A stretch of 64,000 nucleotides of DNA, taken from an uncultured Ilumatobacter sp. (GTDB lineage: Bacteria > Actinomycetota > Acidimicrobiia > Acidimicrobiales > Ilumatobacteraceae). The stretch spans positions 62,001 through 126,000 of the forward strand of contig CAJQPY010000005.1 in NCBI GenBank assembly GCA_905480335.1. Reading direction: 5' to 3'. The translations under genes and the position numbers were made by a program. Below are positions 1-64,000 of this stretch, in pieces. Below the pieces are notes generated by a model, which made no database searches, had not been told where the DNA came from, and was given only the letters and a program-made list of their open reading frames with translations. Within the stretch, counting starts at the first letter, position 1, and every line of letters starts with the position of its first letter.

Positions 1-755
1 CGCAACATGACCTCGGGACGACCGTCGAGGGAAGCGACGGTCACGCCCTTCGGCTCGCCGATCACTCGACCACGGGCGATTGCCGCTGCCACGACGGCGT
101 CGAGTTCGACGACCTCTTCGAGCAGCGGGCCAGATTCGATTCGTGACAACTCGAGGAGGTTGTCGATCGCGTCGACCCCCCGGCGAGCCTCGCTGACCAT
201 TCTTCCAGCGACTCGGTCGATCACCACCGGGTCCTTCTCGCCGATCAGCGCCTCGCCGAGCACGGCGATGGCCCCGACCGGCGTTTTCAGCTCGTGGGAG
301 ATGTTCGCGACGAAGTCGGTCCGCATCATGTTGACACGGGTTCGTTCATTCACGTCCTCGACCGTGGCAACGGCGAAGCCACCAGGCACCGGCTCAGCAA
401 CGAGCTGCAGCGCCACACGAGGTGGTCCGTGCAATTCGATGAGGTCATCGATGCGTTCGCCATTCCGGGCGGCATGGAGCGCTTGCTCGATGTAATCCTC
501 CACGATGATGCCGACGTGGGTCCCGTTCATCGCCATCGCAGCACGGTTGCGGTAGATCATGGATCCGGACGAATCGGCAACGACCACACCGAGCTCGAGT
601 TCGTCGGCAGCGATGCGCAGCACCGATCCGACGTCGTCCGTCTCCTCAGCTCGCACGGGCGACGGCGTGGGAGGCGTCGACCGTTGGAGGCGACGCAACG
701 CGACGAAGCCGATGATGCCACCAGCCAGCAGCGAGACAACGATGGCGAGCAGCAT
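1..755 (-). CDS. Sensor histidine kinase, SenX3/PhoR type (C-terminal part outside window)
   Basis: Likely sensor of the phosphate two-component system, phosphorylating a PhoP/RegX3-type regulator. The frame opens at ATG 755 with a hydrophobic N-terminal segment (MLLAIVVSLLAGG) acting as a membrane anchor. A short PAS-like region follows (about residues 50-140), then the HisKA motif FVANISHELKTP with the phospho-acceptor His near residue 154. The ATPase domain lies beyond the window edge. The gene starts 4 bases after phoU stops, so it is in the pst-phoU operon; the same kinds of gene neighbour each other in many actinobacteria. The response regulator is not visible and may lie past position 1. 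The family call is firm; the phosphate role is inferred from context. Confidence 0.85.
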   Translation of the reverse strand, partial: MLLAIVVSLLAGGIIGFVALRRLQRSTPPTPSPVRAEETDDVGSVLRIAADELELGVVVADSSGSMIYRNRAAMAMNGTHVGIIVEDYIEQALHAARNGERIDDLIELHGPPRVALQLVAEPVPGGFAVATVEDVNERTRVNMMRTDFVANISHELKTPVGAIAVLGEALIGEKDPVVIDRVAGRMVSEARRGVDAIDNLLELSRIESGPLLEEVVELDAVVAAAIARGRVIGEPKGVTVASLDGRPEVML

Positions 756-759
756 CAGG

Positions 760-1473
760 TCACGTTGTTGCGGTCTCGGCTGAGTCTGGAATGTCGTTGT
801 CGCTCTCCCGGTAAGGCTGATCAGGGATCCAGCCGTCGACGATGTAGCGAGTGCGCTCGCCGATGTTCACGGCATGGTCACCGATGCGTTCGTAGAATCG
901 GGCAACGACGGCCAACTGCACGGCGACTTGCAGATCGATGTTGCCAGCCGCATGGCTCTCGAAGATGACCTGGATGAACTGTCGGTGCAGGTCGTCGAGA
1001 TACGCATCCATGTCGTTCAGGGCAGCAGCGCGCGGACCGTCGGTGTTGAGGTAGGCCTCGGTAGCCTCCTTGAAGAGCAGCGCTGCCTGCTCTCCACACT
1101 TGTGAATGATGCCGCGGAGGTGGCCGTCGAGCTCGTGGCTGTAGATCCGGCGCGCTGCTTTGCAAACGTTTACGCAAAGATCAGCAGACCGTTCGACATC
1201 GGCGATGATCTTGATCGCCGCAACCAGGGCCCGGAGATCACCGGCGACCGGCGCTTGCAGTGCGATCTGGCTGAAACACTTCTCCTCAAGCTCGAGCGAC
1301 CTCGTGTCGTACTCGTCATCGCCGAGGATGACGTACTCGGCCCCTTCGAGATCGCCATCGAGAAGTATCTCGGTGACGCGAGGAACGAGCTCGGTGACGC
1401 CCGCACCCAACCGGGCGATACCGGTGCGGACCTCGTCGAGCTGCTCGTGGAAGTTCGATCGAAAGTCGTTCAC
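760..1473 (-). CDS. phoU: Phosphate signalling complex protein PhoU
   Basis: PhoU links the Pst transporter to the sensor kinase and represses Pho signalling when phosphate is plentiful. The 237-residue product has the usual length (about 215-240) and two tandem three-helix PhoU repeats with acidic metal-binding stretches ([16 protein letters not shown] and [13 protein letters not shown], both of the E/D-R-x-x-D type). It starts at GTG 1473, overlapping the pstB stop by four bases (GTGA), which indicates translational coupling. The C-terminal tail is short and acidic. Identification is based on the motif pair, the length and the position between pstB and a SenX3-type kinase. Confidence 0.93.
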
Positions 1474-2366
1474 CCGAAGCGCCCCGTCACGTAGTCCTGG
1501 GTTTGCTGCTCGGTCGGATTGGAGAAGATCTTTTCGGTCGCATCCATCTCGATCAAGCGTCCGGGCTTCCCCGTGCCTTCAATGTTGAAGAAGCCGGTGC
1601 GATCGCTCACGCGGGCGGCCTGCTGCATGTTGTGGGTGACGATCACAATGTTGTAAGAGTTCTTCAACTCGAGCATCAGCTCCTCGATGGCGAGTGTGGA
1701 GATCGGGTCGAGTGCCGAACATGGCTCGTCCATCAACAACACATCGGGCTCGACCGCGATTGCGCGGGCGATGCAGAGCCGCTGCTGTTGCCCACCCGAC
1801 AGGCCCGAACCGGGCCCATCGAGACGGTCCTTGACCTCGTTCCAAAGGTTCGCACCGCGCAGCGACGTCTCGACGAGTTCAGCGGCGACCGACTTGCTCA
1901 TCCGCTTCGAGTTGAGCTTCTTCCCGGCGAGGACATTGTCGGCGATCGACATGGTGGGAAACGGATTCGGACGCTGGAAAACCATCCCGACCTTGCGGCG
2001 GACGGCGACGGGATCGACACCCGGTCCGTAGAGATTCCTGCCGTTGATGATGACCTCGCCATCGACGTACGCGCCGCGTATCACCTCGTGCATCCGGTTC
2101 ATCGACCGGAGGAACGTCGACTTTCCGCAGCCCGACGGCCCGATCAGCGCCGTCACCGAACGCGGGTTGATCGTCATCGAGACGCCCTCGACCGCCTTGA
2201 AATCGCCGTAGTAGATATCCAGGTCGCGAATGTCGATCCGATTCGGCAAGTCGACGGGCGCATTGGCATCGACCGGCTCGTTCGGTGCGGTGGCGGGAGC
2301 GCGGACGGAATCAGTCATGGGTATCGAAGCCTCGAAGTAGGGGGCACGGGTCGCCGAACGGTTCAT
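1470..2366 (-). CDS. pstB: Phosphate ABC transporter ATP-binding protein PstB
   Basis: ATPase of the high-affinity phosphate importer PstSCAB, on the cytoplasmic face. Walker [10 protein letters not shown], the Q-loop region FQRPNPFPT, the signature LSGGQQQR and Walker B VLLMDEP are all present in order. The start is set at ATG 2366 because it overlaps the pstA stop (ATGA) and has AAGGGG about six bases upstream, giving 298 residues. A longer open frame extends upstream only as an antisense shadow of pstA. An internal ATG at 2318 would give 282 residues but lacks a ribosome site. The N-terminal 45 residues are rich in Ala and Pro and are not part of the ABC fold. Confidence 0.95.
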
Positions 2367-3457
2367 CGGAGCCCCTTGGGTTTCAGAATGGAAGAAAGAA
2401 TACGTGCTGTGACGAACAGGACCATCACGATGAGCACGAGCGTCAGCGCGGCGGTCCATGCTCGGTCGATACTCGCCTCCGGCGGAAGGGTCGGAAACTT
2501 GTACGAGTTGTAGGAGAAGACGGGCAGCGTCGCCATGCGGCCCGACAGCGGATTCTTGTTCAGGTTCGCAGTGATCCCCACCGTGACGAGCAACGGTGCG
2601 GTCTCGCCGATCACCCGGGCGACGGCGAGCACGATGCCCGTGAGAATGCCTGCGATTGCAGTGGGCAGAACGACCTTGGTGATGGTCCTCCAACGCGGCA
2701 CCCCCAGCGCGAACGACGCCTCGCGAAGTTCGTTGGGCACGAGGCGGAGCATCTCCTCCGACGTGCGAACGACGACGGGGGTCATCAGGAGCGTGAGTGC
2801 GACGGCACCGGCAAGTCCGGAGCGGTGCCCAGGTCCGTCGATGAGCACGAACAGGGCGTACGCGAACAGACCGGCGACGATCGATGGAATGCCGGTCATC
2901 ACGTCGACCAGCGCGGTTACGGCCTTCGAGAACCGGCTGCCGTTGGCGTACTCGACGAGGTAGATCGCGGTGAAGAGACCGAACGGGATCGCGAACAGCG
3001 CGGTGAGCGACGTGACGATCAATGTGCCGACGATCGCGTGGTACCCGCCGCCGCCTTCACCGATCACCCCGCGCATCGTCTCGGAGTAGAAAGTCCAGTC
3101 GAATCGGTTGGCGCCGCGTTCGACGACGGTCCACACGACCGACACGAGCGGGAGCATGACGAGCAGGAACGCCGACGACATCACCGCCGTGGCGAATCGG
3201 TCGGTCGCCTGCCGCGGGGACTCGACGACACGCGAGATGATCAGGGTGCCGATGACATAGGCCAACAGCGTCACAATGACCCAGCGAGCCCAGTTGACGC
3301 CGCCGAAGGGCAACCAGCTGAGCGCGCCGATGACAACGGCCCCGGCGAAGATGCCGAGCATTGGTGCGCCGGCGAGCGAACCCGAAGTGATCGCGTCGTC
3401 GCTGTTCGACCGCTCGTCGGATTCGAGAGGACGCGGGGGAATGTCCGTGAGACTCAT
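2363..3457 (-). CDS. pstA: Phosphate ABC transporter permease PstA
   Basis: Membrane permease that pairs with PstC to form the phosphate channel. The 364-residue product has multiple hydrophobic segments and the BPD_transp_1 EAA loop ([20 protein letters not shown]). The N-terminal region has about two extra membrane segments before the family core, so it is longer than the roughly 290 residues of E. coli PstA. Start ATG 3457 overlaps the pstC stop, and its own stop overlaps pstB. Gene order C-A-B and the EAA motif make the assignment secure. Confidence 0.93.
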
Positions 3458-4425
3458 CCGTCGGCTCCCGAAAACCCAGCGTTGGCGATGCGTCGAGCGA
3501 TCGCGTTCACCCCGAAGGTGATGACGAACAACACGAGCCCCGTCGCGATCAGACGGTTGACCTCCAGGCCCGACGACTCGGGGAATTGGAGTGCGATGTT
3601 GGCCGCGATCGAGTTCGAGTTCTGCGCGGTCAACACGTCCCAGAAGTAACCCTTCGCCGGCGAGAGGATGATGGCGACCGCCATCGTCTCGCCGAGCGCT
3701 CGACCGAGGCCGAGCATCGCCCCGGAGATCACGCCCGAGCGACCGTAGGGGATCACCGCCTGGCGGATCATCTCCCAGCGGGTGGCACCGAGAGCGATCG
3801 ACGCCTCTTCGTGCAACCGTGGCGTCTGGATGAAGACCTCACGCGAGATGGCGGTGATGATCGGCAGGATCATGACGGCGAGCACGACACCGACGGTGAG
3901 CGTCGACCGACCGGATTGGGCGATCGGCACGTCGGAACCGAACAGCGGAATGAACCCGAGGTTCTCCCGCAGCCACGGGAACACACTGCGAGCCATCACC
4001 GGCGCAAGCACCGTGATGCCCCACAGCCCGTAGACAACACTGGGAATCGCTGCCAGCAAGTCGATGAACGATCCGAGCGATTGCGCCAACTTGCGCGGCG
4101 CGTAGTGACTCACGTATAGCGCAACGGCGATCGCAACCGGGGTGGCCAGCACCAGCGCGATCACCGAGATGTAGATCGTGCCGAAGACGAGCGGACCGAC
4201 ATACGACACGAAACTGCCGTCGCCATCCAACTCGGCGGTGTCACTCGTGAAGATCGGCAGACCTTCCAGAAAAAGAAAGATGGCCACGGCGGCAAGGGTG
4301 ACCAGAATCAGCGCAGCGGCACCGAACGAGAGGCCGAAGAAGATCTTGTCACCCGCCTTGCCGACGGGTTCGTCGATCGATGACGCGTCGGTGTCCCCTG
4401 GCGGAGAGTTGTCGAGAATGGTCAC
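3454..4425 (-). CDS. pstC: Phosphate ABC transporter permease PstC
   Basis: Second permease of the phosphate importer. It has 323 residues and starts at GTG 4425. A first membrane segment lies near residues 30-55, followed by a periplasmic stretch and five further segments. The EAA-type loop reads HEEASIALGATRWEMIRQAV. The neighbours pstS (158 bases upstream) and pstA (overlapping) support the call. The gap to pstS holds no other gene and could hold an mRNA processing site or weak terminator that lets pstS be made in excess, as in many pst operons; I see no strong hairpin there. Confidence 0.93.
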   Translation of the reverse strand: MTILDNSPPGDTDASSIDEPVGKAGDKIFFGLSFGAAALILVTLAAVAIFLFLEGLPIFTSDTAELDGDGSFVSYVGPLVFGTIYISVIALVLATPVAIAVALYVSHYAPRKLAQSLGSFIDLLAAIPSVVYGLWGITVLAPVMARSVFPWLRENLGFIPLFGSDVPIAQSGRSTLTVGVVLAVMILPIITAISREVFIQTPRLHEEASIALGATRWEMIRQAVIPYGRSGVISGAMLGLGRALGETMAVAIILSPAKGYFWDVLTAQNSNSIAANIALQFPESSGLEVNRLIATGLVLFVITFGVNAIARRIANAGFSGADG

Positions 4426-4583
4426 GTGGTCGTGCTCCGGAAACGGTCGATCGTGGAGGTGCAGCCGCCCAAAGCGGATGGGAGCATCGTAGACGCGATG
4501 CCGACGTGGTCGGCGACAGACTGGCGGAGGTTTCCGTCGCCGACCACGAGCATCATTGAGGGGAGATGTGACAAACGATCAGA

Positions 4584-5720
4584 TCAGCCGCCGACGGCGA
4601 TTTGGTCGATCGAGACCAGAATCTCAGCGCTGACGTCCGGCGAGATCGGGGCCGAACCTGCGGCGGCTTGAGAAGCAGCCTGGCCCTCGGCCGAACCGAC
4701 GTAGGTCATGAACGCCTTCACGAGGTCGACCTCTTCCTGAGTCTCGTACTCGAGGCAGACGATGTGATAGCTGACCAGCGCGATCGGGTACACGGTCGAG
4801 TCTGCCGGAGTTCGGTTGACCTCGATGGCGAAGTCAAAATCGTTGCGTCCCTCGAGACGAGTCGACGCATCGACGATGCGTCCGGCCGCCTCGGGGCTGA
4901 ATTCGACGAACTCATCACCGACACCGACTGCAGCAGCCGGAAGGTCGCCGATCTGGCTGGCGTCCGCGTAGCCGATCGAACCCTGACCAGCCCCGACTGC
5001 CGACACGACGCCCGACGTCCCCTGGCCGCCTTCGCCGCCTCCGGGCCCATCGTCGTCCCAGAGTTCGATTGCACCGAACGTCCAGGCGTCAGGGGCAGCC
5101 TGACTCATGTAGTCGGTGAAGTTCTCCGTGGTGCCGGACTCATCCGAACGGTGGACCGGGTTGATGGCCAGGTCGGGGAGGTCGGCTCCGGGGTTGAGGT
5201 CGGCGATGGCCGGGTCGTTCCAGTTGCTGATCGAGTTGGCGAAGATGCCACCGATGACTTCCGGGGTGAGGTTGAGGCTGTCGACGCCCGAGAGATTGAA
5301 CGGGATAGCGATCGGTGAGATGTAGTGCGGGAGGTTGATCGCACCCCCCTCACCGGCGCAGCGCTCCTTCGACGCCTCGAACTCGTCGTCTTTCAGGAAA
5401 GCGTCGGACCCGGCGAAGATCGAACCGCCGGAGAGGAATTGCTCTCGACCGCCACCCGAGCCGATCGGGTCGTACTCGATGGTGGCGTCCGGGTTCAGCT
5501 CTTGGAAGCCGACCTGCCAGCCCTGCATGCCTGCGGCCTGCGCCGACGAGCCTGCGCCGACGAGGGTGCCGGAGAGGGTCGCGGATGCCGGCGTTTCGGT
5601 GGCCTCTTCGGTCGCGACGGTCGTGTCGGTTGACTGGTCGGCGTCATCGTCGCTGCCGCATGCGGCGGCAACGAGTGATAGGGCCAGTGCCCCGACGTAA
5701 ATGCGACGTTTGTTGTTCAC
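4584..5720 (-). CDS. pstS: Phosphate-binding lipoprotein PstS
   Basis: Extracellular phosphate receptor that feeds PstCA. The start is placed at GTG 5720, preceded by TTGGAG, because it gives a clean lipoprotein signal: positive residues (NNKRR), a hydrophobic core and lipobox SLVAAAC at about residue 20, followed by an acidic Ser/Thr linker typical of membrane-tethered binding proteins. Phosphate-binding features include the GAGSSAQ loop and the HRSDESGTTENF stretch. The length of 378 residues suits the family. A longer open frame to 5795 would bury the signal peptide and is unlikely. The promoter region carries a PHO-box-like repeat array. Confidence 0.93.
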   Translation of the reverse strand: MNNKRRIYVGALALSLVAAACGSDDDADQSTDTTVATEEATETPASATLSGTLVGAGSSAQAAGMQGWQVGFQELNPDATIEYDPIGSGGGREQFLSGGSIFAGSDAFLKDDEFEASKERCAGEGGAINLPHYISPIAIPFNLSGVDSLNLTPEVIGGIFANSISNWNDPAIADLNPGADLPDLAINPVHRSDESGTTENFTDYMSQAAPDAWTFGAIELWDDDGPGGGEGGQGTSGVVSAVGAGQGSIGYADASQIGDLPAAAVGVGDEFVEFSPEAAGRIVDASTRLEGRNDFDFAIEVNRTPADSTVYPIALVSYHIVCLEYETQEEVDLVKAFMTYVGSAEGQAASQAAAGSAPISPDVSAEILVSIDQIAVGG

Positions 5721-5800
5721 GTGGTTGTACTCCAAGTGTGTGAGTTGATGGGTGATATGTCGACCACAGCCGAGTGATTGGTCCGGCGACGGCAAAAAGC

Positions 5801-5854
5801 AAGGTAAGGATTCAAGGTGAATGGGCCGGCCCGATCGATGAACGGACGGTGAAC
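5801..5854 (-). promoter_or_regulatory. Candidate PHO box (PhoP operator) upstream of pstS
   Basis: On the minus strand four 11-base units can be read as two adjacent pairs: GTTCACCGTCC and GTTCATCGATC, then a palindromic 10-base spacer GGGCCGGCCC, then ATTCACCTTGA and ATCCTTACCTT. Actinobacterial PHO boxes are direct repeats of 11 bases close to GTTCACC. The array ends about 80 bases before the pstS start, a suitable position for an activator site. The repeats are seen directly; PhoP binding is inferred. Confidence 0.6.
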
Positions 5855-5949
5855 GAGCGGCATCGCATGGGCCAACTTGTTACCGAACCGCGATCGCGGG
5901 CGAGTTGCGTCGCCGATCGGCACCGAGACCCTGTGGTCCGGCGCGGGAT

Positions 5950-8139
5950 TCAGGTGGACGGAGGTGTCTGACGTTCGACGGTCCAGCGATACATCCGCTC
6001 CTGCGGATGTGGCTCGAACGCATCGGTCGGCCCGATCCGTGTCCACGAATCATCCGGTTGCAGTTCCCATGCAACAACATCGTCAGCCAAAGCAAAATCG
6101 AGCGCCTGGTCGAGCCAATCGACATGGCGCGAATGTTCGATGGGTACCATCACTTCAACGCGTCGGTCGAGATTGCGAGGCATAAGGTCTGCTGAGCCAA
6201 TCAAATGGACAGCGTCGCTCTCCGCTCCTGGCACCCGTTCCCCCTCCATCACGTTGCCGTGTGCGAATCGGTAGATGCGGCTGTGTTCGAGATAGCGGCC
6301 GAGCACGCTTCGGACCCGAATGTTCTCCGACAGACCCGGCACTCCGGCGCGCGCGCAGCAAATGCCCCGCACGACAAGATCGATTCGGGTTCCCACTGCG
6401 CTTGCGGCGTACAGCGCCTCCACCATGCCCTGATCAGCGATTGAGTTGCACTTCAGTGTGATGTGACCTTCAGCTCCAAATGACGCCTCGTGCTCGATCA
6501 GGTCGAGCAACTGCGCTCGGAGGTCACGCGGAGCTACCGACAGCGTGGTGTAGTCGACTGCGCGGCTATAGCCGGTGAGATGGTTGAACAACTCGGTGAC
6601 GTCATCTCCAATCGCCTTGTCGCACGTGAGAAGCCCCAGGTCCTCGTAGTTCTTCGCTGTCTTTGCGTTGTAGTTGCCGGTGCCGATGTGGCAGTACCGG
6701 CGGAGCTTGTCGCCATCGTCGCGCACCACCAGCACCACCTTTGAGTGCGTCTTGAGTCCGACCATGCCATAGACCACGTGCACCCCTGCACGCTCGAGCT
6801 GCTTCGCCCATTGCACGTTCGTCGCCTCATCGAACCGGGCTTTCAGCTCGACGAGCACTGCAACCTGCTTGCCCTGCTCGGCAGCACGGATCAAGCTGCG
6901 GATAATCGCGCTGTCTCCCCCGGCGCGGTACATCGTCATCTTGATCGATTTGACCTTCGAATCATTTGCCGCCTGCGCGATGAACTCCTCAATGCTGGTT
7001 GAAAAGCTCTCGTACGGATGGTGCAGCAGAATCGACCGATGTCGCATTACCTCGAAAATTGGTCGATCGGCGTCCTCAGCAGCAACGAGGCGGCCTGCAG
7101 TGACCGCCGGCCACGGCTCATCTTTGAGGTCGGGACGGTCGATAGCCATGAGATCTAGCAGGCAACTCAAGTCGATAAGGGTGCGGTGATACGTCACGTC
7201 ATCGTGCGTGAGCTCAAGTTCACGCACGAGCAGGTCGCGCAACTCGGGCCCCACGTCGTGGGCGACTTCGAGCCGCACGGCTTTGTTGAAACGCTGACGA
7301 CGCAATTCGGTCTCGACCGCTTCGAGCAAGTCGTCGGCCTCGTCCTCCTCGACGTTGATGTCGGCATTCCGACTCACCCGGAACGGTGTCCACTCCTCGA
7401 CAATCATCCCGACGAAGAGCGTGTCGAGCTTTGCGGCGATGAGTTCCTCGACCGGAAGAAACCGACCAACAGCGACCTCGACGAGCCGTGGCAGCACGTT
7501 TGGCACCTTGAGACGGGCAAATCGGCGGTCGCCAGTGTCGGGATCAGCGACGTTGATCGCAAGTGAAAGCGCAAGGTCCGAGATGTACGGAAATGGGTGA
7601 CCGGGGTCTACTGCGAGCGGCGTGAGGACGGGGTAGACCCGCTCCTCGAACCACTGGTCGAGTGCTGCGACCTCCTCTTCGTCGAGGTCGGAGTAGCCGA
7701 TCAGCACGACACCCGCCTCGGCGAGGGCCGGGACCAGCCGGTCGGCGAATGCTGCGTCGAGCCGCTTAACGAAGCCGGGCACCCAGGCCATGATGTCGTC
7801 GATCTGTTGGGCGGGCGTTCGCCCGTCGGGGGTCGGTCGATCGAAACCCGCGGCCATTTGATCCTTCAATGCGCCGACCCGGACCTGGAAGAACTCGTCG
7901 AGGTTGGTGGACACAATCGCGCAGAATCTGGCTCGCTCGAGCAAGGGGATTCCCGGTTCAGACGCCAACTCAAGAACCCGGTCGTTAAACGACAACCAGC
8001 TCAGCTCCCGGTTGAGAAACCGCTGATCGGCTCCGCTCCTTTGCGCGCGGTCAGGTCTGGCCAGCGGAAGAGCGATCGGCGGCGGCGTGTCGGTGGAGCG
8101 CGAGTCTCGCGGCGCTGGCCAGGAAGGCAGTTGGTTCAC
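5950..8139 (-). CDS. ppk1: Polyphosphate kinase 1
   Basis: Reversibly transfers the ATP gamma-phosphate to inorganic polyphosphate. The product has 729 residues with an intact PPK1 layout: N-terminal domain beginning FLNRELSWLSFN, a head domain, and two phospholipase-D-like C-terminal domains. The motif RYCHIGTGNYN carries the autophosphorylated His, and the second half ends with SADLMPRNLDRRVE. The start is GTG 8139. It lies 17 bases downstream of a small hypothetical gene and upstream of the pst operon on the same strand, so phosphate uptake and storage are adjacent. The 229-base gap to pstS carries the PHO box, so pst is probably transcribed separately. Confidence 0.95.
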   Translation of the reverse strand: MNQLPSWPAPRDSRSTDTPPPIALPLARPDRAQRSGADQRFLNRELSWLSFNDRVLELASEPGIPLLERARFCAIVSTNLDEFFQVRVGALKDQMAAGFDRPTPDGRTPAQQIDDIMAWVPGFVKRLDAAFADRLVPALAEAGVVLIGYSDLDEEEVAALDQWFEERVYPVLTPLAVDPGHPFPYISDLALSLAINVADPDTGDRRFARLKVPNVLPRLVEVAVGRFLPVEELIAAKLDTLFVGMIVEEWTPFRVSRNADINVEEDEADDLLEAVETELRRQRFNKAVRLEVAHDVGPELRDLLVRELELTHDDVTYHRTLIDLSCLLDLMAIDRPDLKDEPWPAVTAGRLVAAEDADRPIFEVMRHRSILLHHPYESFSTSIEEFIAQAANDSKVKSIKMTMYRAGGDSAIIRSLIRAAEQGKQVAVLVELKARFDEATNVQWAKQLERAGVHVVYGMVGLKTHSKVVLVVRDDGDKLRRYCHIGTGNYNAKTAKNYEDLGLLTCDKAIGDDVTELFNHLTGYSRAVDYTTLSVAPRDLRAQLLDLIEHEASFGAEGHITLKCNSIADQGMVEALYAASAVGTRIDLVVRGICCARAGVPGLSENIRVRSVLGRYLEHSRIYRFAHGNVMEGERVPGAESDAVHLIGSADLMPRNLDRRVEVMVPIEHSRHVDWLDQALDFALADDVVAWELQPDDSWTRIGPTDAFEPHPQERMYRWTVERQTPPST

Positions 8140-8155
8140 GGCCTCGCTGACCCGG

Positions 8156-8548
8156 TCAGTCGGTGCTCGATGTTTCGCTCGACTCGACGGTCGCTATGTC
8201 ACTGTCATGTGTCTCAATTTCGACGGCAGGCTCAGTCGTTGAAGGTTCGATAACGGCTTCGGAGTCGACGTTTGAGGTTGCAGAAGTTTGCTGCACGACA
8301 ACGCCGAGGTCCCACTCGATCGAGATCATCTCGCGCTCGGCATCGCGTACGATGCGCTCGCGGTTGCGCCGGAACTGCGGGTCCTCGCGGGGCAGCAGAA
8401 CAAGGCGCGCCAGCACGCGAGCCCGGAACTCATCAAGCGTCTGGCGGTCGCCCCAGTCACCGTAGACCTCCCAATGGGGGGAGACCGGTCCGAGGTACAC
8501 GATGCGCGCGTGCGCCTTCGGGCCAGTGGATTCGTCGAGGTCTGACAT
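8156..8548 (-). CDS. Hypothetical protein upstream of ppk1
   Basis: I do not recognise a family. The start is taken at ATG 8548 (MSDLDE), giving 130 residues; a start four codons upstream is possible. The first 85 residues look folded, with a Trp-rich stretch (HWEVYGDWGDRQTLDEF) and a charged helix (RRNRERIVRDAEREM). The C-terminal 45 residues are low-complexity, rich in Ser, Thr, Glu and Val, and probably disordered. The 16-base gap to ppk1 suggests co-transcription, hinting at a role near polyphosphate metabolism, but that is context only. The 253-base region upstream is shared with the divergent whiB. Confidence 0.7.
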   Translation of the reverse strand: MSDLDESTGPKAHARIVYLGPVSPHWEVYGDWGDRQTLDEFRARVLARLVLLPREDPQFRRNRERIVRDAEREMISIEWDLGVVVQQTSATSNVDSEAVIEPSTTEPAVEIETHDSDIATVESSETSSTD

Positions 8549-8801
8549 GGCGCGCACTCTATCGAGTCCGACCGCCGCGCGCGGGTGGTTGCCCGTACAT
8601 TACAAATGTGTTACGGTTGTCCATCATTGCTGCTACAGCTTTTGAAGAGGCGAAGCCCCATCATCGCTACGGAAGCCGCCAGAGAAACGAACAAGAAACT
8701 GGGAACCGCGCAGGCTCGCGAAACGTCAATATGAAAGACCCGTACACGCGGTTCCTCCCCAAAAACCAGACAAATTCCTCTCCACAAAGGACAACCCCCT
8801 C

Positions 8802-9164
8802 ATGATCAAGCGCTCAAAGCGAGACCAACGACAAGGTGCCATCGGACTCAGCGCGGAGGCGATTGCGGAACTGAACGGTCGCCCGACTGAACTTGCCGTC
8901 GCGCCGCACGACCCTGACTCCGAGTCCGCATGGATGGCTGACGGCAACTGCCGCCTCCACCCCCCCGCCACGTTCTTCCCGAGTGACGGCGTCGGCGTCG
9001 ACAAAGCGCGCAAGATTTGCCGTGATTGCCCGGTGATGGGCCGCTGCCTCGAGTATGCACTCGAAGAGCGCATCGACCACGGCGTGTGGGGTGGATGCTC
9101 CGAACGCGAACGCCGGCGGATCCTCAAGTCCCGCCGTCTAGAAACGACCTCAGTTACCGTCTGA
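8802..9164 (+). CDS. WhiB-family iron-sulfur transcription factor
   Basis: WhiB proteins bind a 4Fe-4S cluster and act with the principal sigma factor. The 120-residue product has the four-cysteine pattern (NCR, then CRDCPVMGRC), the GVWGG turn, and a C-terminal basic stretch (ERERRRILKSRR) for DNA contact. ATG 8802 is preceded by AAAGGA at a good distance. The N-terminal 40 residues before the first cysteine are longer than in the smallest WhiB proteins. A leader of up to 200 bases separates it from the divergent gene; TACGGT near 8612 could serve as a -10 element but is not convincing. The subclass cannot be decided from the sequence alone. Confidence 0.93.
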   Translation: MIKRSKRDQRQGAIGLSAEAIAELNGRPTELAVAPHDPDSESAWMADGNCRLHPPATFFPSDGVGVDKARKICRDCPVMGRCLEYALEERIDHGVWGGCSERERRRILKSRRLETTSVTV

Positions 9165-9200
9165 ACCGTCGATCTGTTGGGTCCCGGACCCTGCGAATCA

Positions 9201-10208
9201 TCAATGCGCAAGGCGGTAGACCCGTTGTGCGGTACCCGAGAACATAGCGTCCTGCTCGCTATCGCTGTACTGGACCGCCAGCTTCTGCATGGCGTTCCAG
9301 TAGACGGTGTACGACAGCGACAGCCGATCGACGGGGAAGTTGCTCTCGAACATGCACCGTTCTGGGCCAAAGCACTCGATCGTGTGCTCGAACCAACGCC
9401 GCTGCGCGGAAACCAATTCATCCGACGTCGGCGGCACTGCGGCCACATGAAATCCGAAGCCGTTGTCCGGCATCGCCAGCCCGCCCAGCTTGGCTACCGT
9501 ATTTTCGCAGGCGGCGATCTCCGCTATGTCGATCTTCCATTGTTCGAAGATCTCGTTGTGTCGACCAGCAAAGCGTCCAACGCCCACCGGCGTGCCGAAG
9601 TGATCAAGCACCATCGTCGTCTCAGGCACTGCGCGTGCGAGTGCCGCAAACTCGACGCTCTGATAGTGGAATAGCCAGCAGTCATAGCTCAGGTCGCGCT
9701 GGCCGAGGCGCTCAACGCCAAGTCGGAACGCCGGATTCTCGGACTTTCCCTTGCCGTACCGGCCCGGAATTAGGTGGGCCTCAGGATCAAGCGCATGGGC
9801 CAGCGAATCACGAATCCCCCTGAAACGCCCCCCGGACGCCGCGTCGTGAGCATCCAGAATCGCGTCGAGATCAGCATGAGCGAGATCGGCGTGGGCAACA
9901 ATGCCACTGATCGGCGCAGCCTTCGGATGTCTGACTGCAAGATCATCCGCCGATGTAGCGACGAATTCGGATTCGCCGACCGGCTGCAGGTGCTGAGGCC
10001 CATCGGAGCGATAGCTGGCACCGCACTCGACGAAGACAGTCTGGACGATGTTGTGCCCCGATGACGTGTCAACCACAAGGTCGTCGACGCCGTAGGCCAG
10101 AGCCCCACCAAGGGGCCAGAGATGATGATGCGGATCGACGATCGCACGACCGGGATCGAACGGTGGCTCCTCGACTTGGTCGAGCCATTCCTGCGTTCCT
10201 GGTTCCAT
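9201..10208 (-). CDS. Amidohydrolase family 2 protein (COG3618-like TIM-barrel metal hydrolase)
   Basis: Probable metal-dependent hydrolase or lactonase. The 335 residues fit the Amidohydro_2 fold: DPHHHLWPL near residue 24 supplies the first metal-binding His pair, FRGIRDSL lies mid-barrel, VLDHFGTP carries the later His, and MFESNFPVD is the typical terminal motif in which an Asp completes the site. The family includes 2-pyrone-4,6-dicarboxylate and sugar-lactone hydrolases; the substrate cannot be inferred here. It converges with whiB at 9164 and lies 105 bases after tatA on the same strand. Start ATG 10208. Confidence 0.85.
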   Translation of the reverse strand: MEPGTQEWLDQVEEPPFDPGRAIVDPHHHLWPLGGALAYGVDDLVVDTSSGHNIVQTVFVECGASYRSDGPQHLQPVGESEFVATSADDLAVRHPKAAPISGIVAHADLAHADLDAILDAHDAASGGRFRGIRDSLAHALDPEAHLIPGRYGKGKSENPAFRLGVERLGQRDLSYDCWLFHYQSVEFAALARAVPETTMVLDHFGTPVGVGRFAGRHNEIFEQWKIDIAEIAACENTVAKLGGLAMPDNGFGFHVAAVPPTSDELVSAQRRWFEHTIECFGPERCMFESNFPVDRLSLSYTVYWNAMQKLAVQYSDSEQDAMFSGTAQRVYRLAH

Positions 10209-10249
10209 GCACGAACACTACGCCGCTAGCACTTCCACCCCGTACGCAA

Positions 10250-10279
10250 ACGTGCCCCAGCCAGCAGACCAGGGCACGT
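10250..10279. terminator. Inverted repeat between tatA and the amidohydrolase gene
   Basis: ACGTGCCC and GGGCACGT form eight perfect base pairs around a 14-base loop. It sits 34 bases past the tatA stop on the minus strand. There is no T-tract, so it is only a possible terminator. Confidence 0.3.
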
Positions 10280-10313
10280 AACGCTCATTTTGTTGCGGGC
10301 CAAGAGCCCTGAA

Positions 10314-10517
10314 TCAGGATTCGGCGGAGGTCTTCTCGTCGTCAGAGCCGGACTTCGACTCGTCGGAGCCAGTTTTGGCCTCGTCAAGGCCGTCCTTGAA
10401 TTCCTTCTGCGCCTTGCCCAGGTTCCGAGCCAGTTTGGGCACCTGAGAGCTACCAAAGAGCAGCAGAATCACAGCCACCACGATGATGGCCTCGTTGCCT
10501 GACAAGAATCCGATCAT
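10314..10517 (-). CDS. tatA: Sec-independent translocase subunit TatA
   Basis: Pore-forming subunit of the twin-arginine protein export system in the cytoplasmic membrane. The 67-residue product has one N-terminal membrane helix (about residues 7-21), the FG hinge in LLLFGSSQVPKLARNLGKA, an amphipathic helix, and a Lys/Glu/Ser-rich acidic tail. These features and the size match TatA/E rather than TatB, which is longer. tatC is not in the window. Start ATG 10517; the next gene upstream is whiB, 57 bases away on the same strand. Confidence 0.92.
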   Translation of the reverse strand: MIGFLSGNEAIIVVAVILLLFGSSQVPKLARNLGKAQKEFKDGLDEAKTGSDESKSGSDDEKTSAES

Positions 10518-10574
10518 TCCCTCACACTACTCACTCTGCGACGGCTCGGGGCATCGGATTGAACGATCACACCG

Positions 10575-10874
10575 TTAGGCGCCGACCGTACTGCGTGCAA
10601 CCTGTGCCCGTTGCCGACGGATGCGGCGACGCTCACGCTCGGATAAACCACCCCAGATTCCGAATTTCTCGCCGTTTTGCAGCGCAAACTCAAGGCAATC
10701 GTGGCGCACCTCGCAGCCGCGGCAGACCTCTTTTGCTTCACGGGTGGATGCGCCGCGCTCAGGAAAGAAAAGATCGGGATCAACACCCAGACAGTTGGCA
10801 CGGTCATGCCAGTCTGTCTCAGGTTCGACCGGCGTTGCGCTGATTGTAATGCTTGATGTGGTGATGAATTGCAT
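10575..10874 (-). CDS. WhiB-family iron-sulfur transcription factor (second copy)
   Basis: Small redox-sensitive regulator of 99 residues. The cysteine set reads NCLGVD, then CRGCEVRHDC, and the turn GIWGG is followed by the basic tail ERERRRIRRQR. I chose ATG 10874 (MQFITT) because AGGAGG lies eight bases upstream; the open frame continues to 11024 but that part has no family resemblance. The DPDLFFPERG segment between the first and second cysteines is typical of WhiB1/WhiB2-like members. It differs enough from the whiB at 8802 not to be a recent duplication. Confidence 0.93.
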   Translation of the reverse strand: MQFITTSSITISATPVEPETDWHDRANCLGVDPDLFFPERGASTREAKEVCRGCEVRHDCLEFALQNGEKFGIWGGLSERERRRIRRQRAQVARSTVGA

Positions 10875-11193
10875 GTGGTGGACCTCCTGCCAAAGCGCCG
10901 GGCCCAGCGGCGAGTTCGAGTTATGGAATCGTTCTTGGAATGCAGCCGAATCGCCCTCAAGCCCGAAACTCCCCGACTTCGGGCGAATGCTTGACGTGAC
11001 GTTTACGACGTTGTAACTACGCAAATGTTATTCTGCCAGAGTTCAGACATGATTAGCAAGTGCGCATGCCGAGAATTCGCGCGAACCGCGCGAATTCTTC
11101 CCACGGACCGCGCGAGCCCGGTTCGCAGTGACCTGACGAGGCCGACGTAGCGCATCGCACCGATACGGCGGGTCGGGACGAAGTAAAGCTGGG
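10875..11193. other. 319-base intergenic region upstream of whiB
   Basis: No credible gene. It should hold the promoter of the minus-strand whiB, with a leader of up to about 150 bases, and the 3' end of the VWA-protein gene. It contains a perfect 12-base-pair palindrome (11072-11098, listed separately). Confidence 0.6.
11072..11098. repeat. 12-bp perfect palindrome with TCGCGCGAAC core
   Basis: AGAATTCGCGCG and CGCGCGAATTCT flank a 3-base centre AAC. It is about 95 bases past the end of the VWA gene and about 200 bases upstream of whiB. Its 17-base centre (11077-11093) matches a second palindrome at 59671-59687 with one mismatch, which favours a protein-binding site over a terminator. No T-tract follows on either strand. 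Confidence 0.55.
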
Positions 11194-13206
11194 TCAGCCG
11201 GCGCGCGCCTGCTGGCGCTTACCGTCGAGGAAGTCCACCAGCACGTAATCACCGAGATTCTCTGGGGTTGTAAAGAATGCACGACCCTGGTTGATCTGGG
11301 TCATCCGCTCGACGAATGCGCGCAGCGACCCGTCGGCGCCTAACGCGAACGTATTTATCCGAATCTGGCTCTTCGTGCAGCGCAATACCTCGCGCAACGT
11401 TGCCTCAACCGTCTCACGCGCCGGCGGATAATTGAAGAACGGGTACCCGTCCGGCGTTATGTGTGCTGTCGGCTCGCCGTCGGTGATCATGATGATCTGC
11501 TTGCTGCCGGCCTCCTTGGCGAGCAACTGACGCGCGAGCGTAAACCCGTGATGCATGTTTGTGCCGTAGACGAAGTCCCATGACACCTCAGGCAACTGCT
11601 CTGCGGTGAGGATTCGCGCGGTCTCGGAGAAACCGACTATGCCGAGATAATCCCGAGGAAATTGCGTCGAGATCAGGTGATGCAACGCCATCGCCACCTT
11701 CTTCGCCGGCAAGAAGTTGTCGCGCATCGGCATCGACAGTGACAGGTCGAGCATCAGGACGGTCGACGAACGCGTCAGGTGCTCCGTGCGCTCGATCTCG
11801 AAGTCGTCGGGTGACAGGCGCATAGGGGTGCTTGCCTCGGCATCGCCTGCCTGTCGGCGCAGCGCGTTGCGGATGGTCCGATTCAGGTCAAGCTGAAACG
11901 GATCGCCATACTCGTATGGCTTGCTGTCGTAAGTCCGCTCGTGACCGACGCCGTGCTGACTCATCTCGTGCTGACCAGCCATCTCCTTCGACAACTTCGA
12001 AAACAATTCGCGGAGCGCGTTCGCACCGATCTTGCGCAGCCCCTTTGGAGTTATTTCAAGCTTGCCCTCACGCTGCTCGACAAGACCCGCCTGCTCGAGC
12101 TGATTAGTTAGCTCTGCAAGCCGTTCGAGTGATTTTGCTGCATCGTCACCCATCAAGTCGCGGACCTTGCCCATGTCGGCTTCTGCGAGCGCGCTTGGAC
12201 TCGACGCATTCCGCAGCAAGTTCTCGAGTTGGTCGATGTCACCGAGCTCCTGCATTGCCTGCATCGCCTGCGAGAAGCCCACCGGGTCCTCGCCTTCGAA
12301 GTCGTAGCTGCGGTCCCACTGCATCTGCGGGAACATCTGCTGGAGATTCCCCGACAGCTGCTGCATCTGCCACTGGAGATCCATGTCGCTCGTCAATTGA
12401 TCGCTGAGCTCCTGCATTTGCGCCCGCTGCTCTGGCGTCATCGAGTTCATCATCGCCTGCATCGCCGCCATCCGCTGCGCCATCTGCTCAAGCAGCTCTT
12501 CGACATTCTCTGGATTTTCCGGGAAGAAGTCGGCGAATTCCTCCATGAACTCCTCAAAACCCGGATCGTCGCCCCGCCGATGCTTCTCGAGCATCTCGTT
12601 GAGAGCGGCCATCATGTCCTTCATTCGGGCCATATCTGCGGGGGTCATGTCCTGCATCGCGCCTGACATCTGGTCGACCATCTGCTGCATGAGCTGCTCT
12701 TTGAGCTGCTGCATCAGTCGTTCGAAACGTTGCTTCGCTTCGGCCGACTCGAAGTTGTAGGAATCCAACTCGCGGACCTTGCCCGCAAGATCGTTGGGCA
12801 TCAAATCCAATCGCATGTTGCGGTCCTGCGCCGCCGCTTCGGCGTTCTCCGAGCGGCGCTGGTCACCGGAGTTTTGGGCATCACGCAGTGCGTTGTCGAT
12901 TGCGTGACGTTCCTCGTCAAGGATGTCGTTGATCGCGTCGTTGATCTCGTCGTACACGCCCCCAAGATCGCTGTTCGCGAGACGATCTTTGCGTTCCTCT
13001 CGAAGCTGATTGAGCAGTTCACGAAGACCTTGCAGGTGGTGGCCGTCTTGGTCCTGCATACCCTCCTGCATGATCCGACGGAGTGCAGCATTAACATCAC
13101 CGTGATAAAGAAGCTCGTCGGTGAGCCTGTCGAAGGCCGCATCGGCGTCGAACTCAAACCCCGTCTGCGTGCCGTCCCAAGCCGAATAGGTGAACCGGGA
13201 ACTCAT
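11194..13206 (-). CDS. VWA-domain protein, partner type of MoxR/ChlI AAA+ ATPases
   Basis: A 670-residue protein with a long, charged, Met/Gln-rich helical region (about residues 60-400, with many EQMAQRM- and MQQL-like stretches likely to form coiled coils) and a C-terminal von Willebrand A domain. The MIDAS motif DLSLSMP (D-x-S-x-S) is intact near residue 480. Such proteins usually work with a MoxR- or ChlI-type ATPase to load metals or remodel other proteins. A suitable ATPase is encoded 1.8 kb upstream on the same strand, separated by a redoxin and by an oppositely oriented cyclase gene. Start ATG 13206. The client is unknown. Confidence 0.82.
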   Translation of the reverse strand: MSSRFTYSAWDGTQTGFEFDADAAFDRLTDELLYHGDVNAALRRIMQEGMQDQDGHHLQGLRELLNQLREERKDRLANSDLGGVYDEINDAINDILDEERHAIDNALRDAQNSGDQRRSENAEAAAQDRNMRLDLMPNDLAGKVRELDSYNFESAEAKQRFERLMQQLKEQLMQQMVDQMSGAMQDMTPADMARMKDMMAALNEMLEKHRRGDDPGFEEFMEEFADFFPENPENVEELLEQMAQRMAAMQAMMNSMTPEQRAQMQELSDQLTSDMDLQWQMQQLSGNLQQMFPQMQWDRSYDFEGEDPVGFSQAMQAMQELGDIDQLENLLRNASSPSALAEADMGKVRDLMGDDAAKSLERLAELTNQLEQAGLVEQREGKLEITPKGLRKIGANALRELFSKLSKEMAGQHEMSQHGVGHERTYDSKPYEYGDPFQLDLNRTIRNALRRQAGDAEASTPMRLSPDDFEIERTEHLTRSSTVLMLDLSLSMPMRDNFLPAKKVAMALHHLISTQFPRDYLGIVGFSETARILTAEQLPEVSWDFVYGTNMHHGFTLARQLLAKEAGSKQIIMITDGEPTAHITPDGYPFFNYPPARETVEATLREVLRCTKSQIRINTFALGADGSLRAFVERMTQINQGRAFFTTPENLGDYVLVDFLDGKRQQARAG

Positions 13207-13314
13207 TTATCGAACTTACATCAGCCTTTCAGCCTGTACCTCAGCGCGAAAGAACTCTGGAGAACGAGAAACAACTCAAGTGAAACCAGGCACAGGCCGC
13301 ATAACCTTAGTGAC

Positions 13315-13860
13315 ATGCGTGTGCCCCGAACGTTTGTGTTCGTGGACCTTTCTGGGTTCACGAATTACACGGCGGCCTTCGGCGATGATGCTGCCGGGCG
13401 CATCCTAAGTGCTTTCCGCACGATCGTCCGTTCGGTTGCATCCGAGCGTGGCGTCCGGATTGCTAAGTGGCTGGGCGACGGCTGCATGTGCGTAGCGGTC
13501 GAACAAGATGACGCCATCTCGTTCGTGCTTGATCTCGAGCGGCGCGCTACCGAGGTGTGCAACCCGCTCACAGTACGCGCCGGGTTGGCAACAGGCCATG
13601 CACTCCTATTCGAAGGCGACGACTACATCGGGTCGGCTGTCAACATGGCCGCACGGCTGTGCGACCGTGCCCGCAACGTCGAGGTGCTAATGCCGGCGAT
13701 GCAGCTTGAGAATCTCCCCGACGGAGTCAAGGCCGAGCCGTTCGGCGAAGTCGAGCTGCGGGGATTCCCCGGGTCGATCAGCGTCGTCGCTCTGCAGGGC
13801 GTCCCTGCGTCGGTCGACTCCGACACCGGAGAGCTCTGGACCCGCACGCCGTTCATCTGA
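13315..13860 (+). CDS. Class III adenylate/guanylate cyclase, catalytic domain only
   Basis: Makes a cyclic nucleotide from ATP or GTP. The 181-residue soluble protein is a single catalytic domain: FVFVDLSGFT supplies the first metal-binding Asp, KWLGDGCMCV the second Asp and the substrate Lys, and VNMAARL the transition-state Asn/Arg pair. No membrane or sensor domain is attached. I start it at ATG 13315; a longer open frame upstream is antisense to the VWA gene. It lies alone on the plus strand between two minus-strand genes of the VWA/AAA+ set and converges with the redoxin gene, with only 19 bases between the two stops. Confidence 0.85.
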   Translation: MRVPRTFVFVDLSGFTNYTAAFGDDAAGRILSAFRTIVRSVASERGVRIAKWLGDGCMCVAVEQDDAISFVLDLERRATEVCNPLTVRAGLATGHALLFEGDDYIGSAVNMAARLCDRARNVEVLMPAMQLENLPDGVKAEPFGEVELRGFPGSISVVALQGVPASVDSDTGELWTRTPFI

Positions 13861-13879
13861 ACCGTCGAAGCAGCCGTGA

Positions 13880-14998
13880 TCACATGGTTTTGGGGTAGTA
13901 CCGGCCGACTGGCGTCGTCAGCACGTCAGACGTGAAGTCCGATGAGAAAGGCCATTCGGATTCTTCGCCCTTGATCGGCGCTTGAACGAACTGGCCGTAC
14001 TCCCCACCGACTCGCTCCCGGCCGAGCAACGACCACGCTTGACGCCGGTACGTCCAGTTGTCGGGATGAAGCCGGTGGCACTCATTGAAATGGGCAATCG
14101 CTTTATTGCGATCACCTTCGCGCCAAAGCTGACTTGCCAGCTCAAAGTGGGCTGCGCCGGCCGACACGTCGGTTGTCCGCGGTTGCGATCGGGTCACGAC
14201 CTCATTGGGCGAGAGCGCAAACACGCTGTCGGCGCCTTTTACCACCCAATCCCGGAGGGCGTCCGCATAGGTGCCACGGTCCTGTCCCGAACCGAGCACG
14301 TCCCACTGTCCCGGCCCATCTTCTGGTGGTGGCGGCGCAGTCGGTGCAGCGCCAAGCTCGGGAATCGCAGCAAACATATCACCAGGCATCGCCGGCCTCT
14401 CTGACGGCCAACCAGGTTCCGGTGGACGCACGATCATGCCAGCCTCGTCGACCCAGATCACGTTCGGAATGTTGACCACGCCGAAGAGAGCGCTCATCTG
14501 ATGCGTCGGATCAAGCAACGCCGGATGCTCAGGCAGAGCAGCCTCAATCAAGGCGCGCGATGCTCCCGGACCGCTCAATTCAAGCGACACCGTGACGATC
14601 TCGACACCCTCACCATGGAGTTCGTTGCGCAGTGCCTGCCACCCGGGCAGGTCGAACGAGCAGCCTCAATAAGGGGCCCAGGAGACGATCACGACCTTCT
14701 GACCGAGCAAGGAGGACAACCTGAATTCGTTTCCGTCTAGGTCGCCGAGCACCAGCTCGGGCGCACAAGCGCTGGCGAGCGCCCGATCGCCGAGCGATTC
14801 GGGCCCGATCGCCCACCGACCGTGGGCTTCATCGGCGACCACGGCCATCCCGAGCCGAGCCGCCGCATCAACGAGTTCAAAACCTCCGGGGCCCAACGGC
14901 ACGCAGACGTCTGCTCGGCACGCCCCTTCGGGCTTAATCTCCCAGCCGGTCACAGCTGCGAAATCAACCGGGCTCATGTCGAGGTCATCAACGATCAT
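13880..14998 (-). CDS. Redoxin-domain protein, candidate selenoprotein (in-frame TGA = Sec111)
   Basis: Two open segments in the same frame (14998-14669 and 14665-13880) are joined by one TGA at 14668-14666. Read through, the protein has 372 residues: an N-terminal region of about 85 residues, a thioredoxin/redoxin domain beginning LVLGDLDGNEF, then VVIVSWAPY-U-GCSFDLPGW, further redoxin features to about residue 190, and a C-terminal TPR-like stretch (FELASQLWREGDRNKAIAHF). The TGA falls on the first catalytic cysteine of a WAxxCxxC-like site, leaving U-G-C. A SECIS-like hairpin follows. The ATG overlaps the AAA+ gene stop (TGATG), so translation is coupled. Both halves keep coding character, which argues against decay. 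Alternatives are a TGC/TGT-to-TGA sequencing error or a recent nonsense mutation. Selenocysteine genes are not visible in this window. Confidence 0.72.
14635..14668 (-). promoter_or_regulatory. SECIS-like hairpin following the in-frame TGA
   Basis: After the TGA (14668-14666) come 14 bases, then CCTGCC, a five-base loop CGGGT, and GGCAGG, giving six perfect base pairs. The loop has G in its second position, and 21 bases separate the TGA from that G. Bacterial SECIS elements are known to sit about 16-37 bases past the UGA with a G in the first two loop positions. The fit is by eye; function is inferred. Confidence 0.6.
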
Positions 14999-16443
14999 CA
15001 GACACGCCCACGATAGGTCGCTGAGGGACCGGCGGAATCCTTGTTCAACCGCTTGCTGAGATGCAGTCCCTCAAGAACGAACTCGACTGCTGAAGCAATC
15101 GCCCCAGGTGTCTGGTCGCCCCCGGTCAGGGTAAGCACGGGTTCCCGTAATGCCTCGACCTCGTCCACTAGCGCCGCGAGTTCCGCGCTCGTGATTTCCT
15201 CGCCTGTATGAGCCACGGTGCCGGCTTCGAAGGCATCGACCACTGCACGGGTCTGCGCCGGGTCAATCGCATCTTTGAAGACGGTAAGCACAGCGCCCTT
15301 AATGAGGGTGTCAAGGATCAGGCCGTCACGACCCTCCTCGAGCGATTCGATCTCAACCTTCCCTTGCGACGAAGCCGGGAGCGCACTGAGGTCGTCGATT
15401 CGGGCAACCACGCTGTGCTCACCGGCTCTGAGCCCACGGCGGAGAGCATTCGCCGACAGCGCCTCGTAGTTACTGACGCTGAGGCGAACGCTGACGCCGC
15501 TTCGCTGGTTGACCTGGTTGCTCGCCCGCGCCAGATGACTGAACGTGGCGACGACGTCGGCGAGGTATTCCGGCACCGACACAGTCACCACGCCATCGGG
15601 GGTCGCGAGGTCAAGTGGCGCCGCCTCCTGCTTCATGATGGCCACCTCAGTACTGACCTCAAGGGGGTAGTGGGTACGGATCTGCGATCCGAAGCGGTCC
15701 TTCAGAGGCGTGATCATTCGTCCGCGGTTCGTGTAGTCCTCCGGGTTGGCGGATGCCATCAGGATCACGTCGAGCGGCAGGCGAATCTTGTAGCCGCGGA
15801 TTTGAACATCGCGTTCCTCGAGCACGTTAAGCAGCCCTACCTGAATGCGCTCGGCGAGGTCGGGGAGTTCGTTCATCGCAAAAATCCCGCGGTTGGTTCG
15901 CGGCACCAGGCCGTAGTGGAGCGTGAGTTCGTCAGACAAGTAGCGCCCCTCGGCGACCTTGATCGGATCGACCTCGCCGATGAGGTCCGCGATCGAGGTG
16001 TCCGGGGTGGCCAACTTCTCGCCGTAGCGCCGGTCGCGGTGCACCCAGTCGATCGGTGTGGCGTCACCAAGTTCAGCAATCAGATCGACGGCATAGCGCG
16101 ACACCGGGTGATAAGGATCGTCGTTGATCTCGCTTCCTGCGACGATCGGCATCCATTCGTCGAGCAACCCGGTGAGTGATCGGATCATGCGAGTCTTTGC
16201 CTGACCGCGCTCGCCAAGGAAGACCACATCATGGCCAGCAAGAAGTGCGTTCTCGAGCTGCGGCATCACGGTTTTCTCGTACCCCGACACTCCCTCAAAC
16301 AACGGCTCACCCGACGCGACTTTATGGATCGCGTGTTCACGGATCTCGTGCTTGATCGGCCGTGACACCCACCCGGACGCGCGAAGTTCTTCGATGGTCG
16401 TGGCGCGGTCGCGTGACGTGTCATGGGGGGGGTGGTCTGCCAT
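14998..16443 (-). CDS. MoxR/magnesium-chelatase (ChlI)-type AAA+ ATPase
   Basis: A 481-residue AAA+ ATPase. Walker A reads GERGQAKT (near residue 78), Walker B is in GIFAMNELPDLAER, and sensor 1 lies in LMASANPEDYTNRGR. The insert after Walker B (LLNVLEERDVQIRGYKIRLP) is typical of the ChlI/MoxR clade, whose members act with VWA proteins to insert metals or activate targets. It heads an operon whose next gene is the redoxin (one-base overlap); the VWA protein is further downstream on the same strand. Start ATG 16443. It converges with nothing; the GH2 gene begins divergently 118 bases away. Confidence 0.85.
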   Translation of the reverse strand: MADHPPHDTSRDRATTIEELRASGWVSRPIKHEIREHAIHKVASGEPLFEGVSGYEKTVMPQLENALLAGHDVVFLGERGQAKTRMIRSLTGLLDEWMPIVAGSEINDDPYHPVSRYAVDLIAELGDATPIDWVHRDRRYGEKLATPDTSIADLIGEVDPIKVAEGRYLSDELTLHYGLVPRTNRGIFAMNELPDLAERIQVGLLNVLEERDVQIRGYKIRLPLDVILMASANPEDYTNRGRMITPLKDRFGSQIRTHYPLEVSTEVAIMKQEAAPLDLATPDGVVTVSVPEYLADVVATFSHLARASNQVNQRSGVSVRLSVSNYEALSANALRRGLRAGEHSVVARIDDLSALPASSQGKVEIESLEEGRDGLILDTLIKGAVLTVFKDAIDPAQTRAVVDAFEAGTVAHTGEEITSAELAALVDEVEALREPVLTLTGGDQTPGAIASAVEFVLEGLHLSKRLNKDSAGPSATYRGRV

Positions 16444-16561
16444 GCGGCGAAGCTACCGCACACCCTCCCGGCACCCTCATCTGAGCCCCGGCATCCGTTT
16501 TTTCGCAACGGTCCCCGTCGTGTGTGCCGGGCCGAGGAGCAGGATCGTTACGCTCGCACGG

Positions 16562-18691
16562 ATGGAGCTAGGAGGTCGGTGGGTCGCAACGAAGGCCACC
16601 GACGACGTGCGCCGATTCGGAATCGGCCTTGACAGTGACGACAGCACTTGGAGCGAGATCGCCGTCCCAGGCCACTGGCAGCACGACCCGCACTTCTCTG
16701 ATAGCAACGGGCCGCTGATGTACCGCAACCGGTTCACGGCACAACCGCCAGCGGACGGTCTTCGACGCTGGATCACGTTCGACGGCATCTTCTACCAAGG
16801 TGACGCCTGGCTGGACGGCGCGTACCTAGGCGACTCCGAAGGTTACTTCTTCCCCCACACGTTCGACATCACCCAGTTGGCTCGGATCGGCGACGACCAC
16901 GTCCTCGCCGTCGAAATTGCGTGCACCCCACAGCATGGCGTCCGAACGAACATCACAGGCATCCTGCAGAACTGGATCGGGCTCCCGCACGGGTGGAATC
17001 CCGGGGGCATTTGGCGATCGGTCCGCATGTTCGACACCGGTCCGGTGCGGATCGACCAGCTCCGGGTCCTGTGTCGTGATGCCGATGAGCAGCGAGCGCA
17101 TGTCCTACTTAGCGCTGCATTCGACAGCGATGCGCAGCACGAAGTGGTCGTGGTCACCCGACGCGACGGAGAGGTTGTCGACGAGCAGCGATCGGTCGTG
17201 GCAGGTGGCCGCAACGAACTGGAGTGGTCGGTCGACATCCGCGACCCTGCGCTGTGGTGGCCGTTCGAACTCGGCGAACAACCACTGACCGAATTCACAG
17301 TCGAGGTGCTCGTCGACGGCACTCCGAGCGACAGTCGACTGCGACGGGTGGGACTCCGACAGATCCTCTGGAACGACTGGGTGTTCTCCGTAAACGGCGA
17401 GCGGCTATTCCTCCGCGGCACCAACCTGATGCCGGTAACCGTCGGATTGGGCGACACAGAGGACAGCGTGATCGAGCGCGATCTGCAGCACGTGCTCGAC
17501 CTCGGTCTGAACGCGATCCGAATGCACGGGCACATCAGTCGACGGCGTCTCTACGACCGCGCCGACGAACTCGGTCTGCTGATCCTTCAGGACTTCCCGC
17601 TCGAGCGGATCCATGCGCGCAACACTCGTCACCGAGCAGTTGCGCAGGCTGAGATGGCGGTCGAGCAACTCGGACACCATCCGTCGGTCGCGCTCTGGAC
17701 GGCTCACAACGAGCCGGCCGACACCTCGATCGTCCCGGCGACCAACTGGCGTGCGCGCTTGCGCGACGTAGCCGCACAGCAGCTCCCGACCTGGAACAAA
17801 TCCGTGCTCGACCGCTGGGTGAAGCGTGCGTTCGAGCGCAACGACCCGAGCCGAACGACGATTGCCCATTCCGGCGTGCTCCCCCACTTCCCACAACTCG
17901 ACGGGACCGACCGTCATCTCTGGTACGGGTGGCGCCAGGGCGAGGCACGCGATCTCGACCGACTGGCGAGACGCATGCCGCGGTCGGTCCGATTCGTCAG
18001 CGAGTTCGGCACTGAGAGCGTCCCGACGACAGCGCCGTTTTTGGACGAACAGTTGAAAACTAATCGGTGGCCCGACCTCGACTGGGATGACCTTGAGAAG
18101 CGGTACGGGTACCACCGCGAGCTGATTGAAAGTCAGTTCCCGCCGAGCGACTTTGCGACGTTTGACGACTGGCGTTCGACGCTGCAGGAGTATCAGTCGT
18201 ACGTGCTGCGTGTCCAGGTCGAGACCCTGCGTCGGCTGAAGTATCGACCCACTGGCGGCTTTTGTTTCTCGAGCTTGGCCGATCCAGCGCCGAACGTGTC
18301 AGCGAGCATCCTCGACCACGAACGGACACCCAAAGATGCGTACGTCACAGTGCAGGCGGCGTGCGCCGCTGTCATCATCGTGGCCGACCTCCCGCCCGAT
18401 TGGGTGAACCCGGGAGACACCTTGCATCTCGATGTGCACATCGTGAACGATCGACGCGAGCCGATCGACGACGCACGCGTCGATGTAACAGCGAACTGGG
18501 CCGGCGGTTCAGCCACTTGGGCATTCGGCGGTCCAATCGAGGCTGATGGCGTTGCGAAGATCGGCGTCGTAGCGATGACCATTCCCGACACCCTCGGCGA
18601 ACTGGCTATCGAGTTAGTTGCCATCGATACCGACGGCGCGCCGCTGGCACGCAACCGCTACACGACCGCCGTAACGCTCCCACCCGACTAA
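16562..18691 (+). CDS. Glycoside hydrolase family 2 protein
   Basis: Retaining glycosidase of the beta-galactosidase/beta-mannosidase/glucuronidase family. The 709 residues contain the N-terminal jelly-roll (VPGHWQHDPHF, with MYRNRF), an immunoglobulin-like domain, the TIM barrel with the acid/base in TAHNEP (Glu near 384) and the nucleophile in VSEFGTES (Glu near 481), and a C-terminal beta domain. There is no signal peptide, so it is cytoplasmic or its start is misjudged. ATG 16562 fits the domain start; a longer frame upstream is antisense to the AAA+ gene. No Shine-Dalgarno is close, so the mRNA may be leaderless. Substrate unknown. Confidence 0.88.
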   Translation: MELGGRWVATKATDDVRRFGIGLDSDDSTWSEIAVPGHWQHDPHFSDSNGPLMYRNRFTAQPPADGLRRWITFDGIFYQGDAWLDGAYLGDSEGYFFPHTFDITQLARIGDDHVLAVEIACTPQHGVRTNITGILQNWIGLPHGWNPGGIWRSVRMFDTGPVRIDQLRVLCRDADEQRAHVLLSAAFDSDAQHEVVVVTRRDGEVVDEQRSVVAGGRNELEWSVDIRDPALWWPFELGEQPLTEFTVEVLVDGTPSDSRLRRVGLRQILWNDWVFSVNGERLFLRGTNLMPVTVGLGDTEDSVIERDLQHVLDLGLNAIRMHGHISRRRLYDRADELGLLILQDFPLERIHARNTRHRAVAQAEMAVEQLGHHPSVALWTAHNEPADTSIVPATNWRARLRDVAAQQLPTWNKSVLDRWVKRAFERNDPSRTTIAHSGVLPHFPQLDGTDRHLWYGWRQGEARDLDRLARRMPRSVRFVSEFGTESVPTTAPFLDEQLKTNRWPDLDWDDLEKRYGYHRELIESQFPPSDFATFDDWRSTLQEYQSYVLRVQVETLRRLKYRPTGGFCFSSLADPAPNVSASILDHERTPKDAYVTVQAACAAVIIVADLPPDWVNPGDTLHLDVHIVNDRREPIDDARVDVTANWAGGSATWAFGGPIEADGVAKIGVVAMTIPDTLGELAIELVAIDTDGAPLARNRYTTAVTLPPD

Positions 18692-18732
18692 TTTCGGATT
18701 TGCCCCAGACGGACCACCGGCGATCAGTCGGC

Positions 18733-19509
18733 TCAGCGCCGAGAAAGAGCGCGACGATTTTTGGTCTTCGACTTGCGGTAGTCGGTGTTCATGATTGCGA
18801 TCGCGTCGATCGAGATTTCCTTAGGGCACGCCGAGCTGCACTCACCATGGTTCGTGCACGAGCCGAAGTGATCCTCCATAGTCTCGACCATCGCTTCGGC
18901 CCGCTTGTAGCGCTCGGCCTGACCCTGCGGCAGCAGGTTGAGGTGCGTCAGCTTTGCCGAGGTGAACAACGAGGCCGCACCGTTGGGGCACGCCGCGACA
19001 CACGCGCCGCAACCGATACATGCGGCGTTGTCCATCGCCGCATCGGACACCGGTTTCGGGATCGGGATCAGGTTGGCGTCGGGTGCACCACCGGTGGGGG
19101 CGGTGATGAATCCACCCGACTCTACGATGCGATCAAGCGGGGCACGGCTGACCATGAGGTCCTTTATGATCGGGAACGCTGTGGCGCGCCACGGCTCAAT
19201 CACGATCTCATCGCCGGAGCTGAACGTCCGCATGTGAAGCTGACAGGTCGCAGCGCCCTGCTGTGGCCCGTGCGCCTGTCCATCGATCATCAGCGAACAG
19301 GTACCGCATATGCCTTCGCGACAATCGTGGTCGAACACGATCGCCTCGCGACCTTCTTCGATCAGGCGTTCGTTCAAAATGTCAAGCATCTCAAGAAACG
19401 ACGCTTCGTCGCTGATCTGGGGAATCTGGTGAGTTTCGAAGCGGCCTTGGCCGTCGGGGCCGTCCTGGCGCCAAATCTTGAGAGTAATGTTGGTGAGGGT
19501 GTGGCTCAT
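18733..19509 (-). CDS. sdhB: Succinate dehydrogenase iron-sulfur subunit
   Basis: Carries electrons from the SdhA flavin to the quinone. The 258-residue protein has the plant-type 2Fe-2S set (CREGICGTCSLMIDG), then CIGCGACVAACPNGA and a final CTNHGECSSACP for the 4Fe-4S and 3Fe-4S clusters. ATG 19509 with AAGGAAG just ahead is chosen; the frame runs upstream to 19755 but only as an antisense shadow of sdhA. It is last in the sdhC-sdhA-sdhB operon, 70 bases after sdhA. The cysteine spacing resembles B-type (five-helix, di-haem) complexes of actinobacteria and Bacteroidetes. Confidence 0.95.
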   Translation of the reverse strand: MSHTLTNITLKIWRQDGPDGQGRFETHQIPQISDEASFLEMLDILNERLIEEGREAIVFDHDCREGICGTCSLMIDGQAHGPQQGAATCQLHMRTFSSGDEIVIEPWRATAFPIIKDLMVSRAPLDRIVESGGFITAPTGGAPDANLIPIPKPVSDAAMDNAACIGCGACVAACPNGAASLFTSAKLTHLNLLPQGQAERYKRAEAMVETMEDHFGSCTNHGECSSACPKEISIDAIAIMNTDYRKSKTKNRRALSRR

Positions 19510-19579
19510 TGAGCTTCCTTTTCGGCTACGGACGAATGTTGAGGCGCGACCTGCACGGTCGGAGAACGCTGCATGACAG

Positions 19580-21502
19580 TCACTTGTAGCTGCGAGTCGC
19601 GAACTCCACGACCTCGTACACGAGGGGTTCGCGGTTCTCGATCGGGTTGCTCGGGTCACCGCTCCATTCCCACGCGGTGACGTGTGCGAAGTCGTCGTCA
19701 TTGCGCATGGCTTCACCCTCGTCGGTCTGATGCTCACTGCGGAAGTGCCCGCCACAGCTCTCTTCGCGAATGAGTGCGTCCTTACACATCAGGATCCCAA
19801 GTTCAAAGAAATCGTCAACCCTTGCTGCTTTCTCCAGAGTTTGGTTGAGGCTCGCACCGTCACCGGTGACGCGGAGATCCTTTTTAAACTCCTCGTGCAG
19901 TGCCGGGATCTCAGCCAATGCCTTCTCCAGGCCGACCTGACTGCGGTCCATGCCGCAGTAATCCCAGATGATCTTGCCCAACTCTCGATGGAAATGGTCG
20001 GGGGTCTTGGTGCCCCCGATTTCGAGGTACCCCTGATAGCGGTCACGCGCTTCCTCTTCGGCCGCAGCGAATGCCTCGTGGGTCTCGTCAGGAATCGGTT
20101 TATTGAGCAGCTCTGAAAGGTAGGGGGCGATCGTGTACGGCAGCACGAAGTAGCCGTCGGACAGCCCCTGCATCAGCGCCGAAGCGCCGAGCCGGTTCGC
20201 GCCGTGGTCGGAGAAGTTCGCCTCGCCCGCAGCGAAGAGACCAGGGATCGTGGTTTGGAGTTCGTAGTCGACCCACAGCCCGCCCATCGTGTAGTGACTG
20301 GCCGGGTAGATACGCATCGGCATCTCGTACGGGTTCTCTCCCGTGATCCGCTCGTACATGTCGAACAGGTTTCCGTAGCGCTCCTTGATGACGTTGACTC
20401 CGAGACGATTGATGGCATCGGCGAAGTCGAGATACACGCCGTTTTTCAGCGGGCCGACACCCTGGCCGGCATCGACGGCGCGCTTGGCGGCGCGTGACGA
20501 AACGTCTCGTGGGGCAAGGTTACCGAAGCTCGGGTAGATCCGCTCGAGGTAGTAGTCACGTTCGTCCTCGGGGACGTCAGCAGCCTTGCGAGTTTCGTCA
20601 GGGTCCTTTGGGACCCAGATCCGGCCGTCGTTGCGCAGCGACTCCGACATTAGCGTCAGCTTCGACTGGAACTCGTCCGCCTGCGGAATGCAGGTCGGAT
20701 GGATCTGCGTGTACGACGGGTTTGCAAAACCGGCACCACGACGATGTGCACGCCACGCAGCAGTGGCGTTGCAGGCCATAGCATTTGTCGACAGGTAGAA
20801 GGCATTGCCATAGCCCCCGGTGGCGAGCACAACGGCATGGGCTGCGTGAGAGCGAACCTCGCCGGTCATCAGGTCTCGAGTGACGATACCGGCACAGCGA
20901 CCATCGATGTTGACTACGTCCACCATCTCGATGCGATTCCACAACTTGACGTTGCCAAGGCCGATCTGGCGCGATAATTGCTGGTAGGCCCCGAGCAGCA
21001 GCTGCTGGCCGGTCTGTCCTCGCGCGTAGAACGTGCGGCTGACCTGTGCACCGCCAAAGCTGCGGTTGTCGAGGAGGCCGCCGTATTCACGAGCGAACGG
21101 AACACCCTGGGCAACCATCTGGTCGATGATGTCCACCGACACTTCTGCAAGGCGGTGGACGTTTGCTTCGCGGCTGCGGAAATCGCCACCCTTCACGGTG
21201 TCGTAGAACAAGCGATGAATCGAGTCGCCATCACCTTGGTAGTTCTTCGCAGCGTTGATTCCGCCCTGCGCAGCAATCGAGTGGGCTCGCCGAGGGGAAT
21301 CATGGAAGGTGAAGGACTCGACTTCGTAGCCGAGTTCTCCGAAGCTCGCTGCTGCGGATGCCCCGGCAAGGCCAGTTCCGACGACGATGATCTTGAACTT
21401 GCGTTTATTCGAGGGGTTGACCAACTTCTGGTCGGCCACGTAGCTCGACCACTTGTCGGCCATCGGGCCCTCGGGCACCTTGGAGTCCAGATTGAGGGTC
21501 AT
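19580..21502 (-). CDS. sdhA: Succinate dehydrogenase flavoprotein subunit
   Basis: Oxidises succinate to fumarate in the TCA cycle. The 640 residues begin with [12 protein letters not shown], followed by the FAD-binding [12 protein letters not shown], the [12 protein letters not shown] segment with the flavin-linking His, and the active-site stretch ending [12 protein letters not shown], which corresponds to the catalytic Arg region. The substrate-binding [18 protein letters not shown] motif is also present. ATG 21502 overlaps the sdhC stop (ATGA), so the upstream part of the open frame is discarded. This is the long SdhA form usual with five-helix SdhC. Confidence 0.95.
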
Positions 21503-22314
21503 TCGTTTTCCTCTCCGACAGGGTGGGTGACCGCAGCCGGGTCGTACTCGACGACTCCGGCCATTACGGCGACAGGGAACGAGACGTTGCCCGCAACGAT
21601 CAACGCCGCTGACCCGACGGCGATGTATCGACGCCACGCGTTGAATCGGGGGTTATTCCAGCCGAGCGACTGGAACAGCGACCAAACTCCATGGAACAAA
21701 TGGATGCCGAGCGCAATGTTCCCGACGATGTACAGCATGGCCACTGGGATCCGAGACAGCGACTGATCGATGTTGTAGTAGGCCGCCCCGACGACGTGAT
21801 CTGGAAGCACGAACCCCCACGTCAGGTCAGCGAGATGCCAAACAAGGAAGATGGCGACGATCGAACCTGTCCAACGCATGGAGCGGCTGGCAAAGTTGGC
21901 GATCTGGTAGTCACGCGCTGACTGGTACTTCACGGCTCGGGCATGCCGATTGATGCTCGTGAGCCCGATGGCGGCATGGATGTGCAGAGCCACCGCTGCG
22001 ATCAGGACCAGTCGCAAACCCCAGAGCAGGTATGTACGCGGCAGCAGCGGCACGGCGAGTTCACGAAGGAACTCGCCGTAGATGTCGATGTCGTAGGCGC
22101 GTTCTCCGTCGCTCTCGGTGACTACGCCGAGGTACATCTTCAGGTTTCCGATCATGTGCGTGATGACGAAACCGAGACCGATCAGCCCCGTGATCGCCAT
22201 GACGTACTTTTTTCCCACGGCCGTGGAATAGAGGTCAAAAACGAACGGTTTCTTCTTCGCCGGCGCCTTAACGGCGGTGCCCGTGACCGGGCCTCGGCTT
22301 AACGTCTCTGTCAT
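21499..22314 (-). CDS. sdhC: Succinate dehydrogenase cytochrome b subunit (single five-helix type)
   Basis: Membrane anchor and quinone site of succinate dehydrogenase. The 271-residue protein starts at ATG 22314 (MTETLSRG) and has five predicted membrane helices. Histidines in the helices (for example [29 protein letters not shown] and GIHLFHGVW) are likely ligands for two haems b. A single fused anchor with no separate sdhD is the type B arrangement. The 284 bases upstream are shared with the divergent hppA; within them CTCATC and GATGAG form a six-base inverted repeat around 22440-22455. Confidence 0.92.
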
Positions 22315-22598
22315 ATGGGGACGAACATACTCGCCCGTCCGCGTGGCGAGCCCAATCCATCGCAAGGTTGCAACAGGTTGGGCTGTGACGTTTGGCGTGG
22401 TTGGCGAGGGGCTGAACGCTGCGACCGACCAGCCAACTCATCGTTTACTGTGATGAGAGGAACAGTGCGGTTGCCCCAATTTCTTCGTAGCCTCCCCGAC
22501 CGGCCATCATGGTCTGGTCGTCGGGAGGAAGCCCGTTCGACCTCACTCATCGATGCGAACCACGCGTCGACCGATTAACGCCCAGGAGGCACCACCCC

Positions 22599-24698
22599 GT
22601 GGACGTCGTTCCCTATCTCGCATTGATCTCTGCTGTCGCAGCACTCGGTCTTGCGTTCTTTTACTACAAGGCAGTCGAGAAGGAGTCGCCCGGCAACGAG
22701 CGCATGGTCTTCTTAATGACCGAGATCCAGAAGGGTGCCCGAGCCTTTCTGCAAGCCGAATACAAATGGGTCAGCATCTTCGCGATTGCAATGGCGATTC
22801 TGCTCGCCGTCGTCATTGCTCCGCTAGCCGCAGTCACTTACATCCTCGGCGCAGTGTTGTCATCAGCCGCCGGTTACGCCGGCATGACAGTGGCAACCAT
22901 GGCCAACGCCCGCACGACCGAGGCGGCGAAGGAAGGTCCCGGCAAGGCGCTGCCTATTGCTTTCCGCGGCGGAGCGGTGATGGGTTTCTCCGTGGCTGGC
23001 CTCGCATTGCTTGGCCTCATGTCCACCTACATCGTCTTCGTAGTCCTGCTTGAGGTGGATCAAGCATTCGAGATCGTCACCGCCTACGGCCTAGGCGCAT
23101 CGACTATCGCTCTGTTCTCCCGCGTCGGCGGCGGCATCTACACCAAAGCCGCTGACGTCGGTGCCGACCTCGTCGGCAAAGTCGAAGCCGGCATCCCTGA
23201 GGATGATCCACGCAACCCAGCCACGATCGCTGACAACGTCGGCGACAACGTCGGCGACGTCGCAGGCATGGGTGCCGACCTCTTCGAGTCGTACGCCGGA
23301 TCGATCATCGCGCCGATTTCACTGGTCGCCTTTGCCGGAGCAATCACTGCCGAGCAGTCGGGCAACGCTGGCATTCTGCCGTTCTTCGCCTTTCCGATGT
23401 TCGTTGCTTTCATCGGTATGGTCGCCTCAATCATTGGCTCGTTCCTCGTCAAGGGCGGCGACTCGACCGACTCTAAGGCCCTCAGCAAGGCACTCCACCT
23501 GGGAACCAACGTCGCCATGGGCATCACAGTGGTCGGTGTCGTTGCTGGCTCGTTCTGGATCTTTGGTGGCGACGAATTCACCGAGGACAAGCCGTGGGGT
23601 CTCGCTGTCTCGGTGATTGGGGGTTTGATCGTCGGTTGGGCACTCGGCAAGACCGCCGAGTACTACACGTCGGACCACTTCAGTCCGGTCAAGAAGATCG
23701 CAGTACAGACCGAAACTGGTCCTGCGACGACGGTGCTCAAAGGCATCAGCACCGGCATGGTGTCAGTGGCGGCTTCGGTCGCGCTCATCTTGATCGGCGT
23801 CGGCGTCGCGTACTGGGGCGGCCAGCAGGCACTGGGTGACGAGGGCATCGGTGGTCTCTACGGCATCGCAGTCGCAGCAATCGGCATGCTCGCCACCACG
23901 GGCGTCGTCGTGTCCGTCGATGCCTACGGTCCGATCGCTGACAACGCGGGTGGTATCGCCGAGATGGCTGAGCTTGACCCGTCCGTCCGTGAAGTAACCG
24001 ACGCACTCGACTCACTCGGCAACACCACGGCCGCCATCGCCAAGGGATTCGCTGTGGGCTCCGCAGCGCTCACCGCACTCGCACTGTTCAAGAGCTTCGA
24101 GTTCGCCGTTGCCACCGCATCGAATGGCGAACAGAGCCTCCAATTGAACATCGGCGAGATTGACGTGTTCATAGGCTTGTTCATCGGCGCCGCATTGCCC
24201 TTCCTGTTCGCGGCCCTCACAATCGACGCAGTCGGTCGGGCCGCAGCACAGATGATTGAGGAAGTACGTCGTCAGTTCCGAGAAATTCCTGGCTTGCGTG
24301 AAGGCAAGCCGGGGGTACATCCCGACTCGGCGCGTTGCGTTGCGATCTCGACCGACGCCTCGCTCAAGGAGATGATCCTGCCGGGCGCACTCGCCGTGGT
24401 AGTACCGCTTGTCACCGGATTCATCAGTGTCAACGCCCTCGGCGGCCTGCTCGCCGGTGCCCTTGTCACCGGGTTCGCACTCGCCATCTTCATGGCGAAT
24501 GCCGGTGGTGCGTGGGACAACGCCAAGAAGTTCATTGAGACGGGCCAGCACGGCGGGAAGGGCTCCGATTCACATAAGGCGGCCGTTGTCGGTGACACCG
24601 TCGGGGACCCGTTCAAAGACACGTCGGGCCCGGCGATGAACATTCTCATTAAGGTAATGACCATCGTGAGCCTCGTCTTCGCCTCGGCGTTCGTCTGA
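22599..24698 (+). CDS. hppA: Membrane-bound pyrophosphatase, ion-translocating
   Basis: Couples pyrophosphate hydrolysis to H+ or Na+ pumping across the membrane. The 699 residues have about 16 membrane segments and the hallmark DVGADLVGKVEAGIPEDDPRN loop, DNVGDNVGDVAGMGADLFES, and DAYGPIADNAGGIAEM, which supply the Mg-pyrophosphate ligands. In GNTTAAIAKGFAVGSAALT the residue that is Lys in K+-independent enzymes is Ala, so this is likely K+-dependent; whether it moves H+ or Na+ I cannot say. Start GTG 22599 is set by AGGAGG at 22584-22589; the open frame extends 90 bases further upstream but without a ribosome site. Confidence 0.95.
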   Translation: MDVVPYLALISAVAALGLAFFYYKAVEKESPGNERMVFLMTEIQKGARAFLQAEYKWVSIFAIAMAILLAVVIAPLAAVTYILGAVLSSAAGYAGMTVATMANARTTEAAKEGPGKALPIAFRGGAVMGFSVAGLALLGLMSTYIVFVVLLEVDQAFEIVTAYGLGASTIALFSRVGGGIYTKAADVGADLVGKVEAGIPEDDPRNPATIADNVGDNVGDVAGMGADLFESYAGSIIAPISLVAFAGAITAEQSGNAGILPFFAFPMFVAFIGMVASIIGSFLVKGGDSTDSKALSKALHLGTNVAMGITVVGVVAGSFWIFGGDEFTEDKPWGLAVSVIGGLIVGWALGKTAEYYTSDHFSPVKKIAVQTETGPATTVLKGISTGMVSVAASVALILIGVGVAYWGGQQALGDEGIGGLYGIAVAAIGMLATTGVVVSVDAYGPIADNAGGIAEMAELDPSVREVTDALDSLGNTTAAIAKGFAVGSAALTALALFKSFEFAVATASNGEQSLQLNIGEIDVFIGLFIGAALPFLFAALTIDAVGRAAAQMIEEVRRQFREIPGLREGKPGVHPDSARCVAISTDASLKEMILPGALAVVVPLVTGFISVNALGGLLAGALVTGFALAIFMANAGGAWDNAKKFIETGQHGGKGSDSHKAAVVGDTVGDPFKDTSGPAMNILIKVMTIVSLVFASAFV

Positions 24699-24791
24699 TC
24701 ATCGACTGACATCACCATCCCTCAGCGAAGTGTGAGCTCTCCGTTCGAGGTTTCGTGGCCGAGGGCTCGCACTACGCTATTTTCGGGGAGG

Positions 24792-25592
24792 TCAACCGGC
24801 CTCGGCGACGAAGTCGATGAGTTGTTCGACGGCGCCGATGAGTTCGGGTTGCAGGTCGGCGAATGTGTTCACGCATTTGCGGAGCTTCGGCCAGAAACCA
24901 TCGAAGGGCACTCCGAGCGCCGCACACATCCCGTTCTTCCACGGCACCTCAGGGTCGTACGGAATGTCAGGCCAGTCATCGAGACCGACAGCCTTCGGCC
25001 GGATTCCCGCCCACACGTCGACGAACGGATGGCCGGTGATCAAAACATTTGCGTCGTCGACCGTCGCGGCGATCCTGCTCTCCTTCGATCCCCGGACGAG
25101 GTGATCGAGAAGTACCCCGAGTCGACGGTTAGGTGATGGCTCGAACTCGGCAACAGCAACCGCAAGGTCGTCCGCTCCGTGCAGCGGCTCGACCACGATT
25201 CCAAGTTCGCGCAGATCATCACCCCAGACGTGCTCAAGTAATTCGGCATCGTGCTTGCCCTCGACCCAGATCCGGCTCGCCCGAGCGACCTTGGCGCGCC
25301 CATCACCCGCGATCGAGCCCGACGCTGTGATCCGATGGGTTGCCGTCGCTGCCGCCTTCGGGCGGACGAGGGTCACCGGGCGCCCCCCGATAAGGAATCC
25401 ACCGGGTTTCCAACCGAAGTGGCGAACGTAGTCGTGGCGGTCCTGCAGAGTGACACCTTCTGCGCTCCACCGCACGACGGCGCCGGTGAAGTGACTCGAT
25501 CGGTCCTCGACCAGCATTCCCATCTCAACGACGAGGTCGGGGTAGCTCGGACCGCGTCGCTGCTGTTCGAAGTCGTCAAGAATGTCGTTCAT
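24792..25592 (-). CDS. DUF3097 family protein
   Basis: Conserved actinobacterial protein of unknown function, 266 residues. Recognisable features are the VVRWSAEGVTLQDRHDYVRHF region near residues 40-60, the RIWVEGKHDAELLEHVWGDDLR segment, which resembles the start of a Toprim-like fold (Glu in VEGKHDAE), and a C-terminal GHPFVDVWAGIRPKAVGL followed by WPDIPYDPEVPWKNG. The Toprim resemblance suggests nucleic-acid work, but that is inference. ATG 25592. It converges with hppA, 93 bases away, with no clear terminator in the gap. Confidence 0.85.
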   Translation of the reverse strand: MNDILDDFEQQRRGPSYPDLVVEMGMLVEDRSSHFTGAVVRWSAEGVTLQDRHDYVRHFGWKPGGFLIGGRPVTLVRPKAAATATHRITASGSIAGDGRAKVARASRIWVEGKHDAELLEHVWGDDLRELGIVVEPLHGADDLAVAVAEFEPSPNRRLGVLLDHLVRGSKESRIAATVDDANVLITGHPFVDVWAGIRPKAVGLDDWPDIPYDPEVPWKNGMCAALGVPFDGFWPKLRKCVNTFADLQPELIGAVEQLIDFVAEAG

Positions 25593-25681
25593 GATTCAGA
25601 CCGAAGTCGGTTGGGAACCGGCGGCCAACGTCGAGTGTGGCACGCGAGACGGCAACCGTCGCGGCACGGCCACAGCGTTGG

Positions 25682-26365
25682 TCAACGACGACGACACCAG
25701 CCCGAGGGCGTGATCACGAGGTCGAGGATCGTGTCGTTCGGGAAGGAAAACGGGGCACGCAGCCCGGTGTGTGCCGGAGCGACCGGCACCGGGATAGGCC
25801 CCATTGCAGACGAACTCCCGACCGTCTGCCACCGGTGCCAGCGCTGGGCGGGCACCTCGGCGAGCTCGATCGTCGGCTCGCCGAGGACCTCGATCGCCCC
25901 GTGGACGACACCTGTCTGCTCGTAACCGTCCTCGATCGCAGACGGGACGGACTCTGCGTACCATTCGAGGTCAAACGCGATCGGTGTCGGAATGCCATAG
26001 GCCCGTCCGAGGGCGTCGTCGGCGTCGTCGAGTGCCGAAGCATACGTTTCGCTGCCGATCGACCACTGTTCCATGGGCGCATCACGAAAGTGCTCGGCCC
26101 ACATCGCCTCACCTTTGATGATGAACGGGTCGGCGCGCACAGGAACGCCGAAGTCGGTGACGTGCAACAGCGGCCGCCCCCTGCGCGCAAGCGCTGCCCA
26201 ATACCATGCGATCGCGCCGACGATCCGGTGGCCCGAGATCACCCCGAGCGTTGCACCAGGGCTCCACGCGGCGAACACCCACTCCTCGACGGCATCTTCA
26301 TGACGTGTGTCGCTCCACGCGCTTTGGCTTGCCAGCTGAGCAGCATCGACGCCATTCCTTCTCAC
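25682..26365 (-). CDS. Hypothetical protein
   Basis: I do not recognise this family. With GTG 26365 as start it has 227 residues. Visible features are an N-terminal stretch rich in acidic residues, a small hydrophobic core (HRIVGAIAWYWAALARR), FDLEWYAES in the middle, and a C-terminal part with IELAEVPAQRWHRW and RAPFSFPNDT. No membrane segment or catalytic motif stands out. The start is uncertain: the frame is open to 26467, but this would overlap the divergent SCP2-protein gene, whose GTG is at 26386. Only 20 bases separate the two chosen starts, so the promoters must overlap the coding regions or the true start is internal. Confidence 0.6.
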   Translation of the reverse strand: MRRNGVDAAQLASQSAWSDTRHEDAVEEWVFAAWSPGATLGVISGHRIVGAIAWYWAALARRGRPLLHVTDFGVPVRADPFIIKGEAMWAEHFRDAPMEQWSIGSETYASALDDADDALGRAYGIPTPIAFDLEWYAESVPSAIEDGYEQTGVVHGAIEVLGEPTIELAEVPAQRWHRWQTVGSSSAMGPIPVPVAPAHTGLRAPFSFPNDTILDLVITPSGWCRRR

Positions 26366-26385
26366 GATCAGGCAGACTACGGAAC

Positions 26386-26823
26386 GTGTCGGACAACTCA
26401 GCATACGACGGCGAGCCCACCGCCACTGGACGGCTTCGCTACTTGAGTCTCGAATGGATCGCAGCACTCTCTGCAGAGGTAGCGGCGAGCGAAAGCATGG
26501 GCGAAATCGCCCAGCACCACACAGTCGGAGTCACGCAGATCATCAGCGGCGGCCCTGAGGGCGACGTCGCCTATCACCTGCGCGTGTCCGAAGGTGACGC
26601 ATCCTTTGGTGCCGGGCCAGCCGATCCTGAGGACGTGAAAATGGAACAGGACTGGCAGACCGCTGTCGATGTTGCAACCGGTGAGCTCAACGCACAGGAG
26701 GCATTCATCGGTGGCAGGATCCGGCTATTCGGTGACCAGCAGAAGCTGCTCGAGTCCCAGCCTGTATTCGGCGCTCTCGACGCTGTGTTCGCCAGCGTTC
26801 GCAATCGGACCGACTATCGCTGA
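26386..26823 (+). CDS. SCP2 sterol-binding domain protein
   Basis: Small soluble protein (145 residues) with an SCP2-like lipid-binding fold. The typical pattern is seen in YHLRVSEGDASFGAG, then DWQTAVDVATGELNAQEAF, and GGRIRLFGDQQKLLES, matching the family pattern of a beta strand, a helix that includes G-E-L-N-A-Q-E-A-F, and a final strand-helix. Proteins of this kind bind fatty acyl or sterol-like ligands; the ligand is unknown. Start GTG 26386. The stop is 53 bases before the Fpg/Nei gene on the same strand. Confidence 0.8.
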   Translation: MSDNSAYDGEPTATGRLRYLSLEWIAALSAEVAASESMGEIAQHHTVGVTQIISGGPEGDVAYHLRVSEGDASFGAGPADPEDVKMEQDWQTAVDVATGELNAQEAFIGGRIRLFGDQQKLLESQPVFGALDAVFASVRNRTDYR

Positions 26824-26876
26824 CTCTCACGGGATGTGCGGAGGCCTCGCTGACCCGCTCGGCTACGTTTCAGAGT

Positions 26877-27755
26877 ATGCCCGAGATGCCCGAGATCGAG
26901 GCACACGCCGAGCGATTGAGTCACCAGTTCGCTGGTCGGGTCCTCGCCAAGTTTCAGCCGTTCAACTTCACTGCGCTCAAGACCGCTGTTCCGGCGCCCG
27001 AACTCGCCGAGGGTTTGCCGCTGCTCGGTGTGCGCCGACGAGGCAAGTATCTCTTGATCGACTTCGAACCGATCACGTTTGTCGTGCATCTCATGCAGGG
27101 CGGCCGCCTCGTGGCCGATGGTAAGCGTTCCGCAAACCCACGAGGAGGGCAGGCACGCTTCGTATTTGAGCCAGTCGAGCGCTCTGACGGCAGCCTCGAC
27201 GACACCGCCCTGCTCCTGACCGAACAGGGAAAGGAACGTCGCGCCGGAATCTGGTGCGTCGCCGCCGGCGAAGTCGAGACCAGCCCGCCAATCGACAGAC
27301 TCGGACCCGAGGCCGCCGGCATTACCGCCGACGACCTCGCCGCTCGTTTCGGCAAGAAGTCCATGAGGCTCCACGGGTTCCTCCGAGATCAGCGGATGAT
27401 CGCCGGGATAGGGCGACGGCTGGCCAACGAAATCTGTTGGACCGCTCGAGTCTCGCCCTTCTCGACAACGACCTCGCTGGGCGCGACCGGTGCGGTCAGC
27501 ATTGCCGGGGCAATCGCCGACTGTGTCGCCGACGGGTTGAGCGAGGAGCGCTCCCGGGCCACCATGAGTTTATCGAGGGAACGGATATGCGCAGTACACA
27601 ACCAAACGGGCGGGCCGTGCCGGCGATCAGACGAGCACGGACCCGACACGGTCCGGGCTGTCGAGTACTCCGGCTACACGGTGAACTACTGCCCAAGCTG
27701 CCAGACCAAGGGCAAGGTCCTGGCCGACAATACGACGTCCAAATTCTTGAAGTAG
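26877..27755 (+). CDS. Fpg/Nei family DNA glycosylase/AP lyase
   Basis: Base-excision repair enzyme that removes oxidised bases. The N-terminus MPEMPEIEAHAERL provides the catalytic Pro and Glu; RRGKYLLIDF supplies the conserved Lys and GIGRRLANEICW the H2TH motif. The 292 residues suit the family. At the C-terminal zinc finger the second CxxC (YCPSCQ) is intact, but the first reads CRRS instead of CxxC, so one zinc ligand is replaced and a nearby Asp or His may substitute. Related enzymes without the canonical finger exist (Nei-like). Lesion preference cannot be assigned. It lies in a plus-strand run with the SCP2 protein and deoD. Confidence 0.88.
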   Translation: MPEMPEIEAHAERLSHQFAGRVLAKFQPFNFTALKTAVPAPELAEGLPLLGVRRRGKYLLIDFEPITFVVHLMQGGRLVADGKRSANPRGGQARFVFEPVERSDGSLDDTALLLTEQGKERRAGIWCVAAGEVETSPPIDRLGPEAAGITADDLAARFGKKSMRLHGFLRDQRMIAGIGRRLANEICWTARVSPFSTTTSLGATGAVSIAGAIADCVADGLSEERSRATMSLSRERICAVHNQTGGPCRRSDEHGPDTVRAVEYSGYTVNYCPSCQTKGKVLADNTTSKFLK

Positions 27756-27834
27756 TCATTCCCGGTCTCGCAGCAGTGGTGCTGGCGGACACGAAATTGC
27801 AGTCTGTTTTCCGTGCAATGCCTAGAGTCGCATC

Positions 27835-28554
27835 ATGCCGATTCACCTTCGCGCCGAACTCGGCGATTACGCACCCCATGTCCTCTGTCCCGGCGACCCT
27901 GTTAGGGCGCAGTACATCGCCGAGACGTTCTTTGACTCCGGATTCCGACAGGTCAACGAGGTACGTGGCATGCTGGGCTTCACGGGCACGTTTGAGGGCC
28001 AACCGATTAGCGTGCAGACCACCGGGATGGGCGCGCCATCGTGCGGCATCGTGTTCGAGGAGTTGGCTCAACTCGGTGCAACTCGTCTCGTGCGAGTCGG
28101 GACTTGCGGGGGCCTGGCCGATGGAATGGGTATGGGTGACACCGTGATCGCCCTGTCTGCGGCTGCAGAGGACCATGCCCCCCGTCAATTGACCGGGATG
28201 GATTGCATCGCGCCGACGGCGACGTTCTCGCTCGCCGAGGAGGCGGCCCGGCTCACCCGGGCGGGCTCGATGGGCAAAGTTCACGTCGGGCCGATCATCA
28301 CGTCCGGCCTGTTCTACGAACCCAACTGGGACAAATTCACGATGTGGAAGCAACTCGGCCACATTGCCGTGGAAATGGAAGCTGCGATGATGTACACGAT
28401 CGCATCGATGAAGGGACTTGAGGCGCTTGCGTTGATGACCGTCAGTGACATGATCGGGCAGGAGGACGGCAACACTGTCCGCATCAGCGATGACGAGATG
28501 AAGCGTGGTGTCGACCAGATGATGGAAATCGGGTGCCGAGTCGCAGTGAGCTGA
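27835..28554 (+). CDS. deoD: Purine-nucleoside phosphorylase, DeoD (hexameric) type
   Basis: Splits purine ribo- and deoxyribonucleosides with phosphate into a base and ribose-1-phosphate. The 239 residues include the phosphate loop CPGDPVRAQYIA, the second phosphate Arg in RVGTCGGL, and the substrate-binding VEMEAAMMY with the conserved Met-Glu pair. In the hexameric family a catalytic Asp follows TVSD, and TVSDMIG matches that position. Start ATG 27835. It lies 79 bases after the DNA glycosylase; the two may be co-transcribed, but the gap allows its own promoter. Confidence 0.93.
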   Translation: MPIHLRAELGDYAPHVLCPGDPVRAQYIAETFFDSGFRQVNEVRGMLGFTGTFEGQPISVQTTGMGAPSCGIVFEELAQLGATRLVRVGTCGGLADGMGMGDTVIALSAAAEDHAPRQLTGMDCIAPTATFSLAEEAARLTRAGSMGKVHVGPIITSGLFYEPNWDKFTMWKQLGHIAVEMEAAMMYTIASMKGLEALALMTVSDMIGQEDGNTVRISDDEMKRGVDQMMEIGCRVAVS

Positions 28555-28610
28555 CGCCATGTTGTCGCCCCGGCTCACTCCGAAGGGACAACGCCCGATA
28601 CCGTTAACGG

Positions 28611-29885
28611 GTGCCAACAGCCGCTCCCGTTGCTCCTTCAGCATCGCCGCCGCACTACCGGATGAGTCAGCGGGAACTGCTGACCATGATTTCGGCGATT
28701 ATGGCGCTGATGGCGCTCGGCATCGACCTGATGCTGCCGGCATTTGACGACATCCGTAAGGCCTACGACCTCGGCGCCGGTTCACCGGAGACCGGCAAGG
28801 TCATCACTGTTTTCTTTTTCGGCTTAGCGGTCGCGCAGCTCGTCTACGGACCGCTCGCCGACCGATTCGGACGCAAACCGATTCTCTACATCGGGAGCAT
28901 AATCTACCTCGTCGGTGCTGTCGGGTCGGCGTTGGCTCCGACCTTCGAGTTACTCCTCCTAAGCCGGTTCGTCTGGGGCATCGGTGCCGCAGGATCGCGG
29001 GTAGTCGCAACAGCAATCATCCGGGACCGGTTCGCAGGCACTGCGATGGCTAAGGCCATGTCGCAAGTAATGGCCGTGTTCATGCTCGTTCCCGTACTGG
29101 CGCCCACGATAGGAACCGGAATCATCGCAATTCTCCCCTGGCGCTCGGTGTTCTGGTTCTGCGCCGTCTGGGCGGTCATCGTCACGTTGTGGAGTCTGCG
29201 TCTACGTGAATCTCTTGACCCGGCAAATCGCCGGCCCTTCCGCCTGGGGTCGACCGTTCGCGGCTACACCGAGGTCGCGCACACCCGGGTGACCGGCGGG
29301 TACACCGTGTCGACGATCTTCCTCCAAGGCGTGTTCACCTCGTACCTCGCCTGCAGCGAGTTGTTGATCAGCGACGTCTTCGACCGCGAGGCACAGTTCC
29401 CGATCATTTTTGGCCTTATCGCCACCTTGTTCGCAATTGGCGCGCTCGTGAACGGTCGCGTCGTCGAGCGTTTTGGCATCCACCGTCTTATCAACTGGGT
29501 TTACATGATTCTCGTTCCTCTGACCGCGCTGTCCGTCGTGGTCTCGGTGCGAAGCGATGGGCAACCGGGCTTCTGGGTGTTCATGCCGCTACTCGGGCTC
29601 ACACTCGGCTCGTTCATGTTTCTGATGCCGAACCTGAACACCGCTGCGCTGGGACCAGTCGGTCACCTTGCAGGGACCGCATCGGCGCTGTCTGGCGCGG
29701 CGCGTATGGCCGGCGGCGCCGTGCTCGGCACCCTCGTGAGCGCGCAGGTCAGTGACTCGACAACGCCATTCTCGATCGGCGTGGCTCTACTGTGCCTCGG
29801 GTCGTGGATCTGTGTAGTGGTGACGCGTCATCGCTCACCGAACATTGCGCTCAAGGCCGCCCAAGCGTCGGCCGCCGTGCACTAG
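28611..29885 (+). CDS. MFS transporter, Bcr/CflA-like drug-efflux type
   Basis: Twelve-helix drug:H+ antiporter, 424 residues. Motif A in the loop between helices 2 and 3 reads GPLADRFGRKP, and helix 5 has the antiporter motif C-like GTGIIAILPWRSVFW. The LPAFDDI sequence after helix 1 is typical of the Bcr/CflA group. Starts at GTG 28611, 56 bases after deoD on the same strand. Export substrates cannot be inferred. The C-terminus converges on mdh with a 19-base gap. Confidence 0.88.
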   Translation: MPTAAPVAPSASPPHYRMSQRELLTMISAIMALMALGIDLMLPAFDDIRKAYDLGAGSPETGKVITVFFFGLAVAQLVYGPLADRFGRKPILYIGSIIYLVGAVGSALAPTFELLLLSRFVWGIGAAGSRVVATAIIRDRFAGTAMAKAMSQVMAVFMLVPVLAPTIGTGIIAILPWRSVFWFCAVWAVIVTLWSLRLRESLDPANRRPFRLGSTVRGYTEVAHTRVTGGYTVSTIFLQGVFTSYLACSELLISDVFDREAQFPIIFGLIATLFAIGALVNGRVVERFGIHRLINWVYMILVPLTALSVVVSVRSDGQPGFWVFMPLLGLTLGSFMFLMPNLNTAALGPVGHLAGTASALSGAARMAGGAVLGTLVSAQVSDSTTPFSIGVALLCLGSWICVVVTRHRSPNIALKAAQASAAVH

Positions 29886-29904
29886 GCACGTGGCCCCGGA
29901 GGAA

Positions 29905-30891
<987 letters not shown>

Positions 30892-30959
30892 GGGTCTGAG
30901 GCTAGGTCCACCGAACCGTCACTGAAAATCGCATGACCTGAGATCAATGACGGATACGT

Positions 30960-33122
30960 TCAGATTCCCAGGACGCGGGCGACCAGGTCGGCGTAGTAGC
31001 GCTGACCATCCCCGTTGAGGTGGATGCCATCACCGTAGAAACAGTCGCCGATGCACTGCGGCCCTAGCACTTCCCAGTCGATTACCGAGACGTTCGAGTA
31101 GGCCGCTGGCAACGCCCGAATCTTCTCGTTGTTTCCGGGAATCCAGACTCGGTCCGCTTTGCCGGTGACCCACACGACGATGGGAACATCGTCGAGGATT
31201 GACATGATTTCGTCGAGTGAAGACTGTGGGAACGAACCGTTCGTTCCCAGGTGGATGACAACGGCCGAGCCAAGGAATCCATTGTCCCGAATAGCCTGGA
31301 GCTCAGGGATCGCCGCCGACAACTGCCGACTTTGCACGGCATCAACTACGAACCCTCGGGCGGCCAGCTGGTTGGCAGAGCCGAGCATCACCGAGTCACC
31401 GAAGCCAATCAAACGAAGCGTTGGCGCCGGACCTTGCGGCGGCACAGTGAGTGAGGCGGTCACAGTGGCGTCGTCGACCAATCCGAGCGACGCGATCGAC
31501 GGCATGGTCGAGGGCGGCGTGGTCGTATCTGGCGGAGGTGCGACGGTGATTGTGTCGGCCGGAGCGCTGATGACCGTCGCCGCAGGAAGATCAGCCGCAC
31601 CAGTCGGTGCGAGCGTGGTCTGAGGCATCGTGATTGGCACAACAGCTGTCGGGGGTACAACAGTCGCGGCGGTGACCGGCGATGCGGTACTCGATGCGAT
31701 CGAGTCTTCGGGCACCGAAGCGCCTACAGCAGAGAGGTCAACGGTCGACTCTTCGTTGTAGGCAAATTCGTCGGCGATCTCGTTCGATTCGACGTCGGCA
31801 GTCGCCAGCGCCGCTCCGGCGAACAGCGACAGCCCTGCGGCAGCAGCCGCTCCGGCGATCAACGCCCGCCACTGAAATGACTCAGGATTGGACCGAGCGC
31901 GCCGGATCATCGACCAGAACGAGCCGGTTCTGATCGGCGTCTCGATGAACCGGTACGACAACTCGGTCACTGCTGCGGTGATCAACATCGCCACTACGAA
32001 CTCCGAGAATGTGAGCTTGTTGCCGGCGAGTTTTCGAATCGCCTGGTAGATCGGCCAGTGATACAGATACAGACCGTATGACCGGACGCCGATCCATTTC
32101 AGAACCGGATTTCCTAGCGCGACATTCGAGCGGGCACCGGAGTGACTCACTGCGGCGATCAGCACGAGTGTCAGGATTGACGCAGCGAACAGACCGCCAC
32201 GGAAAAGACGTGAATCAGCAGCACCCTCGGGCGTGATCAGGTACACGTTCCAGCACATCCAGCCGAGAGCAACCAGCGCAAACAGAGCAGCGATGTCGAA
32301 CACCGGGCCCTTTCCCCGTAGCGGGCCACGGACGATGGCAAAGGGTCGCCACACCATCGCGAACGCTGCACCCAGCAGAATTCCGGACAGCCGAGAAAAA
32401 GTACCGATGTACAGAAAATCGACCTTAGAAATCGCATGGTCGCCGATAAACCAGTACGCGTCGGGTGTCTGCTCGGGCTCGCCCACCGGACCCGGGTGGT
32501 ACAGCAACGCAGTGATGATCGCAATTGCGACCGCCGCGATGAACAGCCAACGGCTCACGTCAGCAACCTTGCGTGTGCCCTTCCTTCCGAGCAGCGCAAC
32601 CATCACCAATGGCCAGATGACGTAGAACTGCTCTTCGACGGCAAGGCTCCACAGATGCCGAAGCGGAGCAAAGTCGAACGCGGCGGTGTACCCGAGGCCA
32701 ACCCACAGCTGATACCAGTTCGAGACGTAGAACAACCCGGCGATCACGTCGCCACGCAGCTGGCCCAACGCGGCGGACTCAAAGACCGCGGTGTAGGCCA
32801 CGACCAGGACAAGCATGACGTACAGCGCCGGAAGAAGGCGGCGCGCACGCCGCTTCCAGAACCCAACAAGCGACACGGTGTAGGAGCGTTCGCGTTCCGC
32901 GATGATGAGCAGCGTGATGAGGTAGCCGGAGATCACGAAGAACATCTCGACACCGAGGAACCCACCCGGCAGCCATGACGAGTTGGCGTGATACACCATC
33001 ACGGCGATAACCGCGAGTGCGCGCATCCCGTCGAGCCCGGACAGATACGGCACGCGACTAATGCGCGCGTTGTGCTCCCCTACATCGAAAGAGGGAGACG
33101 GCGGCGGGGTCAACGTCGTCAT
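30960..33122 (-). CDS. Acyltransferase 3 family protein with C-terminal SGNH domain (OafA/YrhL-like)
   Basis: Membrane O-acyltransferase that modifies a surface glycan or lipid. The 720 residues comprise an N-terminal Acyl_transf_3 domain with about ten helices (LSGLDGMRALAVIAVMVYH with catalytic His; FFVISGYLIT), an eleventh helix near residue 455, a Ser/Thr/Pro/Ala-rich extracellular linker of about 110 residues, and a C-terminal SGNH esterase-like domain (IGFGDSVMLGSANQL with nucleophile Ser; HLGTNGS; DGIHLNGDGQRYY with the Asp-His pair). ATG 33122. It is paralogous to the next gene upstream, 104 bases away. The linker is longer here than in the paralogue. Confidence 0.9.
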   Translation of the reverse strand: MTTLTPPPSPSFDVGEHNARISRVPYLSGLDGMRALAVIAVMVYHANSSWLPGGFLGVEMFFVISGYLITLLIIAERERSYTVSLVGFWKRRARRLLPALYVMLVLVVAYTAVFESAALGQLRGDVIAGLFYVSNWYQLWVGLGYTAAFDFAPLRHLWSLAVEEQFYVIWPLVMVALLGRKGTRKVADVSRWLFIAAVAIAIITALLYHPGPVGEPEQTPDAYWFIGDHAISKVDFLYIGTFSRLSGILLGAAFAMVWRPFAIVRGPLRGKGPVFDIAALFALVALGWMCWNVYLITPEGAADSRLFRGGLFAASILTLVLIAAVSHSGARSNVALGNPVLKWIGVRSYGLYLYHWPIYQAIRKLAGNKLTFSEFVVAMLITAAVTELSYRFIETPIRTGSFWSMIRRARSNPESFQWRALIAGAAAAAGLSLFAGAALATADVESNEIADEFAYNEESTVDLSAVGASVPEDSIASSTASPVTAATVVPPTAVVPITMPQTTLAPTGAADLPAATVISAPADTITVAPPPDTTTPPSTMPSIASLGLVDDATVTASLTVPPQGPAPTLRLIGFGDSVMLGSANQLAARGFVVDAVQSRQLSAAIPELQAIRDNGFLGSAVVIHLGTNGSFPQSSLDEIMSILDDVPIVVWVTGKADRVWIPGNNEKIRALPAAYSNVSVIDWEVLGPQCIGDCFYGDGIHLNGDGQRYYADLVARVLGI

Positions 33123-33226
33123 CTCGATTAAGTATCGTCGTGTTCGCCCCCGAACTTGAGTCACCAACCACGTCTCGTGCCGGTAGCGGGCACACTCATG
33201 CCGCGATACCGGCGGCAAGATCGGAA

Positions 33227-35362
33227 TCAGGCGGCGAGCGCACCTTCCACGAGCCGGGCGTAGAAGATCTGACCGTCGGGCTTGAGGTGGAATCCATCAG
33301 CCTCCAAACAGTCACCAGGACAGCTCGGCGCGAGGCCCTGCCAGTCGAGCAGCTCGACGTTCGAGTTGGCCGCCGCCGCCGAATAAATCAGCTGGTTGTT
33401 CCCCGCCGTATAGTCGCGGTCCACATCGTTCGTCACCAGCAACACGGTGGGCACGGTTGACACCGCAGTCATCATCTGGTCCATGTTTGACTGACCGATC
33501 GGCCCGTTGGTTCCGAGGTGGATGACCAACATCTCGGGAAGGCGGTCCTGCTCGCCGAGCGTCATGACGAAGTCCAGGCCGTTCACCCACGCTCGGCTCT
33601 CCACGGCGTCGACAGTGAAGCCGAGTTCGGACAGTTGCGCCGCCGCACCGAGCATGACCGAGTCACCCATGGCGAGCTTGCTGATCGGCACAGGAATCGG
33701 CGCCGTGGTGGGCACAGCGGTACTTCCCGGGACGACAGCATCATTGGTGGCCGTCGAGTCGCTAGCGTCCTCAGGGATCAGCGGGTCGTCACCGTCGTCG
33801 ACGATGACGACCCCGCCAGCCTCGCCGTTCGGTTCAAATTCGCCAATTTCTCCGGCGTCGGGTTCGACCTCGGACGCTTCGATCGGATTGCCATCTGCGT
33901 CGAAGTCGTCGACGCCGTCGCAGTCGACGTCAACGAGCACATCGCAGGTGTTCTCCCGTTGCTCATCGAGAGAGACCTGAAGATCATTCTGCTTGAGCTC
34001 AGCGGTCGCCATGCTCCCGACCGCAAAGACCGACAACAGCACGGCGACGGAGGCGGCCGCATAAGCGCCCTTGCGTTGGCCGTCGGTCAACGACGACTGG
34101 ATCGGCACCCCAGCCCGACGGCGCTTCCACATTTCCCCGAGTTTGCCCTTGCGGATCGGAGTCTCGATGTAGCGGTACGAGAGTTCGGTGATGATGCAAG
34201 TCACCACCATCGCAAGAACGAACTCGTGCAGCGCCAGTTTGTTCGCAGCGATGTTGCGAATGATCTGGTAGATCGGCCAGTGGTAGAGGTAGAGCCCGTA
34301 GGACCTCGTGCCGATCCAAAGCAGCACAGGCAGCGACAGGAGCCTGCCGGTGAAGGCGTTCTGATGGGTAACCGCTGCGATGATCGCGAGTGTGGCGAGC
34401 CCAGTTACAAACAGCCCGCCCTGAAATAAGAAGCCAACCCCCTGATCCGGCTCGAAGAGCACGAACCACGACATCAAGCCGAGCACTACGAAGCCGACGA
34501 TGGCCAACGCATCAAAGAAGCCGCTCTTGTGGCGCAGCGGCCCACGCATGACCGCAGCGGGACGCCAGATCATCGCAAACGCCGATCCAAGAAGCAACCC
34601 ACCGGCTCGGGAGAGCGTCGAAAGGTACAACGCATCGGGAATGGAGATTTTCCGACCGAAGATCGTCCAGTACGCATCCGGGGTGAACTCGGGGCTCTGC
34701 TGCGGTCCCGAGTAGTTGAGGAACGCCACCATGATGGTGATCGCCACCGCCGCGAGGAAAAGCCACCGTGCGATGCCAGCGATCCGCCGACTGCCGACAC
34801 GAACGAACGCGAGCATCACAAGGGGCCAGATGACATAGAACTGCTCTTCAACGGCAAGGCTCCAGAGATGGCGGAGCGGAGCAAAATCGGACCCTGCGCT
34901 GTACCCCGCACCAGTCCAAATCTGATACCAGTTCGAGACGTACGCAGTGCCCGCAATCACGTCTCCGCGGAGCTTGCCGAGCGAATCCGCCTTAAAAAGT
35001 GCAACCCATACGGTGAGTAGGAGCATCATCACGAATAGCGCCGGCAAAAGGCGCCTGAAACGCCGGATCCAGAAGGTCTTAAGGTCGACCGTACCGGTGC
35101 GCTCGTGCTCGGCGATGAGGAGCAGCGTGATCAGGTATCCGGAGATGACGAAGAAGACCTCAACCCCAAGGTAGCCCCCACCGAGCCAGGTGCTATTTGC
35201 GTGGTACACCATGACAGCAACAACAGCGATCGCCCGCAATCCGTCGAGGCCGGGCAGATACGGCAACTGGCTGATCTGCTGGTTACCACGACCATCGTGC
35301 GAGATCAGGCGCGTTGGGCCGTCGGCGCTGGAGCTGGCGGCGTCGTCGACGGTGGCAGTCAC
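33227..35362 (-). CDS. Acyltransferase 3 family protein with C-terminal SGNH domain (paralogue)
   Basis: Same architecture as the downstream gene: an acyltransferase domain (LPGLDGLRAIAVVAVMVYH; FFVISGYLIT), a membrane helix near residue 440, an acidic linker rich in Asp/Glu (EVEPDAGEIGEFEPNGEAGG), and an SGNH domain (MGDSVMLGAAAQL; HLGTNGPIG; GFHLKPDGQIFY). It has 711 residues from GTG 35362; a TTG nine bases upstream is also in frame. The two proteins share long stretches but differ in linker composition, suggesting an old tandem duplication with separate substrates or attachment sites. Confidence 0.9.
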   Translation of the reverse strand: MTATVDDAASSSADGPTRLISHDGRGNQQISQLPYLPGLDGLRAIAVVAVMVYHANSTWLGGGYLGVEVFFVISGYLITLLLIAEHERTGTVDLKTFWIRRFRRLLPALFVMMLLLTVWVALFKADSLGKLRGDVIAGTAYVSNWYQIWTGAGYSAGSDFAPLRHLWSLAVEEQFYVIWPLVMLAFVRVGSRRIAGIARWLFLAAVAITIMVAFLNYSGPQQSPEFTPDAYWTIFGRKISIPDALYLSTLSRAGGLLLGSAFAMIWRPAAVMRGPLRHKSGFFDALAIVGFVVLGLMSWFVLFEPDQGVGFLFQGGLFVTGLATLAIIAAVTHQNAFTGRLLSLPVLLWIGTRSYGLYLYHWPIYQIIRNIAANKLALHEFVLAMVVTCIITELSYRYIETPIRKGKLGEMWKRRRAGVPIQSSLTDGQRKGAYAAASVAVLLSVFAVGSMATAELKQNDLQVSLDEQRENTCDVLVDVDCDGVDDFDADGNPIEASEVEPDAGEIGEFEPNGEAGGVVIVDDGDDPLIPEDASDSTATNDAVVPGSTAVPTTAPIPVPISKLAMGDSVMLGAAAQLSELGFTVDAVESRAWVNGLDFVMTLGEQDRLPEMLVIHLGTNGPIGQSNMDQMMTAVSTVPTVLLVTNDVDRDYTAGNNQLIYSAAAANSNVELLDWQGLAPSCPGDCLEADGFHLKPDGQIFYARLVEGALAA

Positions 35363-35486
35363 GAGGCCCAAGTATCGCTCACTTGGGATGCCGTTGGAGG
35401 TTCATGACGAACACCAAACGACAAACATAAGGCTCAGCGACCGCTCTGAGTGTTATCTCATTCACTTTAAGTGGTACACAGATGAG

Positions 35487-37001
35487 TTAGTGCCGAAAGT
35501 GTCGCTGACTAGTGAACACCATCGCGATGCCATGCTCGTCGGCGGCCGCGATGACTTCCTCGTCGCGCACCGATCCACCCGGCTGAATCACTGCACTGAT
35601 GCCAGCTTCTGCCACAGCATCGAGCCCATCTCGGAACGGAAAGAATGCATCACTTGCGCAGGCCCCTCCTGAGGCACGCCCAGCTGATCGGTCTGCCGCG
35701 ATCCGGGCCGAGTCGAGTCGGTTCTGCTGGCCTGCGCCGATACCGAACGCCTGGCCGTCTTTCACATACACGATTGCGTTGCTGCTCACCGCTGCGCACA
35801 CCGTCCACGCGAACTCAAGGTCCCGCCATTGTTGATGGCTAGGCACCGCTTTCGTGACGACCTGCCAAGCGTCGCTGCGACCAACGACTTCGTCGGGCTG
35901 CTGAACGAGGAGTCCACCGTCGACGGGCCGAACATCGAACGGCAGCGGCGAGGGCGCACCGGCGCTCATCACACGTACGTTCTTCTTCGCCGTGAGTAGT
36001 TCCAGCGCCGCTGGTTCGAAGTCGGGCGCAATCACCACCTCGGTAAACACTGCGGACAACGGCTCGGCCATCTCCACCGTCACAGTTCTATTCGCCGCGA
36101 CGACCCCACCAAATGCGCTCACAGGATCGCACGCATTAGCGTCGATATACGCCGCACCGATGTCGTTGCTGACTGCGACACCACAGGGATTCGCATGCTT
36201 GACGACCACCACCGCCGGAGCGTCGAATCGTTGGACGAGTCGCCACGCTGCCTCAGTGTCGAACACATTGAGGTAGCTCAGCTCCTTGCCGCCGTGCTGC
36301 GTCATAGAGTCCCACCAGCTGGTCGCGCCGACCTGGCGGTAGCGGGCGCCCGCCTGGTGCGGGTTCTCACCGTAGCGCAGAGGTTGCGCTCGTTCGAGTG
36401 ACAGATAAATCGACTCGGGGAGGACTTCGTCATAGGCCGTCGGCGGCTCGTCGGACTCGTCGAGCCAGGTCACAATCGCCGCGTCGTACTCGGCGGTGTG
36501 GGCAAACGCGTTCCGCGCAAGACGGCGTCGCGTCGCATCACCGAGCGCACCGTCGGCAGTGAGTTCGGCTACGACCCCGTCGTAGTCAGCCGGGTCGACG
36601 ACCACACCGACGAAGGCGTGATTCTTCGCAGCAGCACGGACCATGGCGGGACCGCCGATGTCGATCAACTCGATCCCGGGCGCCGAGGCGAAGGGGTAGA
36701 GGTTGCCGACCACAAGGTCGATTGCCGTAATCCCGAAAGCATCCATATCGGCGCGATGCTCGGCATTCGTCGGGTCGGCGAGGATCCCGCCGTGCACCTT
36801 CGGGTGCAGGGTGACCACACGGTGGCCGAGGATGGCCGGCACACCGGTCCACTCAACCACGTCGGTGACCGCTATTCCGGCGTCATCGATCGCTTTGGCC
36901 GTCCCGCCGGACGACACGAGCGACCAGCCGAGATCGGCAAGCGAGCGAGCGAGGTCAGCGACCCCGGTCTTGTCGTACACGGACAGCAGGGCGGTGGGCA
37001 C
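35487..37001 (-). CDS. purH: Bifunctional AICAR transformylase/IMP cyclohydrolase PurH
   Basis: Catalyses the last two steps of de novo IMP synthesis. The 504 residues have the N-terminal MGS-like IMP cyclohydrolase domain (SVYDKTGV; SSGGTAKAI; HPKVHGGILAD) and the C-terminal transformylase domain (RYGENPHQAGARY; VVKHANPCGVA; DAFFPFRDG; IQPGGSVRD). The catalytic Lys-His of the transformylase is in VKHANPCG. Start GTG 37001, read right after a hairpin that ends sucD. No other pur gene is nearby. The length is normal for the family. Confidence 0.96.
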   Translation of the reverse strand: MPTALLSVYDKTGVADLARSLADLGWSLVSSGGTAKAIDDAGIAVTDVVEWTGVPAILGHRVVTLHPKVHGGILADPTNAEHRADMDAFGITAIDLVVGNLYPFASAPGIELIDIGGPAMVRAAAKNHAFVGVVVDPADYDGVVAELTADGALGDATRRRLARNAFAHTAEYDAAIVTWLDESDEPPTAYDEVLPESIYLSLERAQPLRYGENPHQAGARYRQVGATSWWDSMTQHGGKELSYLNVFDTEAAWRLVQRFDAPAVVVVKHANPCGVAVSNDIGAAYIDANACDPVSAFGGVVAANRTVTVEMAEPLSAVFTEVVIAPDFEPAALELLTAKKNVRVMSAGAPSPLPFDVRPVDGGLLVQQPDEVVGRSDAWQVVTKAVPSHQQWRDLEFAWTVCAAVSSNAIVYVKDGQAFGIGAGQQNRLDSARIAADRSAGRASGGACASDAFFPFRDGLDAVAEAGISAVIQPGGSVRDEEVIAAADEHGIAMVFTSQRHFRH

Positions 37002-37017
37002 ACAAGGACCGTAGCCA

Positions 37018-37062
37018 CACTTACCCCCACACCGCTCAACGTGCGCGGTGTGGGGGTAAGTG
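37018..37062 (-). terminator. 18-bp perfect hairpin after sucD
   Basis: CACTTACCCCCACACCGC and its exact complement flank a nine-base loop. It begins 15 bases past the sucD stop on the minus strand and ends 17 bases before the purH start. No T-tract follows, but actinobacterial terminators often lack one. It may equally attenuate read-through into purH. Confidence 0.6.
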
Positions 37063-37076
37063 CGACGTCGTCGAGA

Positions 37077-37973
37077 TTAGAGGGCGGCGACTACTTCAGC
37101 CATCAGCTCGCCGGCTTCGGTTGGATTGAGACCGACCTTCACGCCTGCGGCTGTGAGTGCGTCCATCTTGCCCTGCGCGGTGCCCTTGCCGCCGGAGACA
37201 ATGGCGCCGGCGTGGCCCATCTTCTTGCCGGCCGGTGCGGTCACTCCGGCGATGTAGCTGCTCATCGGCTTAGTGACGTTGGCCTGGATGAACTCGGCTG
37301 CTTCTTCTTCGGCCGAGCCGCCGATTTCGCCGAGCATCATGATCGCATGGGTTTCGGAGTCATTCTGGAACTCGGCGAGACAGTCGATGAAGTTGGTGCC
37401 GGGAACGGGGTCGCCACCGATGCCCACACAGGTCGACACGCCGATCCCGCGCTGCTTGAGTTCATACAGCGCCTGGTAGGTGAGCGTGCCTGAGCGACTC
37501 ACGATGCCCACGTTCGGGCCATCAGCCGTGGGGTTCTGCGCGATCTCACCGGCGGTGATGCCGATGTTGCACTTGCCGGGACTGATAATGCCCGGACAGT
37601 TCGGGCCGAGCAGCCGGGTGTTCGGGAAGTCACGCTGCAGACGATTGAAGGTGGTCGCTTCGTCCTGTGCGGGAATGCCCTCCGTGATGCACACCACAAA
37701 GCCGATGCCGGCTTCGGCTGCTTCAAGGATGGCGCCCGCCGCAAACTTCGGCGGCACAGCGGCGAACGACGCGTTCGCTCCGGTTGCCTCGACGGCATCC
37801 GCTACCGAGTTGAAGATCGGGATGCCGTCGACTTCTTGTCCGCCCTTGCCGGGTGTGACCCCACCGACGACCTTGGTCCCGTAGTCGCGGTTGCGGAGAC
37901 CGTGGTACTTGCCCTGGCCGCCGGTGAGTCCCTGAACCAGGACTTTGGTGTTCTCGTCAACAAAAATTGCCAT
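37077..37973 (-). CDS. sucD: Succinyl-CoA ligase alpha subunit
   Basis: Forms succinate and ATP or GTP from succinyl-CoA with SucC. The 298 residues contain the CoA-binding GLTGGQGKYHGLRNRDYG, the GPNCPGIISPGKCNIG segment, and the phospho-His loop GHAGAIVSGGKGTAQ. ATG 37973, 11 bases after sucC. A sensible length and all catalytic motifs are present. It ends at a strong hairpin. Confidence 0.96.
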   Translation of the reverse strand: MAIFVDENTKVLVQGLTGGQGKYHGLRNRDYGTKVVGGVTPGKGGQEVDGIPIFNSVADAVEATGANASFAAVPPKFAAGAILEAAEAGIGFVVCITEGIPAQDEATTFNRLQRDFPNTRLLGPNCPGIISPGKCNIGITAGEIAQNPTADGPNVGIVSRSGTLTYQALYELKQRGIGVSTCVGIGGDPVPGTNFIDCLAEFQNDSETHAIMMLGEIGGSAEEEAAEFIQANVTKPMSSYIAGVTAPAGKKMGHAGAIVSGGKGTAQGKMDALTAAGVKVGLNPTEAGELMAEVVAAL

Positions 37974-37984
37974 AATTCGAATCC

Positions 37985-39130
37985 TCAGCTTGCGAGCGCG
38001 ACCGCTGTACGGGCAGCGTCGAGCATGGTCGGCTCCGAGCGGAGCTTGTCTTCCGGGATGCCGGCGTCGAGCAGGATCTGACGCCCTTCTTCTGCGTTCG
38101 TTCCGTCGAGACGGATAACGATCGGTGCTTTCAAGACGACGCGGCCCATAGCCTCGACGATGCCCTTAGCGACTTCTTCGCCGCGGGTGATGCCGCCGAA
38201 GATGTTGATGAAGATCGACTTGACCTTGTCGTCGGAGTTGATGACTTCGAGCGCTCCAGCCATGACGTCGGCGTTTGCGCCGCCGCCGATGTCGAGGAAG
38301 TTGGCGGCTGAGCCGCCGACCTGGTTGACCACGTCGAGGGTCGACATGGCTAGCCCGGCGCCGTTGGCGATGATGCCCACGGTGCCATCGAGACCGATGT
38401 ACTGGAGGTCCTTCTCCGCCGCCATCTTCTCACGATCATCCATTACGGTGAGGCCCTTGAAATCCTCCCACTCCGGGTGGCGGAACTCGGCGCTGTCGTC
38501 GAGGGTGACCTTGGCATCAAGCGCATGCACCTCACCGGTCGGCTTGAGGATCAGCGGGTTGATTTCGGCGAGGTCGCAGTCGCCTTCGGTGTAGCAGCGG
38601 TACAGCTTGACGATGATCTCGGTTGCGCCATCGATTGCCCGCTCCGGGAGGGCCGCATCGGTACAGGCCGTGCGGGCTGTTTCGGCCGAAAGGCCGTCGA
38701 CCGGATCGATGTGGATCTTGACGATCGCGTCCGGGTTCTCTTCAGCGACGACTTCGATCTCGACGCCACCTTCGCGAGACAGCATCATGAGGTGCTTCTT
38801 CTCGGCACGATCGAGGGTGAAGCTGACGTAGTACTCCTCGTCAATGTCGGACGCGCGCTCGACCCACACCCGCTTGACGACATGACCCTTGATGTCCATC
38901 CCCAGGATGTTGCCGGCGTGCTCGCGCACTGCGGCTTCATCGTCGGCCAGCTGGATGCCCCCGGCCTTGCCGCGACCTCCGACTTGGACCTGCGCCTTGA
39001 CGACGACCGGGTACCCGGCGTTGTTCGCCTCACGCACCGCCTCGTCGACGGTGTCGGCGGGCCCACCCGGACTCACCGGGATGTCGTAGCGGGCGAAGTA
39101 CTGCTTGCCCTGGTATTCGAAGAGATCCAC
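37985..39130 (-). CDS. sucC: Succinyl-CoA ligase beta subunit
   Basis: Nucleotide-binding partner of SucD. The 381-residue protein begins MDLFEYQGKQYFARYDIPVSPGG-like and has an ATP-grasp fold with VVKAQVQVGGRGKAGG, the EINPLIL metal site and NIFGGITRGEEVAKG near the C-terminus. The start is GTG 39130. A 78-base gap separates it from the B12-binding protein gene upstream, which could place the promoter there. Nucleotide preference (ADP or GDP) is not evident. Confidence 0.95.
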   Translation of the reverse strand: MDLFEYQGKQYFARYDIPVSPGGPADTVDEAVREANNAGYPVVVKAQVQVGGRGKAGGIQLADDEAAVREHAGNILGMDIKGHVVKRVWVERASDIDEEYYVSFTLDRAEKKHLMMLSREGGVEIEVVAEENPDAIVKIHIDPVDGLSAETARTACTDAALPERAIDGATEIIVKLYRCYTEGDCDLAEINPLILKPTGEVHALDAKVTLDDSAEFRHPEWEDFKGLTVMDDREKMAAEKDLQYIGLDGTVGIIANGAGLAMSTLDVVNQVGGSAANFLDIGGGANADVMAGALEVINSDDKVKSIFINIFGGITRGEEVAKGIVEAMGRVVLKAPIVIRLDGTNAEEGRQILLDAGIPEDKLRSEPTMLDAARTAVALAS

Positions 39131-39208
39131 GTCAGATCACTGCTTCCTGTGTTAGTGGCTGGATAAAGGGGAGAAATGTTCGTTGATGCGTGGCACCGAT
39201 GGACATCG

Positions 39209-39616
39209 TCATGCGGACTCACGGTCGTCGAGGGCTGCTTCCAGCCACTCGCCGATCGCTCGTAGAGACGAGCCAGGTCCGAAGATTTCACTCACGCCCT
39301 GCTCTTTGAGCATCGCGACGTCACCGTCGGGGATCACGCCACCCCCGAAGATCATGACGTCATCGAGTCCGCGGTCCTCCAGCTCAGCGATGACGCGCGG
39401 GAAGAGGGTGAGATGCGCGCCCGACAGCAGCGAGAGCCCGACGCCATCCGCATCCTCCTGGAGGACGGTCTCGGCGATCTGTTCGGGAGTCTGATGCAGC
39501 CCGGTGTAGATGACCTCGAACCCATGGTCCCGGAGAGCTCTGGTGATGGTCTTGGCACCGCGATCATGACCGTCAAGGCCCGGCTTCGCAACGACGATTC
39601 GGTAGGTGCGTTCCAC
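39209..39616 (-). CDS. Cobalamin B12-binding domain protein (methylmalonyl-CoA mutase small-subunit type)
   Basis: The 135 residues make up a stand-alone B12-binding domain: the DxHxxG motif in KPGLDGHDRGAK supplies the axial His, followed by SLLSGAHL and FGGGVIPDGD, as at the C-terminus of methylmalonyl-CoA and isobutyryl-CoA mutases. A catalytic mutase subunit is not in the window, so it must act with one encoded elsewhere. Its position just upstream of sucCD fits a role feeding methylmalonyl-CoA-derived succinyl-CoA into the TCA cycle. Start GTG 39616. Confidence 0.9.
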   Translation of the reverse strand: MERTYRIVVAKPGLDGHDRGAKTITRALRDHGFEVIYTGLHQTPEQIAETVLQEDADGVGLSLLSGAHLTLFPRVIAELEDRGLDDVMIFGGGVIPDGDVAMLKEQGVSEIFGPGSSLRAIGEWLEAALDDRESA

Positions 39617-39730
39617 GAACCTCAGACCTTACGCAACCATTGGACGATTTCACCAACCGCTCGGACGAAGCCCGATGCGAGCCTCGGTGTTGCGCGACGC
39701 AACCCCGGTCACACTTGCCAGAATGGTTCT

Positions 39731-40252
39731 GTGGTCTCCGCTCCCCAGCTCCCCGAACTCCGCTCCCCGTTCGCCCGAGCAGTCGTCCCCGTGTTGGGTG
39801 GCGTGGTGTTCTTCGTCTTGCTCGGGTTGATCACGTGGGGCATCGCTGCGTTTTTGTCGAGCGGCGACACGGAAACCACCGACAACCTTGCGCCGCCGCG
39901 TCTCGAACTCGGCTCAGCGGCCGGCCGGGCGAATGACGTCGCGGAAGCGGGTCCTCTGCTCTTCGCTGAACTGTCAACGATCACGGGAGCACGATCGCTG
40001 GTGGTCGACCACGAGGGCGACGACCCGGCCAACGGCTGGCGTCTCTATTACGCATTCCCGCCCGGTCGGCCCGACTGCCCTGTCGAGCAGGTGCGCGGCT
40101 CTGCGACGTTCGTCGACTGTGAAGGCAACGAACTCGACGTGACCGAACTGTCGCCCCCGACCGAGGCGGTGCGTCCCGTGGTCGAAGACAAACGCACGCT
40201 ATACCTCGACCTGCGGGCGTTCTCGAGCGAGCCGACGACGACTGGCGGCTGA
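39731..40252 (+). CDS. Hypothetical membrane-anchored protein
   Basis: Family not recognised. From GTG 39731 it has 173 residues: a short cytoplasmic N-terminus, one membrane helix (about residues 17-40, VVPVLGGVVFFVLLGLITWG), and an exported domain with only two cysteines (RPDCPVEQ and FVDCEGNEL). The VRGSATFVDCEG stretch is faintly like the ends of Rieske domains, but the cluster ligands are absent. The gene lies divergently next to the B12 protein (114 bases) and converges on the flavodoxin with four bases between stops. Confidence 0.6.
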   Translation: MVSAPQLPELRSPFARAVVPVLGGVVFFVLLGLITWGIAAFLSSGDTETTDNLAPPRLELGSAAGRANDVAEAGPLLFAELSTITGARSLVVDHEGDDPANGWRLYYAFPPGRPDCPVEQVRGSATFVDCEGNELDVTELSPPTEAVRPVVEDKRTLYLDLRAFSSEPTTTGG

Positions 40253-40256
40253 GCGG

Positions 40257-40685
40257 TCAAGCCTCGGCGAGCGCGTCGACGAGGCGGATGGCGAACGCTT
40301 CGGAGTGCTCGTCGAGCTTGCTGCGATTCATTGCGAGTCCGCCGATGACGTAGGCGCCGGTGTCACCGACCGCCTGAGTGAGCCGATTGAGTGACTTGCC
40401 GGGCGACAGCGCGAACGTGCAGAACGCCGCTGCCTTCTTACCCGACAACGCGGGCAAATTCGAGATACTGTTGACAGCCCACGGTGCCTGACCGAAAACG
40501 AACGCTCCGTGCACCCATGTGCCGACGAGGATCAGGTCGGCCGCTTGGATCGCCGTCAGGTCAGGTTCGCGCACCTTGGACAGCCCGGTGATGGTCCACC
40601 GTTCCTGCGACAGCAGTTCGGCGGTCTTCTCCGCCGCTGTCCACGTGTTACCCGTCAAACTCTCGACCAGAATCGCTGCCTTCAC
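40257..40685 (-). CDS. Flavodoxin-like protein
   Basis: Likely FMN-binding electron carrier or quinone reductase-like protein of 142 residues. The N-terminus (KAAILVESLTGNTWTAAEK) matches the flavodoxin phosphate loop S/T-x-T-G-N-T, and VGTWVHGAF and FCTFALSPG supply the second and third loops. GTG 40685 is chosen because the flavodoxin fold begins right there; a GTG eight codons upstream is possible. Redox partner unknown. Confidence 0.8.
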   Translation of the reverse strand: MKAAILVESLTGNTWTAAEKTAELLSQERWTITGLSKVREPDLTAIQAADLILVGTWVHGAFVFGQAPWAVNSISNLPALSGKKAAAFCTFALSPGKSLNRLTQAVGDTGAYVIGGLAMNRSKLDEHSEAFAIRLVDALAEA

Positions 40686-40817
40686 GCTCGACAGTCTGCC
40701 ACGCCGCACCGGGGAGCAACGCCTTCGCTGCGCGTCAGACGAGCGGCACCGAATCCGGACTCAGCGCGTTGGTTCCATGCCGGGGGACAAATCCACTCAG
40801 GGTGGACCGAGCGCACC

Positions 40818-40988
40818 TCACCGGCGTCGCGTGGCCAACTGAACAGCATTCGACACGATCAGCAGCGAGAACACAGATGCCGGCACCCACAGCTGGCGGA
40901 GCAGGCACAGAACGAGCAACGACGCGAGCACGATGATCAAGACAATGTTCACGCGCACGAGGCGTTGCGCAGGGGTCAGACCGCTCAC
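40818..40988 (-). CDS. Small hydrophobic membrane protein (56 aa)
   Basis: A short frame from GTG 40988 gives a 56-residue protein with two hydrophobic helices (NIVLIIVLASLLVLCLL and WVPASVFSLLIVSNAVQL) and a basic tail (ATRRR). It starts 22 bases after the pcrA stop on the same strand, with no other gene in that space. Hydrophobicity pattern and placement suggest a real gene; no family is recognised. Confidence 0.55.
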   Translation of the reverse strand: MSGLTPAQRLVRVNIVLIIVLASLLVLCLLRQLWVPASVFSLLIVSNAVQLATRRR

Positions 40989-41010
40989 TGGATCCTCGTC
41001 GACTGCAGCG

Positions 41011-43431
41011 TCACGTCAGCTTTTTCAGCGGGGCCCATGCCAGTGAGAGGTGCTTCAGCCCGACGCCGCCGGAGAAGTTGATGACCGCCTCGGTTTTCTC
41101 GCCCTCACCATCGACTGCGATGATGGCGCCGACACCAAAGGCCGGATGTTCGACCTGATCGCCGACGTGCAGGCCGAGTTCTTGGCTGTTGACCGGTTCT
41201 GCGATCTGCTGGCCCGCACGCATAGCGGCATCGACGACTTGGTCCCTGTGCCGCTCCTGATCTGCCTTAAGGTCAGCGTTGATGTCGATGCCGCCATCAG
41301 CCGCTTCGTCAAGCGCACGCCGATAAGGCGGCGGGTCGGAGCGGTAGGCAGCACCGCGTTCCTCGCGATAGCTCTGGCGTCCGTACGACGAGCGCCCGGT
41401 AACGTTGCCCTTGGATTCGACTAGTTCAGCGGGAATCTCATCGAAGAATCGCGACGGCGGGTTGTACTGAGTTGAGCCGTAGAGCTGCCGACTCCATGCA
41501 TGCGACATGTACAGCCGCTGCATCGCCCGGGTAATCCCCACATACGCCAGCCGTCGCTCCTCTTCCATCTGTGCCGGCTCGGTGAGCGCTCGCACGTGCG
41601 GAAACACCCCTTCCTCAACGCCTGCGAGGAAGACCGTGGGATATTCGAGCCCCTTCGCCGAATGTAAAGTCATCAGCACAACCTGATTGCCGTCGTCGAG
41701 CTGATCGGTGTCGGCAACGAGTGCGACCTGTTCCATAAACTCGTCGATGACCATGAATTCGCGAGCTGACCCGACGAGCTCGCCGAGGTTCTCAATCCGC
41801 GTATGCGCCTCGACCGTGTCTTCGGCGTCGAGTTCGGCCAGGTACCCCGAACCGTCGAGCGCTAGCTGGAGAACATCGCCGGGGCCGTAGGTCGAGTCGG
41901 CCGCTACGACACTCAAACCATCGAGCAACTCAACGAACTGGGTGATCCCGCGGAGGGCCTTGCCCCCAACACCTGCCTCCTCGCAACGCCGAAGTGCTTC
42001 GATGAAGGGAACACCGACGCTCCGAGCAAACGAGTCGAGCTTGTCGACGCTCGCGCCCCCAACTCCCCTCTTGGGCGTATTAAGAACGCGTTTCAGCGAG
42101 ACCTCATCAGCAGGGTTGACCACCGTCCGCAGGTACGCCATGGCGTCCTTGACCTCACGGCGATCGTAAAAGCGGGTGCCACCGACGACCTTGTACGGAA
42201 CACCGATACGCATGAACGCCTCTTCAAGCACGCGGCTCTGTGCGTTGGTCCGGTATAGAACGGCCATGTCGCTCCAGGCAGTTCCCTCCGACTCGTTCGC
42301 GTGGCGAGCGCTTGAGGCGATGAAGGTTGCCTCGTCGCCCTCGTCGTCAGCGTGGTAGCGCGTGATTCTGTCCCCGTCACCGAGGTCCGTCCACAACGCC
42401 TTGGGCTTGCGTTCAGTGTTGTTGTCGATAACCGCGTTGGCTGCGTCGAGGATGGTCTGCGTGCTGCGATAGTTCTGGTCGAGCACGACTGTCGTGACGT
42501 CGGGGAAGGCTTCTTCGAAGTCCAAAATGTTGCGGAGGTCGGCCCCGCGCCATCCGTACACGCCCTGATCGGAATCACCTACAACGGTAACGGCACGGTG
42601 GCCTCCGGCAAGCATCATCACAATCTCGTTCTGCGCCTGATTCGTATCCTGATACTCGTCGACGAGAATGTGGCTGAACCGCTCTCGATAGTGCTCCAGG
42701 ATGTTGCCGTGCTCGCAAAACAGAGTGACGACGTTGATCAGCAGATCGTCGAAGTCCATTGCTCCGGCCCGCAGCAAACGCGCCTGGTACTCGGCGTAGA
42801 TATCTGCGTGCTTTCGGTCGAAGATATTCTCGGCTTGGTCGGCCATCTCTTCGGGAGTGACGAGTTCATTCTTCTTGAGCGAGATGATTCCCTGCACTCC
42901 CCGAGGGGTGAATCGTTTTGAGTCGAGACCCAGGTCACGGATGACGTACGAAACGAGGCGGTTGGAGTCGGCTGAGTCATATATCGAAAACCGGCGCGGG
43001 TAGCCGATCGCCTCGCCGTCGGCGCGCAGGATGCGAACGCATGCGGAGTGGAACGTCGACACCCACATCGTCTTCACAACAGGTCCGACGAGTTCGCGGA
43101 CGCGGTCGCGCATCTCGGACGCGGCCTTGTTGGTGAACGTGATCGCAAGAATCTTCGCCGGATGCACACCTTCATGGACGAGGTGCGCGATCCGGTGGGT
43201 GAGCACCCGCGTCTTGCCCGAACCGGCGCCGGCCACCACGAGCAGCGGCCCCTCATCGTGAACCACGGCATCAAGCTGATCAGGGTTCAGTCCTTGAACG
43301 AACGGTGACGGACCCTTAGGTCGCTGCTCCATCGACGGCTCTCGGAGCATCTCAAATTCGTCGAGTGATCGAGGCTCTAATACGGACTCAGCCGGGTGCG
43401 GGACCCCGGCGAACAACTCCTCATCGGTCAT
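41011..43431 (-). CDS. pcrA: ATP-dependent DNA helicase PcrA/UvrD
   Basis: Superfamily 1A 3'-5' helicase for DNA repair and replication restart. The 806 residues contain motif Q/Ia (LNPDQLDAV), Walker A (GAGSGKT), VDEYQDTN (motif II), GDSDQGVYGWRGA (motif III), DQNYRST (IV), TLHSAKGLEYPTVFL (V) and VGITRAMQRLY (VI). The C-terminal tail ends in a Tudor-like domain (VGDQVEHPAFGVGAIIAV) that in PcrA binds RNA polymerase. I use ATG 43431 (MTDEELF); a GTG at 43443 is in frame and four codons longer. A long leaderless region of about 450 bases lies upstream. Confidence 0.96.
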   Translation of the reverse strand: MTDEELFAGVPHPAESVLEPRSLDEFEMLREPSMEQRPKGPSPFVQGLNPDQLDAVVHDEGPLLVVAGAGSGKTRVLTHRIAHLVHEGVHPAKILAITFTNKAASEMRDRVRELVGPVVKTMWVSTFHSACVRILRADGEAIGYPRRFSIYDSADSNRLVSYVIRDLGLDSKRFTPRGVQGIISLKKNELVTPEEMADQAENIFDRKHADIYAEYQARLLRAGAMDFDDLLINVVTLFCEHGNILEHYRERFSHILVDEYQDTNQAQNEIVMMLAGGHRAVTVVGDSDQGVYGWRGADLRNILDFEEAFPDVTTVVLDQNYRSTQTILDAANAVIDNNTERKPKALWTDLGDGDRITRYHADDEGDEATFIASSARHANESEGTAWSDMAVLYRTNAQSRVLEEAFMRIGVPYKVVGGTRFYDRREVKDAMAYLRTVVNPADEVSLKRVLNTPKRGVGGASVDKLDSFARSVGVPFIEALRRCEEAGVGGKALRGITQFVELLDGLSVVAADSTYGPGDVLQLALDGSGYLAELDAEDTVEAHTRIENLGELVGSAREFMVIDEFMEQVALVADTDQLDDGNQVVLMTLHSAKGLEYPTVFLAGVEEGVFPHVRALTEPAQMEEERRLAYVGITRAMQRLYMSHAWSRQLYGSTQYNPPSRFFDEIPAELVESKGNVTGRSSYGRQSYREERGAAYRSDPPPYRRALDEAADGGIDINADLKADQERHRDQVVDAAMRAGQQIAEPVNSQELGLHVGDQVEHPAFGVGAIIAVDGEGEKTEAVINFSGGVGLKHLSLAWAPLKKLT

Positions 43432-43443
43432 GACGGGTTCCAC

Positions 43444-43892
43444 TCTAGGGATCGGGAGTCACAGCCAGACCCGTTCGCAGGCCGGTGACGTGGGGTGAGT
43501 AAGTTGTCTCGCCTATCGTCAGAACCCGAGAGCGTCGAGGGTGAACCCCGAAACGAAATGACTGAACATTCCAGACAGGGAGTTCCCTGCGGCCAAGAAG
43601 TAGTCCAATGGGACAGCGAATCGCGAAATACGGGCGGCACGCGTCGGCACGATCCTGGCGTTTCCGTTGGCAGCAGCGACATCATCCCGGCTGTCGGTCG
43701 TTGGGGGACGCCCCTCGTTGGGCCAAAAACAGGCCCACTGGTCTGAACAGTTTCACGTACGGGCGACGCAAGCAAGCGGGGAAACCCGCTTTCGTCCAAA
43801 GTAAGGGTCCCACTGAAAGAAGCAAGAGGCTTAGTGCCAACGCAGTCGGCGATTTCTTTTGCGATCCCAGATTGCAACATCCGCCAGGGCAG
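43444..43892. other. 449-base intergenic region with several hairpins, ncRNA candidate
   Basis: No convincing gene. Read on the plus strand it contains: CAGGGA-gt-TCCCTG (43576-43589), GGGG-acg-CCCC (43704-43714), TGGGCC-7-GGCCCA (43719-43737), and a two-part hairpin at 43761-43797. In the last, GGGCGA pairs with TCGTCC around a one-sided bulge CGCAAGC and a seven-pair stem AAGCGGG/CCCGCTT closed by a GAAA tetraloop. GNRA loops are common in structured RNAs. It could also hold the ABC-F terminator and pcrA promoter. I did not match it to tmRNA, RNase P or SRP RNA. Confidence 0.4.
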
Positions 43893-45725
43893 TCACTCTG
43901 CGAGTTCGGCCAGCGCCAACCATTCGGCCTCGAGCCCGTCGAGTTCGGTCTGGGCCGCTGCAAGCGTGACACCACGCTCGGCCATCATGGTGTGATCGGT
44001 GAGGTTGGCGAGTTCCTCGTGCAGTCCATCGACGCGCCTCTGAGCCTTCACCATCGCCTGCTCCGTTTCGCGCAGCCGACGTCCGATCGTCGATGGACTC
44101 GGACCGACACGTTCCGCCTTGGGCTTACCGCTTGGCGCTATCTGCACCCGCTTCGCAGAAGGCGACGACGTCCGACCCGACGCCGATTTTCGGCCGGTCG
44201 ACGATGCCCGCTCGATGAGCCACCCACCGACACCACCGGCGACGCGACGCATCGTCCCGCCTGGCTCGATCGCCAAGACATGATCGGCAACACGGTCAAG
44301 AAAGGCTCGATCGTGACTTGCAGCGATCAACGCGCCCGGCCAAGTATCGAGAAAGTCCTCGAGCGAACGGAGTGTGTCGAGGTCAAGGTCGTTGGTCGGC
44401 TCATCGAGGATCAGCAGATTCGGCTGTCGAGCCAAAACCATCACGAGTTGGAGTCGGCGCTTCTCTCCACCTGAAAGCATCCGCACGGGGGCGTACTGAG
44501 CGGTCGAATCGAACCAGAACTTTTCGAGCAGCGCCTTGTCCTCGTGATCGGGCTCACGGAACGGGCCGGCAACCATTTTCCTGACAGTCATATCAGGGTC
44601 GAGCGATGCCGAATGCTGGTCTGCGTACCCGACGACGACGGTCGCGCCGACCTTCACGGTGCCGAGCGCTGCCTCGCGGCGACCGGCAATGATGTCGAGC
44701 AAGGTCGTCTTTCCTGACCCGTTCGGCCCTACGACTGCTAGGCGCGCTCCGGGCTCGATCACTAGGTCGACCCCACTGAAGATGGTCGCCGGACCGGTAC
44801 CACCCGTCGTCGGGAACTGCTGGCCGACGTCGACCAACTCGATGACCTGATTGCCGAGGCGGGTTGCGCCTGCACCGAGCTCCAAGTCGTTGGCTCGTAC
44901 ACCGAGGTCGCGTGGCCCTCCGGAGACAATCTCACTTGCGGTACGGAGCCGAGCCTTGGGTTTCGAAGTACGGGCCGGGGCGCCACGCCGCAACCATGCC
45001 AGTTCCTTACGTGCGAGAATCTTGCGCGTCGACTCCTCCGCTGCCTCACGCTCGGAGCGCTCGACCCGCGCATCGAGATAGGTGGCGTAGGCGCTCGATC
45101 CGGCCGCAGCCTGATGGATGAAGCATCGGCTGTGATCGAGTTCGATGACCTTGCTCGGGCCGACCTGAGTGGTGAGCCGATCAATCGCATGACGATCGTG
45201 GGTGACGAGAACGAGCGCCGCCGACATCGAGACCAGCCGCGACTCGAGCCACTCGATCGCCTCGAGATCAAGATGGTTGGTCGGCTCGTCGAGCACAATC
45301 ATGTCGTGACTATTCTCTGCGGCTCCGGTTCCGCCGCCATTGTCGGCAAGCATCTTGGCAAGCGCAACGCGTTTCGCCTGCCCACCGGAAAGTTCGTCGG
45401 TGCGTCGACCGAACAGCGGTTGAACTCCGAGCGAGGTCGCAACCGCCGCAACCTCCCAGCCCTCGCCGAGGTACTCCGACACAGTTCCGGCCGGCAGCAC
45501 CGGGTCCTGCTCGAGCATCGTGATCCGCGCTCCTCGTCCGAAACGGACTGCTCCACTGTCGGGCTGCAATGCACCGGTCAGAATCCGCAGCAACGTCGTC
45601 TTCCCCGATCCGTTGACCCCGACCACAGCCACACGATCCCCGCGAGAGATCGTGACGGAGAGATCGTCGAACAGCACTTTGTCGGGCTGTTCGAGCCGGA
45701 CTCCCGACACGTCAACGCAGATCAC
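43893..45725 (-). CDS. ABC-F family ATPase (Uup-like)
   Basis: Cytoplasmic twin ABC ATPase that acts on ribosomes rather than transport. The 610 residues have two nucleotide-binding domains: first Walker A GVNGSGKT, signature LSGGQAKR, Walker B MIVLDEPTNHLDLEA; second GPNGSGKT, LSGGEKRR, LLILDEPTNDLDLD. No membrane segments are present. The linker between the domains (about residues 230-290) is long and basic, and the C-terminal tail has a coiled-coil-like stretch, both as in Uup. Start ATG 45725. The neighbour crcB is divergent with 26 bases between starts. Confidence 0.9.
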   Translation of the reverse strand: MICVDVSGVRLEQPDKVLFDDLSVTISRGDRVAVVGVNGSGKTTLLRILTGALQPDSGAVRFGRGARITMLEQDPVLPAGTVSEYLGEGWEVAAVATSLGVQPLFGRRTDELSGGQAKRVALAKMLADNGGGTGAAENSHDMIVLDEPTNHLDLEAIEWLESRLVSMSAALVLVTHDRHAIDRLTTQVGPSKVIELDHSRCFIHQAAAGSSAYATYLDARVERSEREAAEESTRKILARKELAWLRRGAPARTSKPKARLRTASEIVSGGPRDLGVRANDLELGAGATRLGNQVIELVDVGQQFPTTGGTGPATIFSGVDLVIEPGARLAVVGPNGSGKTTLLDIIAGRREAALGTVKVGATVVVGYADQHSASLDPDMTVRKMVAGPFREPDHEDKALLEKFWFDSTAQYAPVRMLSGGEKRRLQLVMVLARQPNLLILDEPTNDLDLDTLRSLEDFLDTWPGALIAASHDRAFLDRVADHVLAIEPGGTMRRVAGGVGGWLIERASSTGRKSASGRTSSPSAKRVQIAPSGKPKAERVGPSPSTIGRRLRETEQAMVKAQRRVDGLHEELANLTDHTMMAERGVTLAAAQTELDGLEAEWLALAELAE

Positions 45726-45751
45726 TCCGCCACGCTACGACGAGGTTGACC

Positions 45752-46210
45752 ATGTCCGGACCCGACAACCCCGTTGACAGGGCCTCGGCCTGGCAGAGTG
45801 GCGACGTGTCCGAGCCAAACAAGCTGCAGACGACCATCGCCGTCGCGATCGGTGGCATCATCGGGGCAACCGTCCGGTGGGCAGTCGGGACACAGCTCGC
45901 ACCCGACGGCACGGACGGATTCCCGCTGGACGTCTTGGTTGTCAATGTGACCGGCTGCATGCTGATCGGTGTCACGGCTGCCCGTATCTCTCGACCGTCG
46001 ATCGCCTGGGCGTTCGTCGCGACCGGTGTCCTCGGTGGGTTCACGACGATGTCCGGCTTGGCCGTCACGCTGAATGACCTCGCCGAGTCCGGCGAGACCG
46101 CCACGCTTGTGACGTACCTGGTGGTCACACTCACGGCGGGCTTCGGCGCGCTCCTCGCCGTCGAACGACTCGGCGGGCAGGTTGAGGACGACCCGGCGGG
46201 CATCGAATGA
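45752..46210 (+). CDS. crcB: Fluoride exporter CrcB/Fluc, subunit 1
   Basis: Fluoride channel of the Fluc family, 152 residues. After about 30 hydrophilic residues, four membrane helices are seen (for example IAVAIGGIIGATVRWAVG, LVVNVTGCMLIGV, WAFVATGVLGGFTTMSG). The N in VVNVTGC and the FTTMSG turn are Fluc hallmarks. ATG 45752 is chosen because GAGG lies six bases upstream; a TTG two codons earlier is in frame. The stop overlaps the next crcB by ATGA. Fluc channels are antiparallel dimers, so two adjacent genes suggest a heterodimer. I see no fluoride-riboswitch motif before it. Confidence 0.88.
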   Translation: MSGPDNPVDRASAWQSGDVSEPNKLQTTIAVAIGGIIGATVRWAVGTQLAPDGTDGFPLDVLVVNVTGCMLIGVTAARISRPSIAWAFVATGVLGGFTTMSGLAVTLNDLAESGETATLVTYLVVTLTAGFGALLAVERLGGQVEDDPAGIE

Positions 46211-46521
46211 CGCCGCTGCTGTTCGTCGCCGCTGCTGCCGCCGGCGCAATCGGGCGCCATCTGATCGGACGCGTGGCGTGTTCCTGGCAGGCACTGCTCG
46301 TCGTGAACACGATCGGTGCGGCACTACTCGGCTGGCTTGTCAGCCGAGACGTTTCGGCGAGCACGATGACGATCGCCGGTACCGGGTTATGCGGAGCGTT
46401 CACGACCTACTCGTCGTTCGCGCTCGAGGCCCGGACGCTCGGCTGGCGATGGGGTGGGGCCTACGTCGCTTCCACCCTGGTCTGCGTCACCGCCGCCGCA
46501 AGCCTCGCTGCGACCCTCTGA
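46207..46521 (+). CDS. crcB: Fluoride exporter CrcB/Fluc, subunit 2
   Basis: Second Fluc subunit, 104 residues with four membrane helices and almost no soluble tail. Key elements are GRHLIGR in helix 1, VVNTIGAALLG in helix 2 and CGAFTTYSSFALE in the third helix, which carry the pore Asn, Phe and Ser/Thr residues. ATG 46207 overlaps the first crcB stop by four bases, so the two are co-translated. It is clearly shorter than subunit 1 because that one has an N-terminal extension. Confidence 0.88.
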   Translation: MTPLLFVAAAAAGAIGRHLIGRVACSWQALLVVNTIGAALLGWLVSRDVSASTMTIAGTGLCGAFTTYSSFALEARTLGWRWGGAYVASTLVCVTAAASLAATL

Positions 46522-46531
46522 TTCAGGGGCG

Positions 46532-47464
46532 TCATCGACTCGGTGCAGGAGCGCCCTCACCACGAAGACGTGCCGCGCTGAATGCCTCGCGAATCCGTTC
46601 CGCAGCAGCGATGACATCGTCGGATGCATCACGGCGGAACGTCGCGTACCACTTAAGGGTGATGTCCCGGCCCGCGAGCGGCACAATCGCGACGCTGCGG
46701 TGCGGCCGATTCCAGGTCAGGACGAGCGACGGCTGAATCGTCACCCCGTCGCCGTTGCCGACGAGTCGCAGCATCATCTCAAGCGACTGGACCTGCACAA
46801 CCGTCGCCGGCACGACGTCGGCTACGAGAAAGAACTCGTGGAACTCGAACCCCCGCGCCGCCCGGTAATCGGACGTGAGAAATGTGCGCTCATAGAGCTC
46901 CACGGCGCGCACAGCGTCGCCGTCAGCCAGGGCACTGCCGGCCGGCACAGCAGCGACGAGGACATCCGACGCGAGGGCCGTGTTTTGCAGTCCCGTCGGA
47001 CGCTTCGGCCATGGCGCAATCGCAATGTCGGCAGCACGTTGACGGACAGCGTCGAGCAAGTCGGCATCACTGAAGCGGAGCAGCTCGATACGCGGCGATC
47101 CGACGGTCGGCGTGAAGGTGTCGAGCAGCCAGCCTGCCGTATCGTAGAACCCGACCGCCACGCGGATCCGGCTCGGTTCACTGCTGCCGATCCACTGCGT
47201 CGTGAGCATCGCCCGTTCGATGTCGCGCTCGATGTCACCAGCACTGGCCGCCAGATGTGCACCCGCCGGCGTGAGCCGCAACGTGCGGCCGAACGATTCC
47301 GTCAGAGCCACCCCGGCCCGCCGTTCCGCCTCGGCGAGCCGATGGCTGGCAGCCGACGGGCTCAAGTGCAGTGATCGCGCCGCGTCGCCGACGCGGCCGA
47401 ACTCCTGGAGTGCAGCCAGCAGTTGCAGGTGGGATCGATCCAATGACACATGCACATTCTGCAT
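46532..47464 (-). CDS. LysR-family transcriptional regulator
   Basis: DNA-binding regulator of 310 residues. The N-terminal winged helix-turn-helix is clear (LQLLAALQEFGRVGDAARSL; SPSAASHRLAEAERRAG; LRLTPAG) and the C-terminal periplasmic-binding-like effector domain follows (VAVGFYDTAGWLLD onward). ATG 47464 (MQNVHV) marks the fold start; the open frame runs upstream to 47923 only as a shadow. It is divergent from an EamA transporter gene starting 57 bases away, the usual arrangement in which a LysR protein controls the adjacent exporter. Effector unknown. Confidence 0.9.
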   Translation of the reverse strand: MQNVHVSLDRSHLQLLAALQEFGRVGDAARSLHLSPSAASHRLAEAERRAGVALTESFGRTLRLTPAGAHLAASAGDIERDIERAMLTTQWIGSSEPSRIRVAVGFYDTAGWLLDTFTPTVGSPRIELLRFSDADLLDAVRQRAADIAIAPWPKRPTGLQNTALASDVLVAAVPAGSALADGDAVRAVELYERTFLTSDYRAARGFEFHEFFLVADVVPATVVQVQSLEMMLRLVGNGDGVTIQPSLVLTWNRPHRSVAIVPLAGRDITLKWYATFRRDASDDVIAAAERIREAFSAARLRGEGAPAPSR

Positions 47465-47521
47465 CAATACAACGTAAAAGACGCGCTGGACGAAACAGAA
47501 AGGGGGGCTGAGACTGCAGCG

Positions 47522-48439
47522 GTGCACCACACCATCGATCGTCGAGCCACGGCCCGCAGACCACGCGTCTGGCTTGACGTCGAGCGGTGGGGAAACGTTG
47601 CGGTCGCGTTTTCGGCGATCGGATTCGGGCTGAGCCCGCTCCTCGCCACCCGGGCGTTCGACAGCGGAGTCGCACCGATTTCCGCTGCGTTTGTGCGCGT
47701 GTCCGCTGTGATGTTGATCATGTCGCCATTCGCCCGCCGAGCGGCACGTCGGGGTCGCCAGGCGTGGATCGTCGGCGGCGGCGGCGCGATCAGCATGCTC
47801 GGCTTCGCCGGGTTCTTCATCGCCCTCGATCGCGCGCCGGTCGCTGCGGTCACCGTCGTCTACTACACCTATCCCGTGGTGGTGCTGGTGCTGTCGGCGA
47901 TCGTGTGGCGGCGACGGATGCACGTCTGGGAAGCCGCCACGTGCGCAGCCGTAATCGTTGGAGTCGCGCTCGCGGTCGGTCCGATCTCGATGTCGGGAGT
48001 GTTGATCGTCGCGCTTGCGCCCGCATTCGCGGCACCCATCGGATGGGGAATGTACCTGCTGATACTCAGCGGGCCCGCTGCAGCGATGCCAACGCTACCG
48101 AAGGTGTTCGCCGGATCCTGCGGAGGAGCGGCCGCCCTGTTGCCGATCGTGCTCGTCACGTCGGGGTGGCACATCGTCCCGCTCACCTCTGGCGCCATCA
48201 CGTCGCTTGCGCTCTTGACGGCGTGTACATTCGCCGTCCCCGCCGTGCTCGTCTCATGGGGCGCTGCCCGCTCCGGCGAACGGGCGACCGCGATGATCGG
48301 CAGCGCCGAGTTTGCCGTCGCTGTGGTCATCGGTTGGATGTTTCTCGGAGACGATCTCAGCCGCCTCCAGGTGGCCGGGGTCGCCCTCGTGCTCGGCGCC
48401 GCCATCATCGCTGCACGGCGCCGCGGCCACACGCGCTGA
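47522..48439 (+). CDS. EamA/DMT-superfamily transporter
   Basis: Ten-helix drug/metabolite transporter with two EamA repeats, 305 residues from GTG 47522. Hydrophobic repeats are visible at about residues 25-140 and 155-300, and each repeat has the EamA-type helix with APVAAVTVVYYTYPVVVLVLSA or the equivalent ATAMIGSAEFAVAVVIGWMFLGD. The open frame begins at 47450 but that start lies inside the LysR gene's promoter zone. Divergent with the LysR regulator, which probably controls it. Substrate unknown; families of this type export amino acids or metabolites. Confidence 0.85.
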   Translation: MHHTIDRRATARRPRVWLDVERWGNVAVAFSAIGFGLSPLLATRAFDSGVAPISAAFVRVSAVMLIMSPFARRAARRGRQAWIVGGGGAISMLGFAGFFIALDRAPVAAVTVVYYTYPVVVLVLSAIVWRRRMHVWEAATCAAVIVGVALAVGPISMSGVLIVALAPAFAAPIGWGMYLLILSGPAAAMPTLPKVFAGSCGGAAALLPIVLVTSGWHIVPLTSGAITSLALLTACTFAVPAVLVSWGAARSGERATAMIGSAEFAVAVVIGWMFLGDDLSRLQVAGVALVLGAAIIAARRRGHTR

Positions 48440-48500
48440 CGAACCACCGATCCGACTCGGTCGGATGTAACGTCGGTTCTGTCCCGCTGACGCCGCCCCG

Positions 48501-48845
48501 ATGCGACTCAAACGCACGTCTTCTCCATGCGCGATCCTGATAGCCATCGGGCTCACTGGCTTTATCGCACTGCTCTGACCGTTGTGGGTAGTCCGATTGG
48601 CGATTTCCCGAGTCCGGACGACCCGTCGCACACCAGCACCGGTCAACATCCTCCGCCTCAATGTCGCGGACACCCATCTGCGCCCGGTGATGCAGCGCCG
48701 GAACCCCGTGATCATCAGCGGATTTACCGCGTCGCGCGACCTCGACCTCCTCCCCGACTCGATGTCACCCCGACCCGACTGGTCGCACGCCGTGATCGCC
48801 AGCGATGCGGTGACTGTCGCCCACGTCTGGACACGGAGCGACTGA
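48501..48845 (+). pseudogene. Broken gene for an EEP (endonuclease/exonuclease/phosphatase)-like protein
   Basis: One frame of 115 codons from ATG 48501 to TGA 48845 is interrupted by TGA at 48576-48578. The first part gives a membrane helix (ILIAIGLTGFIALL), followed after the stop by WVVRLAISR, VNILRLNVADTHL, VIISGFTASRD and SHAVIASDAVTVAHVW. This order of a helix, N-x-N-x-A and an I-x-G-x-F-x-A-x-R-D segment resembles membrane-anchored EEP proteins (LNVA; GDFNATRD; iDhvlvs). The G-D-F-N-A metal site is damaged (SGFTAS) and most of the middle is missing. It is probably a remnant. A short intact gene of unknown kind starting at 48582 is a less likely reading. Confidence 0.5.
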
Positions 48846-48950
48846 CCAGAGAAATCCACCGAGGTCGGTGGCTCACCGGCGGTTTGGAGTCATGCGGGAG
48901 TGGTGGCGTCGCATGTGGCGGCAACAGCGCGCGCCTGCCAGAGTCGTTTG

Positions 48951-50456
48951 ATGAAGATCGATACCGTGACCGGTTACTGCTGGCCTCAGTCCATCCTTCC
49001 GGGAGCACTGCTCGGGCTTCACCTATCCTCCGCCGGTGGCCGGCCGGTCTCGGTCGAGATCACGCGCGTCGGCGCGGCGCGCACCGTCGTCTGGAGCGAC
49101 ACGGTCGAGGCTGAGGAACACCCGACACCGCTCGACGCCGACTCGAATGGCTGCGGTTGGCCCGCCACTGCCTCGATCACGGCAGGCAATGACTGGCTGT
49201 CCGGCTACTACGAGGTGCTGCTGACCATCGACGTCGACGGCAAGACCCGTCAGAGCCACGCGTTCTTCGTCGTCCGTCCGACCGCCGACTCGACGAACAC
49301 GATCCTGTTACAGCTTGCGACCAACACGTGGCATGCCTACAACGACTTCGCCGGGCGCAATCTGTACAACGGCAACACACATGCATCGCTCCAGCGCCCG
49401 ATGGCCCGCGGCTACCTGTTCAAGCCACCGGGCGCCGGCCGGCGCGTGACCACGACGAACCCGCCGGACCGGGACATGAACGCTCACGTCGGCTACTTGC
49501 GGATGAACCATTTATCGGCGTGGGCAGGCTCCGCCGGTTGGCCCGACTGGGAGGAACCGTTCCTCGCGTGGGCCGAGCGAAACGGCTACGGCATCGATGT
49601 CATCACCAACACCGACCTTGAGGAACACCCGACGACGATCGATCGCTACCGACTCCTCCTATCAGTTGGCCATGACGAATACTGGTCGGGCCCAATGCGT
49701 GACACCGTCGAGGGCTTCGTCGCACGCGGCGGCAACGTCGTATTCTTCTCCGGCAACACCGCGCTTTGGCAGGTTCGCATGGAAGGGCAGATCGACGGCA
49801 CCGCCTCGGTGATGGTCAGTTACAAGGGCCAGTTCAAGAAAGACCCGGTCTACGACACGGACCGGATCGGAGAGCTCACAAGCATCTGGTCCGACCACCT
49901 CATCGGCCGACCCGAGAACCGGATGACCGGCGTATCGTTCACCCGCGGCGGGTACCACCGCATCGGCAAGCGGGTCACCAACGGCGCCGGCGGCTACACC
50001 GTGTACCGACCCGATCACTGGATGTTCGCCAGCACCGCCATCGACTATGGCGACGTGCTCGGCACGAGCGCCACAACAGTCGGCTACGAATGCGATGGCT
50101 GTGAGTACACCATCGCTGATGGGCTTCCGGAGCCCACCGGCAGCGACGGCACACCCGAAACCTTTGAGATTCTTGCAATGGCGCCCGCTGCGCACTTCAC
50201 CCGCGCAACTGCGGCGCGCCCGCCAAAACCGAATGAGCCCTCCGAGATCGAGTTCCTGGCATCGCGCGTGTTCGACGACCGAAGCGACGCTGCCGTGAAA
50301 CGCATCGCTGCCGGTCAGGCGATGCTCGGCAGCTACACGTCACCGGGCGGAGGCACCGTGATCACGTCTGGTTCGACCGACTGGGCACACGGGCTCGCCG
50401 GCCGAGACACTCACATTGAGCAGATCACCGCGAACATTCTCGACCGCCTCGGCTGA
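48951..50456 (+). CDS. N,N-dimethylformamidase large-subunit-like protein
   Basis: A 501-residue soluble protein whose central and C-terminal parts resemble the large subunit of N,N-dimethylformamidase (DMFase beta-subunit-like domain): TWHAYNDFAGRNLYNG, ITNTDLEEHP, LLLSVGHDEYWSGPMRD, GGNVVFFSGNTALWQVR, and TSGSTDWAHGL near the end. The N-terminal 95 residues form a beta-rich domain, fitting an attached carbohydrate-binding-like module. In DMFase, Tyr and Glu residues of this domain bind iron. The small subunit gene is absent nearby, and the substrate may be another amide. ATG 48951, no signal peptide. It converges with the NRPS-like gene. Confidence 0.78.
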   Translation: MKIDTVTGYCWPQSILPGALLGLHLSSAGGRPVSVEITRVGAARTVVWSDTVEAEEHPTPLDADSNGCGWPATASITAGNDWLSGYYEVLLTIDVDGKTRQSHAFFVVRPTADSTNTILLQLATNTWHAYNDFAGRNLYNGNTHASLQRPMARGYLFKPPGAGRRVTTTNPPDRDMNAHVGYLRMNHLSAWAGSAGWPDWEEPFLAWAERNGYGIDVITNTDLEEHPTTIDRYRLLLSVGHDEYWSGPMRDTVEGFVARGGNVVFFSGNTALWQVRMEGQIDGTASVMVSYKGQFKKDPVYDTDRIGELTSIWSDHLIGRPENRMTGVSFTRGGYHRIGKRVTNGAGGYTVYRPDHWMFASTAIDYGDVLGTSATTVGYECDGCEYTIADGLPEPTGSDGTPETFEILAMAPAAHFTRATAARPPKPNEPSEIEFLASRVFDDRSDAAVKRIAAGQAMLGSYTSPGGGTVITSGSTDWAHGLAGRDTHIEQITANILDRLG

Positions 50457-50510
50457 ATCTGATGCAGAGCGAAAGCGTGGTAGCCCGGCGCTGACTTAGG
50501 TATCCCGAAG

Positions 50511-53123
50511 CTAGGCAACAGAGGCGACACGCGACGCGAAGTCAGCAGCTATGTGATGCACACAGTCCGCGCCCATGATCGACTGATAACCCCGGTGCCG
50601 TCCCTCGACGAGGACCACCTCAACGTCAGCGACGCTTCGCCAACCGTGATAGGTCCGATCGGGATTGGTCGTGGCAGCGGCATACATAACCACAGGAATG
50701 TCGCCAGGCGTCGGCCGATAGGCAGAGGCATCGGGTTGTAGGTCCCCGGTTAATGTTGGCTTGCGTGCGTCGGGGACCGACGAGCCTGAATACTGGAGAA
50801 GCCGTCTGCCGATCGACGACGCATACTTCTCTAGTCGGCGCCTTGCGGTAATAGAAGCCTCGCCGAGGAGTGCACCCGGCGTCGTGAGCGATTTGTACTT
50901 CCACCAGCGGTTTGACCAGACGTGTTGCTCTGCGCCAGGGAAATGGGTATCAACCATCGCCACTCGTTCGACGTTGATCCTGCGCTCCCGCAATCGTGCG
51001 GCGAGGTCATAGGCAACGACACCGCTGGCCGAATACCCAAGCAAAGTCATCGGACGGTGGAGGTCCTCAACGGCCTCCTCAATCAGCAACCGTTCGAATT
51101 CCCCGCTCAAGGCGTCGATGGTGGTGAGGAGCTCATCATTTAACGCTTCGGCGGCGCAGAGCGCGAGGACACGAACCCCGTTGGGAAGTTGGTCGATGAG
51201 CGCTCCGTAACCGAACACGTTGTCCTGTGCCGACGCGAGCACCACGAGCGGCTCACCCGCCTCGCCCTTTTGCATCGTGACGAGATGTGCACCGCCCGGA
51301 GCAGCCACACCGGCTGCCGGCACATTGGATGCCAGGAGCGCGGCAATGCCCGCCGGTGTCCGTCCGTCGAGCAACACTCTGGTCGTGACCCGCCGACCAA
51401 CGAGGTCCTCGGTCGCCGCCACGACCTCGACCGCCGCTAGTGAATCGCCGCCCGCGGCGAAGTAGTCGGTATCGGGGAAGATGTCGCTGCGCCCGAGTAC
51501 TCGCTGCCAGATCGCAACGAGTTCGTCGACCGGCGCCGCGGTTGAAGCAAAGGGCGCCGACCGGGCAGACGGCTCGACGGCAAGCTGCGCAGCCGCTGCG
51601 CGGTCCAGCTTGCCGTGACTCGTCCGTGGAAGGTGATCGTGCGGCACGATCCGATCCGGCACGTGCGTCACCGGAAACAACTCGGTGAGATTTTCGCGCA
51701 GCTCGGCTTCATCAACGCACTCGGCTTCAACGTGTGCGACGAGTAGTCCGCGAGCGTCCGCCGACAAGACGACGACGGCTGCGGCGATCTCCGGCCTCGC
51801 TGTTAGCACCGCCTCGATCTCCGCTGGCTCGAGCCATACGCCTCCGACGTTAAGTCCATCACCGATTGGGCCGACAAACTCAAGCAACCCCCGGTCGTTA
51901 ACGCGAACGAGGTCCCCGGTGCGGTACCAGCGGAAGCCACCGATCTCAAAGAATCGCTCGGTGGTCGCGTTGACGTCGTTGACGTATCCGTTCGTGACGG
52001 TCGCACCAGAGATGAGCAGTTCGCCCGCAACCCCAGTCGGGTTTGCCGCGCCCGCTGCGTCGGCCACGCGAAGCCTCACTCCGGCGATCGGGCCCCCGAT
52101 CGGGACCGACGCACGATCGTCGTCGGTGACGCAATGCACGCTTGACCAGACGGTCGCCTCGGTCGGACCGTATTCGTCGAACAAAGGAATCGAAGCGAGA
52201 ACCGAGCGATGCAATGCCGCGACATTCGGCGTACACGGCTCACCCGCCACGATCGACGTTCGCAGTGTGCCGAGCCGATCGCACGCACGAATGAGGAGCG
52301 CCTCGTACAGGCTGGGCACCATCAGAAGGTGGGTCACTCCATGACGTTCGATCACATCTGCAAGCCGGTTGACGTCATGCACTTCATCTTCGCCGGGGAG
52401 CACGATCGTTCCTCCCGAAACGAGCGGCCAGATGAGGCCCACGATCGAGCTGTCAAACTCGATGCTCGAAGTGAGCAGGAATCGTCGCGGGGCTTCGGCA
52501 TAGGTGACCCGCCGTGCTGCGGTACTCGCGGCAAGGTTCGCGTGAGACGCAGCGACCCCGCGCAGACGGCCTGCGGAGTCCGAGGTGAAGATCACATACG
52601 CGTCATCGCGTGCCGCGATGTCGTTCAGGCGCCTCCGCGCTAAGGCAACGGTCTCCTCCGGGCCGTACGACGATCCCGTTGCGATCGGAACGGGCAGAGC
52701 AAAACGATCGCGGTTGTCGTCGTCGGCTAGCACGCCAGACAACTCGACTGAGTCAAGGATTACACCGAGGTGGTCCTCAGGGGACGCTGGATCGAGCGGC
52801 ACGTACGCCCCACCTGCGAGCTGCACCGCAAGCATTGCGATGACGACGTCGACCGAACGGCCCACGCACACACCGATCAAAGTACCCGGTCCGATCAAAC
52901 CATCAGCGGTGGCAAGTGCTCGGGCAACCAGATCGTGATAGGTCGCCGATCGCCCTGTGGAGTCAACGACTGCTACTGCACCAGGCGTTCGCTCACACCA
53001 GTCGACGATGTCGTGCAGAACGGTGGACCCGCATCGTGGTAAGTCCGGTCCTACCAGGTCATTGCCGGCACCGTCGGCCGGAAAGATACCGCCGATAGGG
53101 GCCTTGCGGACGACGCTGCTCAC
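50511..53123 (-). CDS. NRPS-like enzyme: adenylation, carrier and thioesterase domains
   Basis: An 870-residue stand-alone module without a condensation domain. The adenylation domain (about 35-530) has YVPLDPASP, DEYGPTEATVWS, GELLISG, YRTGDLVR and the A10 Lys in SHGKLDR. Core A3, normally a S-G-S/T-T-G-x-P-K-G loop, reads FTSDSAGRLRG near residue 180, so the Gly, Thr, Pro and Lys are changed. The carrier domain has the phosphopantetheine Ser in FAAGGDSLAAVEV, and the thioesterase has GYSASG. Such proteins activate and release or dimerise acids. Last in an operon with ferredoxin, P450 and methyltransferase. ATG 53123. Substrate unknown. Confidence 0.88.
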   Translation of the reverse strand: MSSVVRKAPIGGIFPADGAGNDLVGPDLPRCGSTVLHDIVDWCERTPGAVAVVDSTGRSATYHDLVARALATADGLIGPGTLIGVCVGRSVDVVIAMLAVQLAGGAYVPLDPASPEDHLGVILDSVELSGVLADDDNRDRFALPVPIATGSSYGPEETVALARRRLNDIAARDDAYVIFTSDSAGRLRGVAASHANLAASTAARRVTYAEAPRRFLLTSSIEFDSSIVGLIWPLVSGGTIVLPGEDEVHDVNRLADVIERHGVTHLLMVPSLYEALLIRACDRLGTLRTSIVAGEPCTPNVAALHRSVLASIPLFDEYGPTEATVWSSVHCVTDDDRASVPIGGPIAGVRLRVADAAGAANPTGVAGELLISGATVTNGYVNDVNATTERFFEIGGFRWYRTGDLVRVNDRGLLEFVGPIGDGLNVGGVWLEPAEIEAVLTARPEIAAAVVVLSADARGLLVAHVEAECVDEAELRENLTELFPVTHVPDRIVPHDHLPRTSHGKLDRAAAAQLAVEPSARSAPFASTAAPVDELVAIWQRVLGRSDIFPDTDYFAAGGDSLAAVEVVAATEDLVGRRVTTRVLLDGRTPAGIAALLASNVPAAGVAAPGGAHLVTMQKGEAGEPLVVLASAQDNVFGYGALIDQLPNGVRVLALCAAEALNDELLTTIDALSGEFERLLIEEAVEDLHRPMTLLGYSASGVVAYDLAARLRERRINVERVAMVDTHFPGAEQHVWSNRWWKYKSLTTPGALLGEASITARRRLEKYASSIGRRLLQYSGSSVPDARKPTLTGDLQPDASAYRPTPGDIPVVMYAAATTNPDRTYHGWRSVADVEVVLVEGRHRGYQSIMGADCVHHIAADFASRVASVA

Positions 53124-53175
53124 CGTCTGGAGGCTAGGAGCGGGCGGGTTTAGTGTCCACCCGAGGTTGACGACC

Positions 53176-53970
53176 TCAGAGCTGCGCGTCGCCCGGCCAA
53201 CGAAAGACGGAGTGCACTGTCGCCCAATCGGGCTCGTGCGAGGCCAAAAATTCGGCTACTTCGTCAGTGCGGTCCTCACCGAGGCACAGGCGTCGGAGTG
53301 TGCCGGATACTCGGCTCGCCTCGTCCGACGTATGCCGAGCCAGGGGCGGGCGCGGCATTTCCCATCGCTCGGCTGCAATCCCCATCTCGTCAAGCACGGC
53401 GGCGAAGTCGTCGGAAGTCGGACCGTTAGGTCGCTCGATATTCCAGAAACGACGCCACACGTCGTTCCAGGCAGACATTGGATGCCTGATCGGAACCACG
53501 AGTACGACCGCCAAGCGTGCTCGCCCTGTGAGCGCTGCCACGAACGGTTCGATGTCAGCCACGTTGTACGCAACATGATGACAGGCCACGACGTCAGCCG
53601 TCGGCGTGTCCACAGCGACATCGGGCCAGTTGCCCTCGATGGTCTTCGAGAGGGCACCTACGGCTGCGGCCGCTTGCGTGAACGATTCCAGCATCAGCGG
53701 GTCCTGATCAACGCCTACTACCCGCTCAGCGGGCGGAACGAGCGACATCGCGGCGCGCCCCCCGCCGCACCCCACGTCGAGTACCGAACCACCCGATTTG
53801 GGCAGCACCGAGCGCGCTACCTCGGCAGACAGCACGCTCCGGTCAAGGGTTTCGTCGACGGCGAACGTAGCCGGGTCGTGGACATATGGTGACCGTGGCG
53901 CCCGCTCCAGGATGTGCTGTGGGATCGTCCAGTCAGCGAGCTTTTCAGCCCACGACACGATGGCTGACAT
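53176..53970 (-). CDS. SAM-dependent methyltransferase
   Basis: Class I methyltransferase of 264 residues. The SAM-binding motif I is VLDVGCGGGRA, motif II has VVGVDQDP, and VVACHHVAYNVADIEPF lies in the motif IV region. The C-terminal half lacks a clear second domain. ATG 53970 overlaps the P450 stop (TGATG), so the two are translationally coupled; the NRPS-like gene follows 52 bases later. The likely role is tailoring of the product of this small cluster, methylating O, N or C of the acid made or activated here; the substrate is not known. Confidence 0.82.
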   Translation of the reverse strand: MSAIVSWAEKLADWTIPQHILERAPRSPYVHDPATFAVDETLDRSVLSAEVARSVLPKSGGSVLDVGCGGGRAAMSLVPPAERVVGVDQDPLMLESFTQAAAAVGALSKTIEGNWPDVAVDTPTADVVACHHVAYNVADIEPFVAALTGRARLAVVLVVPIRHPMSAWNDVWRRFWNIERPNGPTSDDFAAVLDEMGIAAERWEMPRPPLARHTSDEASRVSGTLRRLCLGEDRTDEVAEFLASHEPDWATVHSVFRWPGDAQL

Positions 53971-55307
53971 CAGTCGGCAAGAATCCTCACTGGCAGCTCG
54001 CGTGGACCGCGAATTTGACCAACCGACCATCGGGTATCGCCTGCCAGCTCAAAATTGGGGAACCGACTGATGAACTCCTCGATTGCAACGCGGAGTTCAA
54101 GCCGAGCCAGATTTGATCCGAGACACCGGTGGATTCCGAGTCCGAACGCTGCGTGGCGGTTTTCCTTGCGGTCGATGATGAACTTATCGGCATCCTCGAA
54201 TTGTTTCGGGTCCCGGTTTGCAGCCGGGAACGGCAACAGCACCCAATCATCCTTTTTCATCGGGCATCCATTGAAGTCGTGGTCCTTCGCCACCATGCGA
54301 CCCATCGTGACGGGGGCGTAGGCCCGAAGGAACTCCTCAATCGCAAAGGTCATCACCTCGGGATCGTCGATCAGACGTTTCCGGTCGGCAGGGTTCTGGG
54401 CAAGGTGCCACAGCGACGACCCGATCGCAGACCACGTGGTATCGATGCCGGCGACGAGCAGCAGAATGATTGACCCACCGACGTGGTCGTCGGAAAGCTT
54501 GTTGCCGTCCAGTTCCACGTTCATCAGGTAGCTCGTGAGATCGTCACGCGGATTGTTGCGATGATCTTCGATCTGCTCGCCGATGTACTTGCCGAGATCG
54601 TCGAGTCCGTTTTGTGTTCCGGGCTCTTCGTCGATCCGCTCCATTGCGTCGTGGACGAATTGCCGAAACAGCGCCTCGTCTTTTTCGGGAAAGCCGAGCA
54701 TCCGTCCGATCACGTTGACTGGGATATTCTGGGCGTAGTCGATCGCTGCGTCGACAACGCTTTCACCCGGCGTAATGTCACCCATCTCGTCGAGCAGATG
54801 ACGACATAGAACCCGGACTTCGTCCTCCCACGGCTCAATCTGCTTGGGGGCAAACGGCGGAAGCAGGGGCCGACGGGCCATGGCGTGGAAGGGTGGATCG
54901 CTCGAAATCGGCGGCACACCCCCGACTGGAGCAGGCATCGCAAGATCGCCAGGTCGGCCAACAGCAGGCACGACTGCTCTGCTCGTGAAGTGATCAGTGT
55001 CGTAGGCGACTTCGTGCACCATGTCATGAGTAATCGGCACCCACATGCCGCCGTATCGATCAGAGTGCGCAACTGGGCAACCAGACTCGCGGAGTTCCTT
55101 CCAGACCTCCGGAGCGTTGGGGTTGTACTGTCGGTCGGCGTGGTCGAAGTCGGTCGCGAAGTCCTTTACCGGACCGTAGTCGTCAGGGTTGTAAGGGACG
55201 CGTTGCCACACATCGGTGCCCTCGGGTGAGTCGCCGAACACGGCGTCTCGGTCACCGAAGCGACTACTGGGCTCTGGCGAAGCCTTCTCGTTGACGGTAT
55301 CGGTCAT
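53970..55307 (-). CDS. Cytochrome P450
   Basis: Haem-thiolate monooxygenase of 445 residues. Identified by the I-helix oxygen-binding AGIDTTWSA, the ExxR pair in EEFLRAYAPV, and the haem-binding loop FGLGIHRCLGSNLAR, with the Cys ligand near residue 395. The length and ferredoxin partner are typical of class I bacterial P450s. ATG 55307. The ferredoxin gene ends one base before it and a methyltransferase gene overlaps its stop, so ferredoxin-P450-methyltransferase-NRPS-like form one operon. The N-terminus (40 residues) is acidic and Pro-rich. No reductase gene lies close by. Substrate not inferable. Confidence 0.93.
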   Translation of the reverse strand: MTDTVNEKASPEPSSRFGDRDAVFGDSPEGTDVWQRVPYNPDDYGPVKDFATDFDHADRQYNPNAPEVWKELRESGCPVAHSDRYGGMWVPITHDMVHEVAYDTDHFTSRAVVPAVGRPGDLAMPAPVGGVPPISSDPPFHAMARRPLLPPFAPKQIEPWEDEVRVLCRHLLDEMGDITPGESVVDAAIDYAQNIPVNVIGRMLGFPEKDEALFRQFVHDAMERIDEEPGTQNGLDDLGKYIGEQIEDHRNNPRDDLTSYLMNVELDGNKLSDDHVGGSIILLLVAGIDTTWSAIGSSLWHLAQNPADRKRLIDDPEVMTFAIEEFLRAYAPVTMGRMVAKDHDFNGCPMKKDDWVLLPFPAANRDPKQFEDADKFIIDRKENRHAAFGLGIHRCLGSNLARLELRVAIEEFISRFPNFELAGDTRWSVGQIRGPRELPVRILAD

Positions 55308-55308
55308 G

Positions 55309-55536
55309 TCAGGACTCCTGGGTGATCGTGATTGCGTATTCGGGGCAGTTAGACGCAGCGAGACGTGCCTTGTCGCGAAGCTCAGCAGGCACGTCGCCGT
55401 CTAGGATCAATACGGCTTGACCGTAGTCATCGACGTCAAAGAGCTCAGGTGCCAGGGCGTAACAGCGATTATGTCCCTGGCACTTTTCGGCGTCGAGGTA
55501 AATCTGCATCTGTGCTCCGTTAGTGGTTTGTGACAA
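55309..55536 (-). CDS. Ferredoxin (3Fe-4S type) for the adjacent P450
   Basis: Small electron-transfer protein of 75 residues. Its cysteine pattern, C-x5-C in CQGHNRC, then a single C in ASNCPEYA, is that of bacterial 3Fe-4S ferredoxins paired with P450s. The Cys that would complete a 4Fe-4S cluster is replaced by His in QGHNRC, as in many P450-associated ferredoxins. It ends one base before the P450 start on the same strand. A second start (MQIYLD, 10 codons in) is possible. It probably receives electrons from a ferredoxin reductase encoded elsewhere. Confidence 0.9.
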   Translation of the reverse strand: MSQTTNGAQMQIYLDAEKCQGHNRCYALAPELFDVDDYGQAVLILDGDVPAELRDKARLAASNCPEYAITITQES

Positions 55537-55555
55537 GGTTCGCCAGACTCAAGGT

Positions 55556-56293
55556 GTGCCTGACATTGGACGACAGTATTCGAACAGCGTTCCAATCTTG
55601 CTACTTCCACCGTCCGAAGGCAAGGCGGCTGGCGGGGCTTCGTGTAGTTGGGAGCCTAATTCGGGGACGTTCTCGACCTTGGCCGCCCGTCGCGTTGTGC
55701 TGACCGAGCGGCTTGGTGTGATCGGAGGTGGCTCGGAGAAGCTGCTCGGCGTCAAGGGCAGACACTTGGATCGGGCCCTTGCGTCGAACGTCTCGCTGGT
55801 CGGTGCTCCATCGCTGCCGGCATGGCGCCGCTACACCGGCGTCGTTTGGGATCATCTCGATCTCGCAACACTGGCGCCAGTCGAACGACGGCAGATCGTG
55901 GTCATCTCGGGGCTCCTTGGACTAGTCAGGGCAGACGATCCGGTGCCCGACTACCGGCTGAAGATGGGCGCAAGCCTCGCCCCGTTCGGCAAGCTCTCGA
56001 CATGGTGGCGCGAAGAACTCTCTGCAACCTTGAATCGCTATGCAGCCGAGCGTACTGCTCAGAAATCACGCGTTATCGTCGATCTGCTCCCAAAAGAACA
56101 TCGCGCTGCGTGGGTCCCGGACGGGCACGCCGACGTCATCTCGATCGAGTTCGTCGACCCCAGTGGACGACCCGGCGGCCACTTAGCCAAGGCGGCGAAG
56201 GGTGAACTCGCTCGGACGATTCTTACGGATGGCCTTATGGCGGTCGACCGGTGGCGACACGACCGCTTTGAGCTCTCGGTCACATCGACCTGA
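55556..56293 (+). CDS. yaaA: YaaA family protein (UPF0246, peroxide stress)
   Basis: YaaA proteins lessen oxidative DNA damage; E. coli YaaA is part of the OxyR response. The 245-residue protein has the family start LLLPPSEGKAAGG, the central VVISGLLGLVRADDPVPDYRLKMGASL, and the C-terminal GHLAKAAKGELARTI. It is close to the roughly 250 residues usual for the family. I take GTG 55556; the open frame begins 11 codons earlier. It is divergent from the ferredoxin gene with 19 bases between starts, so its promoter overlaps the cluster promoter. Confidence 0.85.
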   Translation: MPDIGRQYSNSVPILLLPPSEGKAAGGASCSWEPNSGTFSTLAARRVVLTERLGVIGGGSEKLLGVKGRHLDRALASNVSLVGAPSLPAWRRYTGVVWDHLDLATLAPVERRQIVVISGLLGLVRADDPVPDYRLKMGASLAPFGKLSTWWREELSATLNRYAAERTAQKSRVIVDLLPKEHRAAWVPDGHADVISIEFVDPSGRPGGHLAKAAKGELARTILTDGLMAVDRWRHDRFELSVTST

Positions 56294-56300
56294 ATCAATT

Positions 56301-57491
56301 TCAGATCTTCTCGATCCGCCTAGACGCAACAACAAAAAGGGCTGCTGCCGGCAAGGTAACAATCGCAGTGGCAGCACCAACGCTCAGGCTTGTGCCAGCA
56401 AGTGTGCCGACCACCGCAGGGGTCATGAGCAGGGCTAGGCGTGATCCGCCGGTGAGCGCACCCAAGCCTGCACCAGGACGCCCAGGGAACTTTGCAGCGT
56501 CGTCGTATAGTTTCGGGAATTGTGTCGCAACGCCGAGTCCGGCAACAACGAAAGCTCCAAGCACAAACCACCGGTTGGGCGCGAACGATAGGGCAACAAG
56601 CGCAAAGACCGTCATCGAGATCGCGATGTTGAAAACTCGGTGCGAGCCGAAGCGAACGATCACCCAATCGCCGCCGAAGCGACCCGACGTCATACCAATA
56701 GTAAATGCGACGTAGGCCATTCCTGCCGCACCCGCCGCTGCGCCGAAATCGTCGCTGAGCCTGAACGCGGCCCAATCGCTTGACGTCATCTCCATTGCAA
56801 TCGAGCATCCGCCGGCCAAACCAAGCAATGCAAGCGGGTACCGACGACCAGGTCGACCCGGGCGGGAGCTCAGATCAGCATCGTCGATACCTCCGTTGAC
56901 GAATTCGTCAGTGGTCAACAAACCCCGACCGACGAAAACCACGACGGCAAAGAACACCGCCGACGCGATCAGAAGATGGGTTCGTAGCGGCACGCCTGCT
57001 GCGGCCGCTTGTGCAGCAATGAGTCCACCTGCGACGGTGCCCAGGCTCCACAAACCATGGAGCCGGTTCATCACCGGAACGGCCCGGCGACCGCTGATCC
57101 AGGAGCCCTGGCTGTTCATCGCCGAATCGACAAGGACGTCCATTGACGACAGGCCCATCAGTGCGAGCAACAAGATGAGCGGCGTGGTCGCCAGTCCGAC
57201 TGCTGCAAGCGAGGCGACCAGCGTCAACGCACCACTTATCAGCACCCTCCGCGTTCCGAACCGTTCGATGAGACGGCCGACGGCAAGGCTGCCGAGCAGG
57301 CCCGCTGCGCTGCCGATCGCAAGCAGCGCGCCCAACGTGGCTGTCGAGATGTCGGCGCGGTCACGGATTGCAGGGAGACGGGGAACGAAAGATGCGACGA
57401 CGAGTCCGTTCACGAAGAATTGGGTGGCCACCGACAGGAGCGCGCGGTTGTCTCCAGGTTGCGGCCCGACCGGATTCGGCCGGTCAGTCAT
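56301..57491 (-). CDS. MFS transporter (YbjJ-like)
   Basis: Twelve-helix transporter of 396 residues. Characteristic sequence includes FFVNGLVVASFVPRLPAIRD at helix 1, the motif A variant VGRLIERFGTRRV, and VDSAMNSQG in the helix 4-5 loop, which typifies the YbjJ/fucose-permease-like group of uncertain substrate. ATG 57491 overlaps the methyltransferase stop (TGATG); a GTG one codon upstream is possible. It is last of the SDR-DNA methyltransferase-MFS operon and converges on yaaA, seven bases apart. Confidence 0.85.
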   Translation of the reverse strand: MTDRPNPVGPQPGDNRALLSVATQFFVNGLVVASFVPRLPAIRDRADISTATLGALLAIGSAAGLLGSLAVGRLIERFGTRRVLISGALTLVASLAAVGLATTPLILLLALMGLSSMDVLVDSAMNSQGSWISGRRAVPVMNRLHGLWSLGTVAGGLIAAQAAAAGVPLRTHLLIASAVFFAVVVFVGRGLLTTDEFVNGGIDDADLSSRPGRPGRRYPLALLGLAGGCSIAMEMTSSDWAAFRLSDDFGAAAGAAGMAYVAFTIGMTSGRFGGDWVIVRFGSHRVFNIAISMTVFALVALSFAPNRWFVLGAFVVAGLGVATQFPKLYDDAAKFPGRPGAGLGALTGGSRLALLMTPAVVGTLAGTSLSVGAATAIVTLPAAALFVVASRRIEKI

Positions 57492-58798
57492 CACGGCCCG
57501 TCGTGCAAGGCCGCGATGGCTGCGCTCAGACGCTCAGGGGCGTCGTCCAGCGTCAGATCGATCACAGCGGCAATCGGTTTGCCCTCTCCGGTCACGGTCG
57601 ACAGCGGTCCTCCCCGCACCGTGCCAGAGGTGAGCACGATCAACGATTCACCACTGTTCGCTTCGCGAAGGATCGCCGCCTTCGCCACTGTCTTCCAGAC
57701 TGTCTCGATCCTGCTCAATCCTGGCCGGGCCGGCGTATGCACGCCGCCGAACTCGAATAACTGCGTCACACCATCTGCGCGCGTTCCGCGCACGCTCACC
57801 TTGACGCCGGGCGCGATCCGGGCGTTATCGTCGAGCGAGTCGAACCCAGATTGCACGAGGAGTGCTCGGGCCATGTCTTTTACCGTGCGACGGTCAGGCA
57901 ATTCGACCGGAGCGAGTGACTCAATCCTTTCGCGTGCCTGGTGAACGTAGGCAGGTTCAGTGTCGTAGCCCACGAAGTGCCGACTGGTGCGCTTGGCGGC
58001 GACACCGGTGGTGCCTGAACCCATAAAGGGATCGAGGACTACGTCGCCGTCGTAGGTGAACAAATGCAGACAGCGCTCGACCAATGCGACCGGGAACGGG
58101 GCCGGATGTCCGACGCGAGTCGCCGACTCTGCAGGGATTTCCCAGACGTCAAGGGTCGCTTCCATGAACTCGTCGCCCGGGACCGTTGGTTCGCCGTCAT
58201 CGTCACGTCCTGTGCCGCCGCGCCCAACCCGGTCAAATCGACCCTTGCTCGCAATAATCAGTCGTTCGGTTGTATCGCGAAGCACAGGATTGGCAGGCGA
58301 CTGGTACGACCCCCACGCACAGGATCCACTCGCGCCGCGCTGCTTCTGCCAGACCACTTCACCTCGCAGCAGAAGACGGAGATCGTCCTGCAGGATCGCA
58401 GTAATATCGGCTGCGAGATTGCGGTACGGCTTGCGACCGAGATTAGCGACGTTCACCGCAATCCGACCCCCCGGCTCAAGGGTGCGGACGCACTCACGGA
58501 ACACATCGCGCAGCATTTCCAGATACTCAATGTAGTCAGCTGGGACGTGCCCCTCGCCAAGCGCGGTCTCATATTCCTTGCCGGCGAAGTAGGGCGGCGA
58601 TGTGACGACCAGTGCCACTGATGCGTCAGGGACGCAGGTCATGTTGCGAGCGTCTCCGAGATGAATGACATCGACTTCGCCTGGCGTGCCGAGCGTGTCG
58701 TCGTCGCTGATCTCGGGTGAAGCAAACCTTGCATAGAAGTCGGTGGCGTCGTGCGACTCGCGTTTGCCAGCACCGAACGCCGATGTGGAGGTACCCAT
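57491..58798 (-). CDS. DNA methyltransferase (N4-cytosine or N6-adenine, beta class) with extra C-terminal domain
   Basis: Transfers a methyl group to exocyclic N of cytosine or adenine in DNA. Motif IV TSPPY lies at residues 66-70 and motif I (DPFMGSGT) at about 257-263, which is the beta-class order; SPPY is commoner in N4-cytosine enzymes. The remaining region (about 305-435) is not part of the usual fold and carries GVKVSVRGTRADGV and VWKTVAKAAILREA. No separate restriction nuclease gene is next to it. ATG 58798 overlaps the SDR stop (TGATG). Base and site specificity are unknown. Confidence 0.88.
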   Translation of the reverse strand: MGTSTSAFGAGKRESHDATDFYARFASPEISDDDTLGTPGEVDVIHLGDARNMTCVPDASVALVVTSPPYFAGKEYETALGEGHVPADYIEYLEMLRDVFRECVRTLEPGGRIAVNVANLGRKPYRNLAADITAILQDDLRLLLRGEVVWQKQRGASGSCAWGSYQSPANPVLRDTTERLIIASKGRFDRVGRGGTGRDDDGEPTVPGDEFMEATLDVWEIPAESATRVGHPAPFPVALVERCLHLFTYDGDVVLDPFMGSGTTGVAAKRTSRHFVGYDTEPAYVHQARERIESLAPVELPDRRTVKDMARALLVQSGFDSLDDNARIAPGVKVSVRGTRADGVTQLFEFGGVHTPARPGLSRIETVWKTVAKAAILREANSGESLIVLTSGTVRGGPLSTVTGEGKPIAAVIDLTLDDAPERLSAAIAALHDGP

Positions 58799-59628
58799 CA
58801 GCTGGTTCCGATCATTGGCGGGTTCGTCTGGCTTGCTGCACGTTGCATCCGCTCGACCGGCTGCTGGCGCATGTCCTCGTGCGTGAGGATCCAGAACTGG
58901 CCGCTGTCCACGGCTGCGACGAATTGGTCAGCTACGTCGCCGGCGGGGATGCCATCTTCCACACCCGACGTGAGCATCTCTCCCACCAAATCACCGATCG
59001 GCGAGTCGACTCTGTCGGGTTCCTTCTCCATCAGATCGGTCTTCACGAAGCCCGGGCACAGGACACTGACACCGATCGGGGACTTGGTTGCACCGAGTTC
59101 AAGGAACAGGCCCTCGCTGATTGCGACAACGGCGTGCTTCGTCGCGTTGTACGGAGCTGCACCGGGCAGCCCCATCAGACCAGCCATTGAGGCGGTGTTG
59201 ACGATGTGCCCGCACCGCTGTTCGGTCATGATCGGAAGGAAGGCCCGGATCCCGTGGACGACGCCGTACAGATTGATATCGATCACGCGATCCCACAGCC
59301 CGAGTGGACCGCCCCAGGCATCACCGAGGCCGGCAATCCCTGCGTTGTTGAAGAGCAGATGCGCGCCGCCGAACCGCTCTAGCGTCGTTTCAGCAAGCGC
59401 CGTCACCGAGTCACTCGAGGCAGTATCGCAGATCACTCCTGCTACCTCGCCACCGGCTTCGGTAATCCGCGACTCGACGTCACGGAGCTTCGCCTCATCG
59501 ACATCGGCAAGCACTACTCGCATCCCGCGAGCCAGTAGATGCTCGGAAACCGCAAGCCCGATGCCACTGGCTCCGCCCGTGATGACGGCGACATTGCCGC
59601 GCGTGAGCACGGTGTTGGTCGGAGACAT
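58798..59628 (-). CDS. Short-chain dehydrogenase/reductase
   Basis: NAD(P)-dependent oxidoreductase of 276 residues. Cofactor motif TGGASGIGLA and the NNAG of LLFNNAGIAG are present, as are the catalytic Ser (NTASMAG) and the YNATK pair. Asp following the second strand (VVLADVDEAK) favours NAD(H). ATG 59628 (MSPTNT) is chosen because the SDR fold starts there; the open frame extends to 59706. It heads an operon with the DNA methyltransferase and an MFS gene and is divergent from the GH3 gene, with a palindrome in between. Confidence 0.9.
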   Translation of the reverse strand: MSPTNTVLTRGNVAVITGGASGIGLAVSEHLLARGMRVVLADVDEAKLRDVESRITEAGGEVAGVICDTASSDSVTALAETTLERFGGAHLLFNNAGIAGLGDAWGGPLGLWDRVIDINLYGVVHGIRAFLPIMTEQRCGHIVNTASMAGLMGLPGAAPYNATKHAVVAISEGLFLELGATKSPIGVSVLCPGFVKTDLMEKEPDRVDSPIGDLVGEMLTSGVEDGIPAGDVADQFVAAVDSGQFWILTHEDMRQQPVERMQRAASQTNPPMIGTS

Positions 59629-59666
59629 GAGCGACAATCTTGGCAAACTTCGCGCGATGAGTGGTT

Positions 59667-59691
59667 GATGTCGCGCGAACAGCGCGACATC
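59667..59691. repeat. 10-bp palindrome between SDR and GH3 genes
   Basis: GATGTCGCGC and GCGCGACATC flank the centre GAACA. It lies between the divergent starts at 59628 and 59773, a typical operator position. The 17 bases 59671-59687 match the palindrome core at 11077-11093 with one mismatch. Confidence 0.55.
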
Positions 59692-59772
59692 TATCGCAGC
59701 ACCCACGACACGACGAGTTCACCGAACTGCGCGGGCCCGGCTGCAACGAGCCGAACATGACACACTTTTGGG

Positions 59773-62319
59773 GTGATCGACATCGACGCTGCGCTCTCGG
59801 CTCTAACCCTCGACGACAAGTGCCGGCTCGTAGCCGGCAAGACCAACTGGCGCACTAAGGCGTTCCCGCAGGCGGGTATTCCGCAGTTGAAGATGTCGGA
59901 CGGGCCCACCGGCCTGCGCGGCGAGGGCCACGGCAGTTCCGGGACTCCCGGTGTCGCCGTTCCGGCCGGCATCGCACTCGGTGCAAGTTGGGACCCCAAA
60001 CTGCTCGCCGAGATCGGGGATCTCCTCGGGCTCGAGGCACGCCGAAAGCGCTCCCACGTGCTGCTCGGACCGACTATAAACTTGCATCGCACTCCACTTG
60101 GCGGGCGAACGTTCGAGTGCTACAGCGAGGACCCTGAGCTTTCCGGAGCGCTAGCTGTCTCCTACGTGCGCGCCGTCCAGTCACACGATGTTGCGGTCAC
60201 CGTCAAGCACTTCGTGTGCAACGACACCGAAATCGACCGGATGACGGTGAACGTCGAAGTTGACGAACGATCGCTCCGCGAGCTTTATCTTCGGCCATTC
60301 GAGCGAGCAGTGAAGCAAGGCGGCGCATGGGGGATCATGAGCTCGTACAACCGAGTTGCCGGTGAACACTCTGCTGAGAACGTTCGGCTGCTGACCGACA
60401 TCCTGCGCACCGAATGGGGCTTCGATGGCTTCGTAGTATCCGACTGGTTCGGCGCACACGAACCAGTCGGCGCAGCAAACGCCGGACTCACGCTCGAGAT
60501 GCCCGCCCCAGTTCGGGTCTACGGCCGCCGTCTCGCCGAAGCCGTCGAAGCCGGCCACGTAACGGAGGAGACCGTCGACGGGCTCGTCAAGGATCTGCTC
60601 ACAGTGATGAATCGCACAAAAGCAGACCTACGCAGCTGCGACGAGCCCGAGGAATCGCTCGATGATCCGGCCGAACGAGCGCTGACCCGGCGGGCTGCGA
60701 TCGCCGGCACGGTGTTGCTCCGTAACGCTGTCGTTCCATCACTCGGCCGTCGAACACTCCCGATGTCGCTCGGAGACATCGGGTCGGTTGCCGTCGTCGG
60801 ACCGAATGCTGTCATCGACCGATCGATGGGTGGCGGGTCCGCGAGCCTGACCCCCTTCGCCCACCGCACACTACTTGACGCGATTACCGACCGACTCGCC
60901 GCTCGGAGCCCATCGACCAGTGTCAGCTATGACCCAGGTGTGCGCATCGACCGCCTCACACCGATCGTACGGCGAGGGCAGCTGCGGACGCCTGTGGGTG
61001 AGCCCGGGTTGCGGCTCGAGTACGTCAACGGTCTGAACTGGGATGCACCGGCCGTCGGCGACGCAACTGCGACCACATCGATGATTAGATTCTTCGGCAC
61101 GACACCCGACGGAATCGATGCGGCGAGTTTCAGTGCTCGAGTCACAGGTTCATTTGTCCCCGAGATCGACGGACCGCACACGATCGGTGTGGTCTCAACC
61201 GGCCCGGTGACAATGACCGCCACCACCAACGACGGGACGCCAACAGTCGTGGTCGATGACCCCGACATGCTGTTACCTCGCACGAGGGAATTCTTCGGCT
61301 ACGGCAGCGAGGAGGGCACGGCGGTTGTCGATGCCATCGCTGGCCAGCCGATCGAGTTCATGGTCAAGTGGACGGCAGCAGCCCGGAACGGCTTTGAAGC
61401 GCTGCGAATCGGGGTGCGCCCACCCGACCCCGCCGACCTGTTCGAACAAGCGATCACCTCGGCAGCCGGCGCTGACGTCGCCATCGTGGTTGTCGGCACA
61501 AATGACGAATGGGAAACCGAGGGATTCGATCGCGAGACAATGCATCTGCCTGGTCGCCAGGATGAACTCGTCGAGGCGGTCAGTGCGACGAACCCGAACA
61601 CAATCGTCGTCGTCAACGCCGGATCTCCGGTCACGATGGACTGGGCGGCCGACGGCCACCCGACGCCGGCCCCCGCCGTGGTGACGTCGTTCTTCGCGGG
61701 CCAGGAACAAGCCGAGGCGATGGTTGACGTGCTGCTCGGTGATGCCGACGCCGGCGGGCGACTCCCGATCACGTATCCCGCGCGTCTCGAAGACCACCCG
61801 GCAATCGACAACCACATTCCGGATCATTCAGGCAACGGACCTCCCGTTCAGCGCTACGAAGAGGGGCTGTTCATCGGACATCGCCACTACGAGCGGGCCG
61901 GCGTTGCGCCTCGTTTCTGGTTCGGCCACGGCCTTAGCTACGGCACTGCGACATGGGGTTCCGTCGACATCTCGACCCGAAGGTGCCGACGATCCGCCCT
62001 CACCGAGCACCCAGTTATGGTTGACGTGCCACTCCACAACGATGGTCCAAGTCCCGCAACGGTGGTAGTTCAGGCATACATCGTCCCGATCGCGCCGCCG
62101 GTCGAACGACCGACTCGCGAGCTGAAGGCGTGGGCCAAGACCGTCGTGACCCCCGGTTCGTCAACCGTCGTTCAACTCGCCCTCGGGCCTGCTGCCTTCC
62201 ACCATTGGGACGAATCCGCCAACGACTGGACGATCGCACCGGGCGACTACAACATCGTGATCGCCCACTCCTCGGCACCCGATGCCGAGCACACTCGCAC
62301 ACGCATAACTCTCATCTAA
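59773..62319 (+). CDS. Glycoside hydrolase family 3 protein with PA14 insert
   Basis: Beta-glucosidase-type enzyme of 848 residues, cytoplasmic as no signal peptide is seen. The N-terminal barrel domain has MSDGPTGLRG, VKHFVCNDTE and the nucleophile Asp in VVSDWFGAH (near residue 224). A second alpha/beta domain is interrupted by a PA14-like module (about 415-545) that usually restricts or extends the sugar-binding cleft. The rest includes GTNDEWETEGFDR with a likely acid/base Glu, SFFAGQEQAEA, and a C-terminal fibronectin-III-like domain (FGHGLSYGTATW onward). Start GTG 59773. The gene next door is a ruined GH13 gene. Confidence 0.92.
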   Translation: MIDIDAALSALTLDDKCRLVAGKTNWRTKAFPQAGIPQLKMSDGPTGLRGEGHGSSGTPGVAVPAGIALGASWDPKLLAEIGDLLGLEARRKRSHVLLGPTINLHRTPLGGRTFECYSEDPELSGALAVSYVRAVQSHDVAVTVKHFVCNDTEIDRMTVNVEVDERSLRELYLRPFERAVKQGGAWGIMSSYNRVAGEHSAENVRLLTDILRTEWGFDGFVVSDWFGAHEPVGAANAGLTLEMPAPVRVYGRRLAEAVEAGHVTEETVDGLVKDLLTVMNRTKADLRSCDEPEESLDDPAERALTRRAAIAGTVLLRNAVVPSLGRRTLPMSLGDIGSVAVVGPNAVIDRSMGGGSASLTPFAHRTLLDAITDRLAARSPSTSVSYDPGVRIDRLTPIVRRGQLRTPVGEPGLRLEYVNGLNWDAPAVGDATATTSMIRFFGTTPDGIDAASFSARVTGSFVPEIDGPHTIGVVSTGPVTMTATTNDGTPTVVVDDPDMLLPRTREFFGYGSEEGTAVVDAIAGQPIEFMVKWTAAARNGFEALRIGVRPPDPADLFEQAITSAAGADVAIVVVGTNDEWETEGFDRETMHLPGRQDELVEAVSATNPNTIVVVNAGSPVTMDWAADGHPTPAPAVVTSFFAGQEQAEAMVDVLLGDADAGGRLPITYPARLEDHPAIDNHIPDHSGNGPPVQRYEEGLFIGHRHYERAGVAPRFWFGHGLSYGTATWGSVDISTRRCRRSALTEHPVMVDVPLHNDGPSPATVVVQAYIVPIAPPVERPTRELKAWAKTVVTPGSSTVVQLALGPAAFHHWDESANDWTIAPGDYNIVIAHSSAPDAEHTRTRITLI

Positions 62320-62402
62320 TTTTCCAAGACCCCGCACGAAGAAATCACGTCGCCGCTCACATTGGCGCGATGCAACCGCAGCACTGACGGCGCGAGGCCG
62401 TT

Positions 62403-63180
62403 GTGTATCGGGTCCACGTCCGGTCGTTCGTCGACATGAACGGAGACGAAGTCGGCGATCTCGAGGGCATCCGCTCACGAATTTGCCGCTTGGCGACGCT
62501 CGGCGTCGACGCCCTGTGGCTAAATACCTTTTACCCGTCACTACGACCTATCCAGGCACCGTGACCAACAACGCGCTCGAATCAAGCGTCGCGAGCATCG
62601 ACACTGCGGTCGGGCTCCGTCGATCCCGGGCCATAGACACCCTGGCGCTGGCCATGCCGGGCACGCTGTACCCGTGCATGAGCGAAGAGCTTGAGCAGCC
62701 CGAGTACCTAGACATCCCAGTCGACCGCTGAGAAGATCCGGTATTCATCCGGACCGAAAGTCAGCAGATCGGGCGCGACCGATGTGGTATCCCAATTCCG
62801 TGGACGGACGATCCGTCCACCTCGTTCAGATTTTCAAGCCTCAAGGACAGCGCATCGGCGCCACAACCGTGGCTCTCCAAGCCCGACTGGTGAGGAACCA
62901 TGGCCGTCGATGAACTCGACGAAGACGACAGATCTATCCTTGAGTTGTGTCGAGAAGTCATCACGGCTCGTTGCGAGTTCGCTGTGCTGCAATGGCTCGC
63001 CGGCGCAGTGATTTAACTCGGCGACAGGCTCCTCGCCATCCGCTGCGCAGATCTCGTGGCCATCACAAACATGACTGCAGCACCGATCGCACACGATCTT
63101 GACGGTGTCGTCCGGACTCACCGGACGGCTGTCGCGTTGGTTCTCGCTGTAGGTGGCGGCTGCGTCAACAATCTGGGCAA
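62403..63180 (+). pseudogene. Decayed GH13 alpha-glucosidase gene
   Basis: Fragments of a GH13 (oligo-1,6-glucosidase/alpha-glucosidase) protein lie in order. 62403-62564 encodes the start of the barrel (VHVRSFVDMNGDEVGDLEG; LATLGVDALWLNTFYPS) and ends at TGA. A frame change and a large internal deletion bring in LRRSRAIDTLALAMPGTLYP with SEELEQPEYLDIPVDR, then TGA at 62729, EDPVFIR and GIPIPWTDDPST, another TGA (after KPDW), RSILELCREVITARCEF, TAA at 63013, and RLLAIRCADLVAITNMTAAPIA, which matches the last domain. At least four in-frame stops and the missing middle show a dead gene. It follows the GH3 gene directly. Confidence 0.75.
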
Positions 63181-63297
63181 GCTAGGCCGCCTTATGGAGA
63201 TTATTTTCGGCCCAATGCTTTAGGACAACCACGCGTTCGCTTTCCGGCACGCCTTCGCCGCAGCGCTCATGATCACGGCGCTCGTCGAGATGCTCCA

Positions 63298-64000
63298 ATG
63301 GCTTCGTCATCGGGAAGCAAAGCAAGAATCGATGGGGTGACCGCCTCCCCGCTCGACAATCGGATCGAACCGATCCTCGCAACTGACGACGAAATCCGAG
63401 AAGCGGTTGCGGGGGCACACCTCTCGAGCTTTCTGCCCGCACTACTCCCGGCGCTCGCCCATGCGCTCGGCGATGATTCGGTTCTTCCCGAGTGGGTGCG
63501 TCCTAATGGCGCGTCGATACGCGATGAGAGTGCCGGGCTCACGCCCGGGCAAGCACGAGAAATCCGGCGCATCGCAATCGAGGCGCTAATCGATGTGCGT
63601 GACGGCAACCGGTTCTTCGACGACGAGGCAACGAAGTCCAACATCTCGAGCGAGCGCCTGCGTCGACTGATGTCGTTCGCAATCGGCGAGACGATCGACG
63701 CCGCGTACGTCCCGTTGATGCGGGAAGAATTGTCGGTCACGGGCAACGACCTGCGGGCACCCACGTGGCACACCGACGACGTGGCCCCCGGTCGCTCGTT
63801 CCCAGTCGCGATCATCGGCGCAGGAATGTCAGGCCTCCTCGCCGGACATCGCCTGAGGCAGGCCGGCGTTGACTTCTTGATCTTTGAAAAGAACGACGAC
63901 GTGGGCGGAACCTGGCTCGAGAACACCTACCCCGGCTGCCGCGTCGACGTGTCGAATCACGTATACAGCTACTCCTTCGCGCAACGAAACGACTGGCCCA
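63298..64000 (+). CDS. FAD-dependent Baeyer-Villiger-type monooxygenase (C-terminal part outside window)
   Basis: Only the first 234 residues are present. The first FAD-binding fingerprint is AIIGAGMSGLLAG (near residue 172), followed by FEKNDDVGGTWLENTYPGC, RVDVSNHVYSYSFA, hallmarks of flavin monooxygenases such as cyclohexanone or phenylacetone type. The 170 residues before the Rossmann fold are an N-terminal extension with helical character, longer than the canonical BVMO start and seen in the long group. ATG 63298 is in frame; GTG 63337 is an alternative. Confidence 0.88.
   Translation, partial: MASSSGSKARIDGVTASPLDNRIEPILATDDEIREAVAGAHLSSFLPALLPALAHALGDDSVLPEWVRPNGASIRDESAGLTPGQAREIRRIAIEALIDVRDGNRFFDDEATKSNISSERLRRLMSFAIGETIDAAYVPLMREELSVTGNDLRAPTWHTDDVAPGRSFPVAIIGAGMSGLLAGHRLRQAGVDFLIFEKNDDVGGTWLENTYPGCRVDVSNHVYSYSFAQRNDWP

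Follow-up and report, generated by a model that had tools for sequence, protein, structure and literature searches.

Very probable selenocysteine, encoded by an in-frame stop codon, in the active site of a ResA-like redoxin from an Ilumatobacter-related genome

Among the described systems closest to the gene examined here are the ResA, TlpA and DsbE thiol-disulfide oxidoreductases, of which ResA is membrane-anchored and carries a CxxC active site. Selenocysteine recoding was reportedly the subject of a 2016 paper. Redoxins with a UGC motif have already entered published selenoprotein tables: in its accessible part, the Global Ocean Sampling survey of 2008 lists a 'Prx-like (UGC-containing)' family that was commoner in non-marine samples (PMC2398784), and the accessible part of a review has a table entry, 'UGC-containing TlpA disulfide reductase family protein', that cites the ocean survey as its reference 61 (PMC13188914). 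As far as these parts describe them, both families share with the protein reported here the UGC motif and the AhpC-TSA/TlpA domain class, and we infer, from description and not from sequence, that they correspond to NCBIfam family NF041054 (WAxxUGC_long, ResA-like WAxxUGC motif-containing protein, an equivalog). The accessible portion of a further paper contains nothing on the UGC family (PMC5029168), and a search within another turned up none of the terms sought (PMC12013277). Our literature search, with many subscription papers outside its reach, found no experimental study of NF041054, and the name WAxxUGC did not appear in it. UAG-encoded selenocysteine, in turn, is already known from the Geodermatophilaceae, for which the accessible text names FDH, UGSC and AhpC genes and not the NF041054 family (PMC5330540).

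The gene lies on the minus strand of a 64,000-nucleotide stretch of DNA (the window, meaning the whole stretch analyzed) from a draft genome of 2.95 Mb that is 94% complete and comprises 51 contigs. Translation of positions 14998–13880 gives one reading frame of 372 codons plus a stop with a single interruption, a TGA at 14668–14666: 110 codons precede it, 261 follow it, and the terminal stop codon at 13882–13880 is likewise TGA. An earlier sequence-only reading had described a single TGA parting two open segments of the same frame inside a thioredoxin-like motif, SWAPY-U-GCSFDL; its coordinates and motif are both exact, and reading through would place selenocysteine at residue 111, followed by Gly112 and Cys113, to form a Sec-Gly-Cys site. 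That reading had also warned that a gene caller would report two short proteins and miss the enzyme. A plain list of open reading frames does give two pieces, of 110 and 236 amino acids, but annotation based on NF041054 need not miss it. On the same strand, the read-through protein comprises an N-terminal part containing a CxxxxC pair, Cys27 and Cys32 (residues 1–77; 14768–14998), a redoxin or ResA-like domain (residues 78–190; 14429–14767), and a weak TPR-like helical part (residues 282–320; 14039–14155).

In profile searches, the read-through protein scored 416.4 bits against NF041054 over residues 1–370, with a cut-off of 300, and it carries the W-A-x-x-U-G-C motif of the family as SWAPYUGC; no difference from the family was found. 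On 14 control genomes, the same model gave matches at E 0.001 in 11 and none over the cut-off. AhpC-TSA, the top Pfam domain of the protein, scored 42.0 bits on read-through and 15.9 and 18.6 bits for the two halves alone, with a gathering cut-off of 26. Since neither half reaches that cut-off and the read-through protein does, and given the NF041054 score, the two segments are not joined by chance. The TPR-like coding character proposed for the gene is weak, its best match, TPR_2, reaching 21.9 bits, under the Pfam cut-off of 27. Because the NF041054 score exceeds the family cut-off, the selenoprotein reading is right on the computational evidence and the family is one already catalogued: we regard the window protein as a new, well-supported case within a known selenoprotein family, not a new kind.

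The sequence-only reading had proposed a search of the same genome for selA, selB, selC and selD, and all were recovered over their cut-offs. One tRNA-Sec was found at 66.5 bits (cut-off 47), which ARAGORN labels tRNA-SeC with anticodon tca; selA (398.8 bits) and selB (275.4 bits) adjoin each other on contig 6, and selD (365.7 bits) lies on contig 31. The tRNA-Sec model matched all 14 control genomes at E 0.001, only five of them over the cut-off, so that only the score and the anticodon count for this gene, and weak matches mean nothing. The selD gene (L017, G000:C31:56738-57658) was observed to have its own in-frame TGA, at ..HGAG-U-GCK... The same genome has another paralogue whose frame contains a TGA, at AFSSW-U-GC (L049, G000:C5:173000-178500; match at contig positions 175269–175874); it scores 196 bits, under the NF041054 cut-off.

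Comparison with relatives is, as we weigh the aligned sequences, the strongest evidence for the selenoprotein reading. A first count of the site codon used a pattern admitting only a stop or Cys and returned 134 segments, of which the 119 distinct ones had TGA in 100, TGC in 14, TGT in 3 and TAG in 2. Any other residue would have escaped this pattern, so the count was repeated on an alignment with X at the site, with no residue preferred, across 131 loci (L019–L148 and L160), some of which are the same DNA taken twice (115 matches distinct). One locus lacked the site, and the remaining 130 had TGA in 112, TAG in 3, TGC in 12 and TGT in 3, with nothing else observed. An alignment with homologs had been another proposal of the sequence-only reading, which expected Cys in place of the TGA; Cys indeed occupies the column in 15 of the 130 loci, and two full family members with TGC score over the cut-off of 300, namely those of Frankia sp. 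QA3 (L148; 491.9 bits) and a Verrucomicrobiaceae genome (L147; 543.6 bits). Twelve Cys paralogues from the window's order (L057–L068), taken from the listed stop-free rows above about 140 bits with G111, G185 and G289 left out, fall under the cut-off; G161 (as L056, the locus without the site) and G004 are partial pieces.

Of the 298 genomes in the window's order, 283 show at least a weak or partial NF041054 match and 55 have one over the cut-off; exactly one TGA is present in all 70 listed over-cut-off rows, and TGA occupies the site in all 30 loci compared from this order. Among named relatives, the closest copy of the gene, from the isolate Ilumatobacter nonamiensis (78% identity), also has TGA at the site. 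The scan of named genomes, in which 80 of 247 relatives were kept, relied on two patterns, one for the site motif in its Cys-coded form and one for a motif near the C terminus, and for this reason did not disfavor Cys forms. An Ilumatobacteraceae contig of 8.8 kb (L095) carries three different WAxxUGC sites with TGA.

TAG occupies the selenocysteine site in Geodermatophilus sp. TF02-6 (L077:9001-10119), in Klenkia soli (L097:9001-10092) and in a third genome of the same bacterial family (L160). When this family was sampled, 3 of 76 genomes had an over-cut-off member, and all three of these members had TAG. Each of the three TAG genomes has an over-cut-off tRNA-Sec with a CUA anticodon; ARAGORN labels these genes tRNA-Pyl, presumably on account of that anticodon. 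The third TAG form keeps the hairpin described below, while the Geodermatophilus and Klenkia genes end in TGA. A 49-row tree joins the two TAG rows in a single branch (100/99) within a group of eight that also contains the window's clade of four (99/98). Codon and anticodon thus appear, from the genomes compared, to move together in the NF041054 family. In each of the two Frankia genomes with Cys forms, a single match to the tRNA-Sec model exceeds the cut-off, and ARAGORN calls it tRNA-Ser (tga). The CUA tRNA-Sec and the selenocysteine at TAG in these relatives resemble the UAG-encoded selenocysteine of the Geodermatophilaceae as set out in the accessible text (PMC5330540), whereas the window gene uses UGA.

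Bacterial SECIS (bSECIS) elements follow the rule of a stem-loop right after the UGA with a G early in the loop. A putative hairpin of this kind, CUGCC-5 nt-GGCAG, is located 16–30 nt after the site codon; it has the loop CGGGU in the window (14650–14636, minus strand), and the second loop base is G in all six loop types. Its conservation was assessed by synonymous-codon resampling (300 trials) on the 119 distinct segments, comprising 102 Sec-type and 17 Cys segments. With kinship ignored, every one of the 102 Sec-type segments forms all five pairs, where resampling leads to an expectation of 35.4 (sd 4.7, maximum 49). The stem Leu codon ends in G in all 102; the remaining Leu codons of the 119 segments do so in 225 of 508 cases. 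In the opposite arm of the stem, each of the five CAA codons faces TTG. Full pairing also occurs in 5 of the 17 Cys forms, above the expected 2.0 (maximum 5 in 300 trials). Mean fold energies were −17.99 against −14.85 resampled for the Cys forms and −16.47 against −14.70 for the Sec forms; as the excess in the Cys forms at least equals that in the Sec forms, energy does not separate the latter, and only the near-absolute pairing does. The single-sequence fold of the window's own element is unexceptional: of 200 dinucleotide shuffles of its 49-nt stretch, 139 fold as well as the stretch itself (z +0.61). Judged by its pairing across the family, the gene has a conserved bSECIS-like hairpin.

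Across all 49 aligned rows, Cys27, Cys32, Cys113 and Pro178 never vary and residue 111 is always U or C; we take Pro178, by analogy, to stand at the cis-Pro place. In the PDB, the AlphaFold model (pLDDT 95.7, pTM 0.93) is closest in fold to ResA chains (2f9s, E 1.3e-10), with thioredoxin-family, DsbE, StoA and TlpA chains next. The sequence search ranked three engineered TPR proteins first by E-value, at residues about 275–309, ahead of thioredoxin-family, ResA and TlpA chains. The protein has the redoxin fold in common with the ResA/TlpA/DsbE oxidoreductases and differs from them in having Sec-x-Cys (or Cys-x-Cys) in place of CxxC, in adding the N-terminal CxxxxC part and a helical tail, and in its lack of a hydrophobic N-terminal segment. 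A CxxC active site was not found in the window protein: all 49 rows have U/C-G-C, and the next residue is Cys in a single row, other than the window's. No N-terminal membrane anchor was detected in the first 78 or so residues, where the highest 19-residue hydropathy is 1.19 and none of the 49 rows exceeds 1.6.

We consider it very likely, and close to certain, that the gene encodes a soluble thiol-disulfide oxidoreductase of the ResA/TlpA fold with selenocysteine as its attacking residue, its UGA being decoded by tRNA-Sec and SelB. The computation supports this through family membership, the selA–selD machinery in the genome, the exchange of Sec, Cys and UAG at the site, the conserved bSECIS-like hairpin and the fold, and the sequence-only reading of the gene is borne out. 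In the proposed mechanism, the ribosome would read the UGA at codon 111 via tRNA-Sec (UCA) delivered by SelB, which would recognize the hairpin just 3' of this codon, while the terminal UGA would be taken as a normal stop. Sec111 would attack and Cys113 would resolve as a selenenylsulfide; the Sec-Gly-Cys pair would then alternate between its selenol/thiol and selenenylsulfide states as it reduces a partner, probably in the cytoplasm. The invariant Cys27–Cys32 pair may serve as a relay, passing electrons.

More tentatively, and at somewhat less than an even chance, we propose a soluble four-residue relay (Cys27, Cys32, Sec111 and Cys113) on the ResA fold, in a family whose site codon moved among UGA, UAG and Cys with anticodon and hairpin in step. 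If true, this would provide a natural test set for how selenocysteine codons get reassigned. With this gene, a near relative of Ilumatobacter gains a well-supported selenoprotein. Its interest is modest because NCBIfam already includes the family and published selenoprotein tables list UGC redoxins (PMC2398784, PMC13188914); the most interesting by-product is the presence of UGA, UAG and Cys forms side by side in one enzyme family.

The gene might instead be a pseudogene, an ordinary Cys-redoxin gene split by a sequencing error or by a nonsense mutation of recent date, which would look alike if one stop codon in one draft genome were all that could be seen. With TGA in the same column in 112 of the 130 loci, the Ilumatobacter nonamiensis isolate included, and with both sides of the TGA conserved over their full length, this explanation is so improbable as to be nearly negligible. 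UGA read-through happens in bacteria, and the codon might accordingly be read as another amino acid (e.g. Trp) or be plainly leaky; however, in the search that preferred no residue, all 15 loci with a sense codon at the site encode Cys there, and the replacement of UGA by UAG in three genomes with a CUA tRNA-Sec is unexplained by nonspecific UGA read-through, which leaves this reading highly improbable. A peroxiredoxin-type peroxidase containing selenocysteine, instead of a ResA-like oxidoreductase, would fit the top Pfam domain (AhpC-TSA, 42 bits) and the name 'Prx-like' given to the UGC family in the accessible part of the 2008 survey (PMC2398784). The Prx motif, given as PxxxTxxU in the accessible part of the review (PMC13188914), is nevertheless absent in its C/U form. 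Position −7 from the site is L, I, V or M in all 49 rows, and position −3 is A in 41 and S in 8. The leading PDB folds are those of ResA and then the thioredoxin-family, DsbE, StoA and TlpA chains, the sequence search agrees for the redoxin domain, and one peroxiredoxin, Bcp1 3drn, ranks 50th in the fold list; we regard the peroxidase as unlikely.

The protein could also work with the adjoining AAA+ ATPase and a VWA protein as the redox part of a chaperone-like machine. The sequence-only reading had noted translational coupling to the upstream AAA+ gene, and the ATG of the selenoprotein gene does overlap the AAA+ stop by one base (TGATG, 15000–14996); AAA+, VWA and selenoprotein genes stand in a row in a Dehalococcoidia contig (L101:5484-10098; 54, 40 and 52% identical to the window's), and the order AAA+, selenoprotein, VWA is seen in L069. 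Yet a sample of the window's bacterial family shows a match to the AAA+ gene in 60 of 61 genomes, and this gene was found beside the selenoprotein in only 6 of 84 loci (the 80 named ones plus L050 and L052–L054), that is, in five close relatives (L050 and L069–L072, with L070 cut by a contig end) and in L101. Most of these absences are real, since 68 of the 80 named loci extend at least 1600 bases upstream, and the two genes are apart in G006, G211 and G251; G270, with a contig end nearby, is not counted among these. We judge such a machine quite improbable and take the AAA+ gene to be a core gene of the window's bacterial family, behind which the coupling is a local insertion: the overlap stands as described, but it is local to close relatives and not a mark of function. 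The AAA+/VWA link, when tried as a clue to function, likewise proved local.

A rough clustering of neighbors (742 mechanical open reading frames of at least 110 amino acids, within about 6 kb, from 85 loci) recovered 55 loci for the gene's own half and no other cluster of more than 7 loci apart from two of 38 and 13 loci. These two (58 minus-strand and one plus-strand open reading frames, mostly starting over the gene) were taken as antisense artefacts. Between the selenoprotein gene and the VWA gene, and overlapping the latter, the window has a plus-strand open reading frame at 12730–13860 whose second half reads like a putative class III nucleotide cyclase domain; L071 has an open reading frame with nearly the same start as this second half.
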